The notes below the pieces were generated by a model that was given only the letters and a program-made list of their open reading frames with translations, was not told the DNA's origin and ran no database searches. The position numbers and the translations under genes were made by a program. A DNA stretch of 38,171 nucleotides from Gammaproteobacteria bacterium (GTDB lineage Bacteria > Pseudomonadota > Gammaproteobacteria > Thiohalospirales > Thiohalospiraceae). Positions within the stretch are counted from its first letter, which is position 1. Each line of letters begins with the position of its first letter. This document shows positions 1 to 38,171 of the stretch, piece after piece. The DNA lies in the NCBI GenBank assembly GCA_014762495.1, contig JABURT010000141.1, forward strand, positions 1-38,171, read 5' to 3'.

Positions 1-5
1 GATTG

Positions 6-26
6 ACCGGGGCCTCGTGCCCCGGT
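6..26 (+). terminator. GC-rich hairpin upstream of the first gene
   Basis: An 8-bp perfect inverted repeat (ACCGGGGC / GCCCCGGT) with a 5-base loop lies at the left edge. It is followed by a mixed sequence rather than a run of T, so it may be a weak terminator or attenuator after an upstream gene outside the window, or a processing hairpin inside the operon. In related genomes a rubrerythrin gene often precedes this Fe-S/DUF3501 pair, but nothing of it is visible here. Confidence 0.35.
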
Positions 27-86
27 GTTCATTTCCGTATGTAATACTTTCCATCAGCAAATAAACAAGAAAACGAGGAAGGATAT

Positions 87-1415
87 ATGGCCGCTCGTGA
101 AGGTAACCTGGAAGCACCGACTCGCCACCCCCTGGACTGGAAGAGCGAGGATTTCTGGAACGAAGAATCCCTGTTTAATGAACTCGAGCGCGTCTACGAC
201 ATCTGCCACGGCTGCAGACGTTGTGTCAGCCTGTGTAACTCTTTCCCGACCCTGTTTGACCTTGTGGATGAATCGCCGACCTTCGAAGTGGATGGCGTTA
301 AAAAAGACGATTACTGGAAGGTCGTTGAGCACTGCTATCTCTGCGATCTTTGTTATATGACCAAGTGTCCCTACGTTCCTCCGCATGAGTGGAATGTCGA
401 TTTCCCACACCTGATGCTGCGCGCCAAGGCCGTGCACTATAAGAAACACGGCACCAGTGTGCGCAACAAGTTCCTGTCCTCCACCGATGCGGTGGGTAAC
501 TTTGCCGGCATCCCGGTGGTGGCGCAGGTGGTGAATACCGCCAACAGCATCAAGCCCGTGCGCAAGGTGATGGAAGGTGTGATGGGTGTGCATGCCGACG
601 CCGTGCTGCCCAAGTTTCACAGTAAGACCACACGCAAGCGTCTGAAGAATCACGAGTCGGATCTAAAGCCCGAGGCCGTCGAGGGTACTACCGGCAAGGT
701 GGCTCTGTTCGCAACCTGCTATGGCAACCGCAACGAGCCCTACCTGGGCGAAGACCTGGTCAAGGTCTACGAACACAACGGCATTCCCGTGACCCTGGTA
801 GAGAAGGAACAGTGCTGCGGCATGCCCAAGCTGGAGCTGGGCGACCTCGAATCCGTAAATGCGGCCAAGGAAGCCAATATCCCGCAACTCTTGAAGATGG
901 TGGAACAGGGCTACGACATCGTCGCCCCGGTTTCTTCCTGTGTGTTGATGTTCAAGCAGGAATTGCCGCTGATGTTCCCCGATGATCCCGATGTGCAGAA
1001 GGTCAAGGAACACATCTTCGACCCGTTCGAATACCTGGCCCTGCGTGACAAGGGTGGCAAGCTCAATACCGACTTCAAGAACGGATTGGGCAAGGTGGCC
1101 TATCATGTGGCCTGTCACCAGCGTGTACAGAATATCGGTATGAAGACTCGCGATGTGTTGGGCAAGATCCCCGATACTGAAATTACTCCTATCGAGCGTT
1201 GCTCCGGTCACGACGGCACCTACGCGGTGAAGAAGGAATATCACGAGATATCCATGAAGATCGCGCGCCCGGTGGTGAACAAGGTCAAGCAGATGGAGGC
1301 AGTTCACTACACCAGCGATTGCCCCATGGCCGGCCACCAGATCGAAAACGGTATGAAAGACGGTAGTGAGCCCGAGCATCCGATCACGCTGATGCGTAAG
1401 GCCTACGACTTATAA
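87..1415 (+). CDS. GlpC-like Fe-S oxidoreductase with CCG domains
   Basis: This 442-residue protein looks like the electron-transfer subunit type found in GlpC and heterodisulfide reductase B/D. Two ferredoxin-like [4Fe-4S] motifs are visible: Cys40, 43, 46, 50 and Cys83, 86, 89, 94. Two cysteine-rich CCG-type domains follow. The first has Cys211, the Cys243-Cys244-Gly motif and Cys285. The second has Cys343, Cys372 and Cys412, but reads Cys-Ser-Gly at 372-374. No signal peptide or membrane segment is seen, so it is probably cytoplasmic. A strong purine-rich ribosome site (GAGGAAGG) precedes the ATG. It sits 27 bases before a DUF3501 gene, a pairing known next to rubrerythrin genes, which suggests a role in peroxide or oxygen defence. 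That role is inferred; substrate and partner are unknown. Confidence 0.85.
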   Translation: MAAREGNLEAPTRHPLDWKSEDFWNEESLFNELERVYDICHGCRRCVSLCNSFPTLFDLVDESPTFEVDGVKKDDYWKVVEHCYLCDLCYMTKCPYVPPHEWNVDFPHLMLRAKAVHYKKHGTSVRNKFLSSTDAVGNFAGIPVVAQVVNTANSIKPVRKVMEGVMGVHADAVLPKFHSKTTRKRLKNHESDLKPEAVEGTTGKVALFATCYGNRNEPYLGEDLVKVYEHNGIPVTLVEKEQCCGMPKLELGDLESVNAAKEANIPQLLKMVEQGYDIVAPVSSCVLMFKQELPLMFPDDPDVQKVKEHIFDPFEYLALRDKGGKLNTDFKNGLGKVAYHVACHQRVQNIGMKTRDVLGKIPDTEITPIERCSGHDGTYAVKKEYHEISMKIARPVVNKVKQMEAVHYTSDCPMAGHQIENGMKDGSEPEHPITLMRKAYDL

Positions 1416-1442
1416 TCTGTATTGGAAACAGGGTGTAACCTT

Positions 1443-2036
1443 ATGAGCAAATTGACACGAGATGATCTGTACAGCCTGGAAGAATATTCCAAGGTTCGTC
1501 CCGAGTTCCGTGGCAAGGTCATGGAGCACAAGAAGAGTCGTAAACTGCACCTCGGTGATCACGTGACTCTGTATTTCGAAGACCGTTTGACCATGCAGTA
1601 CCAGATCCAGGAGATGCTACGTGCCGAGCGCATCTTCGAATCCGAGGGCATACAGGAAGAGCTGGATGCCTATAATCCGCTGATCCCTGACGGCAGCAAT
1701 CTTAAGGCGACCATGATGGTGGAGTATTCCGATGCCGACGAACGCAAGGAAGCCCTTGCGAAACTGATTGGCATCGATGATCAGATCTACCTGCAGGTGG
1801 AAGGTTTCGACAAGGTCTACCCGATTTGTGATGAGGACCTTGAGCGCGATACCGATGAGAAGACCTCTTCGGTCCACTTCATGCGCTACGAGTTGAGCCA
1901 GGATATGGTCAAGGCCCTGAAGGACGGTGCGGCCATGAACGCCGGTGTGGAACATGAGCACTATCGCGTCGACGTCACCCCCATCCGTCAGGACATCCGT
2001 GACTCCCTCACTACGGATCTGGAGCTTGGTCACTAG
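1443..2036 (+). CDS. DUF3501 family protein
   Basis: This is a 197-residue soluble protein with no signal peptide and no membrane segment. I recognise it as DUF3501 from its overall sequence and its position directly after the GlpC-like gene. An in-frame ATG 21 bases upstream is possible, but the chosen start gives the N-terminus MSKLTRDDLY, which I judge more family-like. The chain is rich in charged residues and has a His/Glu-containing C-terminal part (around HEHYRVDVTP). It has only one cysteine, so it is unlikely to bind an Fe-S cluster itself. Its biochemical function is not known to me. Close spacing argues for co-transcription and joint action with the upstream Fe-S protein. Confidence 0.75.
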   Translation: MSKLTRDDLYSLEEYSKVRPEFRGKVMEHKKSRKLHLGDHVTLYFEDRLTMQYQIQEMLRAERIFESEGIQEELDAYNPLIPDGSNLKATMMVEYSDADERKEALAKLIGIDDQIYLQVEGFDKVYPICDEDLERDTDEKTSSVHFMRYELSQDMVKALKDGAAMNAGVEHEHYRVDVTPIRQDIRDSLTTDLELGH

Positions 2037-2050
2037 GCCATCGAAAGTTC

Positions 2051-2070
2051 ACGGCGGCGAAGGCCGCCGT
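2051..2070 (+). terminator. Hairpin after the DUF3501 gene
   Basis: A perfect 8-bp stem (ACGGCGGC / GCCGCCGT) closes on a GAAG tetraloop 15 bases after the stop codon. The following bases contain only a short CTTTCT stretch, so a classical intrinsic terminator is not certain. Its place between the first operon and the pcnB promoter fits termination. Confidence 0.4.
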
Positions 2071-2102
2071 ATCCGCCTTTCTACATCCCCGTCTCAGCGC
2101 TG

Positions 2103-2111
2103 TGGTATCAT
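2103..2111 (+). promoter_or_regulatory. Candidate extended -10 promoter of pcnB
   Basis: TG-G-TATCAT forms an extended -10 element (TG at 2103-2104, hexamer at 2106-2111). The pcnB ATG begins at 2118, about where transcription would start. No ribosome binding site fits between them, so the transcript may be leaderless. No good -35 hexamer is seen. Confidence 0.45.
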
Positions 2112-2117
2112 GGCGCC

Positions 2118-3470
2118 ATGATTTCCATCATTAAGCGCATCCTGGGCCGAGCCCCTACGAGCGGTACGGCTCCTGGCAGCGGTAACCCGGTCATCCCTCG
2201 CGAACAGCACAGCATTAGCCGTTCGGGTATTAGCGAGAGTGCGTTGAAGGTGCTCTATCGTCTCAAGGGTGCCGACTTCGAGGCCTACCTGGTGGGCGGT
2301 GGTGTGCGTGATCTGTTATTGGGGCGTGAGCCCAAGGACTTCGATATCGCCACCGACGCGACCCCGGAGCAGGTACGTAAACTGTTTCGAAACAGCCGCA
2401 TCATTGGTCGTCGCTTCAAAATTGTTCATGTACGCTTCGGTCGAGAGATCATCGAGGTGGCCACCTTTCGCGGCCATCACGACCAGGGCGATGGCGGCAA
2501 GCTATCGGATGAGGGCATGATCCTTAGTGATAATGTCTACGGTAGTCTGGAACAGGATGCCTGGCGACGGGACTTTACCGTCAACGCCCTGTACTACAAC
2601 ATCCGTGACTTCTCGGTGGTGGACTACACCGGTGGGATGGTCGATCTCAAGAACGGGATGTTGCGTCTGATCGGTGATACCGAGGAGCGCCTGCGTGAAG
2701 ACCCGGTGCGCATGCTGCGCGCGGTCCGTTTCGCGGCCAAGCTCGGATTCCGCATCGACCCGGAGGTTGAGACGGGTATCGATGAACTGGGCTTTTTACT
2801 ACGTGAGATCCCGCCCGCGCGTCTGTTCGAAGAGGTGCTGAAGCTGTTTCTGAGTGGGCATGCGGTCGCCAGCTTCGAAGGGCTGCGCCATTACCGCCTG
2901 TTCGAGCACCTGTTCCCGGCCACCGAGGACAGCCTGGCCCGTGAAGAGAACGGCTTTCCCATCGGTTTTATCCTGCGTGCCCTGGAAAATACCGATATAC
3001 GAATTGCACAAGACCGTCCCGTGACCCCGGCCTTTCTACTTGCGGCCCTGTTATGGGAGCCGATACGAAACCTTGCACGCCAGGAAATGGACGCCGGCCT
3101 GCCTCCGTTTCAGGCCTTCCATGCCGCTGCCGACGTGGTGTTGCAAGAGCAATCCAGCCATGTTGCCATCCCGCGCCGCTTCTCGGTTGTGATGCGAGAG
3201 ATCTGGGTACAGCAATCCCGCTTCGAGCGTCGCCAGGGCAAACGAGCCTTTGCCCTGCTGGCCCATGATCGATTTCGCGCCTCCTATGATTTCCTTCAGT
3301 TGCGTGCCGAGAGCGGCGAGGCCGACATGCAACTGGTTGAGTGGTGGACGCAATTCCAGCAGGTCAAGGAATCGGAGCAGCGTGCCATGGTCAAGGCCCT
3401 TCAACCCGAGGGGGGCGGGCAGGGCAGGCGTCGCCGAGGGGGGCGTAAGCGGAGCTCGCAGACCTCATGA
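2118..3470 (+). CDS. pcnB: Poly(A) polymerase I
   Basis: This 450-residue enzyme should add 3' poly(A) tails to RNA and so promote decay. It belongs to the class II nucleotidyltransferase family shared with CCA-adding enzymes. The catalytic segment is clear: LVGGGVRD at 58-65 followed by Asp74-Phe-Asp76, then RRDFTVNAL at 150-158 and the EDPVRMLRAVRFAAKLGF region at 194-211. The C-terminus is strongly basic (runs of Arg, Gly and Lys), as expected for bacterial poly(A) polymerases that bind RNA nonspecifically. The N-terminal 30 residues look disordered. The ATG has no Shine-Dalgarno sequence and follows a -10-like box. The gene overlaps folK by ATGA. A plain CCA-adding enzyme is less likely because of the basic tail, the length and the folK neighbour. 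Confidence 0.93.
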   Translation: MISIIKRILGRAPTSGTAPGSGNPVIPREQHSISRSGISESALKVLYRLKGADFEAYLVGGGVRDLLLGREPKDFDIATDATPEQVRKLFRNSRIIGRRFKIVHVRFGREIIEVATFRGHHDQGDGGKLSDEGMILSDNVYGSLEQDAWRRDFTVNALYYNIRDFSVVDYTGGMVDLKNGMLRLIGDTEERLREDPVRMLRAVRFAAKLGFRIDPEVETGIDELGFLLREIPPARLFEEVLKLFLSGHAVASFEGLRHYRLFEHLFPATEDSLAREENGFPIGFILRALENTDIRIAQDRPVTPAFLLAALLWEPIRNLARQEMDAGLPPFQAFHAAADVVLQEQSSHVAIPRRFSVVMREIWVQQSRFERRQGKRAFALLAHDRFRASYDFLQLRAESGEADMQLVEWWTQFQQVKESEQRAMVKALQPEGGGQGRRRRGGRKRSSQTS

Positions 3471-3955
3471 GCACACGCTGCTATGTCGCTCTGGGCAGTA
3501 ATCTGCAACAACCCAATCTGCAACTCGATTTCGCCATCAAGGCGATGAGTGGGCTGGATGCGACTCGACTGATCAGCCAATCGTCCTATTATCGAAGCAG
3601 GCCCATGGGTCCGCAGGATCAACCCGATTATCTCAACGCCGTGGCCGAACTTGAGACCGGGCTGGAAGCCGAGGCCCTGCTGGATCGCCTGCAGGCCATC
3701 GAGATGGAACAGGGGCGCGAGAGAACCCGTCACTGGGGGCCTCGCACCCTCGATCTTGATATTCTGCTCTTTGGCGATGAAGTCATCGACAGCGAACGAC
3801 TGAAGGTCCCTCACCCAGGATTGTTTCAGCGCAACTTTGTCCTGTATCCTTTGCACGAAATCCGTCCCGGACTCATCTTTCCCGATGGTCAGTCCCTGGC
3901 GGAGCTGATTGAGAATTGCCCGGCCGATGGGTTGGCGCGTATGGAAAGCGAGTAA
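3467..3955 (+). CDS. folK: 6-hydroxymethyl-7,8-dihydropterin pyrophosphokinase (HPPK)
   Basis: This 162-residue enzyme transfers pyrophosphate from ATP to 6-hydroxymethyl-7,8-dihydropterin in folate synthesis. The N-terminal YVALGSNL at 6-13 and the GPRTLDLDILLF signature at 91-102 are intact. Asp96 and Asp98 are the expected magnesium ligands. Length is normal for the family. The start overlaps the pcnB stop (ATGA) and its own stop overlaps the next start (TAATG), so translation is probably coupled in both directions. The pcnB-folK order is common in gammaproteobacteria. It lies in one transcript with pantothenate genes, which groups two cofactor pathways. Confidence 0.96.
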   Translation: MSTRCYVALGSNLQQPNLQLDFAIKAMSGLDATRLISQSSYYRSRPMGPQDQPDYLNAVAELETGLEAEALLDRLQAIEMEQGRERTRHWGPRTLDLDILLFGDEVIDSERLKVPHPGLFQRNFVLYPLHEIRPGLIFPDGQSLAELIENCPADGLARMESE

Positions 3956-4608
3956 TGCAGAGTTCCCATCCACAGTACATAGTGGTTGAAGGCCCTATTG
4001 GTGTCGGTAAGACCAGCCTGGCCCACCGCCTGGCGCAGAGCTTCGGTAGCGAACTGTTGCTGGAGGGACCGGAAGACAATCCATTCATCGATCGCTTTTA
4101 TGAAAATCCGCGCACCGCGGCGCTTCCCACCCAGTTGTTTTTCCTGACCCAGCGTGTGCGCCAGATGCAGGAGCTGCGACAGGGCGATATGTTCAACCCC
4201 GTGCGTGTCGCCGATTTCCTGATCGAAAAGGATCGCCTGTTCGCCGAGTTGACCCTGGACGATGATGAGCTGCGGCTGTATGACCAGATCTACAACAATA
4301 TGGCCATCGAGGCGCCTGTGCCCGACCTAGTGATTTATCTGCAGGCACCGGTGGAGGTTTTGCTCGAACGTATCGCGCGGCGCAATCGATCGTATGAGCG
4401 GGCCATCGACAGCGGTTACCTGCAGCGCCTGGTGGATGCCTATGCGCGCTTCTTCCACGACTACTACGGTGCACCGCTATTAATAGTCAATGCCGCAGAA
4501 ATCGACCTGGTCAAGAATGATCACGACTATACTTCCCTGTTGGAACAGGTGAAATCCACGCCCCGTGGCCGCCATTTCTTTAACCCACTGCCGCTGGAGT
4601 TGTCATGA
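3955..4608 (+). CDS. Deoxynucleoside kinase family protein
   Basis: This 217-residue cytosolic kinase should phosphorylate a deoxynucleoside, probably deoxyadenosine or deoxyguanosine, at the 5' position for nucleotide salvage. The P-loop GPIGVGKTS lies at 13-21. A helical region with PTQLFFLTQRVRQMQE follows, and a lid-like arginine-rich segment (RIARRNRSYERAI) appears near 140. The start is the ATG overlapping the folK stop; GGAAAG upstream serves as ribosome site. An upstream in-frame ATG at 3916 would overlap folK by 40 bases and is less likely. The stop overlaps panB by ATGA. Enterobacteria lack this gene between folK and panB. Substrate preference cannot be read from the sequence. Confidence 0.85.
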   Translation: MQSSHPQYIVVEGPIGVGKTSLAHRLAQSFGSELLLEGPEDNPFIDRFYENPRTAALPTQLFFLTQRVRQMQELRQGDMFNPVRVADFLIEKDRLFAELTLDDDELRLYDQIYNNMAIEAPVPDLVIYLQAPVEVLLERIARRNRSYERAIDSGYLQRLVDAYARFFHDYYGAPLLIVNAAEIDLVKNDHDYTSLLEQVKSTPRGRHFFNPLPLELS

Positions 4609-5408
4609 GCCCGCGCAAGATCACCGTCTCGACACTGAAACAGATGAAGGCCGAGGGCGAACGCTTTGCCGTCCTCACCGCATATGACGCCAGCTTCGCC
4701 TACCAGCTGGAGCAAAACGGAGTCGAGGTGATCCTGGTGGGCGATACCCTGGGGATGGTGATTCAGGGCCTGGATACCACGCTCCCGGTGAGCATTGATG
4801 ATGTCATCTACCATACCCGCGCCGTACGACGGGGCGCCACTTCGGTGTTGATCATGGCCGACATGCCCTTTATGTCCGATGCGACACCGGAGCTGGCGGT
4901 ACGAAATGCCGGACGCCTGATGAAGGAGGGCGGCGCCCATATCGTCAAGCTGGAGGGAGGCGCCAACCAGGAGGAGGTCGTGCGCCGCCTCAGTGAACTG
5001 GGGATCCCGGTGTGCAGCCACCTTGGCCTGCAGCCGCAGTCGGTGCACAAGCTGGGGGGCTACAAGGTACAGGGACGCGAGGCGAGCATGGCCGAGCAGA
5101 TCCTGAGCGATGCCGGCAGGCTGGTGGAGGCCGGAGCCGATATGTTGCTGCTGGAGTGCGTGCCACGGGAACTGGCGGCCCAGGTGACAAACTCGGTGTC
5201 GGTGCCGGTGATCGGCATCGGAGCCGGCCCCGATACCGACGCCCAGGTACTGGTCCTCTACGATATGCTCGGTATTACGCCCGGACATCGACCTAAATTC
5301 TCCCATGACTTTCTGGCCGGTTCAGAATCCATCGCCGACGCCATCCAGGCCTACGTCGAATCGGTCAAGCAAGGCAGCTTCCCCGACGCCGAGCACAGCT
5401 TTAAATAA
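4605..5408 (+). CDS. panB: 3-methyl-2-oxobutanoate hydroxymethyltransferase
   Basis: PanB transfers a hydroxymethyl group from methylenetetrahydrofolate to 2-oxoisovalerate, giving ketopantoate, the first committed step of pantothenate synthesis. The 267-residue length is typical. Conserved parts include LVGDTLGMVIQG near 45-56, the VKLEGG segment near 113-118, and VIGIGAGPDTDAQVLV near 203-218. The Glu of the LLLECVP motif near 182 is the expected general base. GGAG six bases before the ATG, together with the overlap with the kinase stop, indicates coupled translation. Its folate-derived cofactor links it to folK just upstream. Confidence 0.97.
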   Translation: MSPRKITVSTLKQMKAEGERFAVLTAYDASFAYQLEQNGVEVILVGDTLGMVIQGLDTTLPVSIDDVIYHTRAVRRGATSVLIMADMPFMSDATPELAVRNAGRLMKEGGAHIVKLEGGANQEEVVRRLSELGIPVCSHLGLQPQSVHKLGGYKVQGREASMAEQILSDAGRLVEAGADMLLLECVPRELAAQVTNSVSVPVIGIGAGPDTDAQVLVLYDMLGITPGHRPKFSHDFLAGSESIADAIQAYVESVKQGSFPDAEHSFK

Positions 5409-5431
5409 GACACCCTCATAACGACATCGCC

Positions 5432-6283
5432 ATGCATACCGAGCATCATATTCGCAACGTGCAACGCCTCGTCAATGACTGGAAACGACAGGGGCATAGC
5501 GTGGGATTTGTTCCTACCATGGGTAATCTGCATGCCGGACACCTGGCTCTGGTCAAGCGAGCTGCCCAGTTGGCGGACAAGGTGGTGGTTAGCATCTTTG
5601 TCAATCCCATCCAGTTCGCTCCGAGCGAGGATTTCGATAGCTATCCGCGCACCCAGGAGCAAGATGCAATGGCCCTGGCCGAGGCCGGGGTGGACCTTCT
5701 GTTTGCTCCCAGCGTATCCGAGATGTACCCAGCGGGGGTGGAACAACAGACGCGGGTCTGCGTGGGGCACATCGGCGACATTCTCGAGGGGGCATCACGA
5801 CCCGGATTTTTTACCGGCGTGGCGACCGTGGTGAATAAACTGTTTCACATCGTACCGGCTGACCTGGCCGTATTCGGTGCCAAGGACTACCAGCAGTTGC
5901 AGGTTATACGTCGCATGGTGGACGACCTTAGTATGAATATTGATATCATCGATGCCCCCATCGTGCGTGAGACAGATGGCCTGGCAATGAGCTCGCGTAA
6001 CGGCTATCTGGGCCAGGCGGAACGACAGGCTGCGCCGCAACTCTACCGCTTGTTATGCGAAGCGCGTGAACGAATCCTGGCAGGCGACACCGATTTCCGT
6101 GCGATTGAGAACGCAATGACGGACAAATTGAACGACTGCGGCTATCGCACCGATTACGTCTCCATCCGTCGTACCGTGTCGCTGGAGCCGGCCCAGGCGG
6201 GCGATACCTCGCTGGTGGTGCTGGTCGCTGCCTGGCTCGGCAATACCCGTCTTATCGATAATATTGCCGTTGAAATTCAATAA
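5432..6283 (+). CDS. panC: Pantothenate synthetase (pantoate-beta-alanine ligase)
   Basis: This 283-residue enzyme activates pantoate with ATP and condenses it with beta-alanine. It shows the nucleotidyltransferase signature PTMGNLHAGH at 28-37, where the two histidines form the HxGH element, and the later AMSSRN motif near 186 that corresponds to KMSxS. GAKDYQQLQ near 149 is the conserved pantoate-binding part. It starts 23 bases after panB with no obvious Shine-Dalgarno sequence. Panton synthesis enzymes B, C and D all lie together here, giving a complete local route from ketoisovalerate and aspartate. Confidence 0.97.
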   Translation: MHTEHHIRNVQRLVNDWKRQGHSVGFVPTMGNLHAGHLALVKRAAQLADKVVVSIFVNPIQFAPSEDFDSYPRTQEQDAMALAEAGVDLLFAPSVSEMYPAGVEQQTRVCVGHIGDILEGASRPGFFTGVATVVNKLFHIVPADLAVFGAKDYQQLQVIRRMVDDLSMNIDIIDAPIVRETDGLAMSSRNGYLGQAERQAAPQLYRLLCEARERILAGDTDFRAIENAMTDKLNDCGYRTDYVSIRRTVSLEPAQAGDTSLVVLVAAWLGNTRLIDNIAVEIQ

Positions 6284-6310
6284 GTTGTAAACAATTATCG
6301 GCTTGCAGCA

Positions 6311-6339
6311 TTGAAACCCATGTCGGTGGGCCTCATAAT
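6311..6339 (+). promoter_or_regulatory. Candidate sigma-70 promoter of panD
   Basis: TTGAAA at 6311-6316 and CATAAT at 6334-6339 are separated by exactly 17 bases, each matching the consensus at five of six positions. The panD ATG lies 33 bases downstream of the -10 box. panD may therefore be transcribed independently of panBC. Confidence 0.6.
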
Positions 6340-6371
6340 ATGCGGGTTAGATATTCAGTTAGGATAGAGTG

Positions 6372-6752
6372 ATGCAATCGATCATGCTCAAGGCCAAGAT
6401 TCATCGTGCCTCAGTAACCCATTCGGAGCTGGACTATGAAGGTTCCTGCGCGATTGACAGCACGCTGCTGGATGCCGCTGGTATCCGTGAATACGAGCAG
6501 ATTCATATCTACAATATCGCCAATGGCGAGCGTTTCGTCACCTATGCGATCCGTGCCGAGGCCGGTAGCGGTATCATCTCCATTAACGGTGCCGCGGCAC
6601 ATAAGGCCAATCCCGGAGACCTTGTAATTATCGCTGCCTTCAGCAGTTTGAGTGAGGAAGAGCTGCAGGTCTACAAGCCCAAGCTCATCTATGTGAACGA
6701 GCGCAACGAGATCAGCCATACCGGAGATTCGATACCGGTGCAGGCGGCTTAA
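6372..6752 (+). CDS. panD: Aspartate 1-decarboxylase proenzyme
   Basis: PanD decarboxylates aspartate to beta-alanine for PanC. It is made as a proenzyme that cuts itself between Gly24 and Ser25, turning the serine into the pyruvoyl cofactor. The chosen ATG places GSCAID exactly at Gly24-Ser25 and gives 126 residues, the same as in E. coli, so I prefer it over the GTG one codon upstream. AGGA seven bases before the ATG is the ribosome site. Catalytic Tyr58 and Lys9 counterparts are plausible (AKIHR at 8-12). The gene has its own candidate promoter and ends at a strong bidirectional terminator shared with ppc. Confidence 0.97.
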
Positions 6753-6767
6753 ATATTTTCATTTATT

Positions 6768-6799
6768 AAAAAGGCGGGACATCATGTCCCGCCTTTTTT
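6768..6799. terminator. Bidirectional intrinsic terminator between panD and ppc
   Basis: GGCGGGAC (6773-6780) pairs with GTCCCGCC (6786-6793) around a 5-base loop. The stem is flanked by five A on the left and six T on the right, so it can end transcripts from both panD on the plus strand and ppc on the minus strand. Confidence 0.92.
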
Positions 6800-6819
6800 A
6801 TTTGTCTGAATTTTCTGTA

Positions 6820-9621
6820 TCAGCCTGTGTTACGCATGCCGGCAGCAATGGCGTTGATCGTACGCAACAGGGGATTTAACCACATTTCACGCTCGGCCTC
6901 CGGCAGTGATTCATCGCGATAGCGCTTAATGAGAGTCACCTGGATATGGTTGAGCGGGTCCAGGTAGGGATCGCGGCGACTCAGCGAAAGTGCCAGAGTC
7001 GGGGTCTCTTCCAGCAGGTAACTGGCATTGGCGACTTCAAGTACCTGTTTAACGGTGCGGAAGTACTCATCGCGTATGGCGGTATAGATGTTGTCTGCTG
7101 TCTTCTTGTCCTCGCATAGCTGCGCGTACTGCTCGGCGATTTGCATCTCAGCCTTAAACAGGGACATCTGGGTGTTGGAGAGCAGGGAGCGGAAGTAGGG
7201 CCATTCCTGATACATCTTCTGCATCTTCGCCAGTTTTTCCGGCTCGTTGTTGCGCCATGCCTCCAGTGCCGTGCCGATGCCAAACCAGGCCGGCAGGGTG
7301 TGGCGTGACTGGGCCCAGCTGAAGACCCAACCGATGGCACGTACCGAGGACTTGGAACGATCCCCCTTCTTGCGGTGCGAGGGGCGCGAGCCGATATTCA
7401 GCATGCTGATTTCAGAGACCGGTGTGGCCTCGTAGAAGTAGTCGAGGAAGCCAGGCGTCTCGTCGGTCAAACCACGGTAGCTGGCCTCACCGGTCTGTGC
7501 CAGCCTGTCCATGATACCGAGGTAGTCCTTACGCTCCTCCGGTACATCCATGATCAGGTTACGACTGGCTCGAATCAGGCCGGAGGCCCCCATGGTCAGT
7601 TCATAAACGGCGGTTTCCGGGTTGCTGTATTTGTATGCCAGCACCTCGCCCTGCTCGGTAAACTTGACGAGGCCGTTCACGGTGCCAACCGGTTGCGACA
7701 GGATGGCATCGTGGGTCGGGCCGCCGCCACGACCGATGGTACCGCCGCGTCCATGGAACAGGCGACAGATCACGCCACGCTCGCTGGCCAGCGTGGTAAC
7801 CTTTTTCTGGGCATTGTAGAGGTTCCATGACGAGGCCAGGATGCCGCCGTCCTTGCACGAATCGGAATAGCCTAGCATCACTTCCTGCAGGTTGCCCGAG
7901 ACCTTGAGCAGGGATAGATAGGTCTCACTGTCCAGCAACTGTCCCATGACAGGTTCGATGTGAGCCAGATCGACGATGGTCTCAAAGAGTGGGCTGATAC
8001 GGATGTCGCAAAACCACTTGCCATCGCGCTTACCCGCCAGGCCCGCGATGGCGGCGAGGAACATCACCTCCATCACGTGGCTGGCGGCGTGGGTCATGGA
8101 GATGACGTAGTTGTTGAAGGCCTTTGGGCTGATCTCGCGGCGCATTTGCACCATGACGTCGAAGACATCGAGGGTTTCTCGGTTGAGTTCATCCAGCCTG
8201 TCACGGTCAAAGGTCAACTCCCCGGCCTTGTCTATCAAACCGGCCAGGGTATCGATGCGCGCCTGCTCGTCCAGGGCCGCATAGTCAATGGAGGGGTCAC
8301 ACAGATGCAGGACCTGGCTGACAGCGTCCGTATGGCGGGTGGATTCCTGGCGCACGTCCAGCTGCAGGAGATAGAAACCAAAGGTCTCGGCGAGACGAAT
8401 AAGATCCTGCAAGGCGCCGCGGGCGGCGCGCTTGTCACCGTGTTGTATCAATGAGTCGCGAATTAGATAGAGGTCTTCCAGAAACTCGTTTTCATTGGCG
8501 TAGATCTCGGCGTCGTTCTCGAGCGAGCTTCCCTTGAGCAGGCGCTCTGCGCGGATCAGGTTGGCACGCAGGCGCTTACGCATGATGTAGAGTTTGCGCC
8601 GGTAGGGTTCTTCGGCATAGCGCTGGGGTTTGCTGTTAAAGAAGGCGGCAAATTGTGAGTTGTCCTGCTCCAGCTTGTTGGCAAAGGCCTCGGAGGGGGT
8701 GCAAAAGCGAATCGAGTGGGTCAGTAGATGACTCAATTCGTCGACCTTGCGCAAGTACTCGCGCAGGACTTCGCGATTTTGCATGCGCACGGCCATGGCG
8801 GTGGTTTCGGGTTTGACGTAGGGGTTACCGTCGCGGTCGCCGCCGGTCCAGGAACCGAACCTCAGGTAACTGGGGATCTTGATACGGGCGGCCGCTTCCT
8901 CACCATAGACACGGCCCAGGGCGCGCTCCATCTTGCGATAGGTCGATGGAATAGCCTCGAACAGGCTTTCACGGAAGTAGTAGAGATTATAGGCGATCTC
9001 ATCCTGTACCTGGGGGCGCTGCACGCGCACCTCGTTGGTCTGCCACAAGATGTGGATCTGGTTCTCAAGCTCGGAAAGGACTTCCTGGCGCTCGTCCTTG
9101 CTCAGACGGTAGTCGTCCAGCCGTTCCGAGGTGACGAAGATACGGCGCAGCGATTCCATCACGGTACGGCGGCGCGATTCGGTCGGATGGGAGGTGAATA
9201 CCGGCATATAGGTCAGGGTGTCGAACAGGCGTTGCAACTGTTCGGGTTCGACTCCCTGCTTGTGCAATTGGCGGAAGGTGGTATCGAAGGAACCACGCCA
9301 GAGCGGGCCGCCCTTGCGAACGGAACGGCGGCGCTGATCGTGCGAGTAGGCCTCTTCGGCGATGTTAACCAGGCTGAAATAGATACTGAAGGCGCGGACC
9401 ACATGGGTCAGAGTATCGGCATCGAGCCCGTTTATGATCTTGAGCAGGCGGGCCCGTTTTTGCGGGTTATCTTCCTTGCGCAGGCTGATGAAACCCTTAC
9501 GTAGAGCCTCTACCGCATTAAAGACGCGTCCCCCTGCCTCGGCCTTGAGGGCATTGCCCACCAGGGTGCCAAACAGCTTGACGCGGCTCCTGAGTTTTTT
9601 GTCGCTCTGAGCTTGTGACAT
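6820..9621 (-). CDS. ppc: Phosphoenolpyruvate carboxylase
   Basis: This enzyme carboxylates phosphoenolpyruvate with bicarbonate to oxaloacetate, refilling the TCA cycle. From the chosen ATG it has 933 residues, slightly longer than E. coli PPC. Visible signatures are FTSHPTESRRRTV near 145 (catalytic His), GGDRDGNPYV near 265, the LFHGRGGTIGRGGGPTHDA loop near 630, and the conserved C-terminal MRNTG that carries the allosteric aspartate site. An upstream in-frame GTG at 9627 is also possible, but GGATAG is better spaced for the ATG. It is transcribed toward panD and away from pgi. Aspartate made from its product feeds PanD, although a functional tie between the two is only an inference. Confidence 0.97.
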   Translation of the reverse strand: MSQAQSDKKLRSRVKLFGTLVGNALKAEAGGRVFNAVEALRKGFISLRKEDNPQKRARLLKIINGLDADTLTHVVRAFSIYFSLVNIAEEAYSHDQRRRSVRKGGPLWRGSFDTTFRQLHKQGVEPEQLQRLFDTLTYMPVFTSHPTESRRRTVMESLRRIFVTSERLDDYRLSKDERQEVLSELENQIHILWQTNEVRVQRPQVQDEIAYNLYYFRESLFEAIPSTYRKMERALGRVYGEEAAARIKIPSYLRFGSWTGGDRDGNPYVKPETTAMAVRMQNREVLREYLRKVDELSHLLTHSIRFCTPSEAFANKLEQDNSQFAAFFNSKPQRYAEEPYRRKLYIMRKRLRANLIRAERLLKGSSLENDAEIYANENEFLEDLYLIRDSLIQHGDKRAARGALQDLIRLAETFGFYLLQLDVRQESTRHTDAVSQVLHLCDPSIDYAALDEQARIDTLAGLIDKAGELTFDRDRLDELNRETLDVFDVMVQMRREISPKAFNNYVISMTHAASHVMEVMFLAAIAGLAGKRDGKWFCDIRISPLFETIVDLAHIEPVMGQLLDSETYLSLLKVSGNLQEVMLGYSDSCKDGGILASSWNLYNAQKKVTTLASERGVICRLFHGRGGTIGRGGGPTHDAILSQPVGTVNGLVKFTEQGEVLAYKYSNPETAVYELTMGASGLIRASRNLIMDVPEERKDYLGIMDRLAQTGEASYRGLTDETPGFLDYFYEATPVSEISMLNIGSRPSHRKKGDRSKSSVRAIGWVFSWAQSRHTLPAWFGIGTALEAWRNNEPEKLAKMQKMYQEWPYFRSLLSNTQMSLFKAEMQIAEQYAQLCEDKKTADNIYTAIRDEYFRTVKQVLEVANASYLLEETPTLALSLSRRDPYLDPLNHIQVTLIKRYRDESLPEAEREMWLNPLLRTINAIAAGMRNTG

Positions 9622-9894
9622 ATTCACTATCCAGGCTTATTAATATCTGGAAAAATCAATAAATTTCAGCCAGTTAACCTGCGGTCAATGCGGCCAAAAG
9701 GCGCTATTATAGCCTTTTATGCGGTGCAATGCGCACTTGATTGTAAAGGTCCGTGCTGTTGTTGTGATCGGACGCGAAGATGCCACGAACTTACGTCTGC
9801 TGTCGAGATAAGGCAGACTACTTTATCAGGCTTTCAACTGTTATATTTGTGTTGCAACGAAACCACTTAGTACATATGGACAAAAGGGATACAC
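9622..9894. promoter_or_regulatory. Divergent control region between ppc and pgi
   Basis: This 273-base gap carries outward promoters for ppc (minus) and pgi (plus). A perfect TATAAT on the minus strand (9706-9711) is the likely ppc -10 box, about 85 bases before its start codon; its -35 is poor. For pgi an AT-rich TTATAT element lies about 50 bases before the start, also without a clear -35. A 60-codon open frame (9688-9870) has no recognisable features and is probably not a gene. Confidence 0.5.
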
Positions 9895-11544
9895 ATGAGC
9901 CGCTTGCGTGATAAGCAGTCCTGGCAGGCATTGAAGGACCATTTTGACGAGGTGAAACAGGTGCATATGCGGGACCTGTTTGCCAAGGATAAGCAGCGTT
10001 TTGAAAAGTTCTCCATTAAGCGTTGTGGCATATTGCTTGACTATTCAAAGAACCGGATCACTGAAGAAACCCTGGCCAGGCTCGTAGAGCTGGCTCGCGA
10101 ATCCGATCTCAGGCAGGGCATCAATGACCTGTTCAGTGGTGCTCGCGTCAATACCACGGAGCAGCGTCCGGCATTGCATACTGCGCTGAGAAATCTCTCG
10201 GGTACCTCTGTCTTCGTCGATGGAGAGGACATCATGCCCTCCATTCAGATGCAGCTGGATAAGATGCGTTCCTTCGTCAACGAGATCTATCGTGGCAGTT
10301 GGCGCGGCTATAACGGACAGGCCATCACCGACGTAGTGAACATAGGCATCGGTGGTTCAGACCTCGGGCCGGTGATGGTGACCGAGGCTCTGAAACCCTA
10401 TCGCATGCCACGAGGCGTCAATGTTCACTTCATGTCCAATGTCGATGGCAGTCACGTCGTCGATATCCTAAACAGTATACGTCCCGAGACGACCCTCTTT
10501 ATCATCGCTTCCAAGTCCTTCACCACTCAGGAAAGCCTGTCTAATGCCTTGACCGTGCGCCGTTGGATGGAGGATCGGGTCAAGGATAGTGACAAACTCA
10601 ATCGTCACTTCATCGCCGTGACCGCTAACAAGGAAGCGGCCCTGGAATTTGGCATACCCGAAAACCATATCCTCGAATTTTGGGACTGGGTCGGGGGGCG
10701 TTATTCATTGTGGTCCGCCGTGGGCCTGTCCATCGCTATCTATCTTGGCATGGATAACTTTGAGGAACTGCTGGCCGGTGCCAACGAGATGGATATCCAT
10801 TTTCGTAACAGTCCCTTCGACCAGAACATGCCCGTGCTGATGGCCCTGCTGGGGATCTGGTACAACAATTTTTTCGGCGGTCAGACCCATGCCATCCTGC
10901 CCTATGACCAACACCTGCATCGCTTTTCGGCCTATTTCCAGCAGGGCGATATGGAGAGTAACGGCAAATCCGTCACCCGTGACGGAGAGCCGGTCGACTA
11001 CACCACCGGGCCTATCATTTGGGGCGAAACCGGTACCAATGGCCAGCATGCCTATTTCCAGCTCCTGCACCAGGGCACACGACCCATTTCAGCTGATTTC
11101 ATCGCCCCGGTGGAGACCTACTATCCCATTAATGAACATCAGACCATTCTACTGGCCAACTTCTTCGCCCAGACCCGAGCCCTGATGATGGGTAAGACGG
11201 AGGCAGAGGTACGAGAGGAGCTGGAAGCCGAAGGCCGCTCGGTCGAGGAGATCGAACGCCTCGCCCCGCACAAGGTTCTCGAAGGTAACCGTCCCACCAA
11301 TACCTTGCTGATTGACAAGATCACCCCGCGTACCCTGGGCAGTCTGATCGCACTCTATGAACACAAGATCTTCGTGCAGGGCTATATCTGGAATATCAAT
11401 CCCTTCGACCAATGGGGTGTGGAGTTCGGCAAGAAGACCACTTCAGAGATCCTCGATGTGTTAATGGCGAAGCAGGATGAGGTGAAAAACTGTGATGCCT
11501 CAACCCATGGTTTGATGCAGTACTTTAAACAGAATCAGTACTAA
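9895..11544 (+). CDS. pgi: Glucose-6-phosphate isomerase
   Basis: Pgi interconverts glucose 6-phosphate and fructose 6-phosphate in the cytosol. The 549-residue length equals the E. coli enzyme. Recognised blocks are GIGGSDLGP near 157, SKSFTTQE near 207 (phosphate binding), GGRYSLWSAVGLS near 265, GTNGQHAYFQLLHQGT near 381 (active-site His), and INPFDQWGVEFGKK near 500 with the catalytic lysine. AAAGGGAT upstream of the ATG acts as ribosome site. It appears to be a single-gene unit: a divergent ppc lies upstream and a strong bidirectional terminator follows directly. Confidence 0.97.
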   Translation: MSRLRDKQSWQALKDHFDEVKQVHMRDLFAKDKQRFEKFSIKRCGILLDYSKNRITEETLARLVELARESDLRQGINDLFSGARVNTTEQRPALHTALRNLSGTSVFVDGEDIMPSIQMQLDKMRSFVNEIYRGSWRGYNGQAITDVVNIGIGGSDLGPVMVTEALKPYRMPRGVNVHFMSNVDGSHVVDILNSIRPETTLFIIASKSFTTQESLSNALTVRRWMEDRVKDSDKLNRHFIAVTANKEAALEFGIPENHILEFWDWVGGRYSLWSAVGLSIAIYLGMDNFEELLAGANEMDIHFRNSPFDQNMPVLMALLGIWYNNFFGGQTHAILPYDQHLHRFSAYFQQGDMESNGKSVTRDGEPVDYTTGPIIWGETGTNGQHAYFQLLHQGTRPISADFIAPVETYYPINEHQTILLANFFAQTRALMMGKTEAEVREELEAEGRSVEEIERLAPHKVLEGNRPTNTLLIDKITPRTLGSLIALYEHKIFVQGYIWNINPFDQWGVEFGKKTTSEILDVLMAKQDEVKNCDASTHGLMQYFKQNQY

Positions 11545-11560
11545 GCCAGTGCCAGTAGGC

Positions 11561-11594
11561 AAAAAAAAGCCCGGCCATGAGGCCGGGCTTTTTT
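11561..11594. terminator. Bidirectional terminator between pgi and the barrel gene
   Basis: AGCCCGGCC (11568-11576) pairs perfectly with GGCCGGGCT (11581-11589) around an ATGA loop. Eight A precede and six T follow, so it serves pgi on the plus strand and the convergent outer-membrane protein gene on the minus strand. Confidence 0.93.
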
Positions 11595-11615
11595 CGTCGT
11601 ATCGTCGAATCGCAA

Positions 11616-12818
11616 CTAAAAGTTGACGGCGAAACCGAGGTAGCCGCTGAACCCGGTGCCCGTGGCATTGGGGTCGATCACCGCGGCGAAGTTGAGGGCG
11701 TTGTTGAGGAAGCCCATACCCACGCTGTACTGGGTCAGGGTGGTAGCGAGGTCATTGGTGTAGCCCAGGCGCAGCTGCATGATCTTCCAGGCGTCGAACT
11801 CGACACCGGCGGCCATAATACGACTCTTCTCACCGAAGACGTCATTCTCGGTCAGGTCCATGTCGGCACCGACGGTCATGAATTTGCTGGTATAGCCAAT
11901 ACCGGCACGCATCTGCGGGGCCACCTCATAGGTGCCGCCACCGCCGAGGGCATAGCTCTTGGCCATCAGGTTACGCATGGACAGACCGAGACGAAAGGAC
12001 TTGCTGACCTTCCATACCGCACCGGCATCGAGGTTGAAGTCGGAGCTAGCGTTGCTGACGGTCAGAGCCGGAATACCGGAGCCGGCCAGTTCCTGAGTAC
12101 CGGTAGCGCTGGCAATGCTGACCAGCTTAGGAGTGAGGCCCACTGCGAAATCTAAGCCGGCAAGGTTGAGGGTACGGGCCAGGGAGACACCGATCTCGGT
12201 GGCGGAGACACCATTGAATTCGACGCGGGCGTCGGTGGTGAGGCTACTGGGATCGGCGTACAGGCTGGCGTCGACGGTCTCGGGTGTCAGGCTTGGGGTG
12301 CCGTCAGCGGCTCCAACGCCAACGGCGGCATCGATGTAGGACTGGGTGCTCAATGAGGCTGCCCATTCACCTAGAGTGAAGCCCAGGTTTGCCCCGATAG
12401 GTGTGGCAAGGGTATAGCTTTTCCCACCCAGGTTATTCAATGAAGTATTCAGATTGCTGTAGGCAGTATTCACGTCGTTCTGGAACTCGGCGAGTCCGGC
12501 GGCGTCTTGACTGTAGTTCGCATAGTCGAGATTTTGGAAGCTTTGCAGGCTAGTGCTGAAATCATCAATGGCGCCGGTGAGGTTTTGCGAGTCGGCATAA
12601 CTCACCCCTGCACTCATGGAAAGTGAAAAATCCGCATCGGCATCCTGGGCGGCAAGCAGTGCCGGGTTGTAATAGGCGGCCGAGTCCAGGGTCGCAGTGG
12701 CCACTGAGGCACCGCCCATGGCCGCGGTACGGGCATCGATACTGGACCAGGGTGCGGCCGTTGCGGTGGTGCTGGTGAGCGCCACTGCAGTGGCGACGGC
12801 TAGGGTTTTCAGCTTCAT
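11616..12818 (-). CDS. TraF-like outer-membrane beta-barrel protein
   Basis: This 400-residue exported protein has a signal peptide (about residues 1-22, ending TATA-APW). Its N-terminal DARTAAMGG...YYNPALL pattern is typical of the family called TraF_2 in domain databases, which is distantly related to FadL-type barrels. The chain alternates hydrophobic and polar residues and ends in Phe (LGFAVNF), as expected for a protein inserted by the BAM machinery. A helical, Asn/Ala/Gln-rich insert lies around 75-135. Despite the family name, no conjugation genes are nearby, so a transfer role is not supported. A strong GGGAGGA precedes the ATG. It is the last gene of a minus-strand group with a lipoprotein and a second barrel. 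Cargo or function is unknown. Confidence 0.8.
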   Translation of the reverse strand: MKLKTLAVATAVALTSTTATAAPWSSIDARTAAMGGASVATATLDSAAYYNPALLAAQDADADFSLSMSAGVSYADSQNLTGAIDDFSTSLQSFQNLDYANYSQDAAGLAEFQNDVNTAYSNLNTSLNNLGGKSYTLATPIGANLGFTLGEWAASLSTQSYIDAAVGVGAADGTPSLTPETVDASLYADPSSLTTDARVEFNGVSATEIGVSLARTLNLAGLDFAVGLTPKLVSIASATGTQELAGSGIPALTVSNASSDFNLDAGAVWKVSKSFRLGLSMRNLMAKSYALGGGGTYEVAPQMRAGIGYTSKFMTVGADMDLTENDVFGEKSRIMAAGVEFDAWKIMQLRLGYTNDLATTLTQYSVGMGFLNNALNFAAVIDPNATGTGFSGYLGFAVNF

Positions 12819-12936
12819 TTTGTCCTCCCAGACAAGGTCGTAATTTAAATATCCAAATTTGTTAAATCATAACTAGCTTACGGAGTTTCTACCTATCCCT
12901 CAATTGAGGTAAGTTTCAGGCCAGCACCCGCGCTGT

Positions 12937-14421
12937 CTAGAGTGTAAAGGTGCCCAAATCCACTCCTTCCAGGTCCATGGTCGAGGTATCGACCACCAGG
13001 TTTCCCGAGGCATCGGTTTCCAGAATGATGGTCTGTTCGCTGCCCAATACGTCCAGAGTCATCACGGAAGTATAGTCATTCACCGCGGTGATGGTGCCGG
13101 GTAGTGACACCGTATCGGGATTGCCATCGCCGTCTATATCCACCGACGACATATCGATATTGACCGTGCCATTGCTTGTGTCGATGGTCACGTCGGCTGT
13201 GCCGCCACTACCGTCATTGAGCGTGGTGGGGGTGCTGGCATTGATGCCGGCGCCACTTAAGGCAGTACTGAGGTCGGATCGCGAAGAATAATCGGTGGTG
13301 GCACTACCGGTGGCGATGTAGTCGGCGGCGATCTGGGCGACGTCGGCCGAGGCGTTTTGTAGATTCGTCAACGTCGCCCCAGTGATCAGATCGGCAATTG
13401 CTGCCGCCTCATTGGCACTGAGGGCGGTCTGAGTGAGCATGATCGTCAGCACCTCGATGGCGCGTCCACGTGCCTCGATTTCGGCAACGGTGTGTGTTGC
13501 GGTAGAACCGAGACTAAAATGGCTGGCGTCGCCGATGAGGGACAGTAGATGGCCGATGCGAGTAGCCATGTCGGCGGCAATGGCGCCACCGTCATTTACG
13601 CCGCCGTTACTCTCGATCAGGCCGGCGGCACCACTACCTCCGGGGGTTCCGAGTGTGGCATCCACATTGGCGGTGGTACCTAGGAAGGTCTCCATATCGG
13701 GGTTACTTGCCGCCTCCCATGCAGTGACCATTGCCTCATACACATAGGGACTGAAATCATTGGCCAGGGCGGCGTTACTGGTGTTCGCATCCGTGTACCG
13801 GCGTTTCAATTCAGTGGCCATGACATGGACGGACTTATGCACCAGCCAGGCGGTTCGAATGAGGTGGTTTTGAGCCGCATCGGTGGTGGTGCTGATGTCC
13901 AGTAGATCGGCGTTCAGATCAGCCTCGGTCAGGCTGGTACCGGCGGCGGTATTCTCAGCGTTGAGAAAGGCGGTGACCTGGGCCGCTGTCATGTATCCCA
14001 GCAATGAGGTCAAAGGTGAGGTGATCTGGGACGACGCCGCGTCTGCGGCGCGAGTCAGCACGCCGCGAAATGGCTCGCCTGTAAGGGTGTCGATCCCACC
14101 TTTAATACGGATCAGTTCGCCACTGTAGGCGCCGGTGCGCAGGCAGTATTTCTCATGTGTTGTATTGCTCGAGGTGCAATAGTTGGTGCCGTCCTGGGCC
14201 ACTCCAAAATAACCGTCGGCGTCGGTGCGGGCACGTGGTTCGAAGGGATCCAGGACCCCGTCGCCGGTGATGTCGAGATAGACCGTGGCGCCAGCGACGT
14301 AGCCGTCGACGGCCAGTCCTGACAGCGTGGAGGGATTGCCGCCGTCCTGGTTTGGGGCGCCGCAGGCCGCCAGTAGCACCAGTGGCAGGCCGACCAGTAC
14401 AGTACGATGTATGCACTTCAT
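12937..14421 (-). CDS. Large hypothetical lipoprotein
   Basis: This 494-residue protein has a lipoprotein signal peptide with lipobox LLAAC and lipidation at Cys20. The residue after the Cys is Gly, not Asp, which favours sorting to the outer membrane. Residues 35-75 read like a small beta-sandwich: AVDGYVAGATVYLD, then DGVLDPFEPRARTDADGYF, with calcium-loop-like Asp spacing. A central, mostly helical Ala/Thr-rich region follows. Near 425-445 there is an Asp/Gly loop, DIDGDGNPDTV, resembling a calcium-binding type 3 repeat, and the C-terminus is beta-rich. I do not recognise a catalytic domain. It starts 11 bases after the upstream barrel gene with GGAG as ribosome site, so the two are almost certainly one operon. 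Confidence 0.8.
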   Translation of the reverse strand: MKCIHRTVLVGLPLVLLAACGAPNQDGGNPSTLSGLAVDGYVAGATVYLDITGDGVLDPFEPRARTDADGYFGVAQDGTNYCTSSNTTHEKYCLRTGAYSGELIRIKGGIDTLTGEPFRGVLTRAADAASSQITSPLTSLLGYMTAAQVTAFLNAENTAAGTSLTEADLNADLLDISTTTDAAQNHLIRTAWLVHKSVHVMATELKRRYTDANTSNAALANDFSPYVYEAMVTAWEAASNPDMETFLGTTANVDATLGTPGGSGAAGLIESNGGVNDGGAIAADMATRIGHLLSLIGDASHFSLGSTATHTVAEIEARGRAIEVLTIMLTQTALSANEAAAIADLITGATLTNLQNASADVAQIAADYIATGSATTDYSSRSDLSTALSGAGINASTPTTLNDGSGGTADVTIDTSNGTVNIDMSSVDIDGDGNPDTVSLPGTITAVNDYTSVMTLDVLGSEQTIILETDASGNLVVDTSTMDLEGVDLGTFTL

Positions 14422-14432
14422 GACAGCTACTC

Positions 14433-15740
14433 CTAGAAGTTGAAACCGATGCCCAGGTTGACGCGCAGGCTTCGGGGCATCGTCGAACCTTCGAAGGTCG
14501 TGGTATTGGTGGATTGCGCCACGTCCAGCGTCAGTATCTTGAACAGGCTAAGCCCTATATTGAGTTCAGTGAGCCCCGAACCCACCAGGTTCTTGCGCAG
14601 GCCCATGCGGAAGCGCGGTACGAGAAGTCCGCCCCATCCCTTGATGGCGTAGGCCGAACTCAGGGTCAGGTATTGTACCGGGTCACCTAGCATGTCATTG
14701 ATGGCATTGAGGTCCAGGGAGGCGGCCACAATGAAGTTACCGCCGGCGCCGAGAATTGCCCCTTCGCTACGCAGCTGCGGGGTCATGACATGGGTTTCAC
14801 TTAGTGATATTTCATCACTGTGGGCCACCGCTATGTAGCAGGCATCGATCTCTTCCTGCGTTGGCAGCGATGCACAATTCTGACCGATGGTCGGATAGGC
14901 AAAGCTGGCCGAGGTGAGATTGGCCAGGGTCAGGCCGGCTTGGTATTTATCCGCCTTGAGCATGACACCGAGGTCGAAATCCGAGGCGGTGGTAGTGGCG
15001 AAGTCCAGGTTGGATGGGATCGAGTCGGTGACCGTGTTGGTGGCGACATCGACGCTGACCGCGGCCAGGGTTTTGTTAGTGCCCACGCTATACATGGTGT
15101 AGCGGCCGCCTAGATAGAGTTCGCCAAAGGATGTTTGCATCAGCCGACGGCTGTATCCGAGAGCCAGGTCACCGCGATAGGCGGCTTTGGCATAGAGCGC
15201 GCCTGTGACACCAATACTGGTCGGCCCCGAAATCTGGACCGGCGTATCGAGGTATCGGGCGCTAAACTGGCTGGTAAAGTCGGCACTTAGGTAGACACTG
15301 CCAAAATTGCTGGTGCCGGTGATGAGCGGAAACAACGGCACACTGGTACCCAGGTTGGTCTTGAGCAGAAAGGAGTCACTGAAGGCGGAAAAGAAGCTGT
15401 TGAGATCGGTGGCGATGGCATTGATCTCTGTTGGCTGGATATTGCTCAGGTCGTAGGCATTGAGGGCATCGAACTCGTCCTGAGCGGCACCCAGATTACC
15501 CTGTTCGAAGGAAATACCCGTATTCAGACTCAGTGCGCTGTGCAGCCGGTAGCCCTTATCTCCGTGTGCGGCGGCGGGTGCGGCCGGGTTTTGTGTCAGG
15601 GTCAGGAGTTCCTGCGGGATAGAGACATTACCATAGCCGAGCACGGGCCCAAGGGGCTGGTAGCTCGGGAAGGCCAGGGCTGTAACGGGCAGTACACCCA
15701 TCAAAAGAGCGATACCGCTAAGGCGTTTTATCACGGTCAC
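14433..15740 (-). CDS. Second putative outer-membrane barrel protein
   Basis: This 435-residue protein has a signal peptide (cleavage probably after ALA near residue 23). It ends in LGIGFNF, with a terminal Phe suited to BAM insertion. Alternating strands such as GELYLGGRYTMYSVG and DLGVMLKADKYQAGLTLANLTS suggest a barrel. It resembles the TraF_2-type protein encoded two genes downstream in length, layout and C-terminus, and carries TQNPAAP where that protein has YYNPALL, so the two may be distant paralogs. One Cys pair in the NC-ASLPTQEEIDAC loop (about 15 residues apart) could form an external disulfide. The start is GTG; a second GTG two codons later is equally possible. It begins the three-gene minus-strand group. 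Function unknown. Confidence 0.72.
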   Translation of the reverse strand: MTVIKRLSGIALLMGVLPVTALAFPSYQPLGPVLGYGNVSIPQELLTLTQNPAAPAAAHGDKGYRLHSALSLNTGISFEQGNLGAAQDEFDALNAYDLSNIQPTEINAIATDLNSFFSAFSDSFLLKTNLGTSVPLFPLITGTSNFGSVYLSADFTSQFSARYLDTPVQISGPTSIGVTGALYAKAAYRGDLALGYSRRLMQTSFGELYLGGRYTMYSVGTNKTLAAVSVDVATNTVTDSIPSNLDFATTTASDFDLGVMLKADKYQAGLTLANLTSASFAYPTIGQNCASLPTQEEIDACYIAVAHSDEISLSETHVMTPQLRSEGAILGAGGNFIVAASLDLNAINDMLGDPVQYLTLSSAYAIKGWGGLLVPRFRMGLRKNLVGSGLTELNIGLSLFKILTLDVAQSTNTTTFEGSTMPRSLRVNLGIGFNF

Positions 15741-15897
15741 GATTCCAAAATCAGAAATTTTATTGGTTATGAGTCCATATCATCGGTATGGAATGGAAAA
15801 ATATTAACAAATTCTTTTGAAAAGACCTAAAACCGGGAGGGAGATCACAGATTTTATGGATGCCACCCCGGTAGTGAGACTGCCGGAGTGGCCGGTT

Positions 15898-15982
15898 TGG
15901 TAGCGATGGTCGGACTCGAACCGACACGCCCGAAGGCACGGCATTTTGAGTGCCGCGTGTCTACCAGTTCCACCACATCGCC
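15898..15982 (-). tRNA. tRNA-Leu (anticodon CAA)
   Basis: The minus strand folds into a complete leucine tRNA of 85 bases including an encoded CCA end. The acceptor GGCGATG pairs with CATCGCT (first pair G-U). The anticodon stem is CGGCA/TGCCG with loop CTCAAAA, giving anticodon CAA, which reads UUG. A long variable arm with a TTCG loop (GTGCCTTCGGGCGT) marks it as a class II tRNA. The T arm carries GGTTCGAGTCC. Discriminator base A73 fits leucine. Confidence 0.97.
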
Positions 15983-15994
15983 AATGCGGGAGCC

Positions 15995-16023
15995 ATTATA
16001 GAGAAAGGACCCCGCTCGGGAAA
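15995..16023 (-). promoter_or_regulatory. Promoter of tRNA-Leu
   Basis: On the minus strand a perfect TATAAT (15995-16000) lies 12 bases before the mature 5' end of the tRNA. A weak -35, TTTCCC (16018-16023), is 17 bases away. The bases between -10 and the tRNA are G/C-rich, as in discriminators of stringently controlled stable-RNA promoters. Confidence 0.65.
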
Positions 16024-16042
16024 GGCATGATTTGAGGCCTTC

Positions 16043-16051
16043 TGCTACAAT
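16043..16051 (+). promoter_or_regulatory. Candidate extended -10 promoter of queA
   Basis: TG-C-TACAAT forms an extended -10 element that ends nine bases before the queA ATG. Transcription would begin about three bases before the start codon, leaving no space for a ribosome binding site. Confidence 0.5.
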
Positions 16052-16060
16052 GCGCCCGCC

Positions 16061-18222
<2,162 letters not shown>

Positions 18223-18259
18223 TGACCCCTTTTTACGAAACCGGGAGTGAAACAGAAAA

Positions 18260-18589
18260 ATGAGCTTCTTCATATCCGACGCCATGGCCCAGGGCGAATC
18301 CGCTTCTCAGGGTGATCCTATTACCTCTTTGCTGTTCTTCGGCGGTCTGTTCCTGATCATGTATCTTTTGATCATCCGCCCCCAATCCAAGCGCGCCAAG
18401 GAACACAGAAACATGGTCGCGGCCCTCGGCAAGGGCGATGAGGTCGTCACCAATGGCGGCATGCTGGGCAAGATCACCGAAGTCGGCGATAGCTTCCTGA
18501 CCGTGGAAGTGGCCGATGGCGTCTCCCTCAAGATCCAGAAAGATATGGTTGCCAGCCTGATGCCCAAGGGCACCATCAAGGACGCCTAA
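18260..18589 (+). CDS. yajC: Preprotein translocase accessory subunit YajC
   Basis: YajC is a small inner-membrane protein that joins SecD and SecF in the export-assisting complex. This 109-residue protein has one membrane segment at about residues 23-42 (LLFFGGLFLIMYLLIIRPQSK), followed by the conserved cytosolic part with GDEVVTNGGMLGKITEV near 60-75. GGGAGTGA provides the ribosome site. It lies 37 bases after tgt and 54 bases before secD, in the expected order. Confidence 0.95.
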   Translation: MSFFISDAMAQGESASQGDPITSLLFFGGLFLIMYLLIIRPQSKRAKEHRNMVAALGKGDEVVTNGGMLGKITEVGDSFLTVEVADGVSLKIQKDMVASLMPKGTIKDA

Positions 18590-18609
18590 CAACAATAAAT
18601 AGACTCGAA

Positions 18610-18627
18610 GGCGCCCGTGAGGGCGCC
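18610..18627 (+). other. Intercistronic hairpin between yajC and secD
   Basis: GGCGCCC (18610-18616) pairs perfectly with GGGCGCC (18621-18627) around a GTGA loop, 16 bases before the secD ATG. No T run follows, so it is unlikely to be a full terminator. It may stabilise the upstream mRNA, attenuate secDF, or set the stoichiometry between YajC and SecDF. Confidence 0.5.
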
Positions 18628-18643
18628 TGGGGATGTGAGTTCG

Positions 18644-20503
18644 ATGAATCGTTACCCGATTTGGAAATATCTCTTAATCGTCATTGTCGTGCTGGTGGCC
18701 GCTGTCTACGCGGCACCCAACCTGTTCGGCGAAGACCCGGCACTACAGGTGTCCGTGGGCGCGCGTAAAGACGCCATCGATGCCAGCGCGCAGGCCAAGG
18801 CCGAGACGGCGCTCAGGGCCCAGGGCATGGACTTCAAGTCCATCGAGAGCTCCGGCCGTAGCCTGCTGATCCGTTTTAATAACGCCGAAGACCAGCTCAA
18901 GGCCTTCGATGTCGTGCGACAGGCCATGGGCAATAGCTACGTCGTGGCGATGAATCTTGCGCCGGCCACGCCGTCCTGGCTACGCGAACTGGGTGCGTTA
19001 CCCATGTATCTCGGCCTGGACCTGCGTGGCGGTGTCCACCTGTTGATGGAAGTCGATATGCCGGCCGCGGTGGCGACCAAGATGGAGCAGTACGTCGGCG
19101 ATTTGCGCACCAGCCTGCGTAAGGAAGAGATCCGCGGGGCAAGGGTTCGACGCGAGGCGGACAAGGTCCTGGTCAGCTTTCGTGACGAGGCCAGTCGCGA
19201 CCGTGCCGCCGATGTCATCGCCGAACAGTTTCGTGACCTGGAGGTCGATACAGAGGACAGCGATGTCTATCTGATCGAAACCCAGCTCACCGAAACGGCG
19301 CGTCGCGAAGAGCAACGCCAGGCCCTGCAACAGAACATCACAACGCTACGAAACCGTGTCAACGAACTGGGTGTCTCCGAACCGGTGATCCAGCAACAGG
19401 GGGAACGCCGAATCGTGGTGCAAATCCCCGGCGTGCAGGACCCGGCGCAGGTGAAGGAGATCCTGAGTGCCACCGCCACCCTCGAGTTCCGCCTGGTGGA
19501 TGAGAATGGCGATGCGCAGGCAGCCGCTAACCAGGGCCGCATGCCAGCCAATGCCTTGCTCTATTACGAGCGTAACGGCACTCCTATCCTGCTGGAACGG
19601 CGCATCCTGCTCACCGGTGACTCCATTACCGATGCCTCGTCCGGGATCGACTCTCAATCCGGTGGACCTTCCGTCACCATCAGCCTCGATGGCAAGGGCG
19701 GCAGGCAGTTTAGCCGCGCCACCCGTGACGTGGTAGGCCGTCTCATGTCGGTGGTCTATATCGAGAACAAGACTGTCACCCACGTCCGCGATGGCAAAGA
19801 GGTGAAGGAAAAACAGCGTATCGAGGAAGTCATAAACGTTGCCCGCATCCGCGAACAGCTGGGATCGCGCTTCCAGATCACCGGCCTGGACAGCACACGC
19901 GAGGCACGCAATCTGGCCCTCTTGCTGCGCGCCGGTGCGCTGCGTGCGCCCATTGATATCATAGAAGAACGTACCATTGGACCGAGTTTGGGACAGGACA
20001 ATATCGACCAGGGTTTCCGTTCGGTCGTGATTGGTATGATCCTGGTGCTGGTCTTGATGGCCATGTGGTACAAGTCCTTCGGACTCATCGCCAACGTCGC
20101 GCTTACCGTCAACCTGGTCATTATCATCGCGGTACTGTCCATGCTGCAGGCCACCCTGACCCTGCCGGGTATCGCCGGTATCGTGCTGACGGTGGGGATG
20201 GCGGTGGATGCCAACGTGTTGATCTTTGAGCGCATAAGGGAGGAGATCCGAAACGGCAATTCGCCCCAGGCCAGTATTTCCGCCGGCTATGAAAAGGCCC
20301 TGTCCACCATTGCCGACGCCAATATCACGACCTTGCTGGCCGCGCTGGTGCTGTTCGGACTGGGAACCGGGCCCATCAAGGGCTTCGCCATTACCCTGTC
20401 CATCGGCATCCTGACCTCCATGTTTACCGCCATCATGTTGACCCGTGCCATCGTCAACCTGAGCTATGGGCGTAAGCGCCGTTTGAACAAACTGTCTATC
20501 TAG
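18644..20503 (+). CDS. secD: Protein translocase subunit SecD
   Basis: SecD forms with SecF an RND-type, proton-driven complex that pulls exported proteins through SecYEG on the periplasmic side. The 619-residue protein has an N-terminal membrane helix (about 8-24), a large periplasmic P1 region including GLDLRGG at 124-130, and five more membrane helices after residue 455. The GMAVDANVLIFERIREE motif holds the Asp used in proton movement. The ATG is preceded by GGGGATGTGA. An upstream in-frame GTG at 18617 lies in the hairpin loop and is unlikely to be used. secF follows after 12 bases. Confidence 0.97.
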   Translation: MNRYPIWKYLLIVIVVLVAAVYAAPNLFGEDPALQVSVGARKDAIDASAQAKAETALRAQGMDFKSIESSGRSLLIRFNNAEDQLKAFDVVRQAMGNSYVVAMNLAPATPSWLRELGALPMYLGLDLRGGVHLLMEVDMPAAVATKMEQYVGDLRTSLRKEEIRGARVRREADKVLVSFRDEASRDRAADVIAEQFRDLEVDTEDSDVYLIETQLTETARREEQRQALQQNITTLRNRVNELGVSEPVIQQQGERRIVVQIPGVQDPAQVKEILSATATLEFRLVDENGDAQAAANQGRMPANALLYYERNGTPILLERRILLTGDSITDASSGIDSQSGGPSVTISLDGKGGRQFSRATRDVVGRLMSVVYIENKTVTHVRDGKEVKEKQRIEEVINVARIREQLGSRFQITGLDSTREARNLALLLRAGALRAPIDIIEERTIGPSLGQDNIDQGFRSVVIGMILVLVLMAMWYKSFGLIANVALTVNLVIIIAVLSMLQATLTLPGIAGIVLTVGMAVDANVLIFERIREEIRNGNSPQASISAGYEKALSTIADANITTLLAALVLFGLGTGPIKGFAITLSIGILTSMFTAIMLTRAIVNLSYGRKRRLNKLSI

Positions 20504-20515
20504 GAAGGAAGCGAG

Positions 20516-21448
20516 ATGGCTCTACTGATACAGACCAATATTGATTTCCTCGGCGTACGCAAGTTGGCCATGGGCCTGTCGATTGCGATGCTGGTGATTT
20601 CCATCGCCTCCTTCTTTGTTCGCGGCATGAACCTGGGGCTCGATTTCAGCGGCGGCACATTGATCGAAGCCGGTTACCCGGAGGCGGTGGAACTGGAAGA
20701 GATCCGTAGCCTGTTGGCACAGGAAGGCTATGACGAGGCCGTGGTTCAGCACTTTGGCACTGCCAAGGAAGTCCTGATCAAGGTTGCCCCGCGAGTTGAG
20801 TTGAGCTCGGCTCAGCTCAGCAGCGAGATACTGCGATCACTGCGCAAGGCCAATGAAGAGGTCGACATGCGTCGCGTCGAGTATGTCGGTCCGCAAATTG
20901 GCGAAGAGCTGCGTGAGGATGGGGGCCTGGCCCTGATCTTTGCCCTCATCGGTATCCTCATCTATGTTGCTCTGCGATTCGAGTATCGCTTCGCGCTGGG
21001 TTCGGTGGCGGCACTGATTCACGACGTAATTATAACGCTGGGCTTTTTCTCCCTTTTCCAGCTCGAATTTGACCTGACTGTATTGGCGGCGGTGCTCGCG
21101 GTAATAGGTTATTCCTTGAATGACACCATCGTGGTCTTTGATCGCATTCGAGAAAACTTCCGTCGCATGCGCAAGGTAGGTTCCTTCGAGGTGATAAATG
21201 CCTCTCTCAACCAGACACTGTCTCGTACCTTGATGACCTCAGCGACGACGCTGTTGGTCCTGTTGGCACTGTTCTTCCTGGGCGGCGAGTTGATCCATGG
21301 CTTTGCCACGGCCTTAATGATTGGTGTACTGATCGGTACCTATTCGTCCATCTACGTGGCCAGTTCCATGATCCACGCCATGGGTGTGAGTAAGGCGGAT
21401 TTGATGCCGGTGGAAAAAGAGGGAGAGGATCTCGACGAGATCCCATAA
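20516..21448 (+). CDS. secF: Protein translocase subunit SecF
   Basis: SecF is the partner of SecD. The 310-residue protein shows a first membrane helix (about 16-35), GLDFSGGTLIE at 41-51, a short periplasmic P1-like domain, and five further helices. GYSLNDTIVVFDRIREN at 199-214 carries the conserved Asp/Asn motif of helix 4. AAGGAAGCGAG is the ribosome site. The C-terminus is acidic (EKEGEDLDEIP). A strong terminator 28 bases after the stop closes the queA-secF group. Confidence 0.97.
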   Translation: MALLIQTNIDFLGVRKLAMGLSIAMLVISIASFFVRGMNLGLDFSGGTLIEAGYPEAVELEEIRSLLAQEGYDEAVVQHFGTAKEVLIKVAPRVELSSAQLSSEILRSLRKANEEVDMRRVEYVGPQIGEELREDGGLALIFALIGILIYVALRFEYRFALGSVAALIHDVIITLGFFSLFQLEFDLTVLAAVLAVIGYSLNDTIVVFDRIRENFRRMRKVGSFEVINASLNQTLSRTLMTSATTLLVLLALFFLGGELIHGFATALMIGVLIGTYSSIYVASSMIHAMGVSKADLMPVEKEGEDLDEIP

Positions 21449-21476
21449 TTACAAGAACTTTGAAGTGCCCTCACTG

Positions 21477-21503
21477 AAAAAGGCCCGCATCTGCGGGCCT
21501 TTT
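21477..21503. terminator. Terminator after secF, usable in both directions
   Basis: GGCCCGC pairs with GCGGGCC around a four-base ATCT loop, with A5 before and T4 after. It lies between the convergent secF and the small membrane-protein gene on the minus strand. Confidence 0.9.
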
Positions 21504-21506
21504 CTG

Positions 21507-21845
21507 TTATCCGGCCTTCTTGATGTCTTCGAAGGGGTCGTGTTCGTCGATGGCGGGTTTCTTGACGACACGGCAAAGATTGCTGGTTGCCTGAAGATCG
21601 CCTTCGTCGACGCCCTTGATGGTGTCCTCGGCCCAGACTGCGGCGATGATCCACATGACGACACCGAGGATGAGGGTGGTCCAGCTGATGCCTTCGACGC
21701 CAAGTGGGCCACCATAGAATCCGTATATCAGGCTGCCGATACCGGCCAACCAGAACAGGCCAATCGGTGCAGCACAGTAGCCGGCGCAGCCATAGCGGCA
21801 GACGGCAAAGGGTGGTACCAGTACCGCGAGTATCTTTCGCTTCAT
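21507..21845 (-). CDS. Small two-helix membrane protein, Pmp3/YqaE-like start
   Basis: From the ATG with the strong site GGAGGGTCT this is a 112-residue protein; a longer frame reaches 21929 but lacks such a site. Residues 4-40 (ILAVLVPPFAVCRYGC then a hydrophobic stretch) recall the Pmp3/YqaE family: a Pro-Pro pair, a Cys-rich turn and a GIGSLIYGF-like second helix. Another hydrophobic segment lies at about 55-70 (TLILGVVMWIIAAVW). The C-terminal third is acidic and soluble. Four cysteines cluster in the first 30 residues. The Pmp3 link is by eye and uncertain. Its role may be in membrane stress, but nothing nearby indicates one. Confidence 0.6.
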   Translation of the reverse strand: MKRKILAVLVPPFAVCRYGCAGYCAAPIGLFWLAGIGSLIYGFYGGPLGVEGISWTTLILGVVMWIIAAVWAEDTIKGVDEGDLQATSNLCRVVKKPAIDEHDPFEDIKKAG

Positions 21846-21938
21846 AGACCCTCCATGAAAAGCATGGGCTGTAAAAGCCACGTTATTTGTGTACCACTTA
21901 ACTGGATAGGCGTCAAACAGGTGCAACAATAAACACTA

Positions 21939-22217
21939 TTATAACATTATGATTTTATTATATTTTTGCTCGCTGCCCTGAGGCCTGTCTCTCTTGGAGC
22001 TAAGAGATTGATTTGGTTTGGTTTTCTTTGTGGGATTGAGATGGATCACCGGCGCAAGATGGACCGGTGCTGGCTCAGGAAGTGGCTCGGGTCCGACGGA
22101 CAGGATCTCCAGGTCATCGGGCAGGCGGCCATAGGCATACATGCTGGCCAGCTGCTCCATGCCGTCCATCGCATCTCGCATACATAACTCAAGTCTCTGT
22201 TTATCTCGTTGGTTCAT
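21939..22217 (-). CDS. Small hypothetical protein
   Basis: This 92-residue frame has a plausible helical N-terminus (about 1-32, ending YGRLPDDLEILS), then a Pro-rich stretch (EPLPEPAPVHLAPVIHL) and a basic, low-complexity tail. No signal peptide or membrane segment is seen, and no good ribosome site precedes the ATG. The last 15 codons run into very A/T-rich DNA, unlike the rest of the window, so the true end could be disturbed. I do not recognise a family. It may be a real small gene or a chance frame. Confidence 0.4.
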   Translation of the reverse strand: MNQRDKQRLELCMRDAMDGMEQLASMYAYGRLPDDLEILSVGPEPLPEPAPVHLAPVIHLNPTKKTKPNQSLSSKRDRPQGSEQKYNKIIML

Positions 22218-22279
22218 TTTCGGATCGCATTGTTCTGGTTTTTATAAAATAGCGACCCGGAAAGGGAATTCTTGACGAT

Positions 22280-23182
22280 CTATCTGGTGAGGCGGTAGTG
22301 CAGGATGCGGTGATTACCGCTATCGGCTATCCATAGATCTTGTTCGTGCATGGCCACGCCCTCCGGTGCATTCAACTGCGACCTGGTCCGCCCCGGACGA
22401 CCATTGCCTATCTGACCGATCAGGTTAAGGGCGGCATCGAACAGCAGCACCTGGTGGCGACCCTCGTTGGCCACTGCGAGCCAGCCATTGCGATGGATCG
22501 CCAGATACTTGGGATCGCGCAGGCGATAGCCCCGACCGGTGTCCAGACTGGTCATGTACGTAAGATTGGGGCTGAAGATCTGGATGCGATGATTGCCGGG
22601 ATCGGCGATGAAGATGCGTCCATCTATGGAGGTTTCGATGTCGTGTGGTCGGCGAAACTGGCCTGGGTCCTGGCCATATCCGCCCAGACGTTTGAGGACC
22701 ACGGGGCGCTGATGGCTCAGGACAAGGATCGTATTGGAACCGGCATTGCTCACCAGCATTCGACCGTGGACATCAAAGGCGATCCCCTCGGGACTGGCGA
22801 AATCGCGCGCGACCGTGCCGACGTGGCGCGCCAGGGGTTTGCTGACATCAAAGACGAGGATGCGATCGTGATGGCTGTCGGCGACGTAGAGCCGGCCATT
22901 GGGTCCAAAGGCTAGGTCATGAGGGCTGTCGAGCAATCCCCGTCCGATGGTGCCGGTGGGTTTCAAGCTTTGCGCATTGAGGACCTGGATCAGGTCGTTA
23001 TCGGTGTCGGCAACATAGAGCTTGTTGCCATTGGGGCCAAGCACGAGATCATGTGGGGTATTGAAGCCACGGGGATAGGCGCTGGCCTGACCGCTCTGGC
23101 CGGCCATGTTGATGAGCTCGTACTGAGCCGCATGGCCCTGCAAGGCCATCAGCCCGAGCAGGATGACGAGAATCGGTCGCAA
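22280..23182 (-). CDS. Exported NHL-repeat beta-propeller protein
   Basis: The protein has 300 residues, with an N-terminal signal peptide (about 1-18, ending GHA-AQY). About six NHL blades follow, with recurring patterns such as PHDLVLGPNGNKLYVADT, SPHDLAFGPNGRLYVADS, RPHDIETSIDGRIFIADPG and NAPEGVAMHEQDLWIADSG. A periplasmic six-bladed propeller is the likely fold; NHL propellers bind proteins or ligands and a few are enzymes. The start is a rare TTG, three bases after the suhB stop, with AAAGG upstream; the next ATG would remove most of the signal peptide. It probably depends on suhB translation. No specific function can be assigned. Confidence 0.82.
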   Translation of the reverse strand: MRPILVILLGLMALQGHAAQYELINMAGQSGQASAYPRGFNTPHDLVLGPNGNKLYVADTDNDLIQVLNAQSLKPTGTIGRGLLDSPHDLAFGPNGRLYVADSHHDRILVFDVSKPLARHVGTVARDFASPEGIAFDVHGRMLVSNAGSNTILVLSHQRPVVLKRLGGYGQDPGQFRRPHDIETSIDGRIFIADPGNHRIQIFSPNLTYMTSLDTGRGYRLRDPKYLAIHRNGWLAVANEGRHQVLLFDAALNLIGQIGNGRPGRTRSQLNAPEGVAMHEQDLWIADSGNHRILHYRLTR

Positions 23183-23185
23183 TGC

Positions 23186-23983
23186 TTAGACCTTTAGGTC
23201 CTCGGGTAAATGGGGCTTGATGGCCTGCAGTATGGCATGGAAGACCTTGGGGTTACCAGCTACCACGTTGCCGCTCTCCATATAGGCCGACTCACCACTG
23301 AAATCGCCCACCAGGCCGCCGGCTTCCTTAATCAGTAGGGCGCCTGCCGCCATATCCCAGGGATTGAGTCCGATCTCCCAGAAGCCGTCGAGACGACCCG
23401 CGGCGACATAGGCCAGGTCCAGCGCGGCCGAGCCTGGACGTCGGATCCCGGCGGTCATCGGGAACAGGGCCTTGAAGGTATTGAGGTAGGCCTCCAGGTG
23501 ATGTTGCTGTTTGAAGGGGAAACCGGTGCCGAGCAGGGCGCCATCGAGGCCGGTACGCTTGGTCACGCGAATCCGGCGACCATCCAGCTGCGCACCGCCG
23601 CCACGGCTGGCGGTAAAGAGCTCCTGGCGCATGGGGTCGTAGACCACGGCGTGTTCCAGGCGGTTTTTGTGTTTGAGCGCGATGGAGACGGCGAACTGGG
23701 GAAAGCCATGCAGGTAATTGGTGGTGCCATCCAGCGGGTCGATGATCCACTGATAGTCGGAATTGCCCGACTCACCCGATTCCTCGGCGAGGAAGCCGTG
23801 GTCGGGATAGGCCTTGCTGATGACATGGATGATCTCGTTCTCGGCCTTGCGATCCACCTCGGAGACGAAATCGTTCTGCGCCTTGGTCTCGATGGTGAGG
23901 CTGTCAAATCGGTCCATGGAACGGACGATGATATTGCCTGCGCTGCGTGCGGCGCGCACGGCGATATTGATCATGGGGTGCAT
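23186..23983 (-). CDS. suhB: Inositol-1-monophosphatase / SuhB
   Basis: SuhB hydrolyses inositol monophosphate and, in E. coli, also joins the NusA/NusB transcription complex needed for rRNA synthesis. The 265-residue protein starts with MHPMINIAVRAARSAGN, nearly the same as E. coli, and GGAG precedes this ATG; a frame 29 codons longer upstream is not needed. The metal site is clear: Glu67-Glu68 in AEESGE, IDPLDGTTN at 81-89 with Asp82 and Asp85, and NPWDMAAG near 210. Length and order (divergent from trmJ) match E. coli. Confidence 0.95.
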   Translation of the reverse strand: MHPMINIAVRAARSAGNIIVRSMDRFDSLTIETKAQNDFVSEVDRKAENEIIHVISKAYPDHGFLAEESGESGNSDYQWIIDPLDGTTNYLHGFPQFAVSIALKHKNRLEHAVVYDPMRQELFTASRGGGAQLDGRRIRVTKRTGLDGALLGTGFPFKQQHHLEAYLNTFKALFPMTAGIRRPGSAALDLAYVAAGRLDGFWEIGLNPWDMAAGALLIKEAGGLVGDFSGESAYMESGNVVAGNPKVFHAILQAIKPHLPEDLKV

Positions 23984-24048
23984 ACGGATCTCCAGACACC
24001 AGCAGAATTCATAAAGAACGTGGACGCCCTGGCGTCCGTAAGGCGGGT

Positions 24049-24079
24049 ATTTTAAACAGCGTCGGCGCACATGTATATA
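24049..24079. promoter_or_regulatory. Overlapping divergent promoters of suhB and trmJ
   Basis: On the minus strand TATACA (24072-24077) and TAAAAT (24049-24054) are 17 bases apart and point to suhB. On the plus strand TTTAAA (24051-24056) and TATATA (24074-24079) are also 17 bases apart and point to trmJ. The two candidate promoters lie on almost the same DNA. Confidence 0.4.
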
Positions 24080-24155
24080 TAGTGTATGAACGAGCGTGGC
24101 GGCGCCGGGCCGATCATGGGAAAATACGCCGCTTCGTCATCGACCGGGCTCGCCC

Positions 24156-24890
24156 ATGAATCTCGACAAGGTACGCATCGTCCTCATCCACACCACCCAC
24201 CCTGGCAATATCGGGGCCGTGGCGCGTGCCATGAAAAACATGAACCTGTCGCAACTGACCCTGGTCGCGCCACGCGATTTTCCCAGTGCCGAGGCCACGG
24301 CGCGTGCCTCCGGGGCCGACGACCTGCTGGCCTCGGCACAGGTGGTGGAGAGCCTGGATGAGGCGCTCGGAGATTGCGCCGTCATCTATGGCACCAGCGC
24401 GAGACTTCGCAGCCTGCGCTGGCCGCAGGTGGAGCCGCGTCAGGCCGCCGCCCGGATTGCGGGCGAGAGCGATACGGCACAGGTGGCCATTCTGTTTGGG
24501 CGCGAACACTCCGGCCTCACCAATGAAGAACTGGAACGCTGCCATTACCTGCTGAACATTCCCGCCAACCCGGACTACAGTTCCCTCAACATTGCCGCCG
24601 CCTGCCAGGTGGTGAGTTACGAATTGATGATGGCCAGCCGAGCCGAGACCCGCCCACTGGAGGACACCGAGTCCGAACTGGCGACCGCCGAGGAGGTCGA
24701 GGGGTTTCATCAACACCTGGAACAGACCCTGATCAGATTGGAGTACCTGGATCCCGAGACCCCGCGCCAACTCATGCGACGCCTGCGCCGTCTCTATCAC
24801 AAGGCCCGGCTGGAGAAGATCGAGGTCAACATCCTGCGTGGGATCTTAAAGGCCACGCAAAAGTGCTTAGACAAATGCAGTCGTGACTGA
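24156..24890 (+). CDS. trmJ: tRNA (cytidine/uridine-2'-O-)-methyltransferase TrmJ
   Basis: TrmJ methylates the 2'-O of nucleotide 32 in several tRNAs using S-adenosylmethionine. The 244-residue protein has a SPOUT fold with HPGNIGAVARAMKNM near 15-29, GTSARLRSL near 82-90, the FGREHSGLTNEEL block near 115-127 and the knot segment YSSLNIAAACQV near 143-154. A C-terminal helical tail follows, which fits the full-length enzyme. The start is chosen by alignment of RIVLIHTTHPGN with known N-termini; no Shine-Dalgarno sequence is visible. An upstream frame beginning at 24096 would add 20 unlikely residues. It stands directly before cysE and the isc operon, as trmJ does before iscR in E. coli. Confidence 0.94.
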   Translation: MNLDKVRIVLIHTTHPGNIGAVARAMKNMNLSQLTLVAPRDFPSAEATARASGADDLLASAQVVESLDEALGDCAVIYGTSARLRSLRWPQVEPRQAAARIAGESDTAQVAILFGREHSGLTNEELERCHYLLNIPANPDYSSLNIAAACQVVSYELMMASRAETRPLEDTESELATAEEVEGFHQHLEQTLIRLEYLDPETPRQLMRRLRRLYHKARLEKIEVNILRGILKATQKCLDKCSRD

Positions 24891-24936
24891 AAATCAGTAC
24901 AATACTTGATAAAACAGTCAGGGATTTATTCCAGGT

Positions 24937-25764
24937 ATGTTCAGCCGCATTCGCGAAGACATTCAGTGCATCTTTGAGCGTGATCCCGCCGCCCGCAGCG
25001 CCTGGGAGGTGATCATCTCCTATCCCGGGTTTCATGCCGTGCTGCACCATCGCATCAGTCACTGGCTCTGGCACCACCACCTACGTTGGCTCGCGCGCTT
25101 AATTGCCATGCTCAGTCGACTGCTCACCGGGATAGAGATCCATCCCGCCGCCTGCATTGGCCGGCGTTTTTTCATCGACCACGGCATGGGCGTGGTGATC
25201 GGTGAGACCGCGGAGATAGGCGATGACTGTACCCTCTATCACGGGGTCACCCTGGGCGGGACCAGCTGGCAGAAAGGCAAGCGTCACCCGACACTGGGCA
25301 GAGATGTCGTGGTGGGGGCGGGGGCCAAGGTGCTCGGGCCCATCGATATCGAAGATGGCGCTCGCATTGGCTCCAACGCCGTGGTGGTCAAGGACGTGCC
25401 GGCGGGCGCCACGGTGGTGGGGATCCCTGGGCGTGTGGTCAAGCGTCCGGAAGAGGGCGAGCATCATCAAAAGCGCGCCGATTTTGCCCGCAAGATCGGA
25501 TTCGATGCCTACGGCATGACCCAGGACATGCCCGATCCGGTGGTTAACGCCGTCAACAGCATGCTGGATCACATTCATGTGATGGACGAACGCATGGAGA
25601 CCATGTGCCAGGCGCTCAAGACCCTCGGCGCGGAAGTCGGCGATCTCAAGCTGCCGGAATTACCACCATGCGAAATTGAACCGGGCGGTCGTGATGACAA
25701 GACGGGAAAATCTAGTTCTGACAGTGACTTAGAGAAGATAGACGTGGGCGGAGATAATACTTGA
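24937..25764 (+). CDS. cysE: Serine O-acetyltransferase
   Basis: CysE acetylates serine with acetyl-CoA to O-acetylserine, the precursor of cysteine. The 275-residue protein has a helical N-terminus ([17 protein letters not shown]) and a left-handed hexapeptide-repeat domain containing [20 protein letters not shown] near 78-97, HGVTLGGT near 102-109 and IGSNAVVV near 146-153. It looks like the shorter EpsC/NifP type. A hydrophilic, acidic tail of about 30 residues (after PCEIEPGG) extends beyond the usual end. It lies between trmJ and iscR, as cysE2 does in Azotobacter, providing cysteine for the desulfurases. Its stop codon falls inside the isc promoter. Confidence 0.95.
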
Positions 25765-25788
25765 CCGAAATACTCGGTAATGTACAAT
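25757..25788 (+). promoter_or_regulatory. isc operon promoter with IscR type 1 box
   Basis: TTGACC (25761-25766) and TACAAT (25783-25788) with a 16-base spacer form a good sigma-70 promoter 38 bases before iscR. The 25 bases from 25757 to 25781 closely match the type 1 IscR site, with ATACTTGACC in the left half and TACTCGG in the right half. Clustered IscR is known to repress isc through such boxes over the -35, so negative feedback is expected. Confidence 0.82.
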
Positions 25789-25825
25789 GGCCCCTGTGTA
25801 GAACAGTATTGGTGAGGGCAGAACC

Positions 25826-26302
25826 ATGAGGTTGACGACCAAAGGCCGCTACGCAGTAACCGCGATGCTGGACTTGGCACTCCATTACTCGGATGGCCCC
25901 ATAACTCTTGCGGATATTTCGGGTCGACAGGGTATATCATTATCCTACCTCGAGCAACTCTTCTCCAAGCTGCGTAAGCATGGCCTGGTGGACAGTGCTA
26001 GAGGTCCCGGTGGGGGCTATCGCCTCAGCCGTCCGGCCGATGAGATTGCCGTAGTCGAGGTCATTACCGCAGTCGATGAAAAGGTGGATGCCACCCGCTG
26101 CGGCGGCAAGGGTAACTGCCAGGGCGAAGAGCGCTGTCTGACCCACGAACTGTGGACAGACCTGAGCAACCAGATTTACGACTTTCTCGACAATATCCAT
26201 CTGGGCGACCTGGTGGAGCGTCGTGGGGTCCGTGAAGTGGCCGAGCGCCAGGACCAGGTGATCCGTCGCGATACTTCCATGGCCGACGAAAACGTCGCCT
26301 AA
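25826..26302 (+). CDS. iscR: Iron-sulfur cluster regulator IscR
   Basis: IscR is an Rrf2-family repressor that senses Fe-S cluster status with its own [2Fe-2S] cluster. The 158-residue protein starts [18 protein letters not shown] and has the winged-helix domain with [18 protein letters not shown] and RGPGGGYRL at 59-67. Cluster ligands Cys92, Cys98, Cys104 and His107 fall at exactly the E. coli positions. GAGGGCAG is the ribosome site. An IscR box in its own promoter indicates autoregulation. Confidence 0.97.
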
Positions 26303-26324
26303 GCGGCAAAACACGCAGTCATCC

Positions 26325-27461
26325 ATGGCCAGCCGGGCGTATTTCGACCACAACGCCACCACGCCAGTGGATGAACGTGTCTTCGAGGCAATGCTGCCGT
26401 ATTTGCGCGAGCATTATGGCAATGCCTCCAGCGGTCACCGGGAAGGGCGACTGGCCCACCAGGCGGTGGAACAGGCCCGGGAACAGGTGGCCGCCCTGGT
26501 CAAGGCCCATCCCTCGCAGGTGATCTTTACCAGCGGAGGCACCGAGGCCAATAACCTTGCCCTCAAGGGCGTTCGCGTGGCCGGGAAATCCCCGAGCCTG
26601 GCAGTCAGTGCCGTCGAACATGCCTCGGTGCTGGTGCCGGCCCGCAAGATGGGGGCCCGTATTCTCGACGTGGGTGCCGAGGGCAATGTCGAACGAGATT
26701 CACTGGATGAGGCCCTGCAGGCCGGGTGCCGGCTGGTGTCGGCGATGCTGGTGAATAACGAGACCGGCACCATCGAGCGGATTGCCGAACTGGCCCAACA
26801 GGCCAGGGCAAGCGGGGCCCTGTTTCATACCGATGCCGTTCAGGCGGCAGGCAAGATCGACCTGGATATGCCGGCGCTGGGCGTTGACCTGCTTAGCCTG
26901 TCGGCGCACAAGATTTATGGCCCCAAGGGGGTCGGCGCCCTGGTGACAGATAAGGCCGTCACCCTGGTGCCTCAGCTGGAAGGCGGTGGTCACGAAAAGG
27001 GACGACGCTCAGGCTCGCTGAATGTGGCGGCCATCGTCGGTTTCGGTCAGGCCGCAGAACTGGCGGTTACGGAAATGGCGTCGCGTAACGCGCAACAGCA
27101 AACACTGCGTGAGCAGTTTGAGCATGAGCTCAGTGCCTCGGTCGAGGGTGTCGTGATTCACGCACGAACGGCCGAGCGTGTCGCCAACACAAGTTTTGCT
27201 TCGGTGCCCGGTCTGGATGGCGAGGCACTGTTAATGGCCCTGGACGATAGCGGCTTTGCTGTCTCCAGCGGTTCGGCTTGCGATAGCAAGAGCACCGAGC
27301 CCAGCCATGTCCTCATGGCCATGGGAGTGGAAGAATCGGTGGCTCGAGGTGCGATTCGCATCAGCCTCGGGTGTGACAACACCCGTGAACAGGTAGGGCA
27401 ACTGGTACAGGCCATCAAGACCCACAGCGAACGCCTGGGCAGCCTGGCCAGCGGCTGGTAA
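26325..27461 (+). CDS. Cysteine desulfurase, NifS/IscS-like paralog
   Basis: This 378-residue PLP enzyme should remove sulfur from cysteine as a persulfide. It has YFDHNATTP at 6-14, the PLP-stacking His99 in VEHAS, the PLP lysine Lys196 in [10 protein letters not shown], and the active-site Cys319 in SSGSAC. It differs from the canonical IscS that follows: it is 27 residues shorter, has DSKSTEPSHVL after the Cys, and lacks the C-terminal DLNSIxW tail with which IscS contacts its partners. No strong ribosome site is seen; it begins 22 bases after iscR. It may be a second sulfur donor, a NifS-type enzyme or a modulator. It is intact, not a decayed copy. Confidence 0.9.
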   Translation: MASRAYFDHNATTPVDERVFEAMLPYLREHYGNASSGHREGRLAHQAVEQAREQVAALVKAHPSQVIFTSGGTEANNLALKGVRVAGKSPSLAVSAVEHASVLVPARKMGARILDVGAEGNVERDSLDEALQAGCRLVSAMLVNNETGTIERIAELAQQARASGALFHTDAVQAAGKIDLDMPALGVDLLSLSAHKIYGPKGVGALVTDKAVTLVPQLEGGGHEKGRRSGSLNVAAIVGFGQAAELAVTEMASRNAQQQTLREQFEHELSASVEGVVIHARTAERVANTSFASVPGLDGEALLMALDDSGFAVSSGSACDSKSTEPSHVLMAMGVEESVARGAIRISLGCDNTREQVGQLVQAIKTHSERLGSLASGW

Positions 27462-27524
27462 TGAATAGAGTCGGGCATGTCACCATGTCCGTTGGAAAAC
27501 GCAGTCAATGCGCGGAGAGCAAGT

Positions 27525-28742
27525 ATGAAAACACCTATTTACATGGACTATTCTGCCACCACACCGGTAGACCCGCGTGTCGCAGAGGTGATGTGTAAGT
27601 ACCTTTCATATGACGATGGTCTGTACGGTAACCCTGCCTCTCGTTCCCATGAGTTCGGCTGGAAGACGGAAGCCGCAGTCGATGAGGCGCGTAAGAATGT
27701 CGCCGCCCTCGTCAATGCCGATGCCAAGGAGATCGTCTGGACCTCAGGTGCCACCGAGTCGGATAACCTCGCCATCAAGGGTGTTGCCCACTTCTATCAG
27801 AAGAAGGGCAAGCACATCATCACCTGCAAGACAGAACACAAGGCTGTCCTTGACACCTGCCGCCAACTCGAGCGCGAAGGTTTCGAGGTCACATACCTGG
27901 ATCCAGAGCCCAGCGGTCTCGTGGATCACAAGAAATTGGAAGCGGCCATGCGTGACGACACCATCCTCGTTTCCATCATGCATGTGAATAACGAGATCGG
28001 TGTGATCCAGGACATCAGCGCTATCGGCGAGATGTGCCGTGAGCGCAAGATAATGTTCCATGTCGACGCCGCCCAGAGCGCGGGTAAGGTGCCGATCGAT
28101 CTGAAGGAAATGAAGGTCGATCTGATGTCTTTCTCCGCACATAAAATTTACGGTCCCAAGGGCATCGGTGCCCTCTACGTACGTCGTAAGCCGCGTGCCC
28201 GTATCGAGGCGCAGATGCACGGCGGTGGCCATGAGCGCGGTATGCGCTCCGGCACGCTGCCGACCCACCAGATCGTTGGCATGGGCGAAGCCTTCCGCAT
28301 CGCCAAGGAAGAGATGGCCACCGAGAACGAAAGAGTGCGCGTCCTGAGAGACCGTTTGTGGAACGGCATCACCGACATGGAAGAGGTTTATCTGAACGGC
28401 GACATGGAACAACGCGTTCCACATAACCTCAATGTCAGTTTCAACTACGTAGAAGGTGAATCACTGATCATGGCGATCCGTGACCTGGCGGTTTCCTCAG
28501 GCTCGGCCTGTACCTCCGCCAGCCTGGAACCGTCCTATGTCCTGCGCGCCCTGGGCCGCAATGATGAACTGGCACACAGCTCCATCCGTTTCTCCATCGG
28601 TCGATTCACTACCGAGGAAGAAGTCGACTATGCGGTGAAGCTGTTACACGACAAGATTGGCAAGCTGCGCGAATTGTCGCCGCTTTGGGAAATGTACAAA
28701 GATGGCATCGACCTTAATTCCATTCAGTGGGCCGCCCACTGA
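27525..28742 (+). CDS. iscS: Cysteine desulfurase IscS
   Basis: IscS supplies sulfur to IscU for cluster assembly and to several tRNA thiolation routes. The 405-residue protein is very close to E. coli IscS, with [13 protein letters not shown] at 7-19, Lys207 for PLP in [10 protein letters not shown], and Cys329 in [17 protein letters not shown]. The C-terminus, [19 protein letters not shown], is the region known to bind IscU. The start is chosen for homology and GGAGAG upstream; a frame 16 codons longer is not needed. It lies between the shorter desulfurase gene and iscU. Confidence 0.98.
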
Positions 28743-28788
28743 TCCCGTCGATGACATCATATTGAGTTAATGAAGAGGAGTTGCAAAC

Positions 28789-29199
28789 ATGGCCTATAGT
28801 GACAAGGTAATCGACCACTACGAAAATCCGCGTAATGTTGGCAGCCTGGATAAGGATTCAGAAAACGTCGGCACCGGCATGGTCGGCGCCCCGGCCTGTG
28901 GCGACGTCATGCGTCTGCAGATTCAGGTAAACGACGCCGGAATCATCGAAGATGCCAAGTTCAAGACCTACGGTTGTGGTTCGGCCATCGCCTCCAGCTC
29001 GCTGTTGACCGAGTGGGTGCGTGGCAAGACCCTGGACGAGGCCGCCGAGATCAAGAACACCGAGATCGCCGAAGAGCTGGCCCTTCCGCCGGTCAAGATA
29101 CACTGCTCGGTTCTGGCCGAGGACGCCATCAAGGCCGCCATCACCGACTACAAGTCCAAGCATGGTGAAGCCGAAGAAGAACAGGCCAAGAGCGCCTAA
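28789..29199 (+). CDS. iscU: Fe-S cluster scaffold IscU
   Basis: IscU is the scaffold on which [2Fe-2S] and [4Fe-4S] clusters are built. The 136-residue protein retains Cys37, Asp39, Cys63, His105 and Cys106. The LPPVK motif at 99-103, recognised by HscA, is intact. GAGGAG lies before the ATG. The C-terminus has an acidic tail of about 10 residues (GEAEEEQAKSA) beyond the E. coli end. It follows iscS by 46 bases in normal order. Confidence 0.98.
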   Translation: MAYSDKVIDHYENPRNVGSLDKDSENVGTGMVGAPACGDVMRLQIQVNDAGIIEDAKFKTYGCGSAIASSSLLTEWVRGKTLDEAAEIKNTEIAEELALPPVKIHCSVLAEDAIKAAITDYKSKHGEAEEEQAKSA

Positions 29200-29223
29200 T
29201 TTAGAACGCTTGAGGTGGTAGAG

Positions 29224-29547
29224 ATGGGCATTACTCTGACAGAACCGGCGGCTCAACACGTCAAGTCATACCTGGAAAACCGGGGCAAGGGCATCGGCCT
29301 GCGCCTTGGAGTCCGTACCTCCGGGTGTTCCGGTATGGCCTACGTGCTTGAGTTCGCCGATGACATCAACGACGAAGACGAGGTCTTCGAAGACCACGGT
29401 ATCAAGGTGATCGTCGATCCCAAGAGCATGGTCTATCTGGACGGTACCGAACTCGATTTTGGCAAGGAAGGTTTGAACGAGGGCTTCAAGTTCAATAACC
29501 CCAACGTCAAGGACGAGTGCGGTTGCGGCGAAAGCTTCAACATATAA
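29224..29547 (+). CDS. iscA: Fe-S cluster assembly protein IscA
   Basis: IscA is an A-type carrier that binds iron or a cluster and passes it to target proteins. The 107-residue length and the ligands Cys35, Cys99 and Cys101 (CGCGESF end) match E. coli. The ATG at this position has GAGGTGG upstream; a GTG three codons before is less likely. The iscU-iscA gap is 24 bases and the iscA-hscB gap is 7 bases. Confidence 0.97.
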
Positions 29548-29554
29548 TCCCGCC

Positions 29555-30103
29555 ATGCAGGTCGATTTCAGTCAAAACCACTTTGAGATATTCGGCCTGG
29601 AACCGGGGTTCGAGGTAGATACCGCGGCTCTCGCCGAGACCTACCGTGAACTGCAGCGGGTGGTCCATCCGGACCGCTTCGCCAGCGGTACCGAGCAGGA
29701 GAAACGTCTGGCGGTACAGCGCACGGCCCAGGTAAACGAAGCCTTTCAAACCCTCAAGCAGCCCCTGGAACGGGCACGCTATCTGCTACAACTCAACGGT
29801 ATCGACATCAATAGCGAGACCGATACCACGGTTGATACCGAGTTCCTCATGGAGCAGATGGAGTTGCGCGAGCGCCTGGCCGAGATCAAGAATGAAAACG
29901 ATCCGGAAGCAGCGTTGTTCGATCTGAGCCAGACCATTACCCGTAAGCACAAGGCCATTGTCGATGCCCTCGGCAAGGACTTTGCCGATATCAATGCGGA
30001 TTCCCTGGCCAGTGCCCGCGAAAATGTGCGCAAGCTGCAATTTCTCAATAAGCTGCAACAGGAGGCCGATCAGCTGGACGAAGAGCTGGCCGACCTGGCC
30101 TAG
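29555..30103 (+). CDS. hscB: Co-chaperone HscB
   Basis: HscB is the J-domain partner of HscA that delivers IscU and stimulates ATP hydrolysis. The 182-residue protein has the J domain at about 1-75 with the HPD motif at 38-40, and a C-terminal three-helix bundle that binds IscU. It starts 7 bases after iscA without a clear Shine-Dalgarno sequence, which suggests coupling to iscA translation. Confidence 0.95.
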   Translation: MQVDFSQNHFEIFGLEPGFEVDTAALAETYRELQRVVHPDRFASGTEQEKRLAVQRTAQVNEAFQTLKQPLERARYLLQLNGIDINSETDTTVDTEFLMEQMELRERLAEIKNENDPEAALFDLSQTITRKHKAIVDALGKDFADINADSLASARENVRKLQFLNKLQQEADQLDEELADLA

Positions 30104-30160
30104 GCCCGAACCCACCCCGGGCATTCAAGGCAGACACGATACAGACAAGGTTATAAATAG

Positions 30161-32035
<1,875 letters not shown>

Positions 32036-32096
32036 ATTCGCAGACGTATCATCTTCTCCCGATACTACAAAGAGATTGGAATAAGCGAGAACAAAC

Positions 32097-32438
32097 ATGC
32101 CCCAGATTATTTTTCTGCCCCATGAAGAGATCTGCCCCGAGGGTGCAGTCATAGAGGTGGAGCCCGGTATCACCATTTGCGATGCCGCCCTGGCCAATGA
32201 CATCCATATCGAACATGCCTGTGAAAAGTCCTGTGCCTGCACCACCTGTCATGTTGTTGTCCGTGAGGGCTTTGATTCCATGGAAGAGTCCACCGAGGAG
32301 GAGGATGACCTGCTGGACAAGGCCTGGGGTCTAGAGCCTGAGTCACGCCTAAGTTGCCAGGCGGTGGTGGCCGATGAAGACCTGGTGGTCGAGATCCCCA
32401 AATACACCATCAACATGGTTAAGGAAGCGCCGCATTAA
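32097..32438 (+). CDS. fdx: ISC-type [2Fe-2S] ferredoxin
   Basis: Fdx supplies electrons for cluster formation on IscU. The 113-residue adrenodoxin-type ferredoxin has cluster ligands Cys42, Cys48, Cys51 and Cys87, with the extra Cys46 also seen in E. coli Fdx. The acidic helix [17 protein letters not shown] near 61-77 is the known partner-binding region. The gene lies between hscA (61 bases) and iscX (20 bases). Confidence 0.97.
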
Positions 32439-32458
32439 GGCGTCTAGGAGATGAGCAC

Positions 32459-32659
32459 ATGAGTCTGAAGTGGAGCGACAGCCTGGAGATCGCCATCGAG
32501 CTGGATGAGAAGCACCCCGACGTGGACCCGCAGTGGATCCGCTTTACCGATCTGCACGCCTGGGTGTGCGAGTTAGAAGAATTCGATGATGATCCGGAAG
32601 GCTCGAATGAAAAGATCCTCGAGGCCATCCAGATGGCCTGGCTGGACGAGCGAGACTGA
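32459..32659 (+). CDS. iscX: ISC accessory protein IscX
   Basis: IscX is a small acidic protein that binds IscS and is thought to act as iron donor or regulator of cluster assembly. The 66-residue protein has the expected [16 protein letters not shown] start, RFTDLHAWV near 27-35 and the [10 protein letters not shown] end. GGAG nine bases before the ATG serves as ribosome site. It is the last gene of the isc operon; a strong terminator follows after 30 bases. Confidence 0.96.
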
Positions 32660-32689
32660 GGTGTTTCTGACCTCGCCGTAGCCTCAAGG

Positions 32690-32714
32690 AACCGCGCCCT
32701 CGGCGCGGTTTTTT
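32690..32714 (+). terminator. Terminator of the isc operon
   Basis: AACCGCGCC (32690-32698) pairs with GGCGCGGTT (32702-32710) around a 3-base loop, followed by an unbroken T run to 32714 and more T downstream. It is a clear intrinsic terminator after iscX. Confidence 0.93.
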
Positions 32715-32938
32715 GTTTTTCGCCTCGGAACTAACTTAAGTGTTCAAAATCATAGAGTTACCAGAAGCTTATGGTTGCCGATTCCAAACCGGTTCGATTG
32801 CGCCAAGGGGGCGCAAGCGGTAAGATCAGCGGCTTGATTTTTATCAGCAAAATCAATCGGATTTCTGCGCCGCCCGAGACAGCTCGGGCGGTTCTTAACT
32901 TTAAAGACCCTATAGAAAATTACTGGAGTTTATAACCC
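32715..32938 (+). other. Structured gap and leader before ndk
   Basis: No gene is seen here, but three inverted repeats follow one another. TTGCGCC/GGCGCAA lies at 32798-32816, TTGATTTT/AAAATCAA at 32834-32856, and CCGCCCGAG/CTCGGGCGG at 32870-32891 with an ACAG loop. The third is very stable and is followed by TTCTTAACTTT. A TATAGA element about 22 bases before the ndk ATG could be a -10 box, without a good -35. The stretch may be an ndk leader, a small RNA gene or both. Confidence 0.45.
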
Positions 32939-33370
32939 ATGGCCATGGAACGTACCATTTCCATTATCAAGCCCGACGCCGTCGCCAAGAATGTAATCGG
33001 TGAAATCTACAGCCGCTTCGAAAAGAACGGCCTGAAGATCATTGCCGCCAAGATGAAGCACCTCTCCAAGGAAGACGCCGAAGGCTTCTACGCCGTGCAC
33101 AAGGAACGCCCCTTCTTCAACGATCTGGTGGAATTCATGACCTCAGGTCCCGTGATGATCCAGGTACTGGAAGGCGAGGCTGCCGTGACCAAGAACCGTG
33201 AGATCATGGGCGCAACCAATCCCAAGGAAGCCGAGGCCGGTACCATTCGCGCCGACTTCGCCGAGACCATCGACGAAAATGCCGTGCATGGCTCCGACAG
33301 CGCGGAAAACGCCAAGATCGAGATCGACTACTTCTTCTCTGAAGATGAGATCTGCCCGCGTACCCGATAG
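32939..33370 (+). CDS. ndk: Nucleoside diphosphate kinase
   Basis: Ndk transfers the terminal phosphate among nucleoside triphosphates and diphosphates through a phospho-histidine. The 143-residue length equals the E. coli protein. It begins [21 protein letters not shown], with the active-site His117 in HGSDS at 117-121 and the C-terminal CPRTR. A GGAG lies about 12 bases upstream, rather far; the second ATG two codons later is an alternative. It sits after isc and before rlmN, an order known in several gammaproteobacteria. Confidence 0.97.
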
Positions 33371-33431
33371 AGCGGGCATAAATACCCACTAAGGGCGAAA
33401 CACCGGTCAAGTGCCGGGTATGGAGTGATGA

Positions 33432-34526
33432 GTGAGCCGAGTGAACCTGCTGGGACTGAACCGTAAGGCAATGGGCGAGTTTTTCACCGAGATCGGTGAG
33501 AAGCCCTTTCGTGCCACGCAGGTGCTCAAATGGCTGCATCAATATGGCGTCTCGGAGTTCGATGCCATGACCAACCTGAGCAAGTCTCTGCGTGAACGTC
33601 TGCAGGTAGAAGCCGAGATCCGGGCGCCGGAGGTGATCCTGGATCAGCTCTCCGAGGACGGGACTCGTAAGTGGCTGTTGCGACTGCCCGACGGCAATGC
33701 CATCGAGATGGTATTCATCCCGGAAAAGGACCGCGGTACCCTGTGTATTTCCAGCCAGGTAGGCTGCGCGCTGGACTGCAGCTTCTGCTCGACGGCGCAG
33801 CAGGGTTTTAATCGCAACCTGAGCAGTGCCGAGATCATTGGCCAACTGTGGCTGGCGAACCAGCTGCTTGGCAAGGATCCCAAGGGTGAGCGGAAGGTGA
33901 CCAACGTGGTCTTCATGGGCATGGGCGAGCCTCTGCTGAACTTCGATGCAGTCGTCAGCGCCATGGATCTCATGGTCGATGATCATGGCTATGGTATGTC
34001 CAAGCGACGCGTGACGCTCAGTACCTCGGGTGTGGTCCCGGCCTTGATGCGACTCAAGGAGACCAGCGATGTGGCCCTGGCCGTGTCCCTGCATGCCGTG
34101 CGAGACGAGTTGCGCAATGAGCTGGTGCCGATTAACCGCAAATACCCGATCAAGGAGTTGATGGCAGCCTGCCGCCATTACATTGATCGCGAAGGGCGTC
34201 GAAAGGTGACCTGGGAATACGTCATGCTGGCGGGCGTCAATGATAGTGAGCGCGATGCAAGGGAACTGGTAAAGCTGTTAAAGGGAATCCCCTCCAAGGT
34301 GAATTTGATCCCCTTTAATCCCTTTCCCGAGACTCGTTATCGTTCCTCGGACAGCGAGACCATCACTCGTTTTCAGAACATACTGGTCAATGCCGGTATC
34401 GTGACCATAAGACGTAAGACTCGCGGTGAGGATATCGATGCGGCCTGTGGCCAGCTCGCAGGACAGGTACAGGATCGCACCAAGCGACGCTTTCGCAATG
34501 TCGAGGTGACACAGGAGTCGATATGA
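33432..34526 (+). CDS. rlmN: Dual-specificity 23S rRNA/tRNA adenine C2-methyltransferase
   Basis: RlmN is a radical SAM enzyme that methylates C2 of A2503 in 23S rRNA and A37 in some tRNAs. The 364-residue protein has the cluster motif Cys112, Cys116, Cys119, the Cys105 of TLCISSQ and the catalytic methyl-carrying Cys339 of DAACGQL. The start is GTG, with GGAG six bases upstream. An ATG four bases before it opens a different frame of only 12 codons. The stop overlaps pilW by ATGA. Confidence 0.96.
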
Positions 34527-35293
34527 TCGCTCGTCACAACCGACTGGCGGCGTTAGTGTTTGCCGTACTATTCAGCGCCTGCTCAGGCTCGCCGGAAAAA
34601 TCAACGCAAAACCAGCAGTATGCCGAGACTCCCGCCAAGATTAACGCGGAGCTCGGGCTTGGTTATATGCAACAGGGTGATTACAAGCGAGCCATGCAAA
34701 AGCTGGAGCTCGCCTTGAATTACAATCCGGAATATGACAAGGCCCATCATTACATCGCCGAGCTCTATCGCCGCCTAAACGAGTCCAAACTGGCCGATAA
34801 ACATTTTCAGAAGGCGATAGAACTCTCGCCACAGGATCCTGGTTTGCGCAACAATTACGGAGCCTTCCTGTGCGAGCGCGGTGATTTTGAGCAGGCCGAG
34901 GAACAGTTTCTGCTTGCGATCCGTGATCCGCTTTATGACGGACGGGTACAGGCCTATGAAAACCTTGGGTTGTGTGCCACACAGGCTGGTGATCTGGAAA
35001 AGGCCGAGAAATATTTACGTACGGCGCTTAAGGCCAATCCCCGACTGGTGAAATCACTCTACGGAATGGCCGAACTGAATTACAAAATTGGGGACTATCT
35101 GCGCGCCCGTGCCTACCTTCAGCGCTATGAAGAGGTGGGTACTATCACCGCGGAGAGCCTGTGGCTGGGGATACGTATCGAGCATCGTATGGGTGACCGT
35201 GAGGTCATGAAGCGTTACGCACGGGAATTATCCAGGCTTTATCCGGACTCGGAACAGTGGCATAGCTACACCAGTGAAGGCTGGTATCAATAA
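34523..35293 (+). CDS. pilW: Type IV pilus assembly lipoprotein PilW/PilF
   Basis: PilW (called PilF in Pseudomonas) is an outer-membrane lipoprotein that helps the secretin PilQ to assemble. The 256-residue protein has a lipoprotein signal with lipobox FSAC at 17-20, lipidated at Cys20. About six TPR repeats run through the chain, for example [22 protein letters not shown], split here by LNYNPEY. Its start overlaps the rlmN stop (ATGA). In E. coli rodZ and ispG lie between this position and hisS; here hisS follows directly. Confidence 0.9.
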
Positions 35294-35314
35294 GTAAAAA
35301 ACGGGGAAGACAAG

Positions 35315-36598
35315 TTGGCGAACAATATCCAGGCCATACGTGGCATGCATGACATCACACCGGAGCAGACGCCCTACTGGCAGCAGCTGGAATCCGTGGT
35401 GCGCGATGTCCTGCATGCCTATGGTTATCGTGAAATCCGCATGCCCCTGGTGGAAAAGACCGAGTTGTTCAAACGCTCCATTGGTGAGGTCACCGATATC
35501 GTCGAGAAGGAGATGTATACCTTCGAAGACCGCAATGGCGATAGCCTGACCCTGCGTCCTGAAGGCACCGCCAGTTGTGTGCGCGCCTGCCTGGAAAACG
35601 GCCTGCTACACAATCAAACGCAACGTCTCTGGTACATGGGCCCGATGTTTCGACATGAACGCCCGCAGAAGGGACGTTATCGACAGTTCCAGCAGATAGG
35701 TGTCGAGGTCTTCGGTATGGAAGGCCCGGATATCGATGCCGAGATGATTCTCATGAGCGCCCGTATCCTCAAGGCCCTGGGACTGTTCGATTCGGTGACG
35801 CTGCATATCAATACCCTTGGCACCCCCGAGGCGCGCGCGGGCTATCGTGAAAAACTGGTGGAGTATCTCAGTCTGCATCGAGACAAACTGGATGAAGACA
35901 GCCTGAGACGCCTGGAGAGTAACCCTCTGCGTATTCTCGACAGTAAAAACCCGGCGATGCAGCAATTGATCGAAGATGCCCCGCGGTTAATGGATCACCT
36001 GGATGAGGCCTCCGAAGCTCACTTTGATCGGCTCAAGGCCTATCTGGATGCCGAGGGTATACGCTACGTGGTCAACCCAAGGCTGGTGCGCGGGCTGGAC
36101 TATTATAGCCGCAGCGTGTTTGAGTGGATCACCGATCAACTCGGTGCACAGGGCACGGTATTGGCCGGCGGCCGATTTGATGGACTGGTGGAGCAGCTCG
36201 GTGGCAAGCCGACGCCGGCCATTGGTTTTGCCATGGGCATCGAGCGTCTGGTCGCCCTGCTCGAAGACCAGGGGCGCGCGATGCCCGCCGATAACATGCC
36301 CCATGTCTACCTCATGGCCATGGGGCACGAAGCCGAGATGAAGGCGATGCAACTGGCAGAATCGCTGCGCAATGAACTGTCCGGTCTGCGAGTACTGCTG
36401 CATTGTGGTGGTGGCAGCTTCAAAAGCCAGATGAAACGGGCCGACAAGGTCGGCGCACGTTATGCCCTTATCCTTGGCGACGATGAGCTTGCCGGCGGTG
36501 TCATCGCGGTCAAGGACCTGGAGAAGGGTGAACAGGAACATAGGTCGCTGGAAGAGGTTACAGGTTACCTGGCCTCGTCCCTGGGCTTGAATAAATAA
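35315..36598 (+). CDS. hisS: Histidyl-tRNA synthetase
   Basis: HisS charges tRNA-His. The 427-residue class II synthetase has motif 2 ([18 protein letters not shown]) near 109-126 and the histidine-specific [15 protein letters not shown] near 255-269, plus AGGRFDGL near 283. The frame opens with the rare start TTG, giving [12 protein letters not shown] after the initiator Met, which aligns with the E. coli N-terminus [18 protein letters not shown] precedes it at good distance. The start is thus well supported despite the codon. It precedes yfgM and bamB, as in E. coli. Confidence 0.97.
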
Positions 36599-36615
36599 GA
36601 TTCAAAGGGGAGAGA

Positions 36616-37263
36616 GTGGTGGAACACCTTCAACATGAAGAAGAACAACTGGAACGGGTTCGACAGTGGTGGGAGAAAAATGGCAAGGCCCTCATTGCCG
36701 GGGTCATCGTCGCCATCATAGCCGCGCTCGGGGCACAGTACTGGCTCAAGGAGCAGCGGAACTATAACGAGACCGCTTCGGTCGAGTATTCGCGCCTGTT
36801 ACAGGCCATCGAGGCAGGGGATGAATCGGCCCCGGGGCTGGCTGAGCGTATCAGCCAGGACTACGGTGATACGGTCTATGCCTCATACGCGGCATTGCTG
36901 CGGGCTCGCATGGCGGTTGAGAACAAGCAATGGCCTGTCGCCGCGAATCAGTTGCAATGGCTTATCGACAACAGTGACGAGTCCGGTCTGATTCATCTCG
37001 CCAGGATACGTCTGGCGCGCGTGATGCTTGAGCAGGGGCAGGCAGAGGCACTTCTGGATATGCTCGCGGAGGTCGAGGCAGAGGTCTTTGTCACCGATTA
37101 TGCGGAACTGCGTGGCGATGCCTATTTCGAACTCGGTAAGCCTGACAAGGCTCGCGAGGCCTATACCGAGGCATTGGCCGCGGCCTCGCTGCAGCGCAAT
37201 ACCCGCCTGCTGCAAATCAAGCTCGACGATCTGGCCGTCGGTGCGAAGGATACGGCCCAGTGA
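36616..37263 (+). CDS. yfgM: YfgM family SecYEG-associated protein
   Basis: YfgM is an inner-membrane protein with a periplasmic TPR domain that helps pass newly exported proteins from SecYEG to periplasmic chaperones. The 215-residue protein has a short cytosolic N-terminus, a single membrane helix at about 26-43 (ALIAGVIVAIIAALGAQYW), and TPR-like repeats afterwards. The start is GTG; a second GTG follows directly and is equally possible with the AAGGGGAGAG site. Its stop overlaps bamB by GTGA. The pairing with the BAM lipoprotein gene is conserved. Confidence 0.9.
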   Translation: MVEHLQHEEEQLERVRQWWEKNGKALIAGVIVAIIAALGAQYWLKEQRNYNETASVEYSRLLQAIEAGDESAPGLAERISQDYGDTVYASYAALLRARMAVENKQWPVAANQLQWLIDNSDESGLIHLARIRLARVMLEQGQAEALLDMLAEVEAEVFVTDYAELRGDAYFELGKPDKAREAYTEALAAASLQRNTRLLQIKLDDLAVGAKDTAQ

Positions 37264-38171
37264 GATATCCCGGTTTATTCGTCATCGTGGCCATGGCGGC
37301 GTTGCTCGGTGCCTGTTCATCCAAGCCCGTTCGTGTGCCGACGCCCATCGAGCCCATTAACGCAAGCTTTACCCCCGAGTTGCTCTGGGAAACCCAGGTC
37401 GGTTCCGGGATCGGTGAATATTATCTGAGACTGATGCCGGCCGTAGGTGACAAAATACTCTATGTGGCCGACCACAGCGGTACATTGGCGGCATTGGAAC
37501 AGTCCACTGGTGAACGCCTATGGCAGGTCGATCTCGAACTGCCGATAACGGGCGGCGTGGGGATCGGCGCGGCGCGACTGTTCGTGACCACACGCGAGGG
37601 AAGGGTTGTTGCGCTCAGCACGGATGACGGTCATCAATTGTGGGAGTCATTGGTCTCCACCGAAGTGTTGTCTGTGCCCGTGAATGCGGGCAGTCATGTG
37701 CTGGTTCACACCACCGATGGCAAGTTGTTCGCGCTGGATTCCTCCACAGGCCGTGTACAGTGGACGTACGATCGCAGCGTCCCGGTACTCAACCTGCGTG
37801 GTACCAGCACACCGGTGGTGGCTCAGGGGGTCGTTTTTGATACCTTCAGTAGCGGTAAGCTCGCCGTCATGCAGTTACAGACCGGCAAGGTCTTGCTGGA
37901 ACAGGCCATGGCGATCCCTCAGGGCCGCTCTGATCTGGAACGTATGATTGATGCCGATGCCGGGCCCCTGCTGGATGGTAACGTAGTCTATGTCGCCACA
38001 TACCAGGGCCGCATAGTGGCCCTGAACCTGCAGACCGGTCGACAGTTATGGGAACGCAAGGCATCCGTCTATCAACCCATGGCAATCGATGATAAATATC
38101 TGTATGTCACCGATGCGGATGATGCTATTGTCGCCTACGACAAGCGTAGCGGGTCCCCCGTCTGGCGTAAT
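37260..38171 (+). CDS. bamB: Outer-membrane assembly lipoprotein BamB (3' end missing)
   Basis: BamB is a lipoprotein of the BAM complex that inserts barrel proteins into the outer membrane. The frame is open from a GTG that overlaps the yfgM stop to the window end, 304 codons of an expected 380 or so. The lipobox is LGAC at 16-19, lipidated at Cys19. PQQ-like beta-propeller repeats are seen: ILYVADHSGTLAALEQSTGE, RLFVTTREGRVVALSTDDG, VLVHTTDGKLFALDSSTGR, VVYVATYQGRIVALNLQTGR and LYVTDADDAIVAYDKRSG. No disruption is visible. Confidence 0.95.
   Translation, partial: MRYPGLFVIVAMAALLGACSSKPVRVPTPIEPINASFTPELLWETQVGSGIGEYYLRLMPAVGDKILYVADHSGTLAALEQSTGERLWQVDLELPITGGVGIGAARLFVTTREGRVVALSTDDGHQLWESLVSTEVLSVPVNAGSHVLVHTTDGKLFALDSSTGRVQWTYDRSVPVLNLRGTSTPVVAQGVVFDTFSSGKLAVMQLQTGKVLLEQAMAIPQGRSDLERMIDADAGPLLDGNVVYVATYQGRIVALNLQTGRQLWERKASVYQPMAIDDKYLYVTDADDAIVAYDKRSGSPVWRN

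Follow-up and report, generated by a model that had tools for sequence, protein, structure and literature searches.

Among the housekeeping genes of the 38,171-nucleotide stretch of gammaproteobacterial DNA analysed here (the window), three adjacent minus-strand genes encode exported proteins: two putative outer-membrane barrels (A and B) and, between them, a lipoprotein (Table 1). The locus raises the question of whether these genes form a unit and, if they do, what a barrel and a lipoprotein encoded side by side may do for one another. The original prediction was exact on the sizes and positions of the three proteins and on the gaps between their genes (11 bases, and 118 bases between the lipoprotein gene and the gene for A), and the lipobox cysteine (Cys20) of the lipoprotein and the terminal phenylalanine of both barrels are present as described; both barrels have ordinary signal peptides. 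The neighbouring genes are ppc, pgi, tRNA-Leu(caa), queA and yajC (family match) together with tgt and secD (by reading). No sigma-70-like promoter sites were found in the window, and in a pattern scan the terminator-like sites of the region, including that downstream of A, were not more numerous than in shuffled sequences.

Table 1. Coordinates of the barrel and lipoprotein genes and associated features within the window.
Feature	Position	Strand	Description
Barrel B gene	14433..15740	minus	435 aa; GTG start; exported TraF_2-family protein
Spacer, barrel B gene to lipoprotein gene	14422..14432	minus	11 bases
Lipoprotein gene	12937..14421	minus	494 aa; lipobox LLAA/C, Cys20; no known family
Tether segment, C20-GAPNQDGG-28 (CGAPNQDGG)	14338..14364	minus	conserved C-x(2-4)-QD-x-G motif
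Barrel A gene	11616..12818	minus	400 aa; exported TraF_2-family protein; NPA motif; C-terminal Phe; facultative third member
Terminator-like GC stem and T run 3' of barrel A, before convergent pgi	11561..11590	minus	sequence and pattern match

A constant pair and a facultative third gene

Profile searches recovered full-length relatives of the lipoprotein at 19 loci in 18 genomes, and at all 19 the gene is immediately preceded, in the same orientation, by one for B, a recurrence that places the arrangement far beyond chance. The carriers are the window's genus (including G002), every one of the 13 genomes sampled from one order, both genomes of another order and Teredinibacter waterburyi; the remaining matches of the profile searches share essentially just the N-terminal part of the lipoprotein, mostly about 70 residues. 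Across an even sample of 369 genomes, the full-length lipoprotein was found in six, all of them among the 18 with a B-clade barrel, and there it adjoined B. The gap between the two genes was at most 40 bases in 17 of the 18 loci measured, including one 14-base overlap, and 89 bases in Teredinibacter (L040). The lipoprotein never occurred without B among the 19 full-length loci, whereas B without the lipoprotein does occur, there being 12 B-clade barrels with no adjoining lipoprotein (for one, in G088, the contig stops just behind B).

Barrel A directly follows the lipoprotein at 9 of the 19 loci, co-directionally in the window and in G002 and convergently in G305, G386, G382, G383, G377, G378 and G385, so the trio is common, not constant, and A is not required for the pair. 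The constant unit is therefore B with its lipoprotein, 11 bases apart in the window, and the third gene is facultative. The three genes had been proposed as a conserved unit, which stands for the pair (19/19), and the scenario that would have undone the proposal, genes lying mainly apart in other genomes, did not materialise for B and the lipoprotein; it does not stand for A. A complex with two fixed barrels is unsupported as proposed because A adjoins at just nine loci and some B barrels stand alone or have A but no lipoprotein beside them, and the fixed three-gene complex was dropped. Six loci (G044, G075, G207, G310, G111, G326) have A and B side by side in convergent orientation without an intervening lipoprotein, so the two barrels are associated with each other as well; these loci lie near the same polA and cytochrome c genes as those of the 13-genome order.

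In the window's genus (pgi/queA), in G167/G277 and in Teredinibacter the pair occupies differing chromosomal sites. The 13-genome order supplies much of the adjacency evidence, and its locus is syntenic from polA to mpl; adjacency within it is therefore partly one ancestral event, which leaves about four independent placements (the order itself, G167/G277, Teredinibacter and the genus of the window). Gene names assigned by eye in this order (L094, L135, L162, L164, L170 and others) give, in order, polA, a LOG-type lysine decarboxylase-like gene, a small exported protein and cytochrome c, followed by A where present, the lipoprotein, B, a zinc-ribbon protein and PfkB-like, LON-domain, UbiX-like and Mpl-like genes. 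One genome, G380, has two divergent pairs of B and lipoprotein on separate contigs (L163, L165).

Over 11 loci of the 13-genome order, the distances among B barrels and among their lipoproteins were closely correlated (r 0.92), UbiX of the same locus giving 0.60 and 0.59, and the partial B–lipoprotein correlation was 0.88 (0.90 over eight loci with the LON-domain gene as the control), values whose weight is limited because they come from non-independent pairs and because a shared rate change in one operon can produce them.

Two kinds of TraF_2 barrel

One barrel, A, had been labelled as TraF_2-type, and the label is upheld for A (Pfam PF13729, E=4e-37, 128 bits) but is too narrow, since B also belongs to this family (E=1.4e-25, 90 bits); both are clear members, well above the cut-off of 25 bits. 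Judged by sequence the two are nevertheless of two kinds. TraF_2 barrels occur in 55 of the 369 genomes of the even sample (43 of the 272 genera sampled), and in a tree built from the TraF_2 matches of this sample of the class and from relatives, B groups within a 19-row clade (support 100/99) that excludes A. The B clade is present in 18 of the 369 genomes, and A-type barrels are common and mostly single.

Other family searches gave matches near or below the cut-off to proteins of the type IX secretion system (T9SS). B matches PorP_SprF (PF11751) just above the Pfam cut-off (E=5.1e-5, 23.4 bits vs 22.3), as do 9 of 16 B barrels, and 11 of 16 show PorP/SprF similarity in NCBIfam, where B reaches 17.8 against a cut-off of 90.55 for TIGR03519; A matches the NCBIfam model PorV_fam (1.1e-10) below its cut-off. 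Pfam gave no match of the barrels to FadL/Toluene_X (PF03349), neither A nor B matched a Slam family (Pfam and NCBIfam, E up to 1), and B matched no barrel chain in the PDB by sequence.

The hatch motif N51-P52-A53 of B has its Asn and Pro in 19/19 paired B barrels and its Ala in 18/19, and the NPA motif is found in A as well; this motif is reported to be essential for FadL gating (PMC8407342). The single-chain AF2 models, built from four sequences each, are of low confidence (pLDDT 64–65; 65 for B), and the best PDB match of the low-confidence B model in Foldseek was FadL (2r88; E 2e-4, prob 1.00, TM ~0.4), with TodX lower among the matches. Taken with the weak PorP/SprF match, the motif and the modelled fold suggest that B is FadL-like, the fold of that superfamily being a 14-strand barrel with an NPA-bearing hatch at the N-terminus. 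B further carries a Cys loop (C289-C301) within a signature, D165 Y183 K185 K223 G286 C289 C301 A304 E315 D349, which 18/19 paired barrels have in full; barrels whose sole partner is a convergent A have lost it. Five B barrels with no adjoining lipoprotein (G284, G088, G214, G316, G036) retain it completely or mostly, so the signature does not need the lipoprotein; from this distribution it may mark a lipoprotein-capable type of B.

The lipoprotein and its tether

The stretch behind a lipidated cysteine is normally a variable linker. Members of this lipoprotein family share a mean pairwise identity of about 27%, and the tether, C-x(2-4)-QD-x-G, is among their most conserved stretches: it stands right behind the lipid-bearing cysteine in 17 of the 19 paired lipoproteins, the remaining two having CNAEDPDTS (PDxS in place of QDxG), and its Asp (D26 in the window) is present in all 19. 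None of the 10 listed relatives of the N-terminal domain that have no B neighbour (8 distinct, some being duplicates) carries the tether. Among the predicted lipoproteins of all fetched DNA, QDxG was found in 9 of 41, all belonging to this family, under a strict lipobox pattern that skips some members. The residue after the lipidated cysteine is never Asp in the family, as is expected for outer-membrane sorting under the E. coli rule.

Behind the tether, residues 50–61 form an EF-hand-like loop, DITGDGVLDPFE, with a pattern match in 17 of the 19 members; of the Asp-rich loops that had been suggested to bind calcium, an EF-hand-like Asp loop is thus conserved, and from its sequence it may do so. 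Cysteines C82 and C93 are invariant and could form a disulfide. The middle of the protein is helical and the C-terminal domain is beta; a closing motif, Y-x-FD-x-GG-E-x(3)-W, is shared by many members but not by the lipoproteins of the window and G002.

Searches of 16 members against Pfam, NCBIfam and the PDB gave no family match, and a profile of the lipoprotein retrieved no PDB chain with E values of up to 10 allowed. The possibility that it might prove to be a known enzyme was thus discarded, as no match to any known enzyme family was found. Foldseek with the model returned nothing significant (best E 0.26), and therefore the weak likeness of the C-terminal domain to avidin and fatty-acid-binding barrels (E ~0.5) is not used here as evidence. 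The family and its coupling to B appear undescribed, no description having been found in Pfam, NCBIfam, the PDB or open-access literature; in the literature searched PF13729 was not named, and queries on conjugal TraF with outer membrane and lipoprotein yielded nothing relevant.

The N-terminal domain recurs at L041:4024-6758 and L043:5962-8626 in proteins with a cytochrome-c-like C-terminus, each followed by a FAD-protein-like gene (both read by eye). Contig L042, titled Helicobacter pylori PMSS1, holds a 1452-aa surface-protein-like ORF and long sensor-like ORFs; it is unlike H. pylori and may be mislabelled.

Possible roles of the pair

Given that the full-length lipoprotein was found solely behind B, with a conserved tether beside its lipid anchor, it is probably held or displayed at the outer membrane by the barrel. 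B and the lipoprotein would probably be made from one transcript, the lipoprotein would be lipidated at Cys20, and its tether and N-terminal domain with the calcium-loop-like segment would dock on B, a putative member of the FadL superfamily, which would keep it at, and probably outside of, the outer membrane; A would be a related barrel that is often part of the same unit. We infer the contact between B and the lipoprotein, the surface exposure and the calcium binding from gene order, pairing, tether, co-divergence and barrel family, and on this footing we consider the chances about even that B serves its own lipoprotein as receptor or anchor and keeps it, through the tether, at the outer membrane, probably on the outer face.

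The nearest working precedent for such a pair would be BamG-BamH of the Bacteroidota, where BamG, a barrel of the FadL family, receives the lipidated tail of the surface lipoprotein BamH in a groove on its surface, and BamG2 and BamH2 are encoded in a putative operon (PMC12611786, PMC12578637). The likeness, a FadL-type barrel gene paired with a lipoprotein gene, is known here from the genes alone; in contrast to the precedent, the lipoprotein has no detectable sequence relation to any PDB chain and B matches no barrel chain, the solved chains of these complexes included, and the host is a gammaproteobacterium. PorP/SprF proteins are likewise FadL-family barrels that anchor surface partners, sometimes encoded next door (sprB-sprF; PMC9143113), and 9 of 16 B barrels match PF11751 while A matches PorV_fam below the cut-off; however, B lies far below the NCBIfam cut-offs, its partner is a lipoprotein and not a CTD protein, and no T9SS match was found. 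The Bacteroidota lipoprotein export signal (LES) is K-(D/E)2 or Q-A-(D/E)2, optimally C-X-K-(D/E)2-X (PMC5080379). It resembles the tether in being a short conserved polar or acidic motif close behind the lipidated cysteine, but the tether has QDxG at about +5 to +9 against near +2 to +6 for the LES, departs from the LES consensus, has one acidic residue and is seen in one family only. Notwithstanding the shared features, B and the lipoprotein would, in our reading, work like BamGH, PorP/SprF and LES export without being a member of any of them.

The dissimilarity of the tether from the Bacteroidota signal counts against surface exposure, and the fuller form of the proposal is held more cautiously. 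That the FadL-superfamily barrel would recognise C-x(2-4)-QD-x-G and hold or carry the lipoprotein on the surface, independently of Slam and of Bacteroidota-type export and with the second barrel as partner or client, is in our estimation rather unlikely on the sequences at hand.

A rival account, although somewhat unlikely, is transport, with B (and A) forming FadL-type channels that pass a hydrophobic compound and the lipoprotein serving as a substrate-binding or gating accessory. The NPA motif of both barrels and the fold matches of B, of which FadL and TodX are among the best, favour it, as would the likeness of the lipoprotein C-terminal domain to small lipid-binding barrels, were it stronger than E ~0.5, and the window's own genome (G000, a 91% complete assembly) had no PF03349 FadL while E. 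coli and other control genomes were positive. Against this, no lipase or binding-protein family matched any of the 16 lipoprotein members searched, no obvious lipid-metabolism gene lies beside the unit in the window or the 13-genome order, and some barrels of the FadL family are known not to be transporters of the usual kind (BamG, PorV, PorP). A lipoprotein partner of FadL barrels is known in Vibrio cholerae, where VolA, a surface lipoprotein (cited in PMC9496633, PMC12208996), supplies fatty acids to FadL; VolA is a lysophospholipase, unlike the present lipoprotein, which has no hydrolase family match among 16 members. Transport and a receptor or anchor function may both hold.

We regard it as distinctly improbable that the pair is the equivalent of BamGH or PorP in Gammaproteobacteria, aiding the folding or anchoring of other outer-membrane or surface proteins, with A as a client or partner. 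The resemblance in fold and gene pairing to BamG-BamH, the PorP/SprF similarity of the B barrels and the presence of A next door at nine loci speak for such a role, but, in contrast to what one would expect of a general assembly factor, the unit is confined to a few lineages and lacking in most of the class, and the lipoprotein has no sequence match to BamH, PorE or T9SS parts; a search for SprA gave no match in the window's own genome, the control being without a match too. Mere operon neighbours, whose adjacency was inherited and whose products act separately, would fit the syntenic locus of the 13-genome order, yet the pair has stayed together at differing chromosomal sites, is never split at 19 loci and co-diverges beyond the UbiX control, so that this seems very unlikely. 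A conjugation-related TraF protein, to which we give practically no credence, has the Pfam name in its favour and is refuted at this locus by ppc, pgi, tRNA-Leu, queA and yajC, no conjugation gene being present in the loci read, which bears out the earlier view that the TraF label misleads; the family members described here differ from that label also in the B clade with a lipoprotein partner, which was not found described.

To our knowledge, how lipoproteins reach and stay at the gammaproteobacterial surface is largely open outside the Slam system. The present locus offers a unit of two genes, whose candidate signal of nine residues lends itself to mutation, and would provide a first testable role for the TraF_2 barrels, which occur in 43 of the 272 genera sampled and are labelled as conjugation proteins. 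FadL-family barrels as holders of lipoproteins, seen structurally in the Bacteroidota in 2025, may be more widespread.

Two further lipoproteins were observed beside TraF_2 barrels. Teredinibacter encodes a second lipoprotein (CQQDITTANP) at L040:3413-4351 on the minus strand, in divergent orientation upstream of its B barrel. At L033:1120-3629 (G058; also L093), a different lipoprotein with CGAQDSDL behind the lipobox immediately precedes a highly divergent TraF_2 barrel, after which comes an alpha/beta hydrolase (PF12146); this barrel and lipoprotein may be a further, independent pair.
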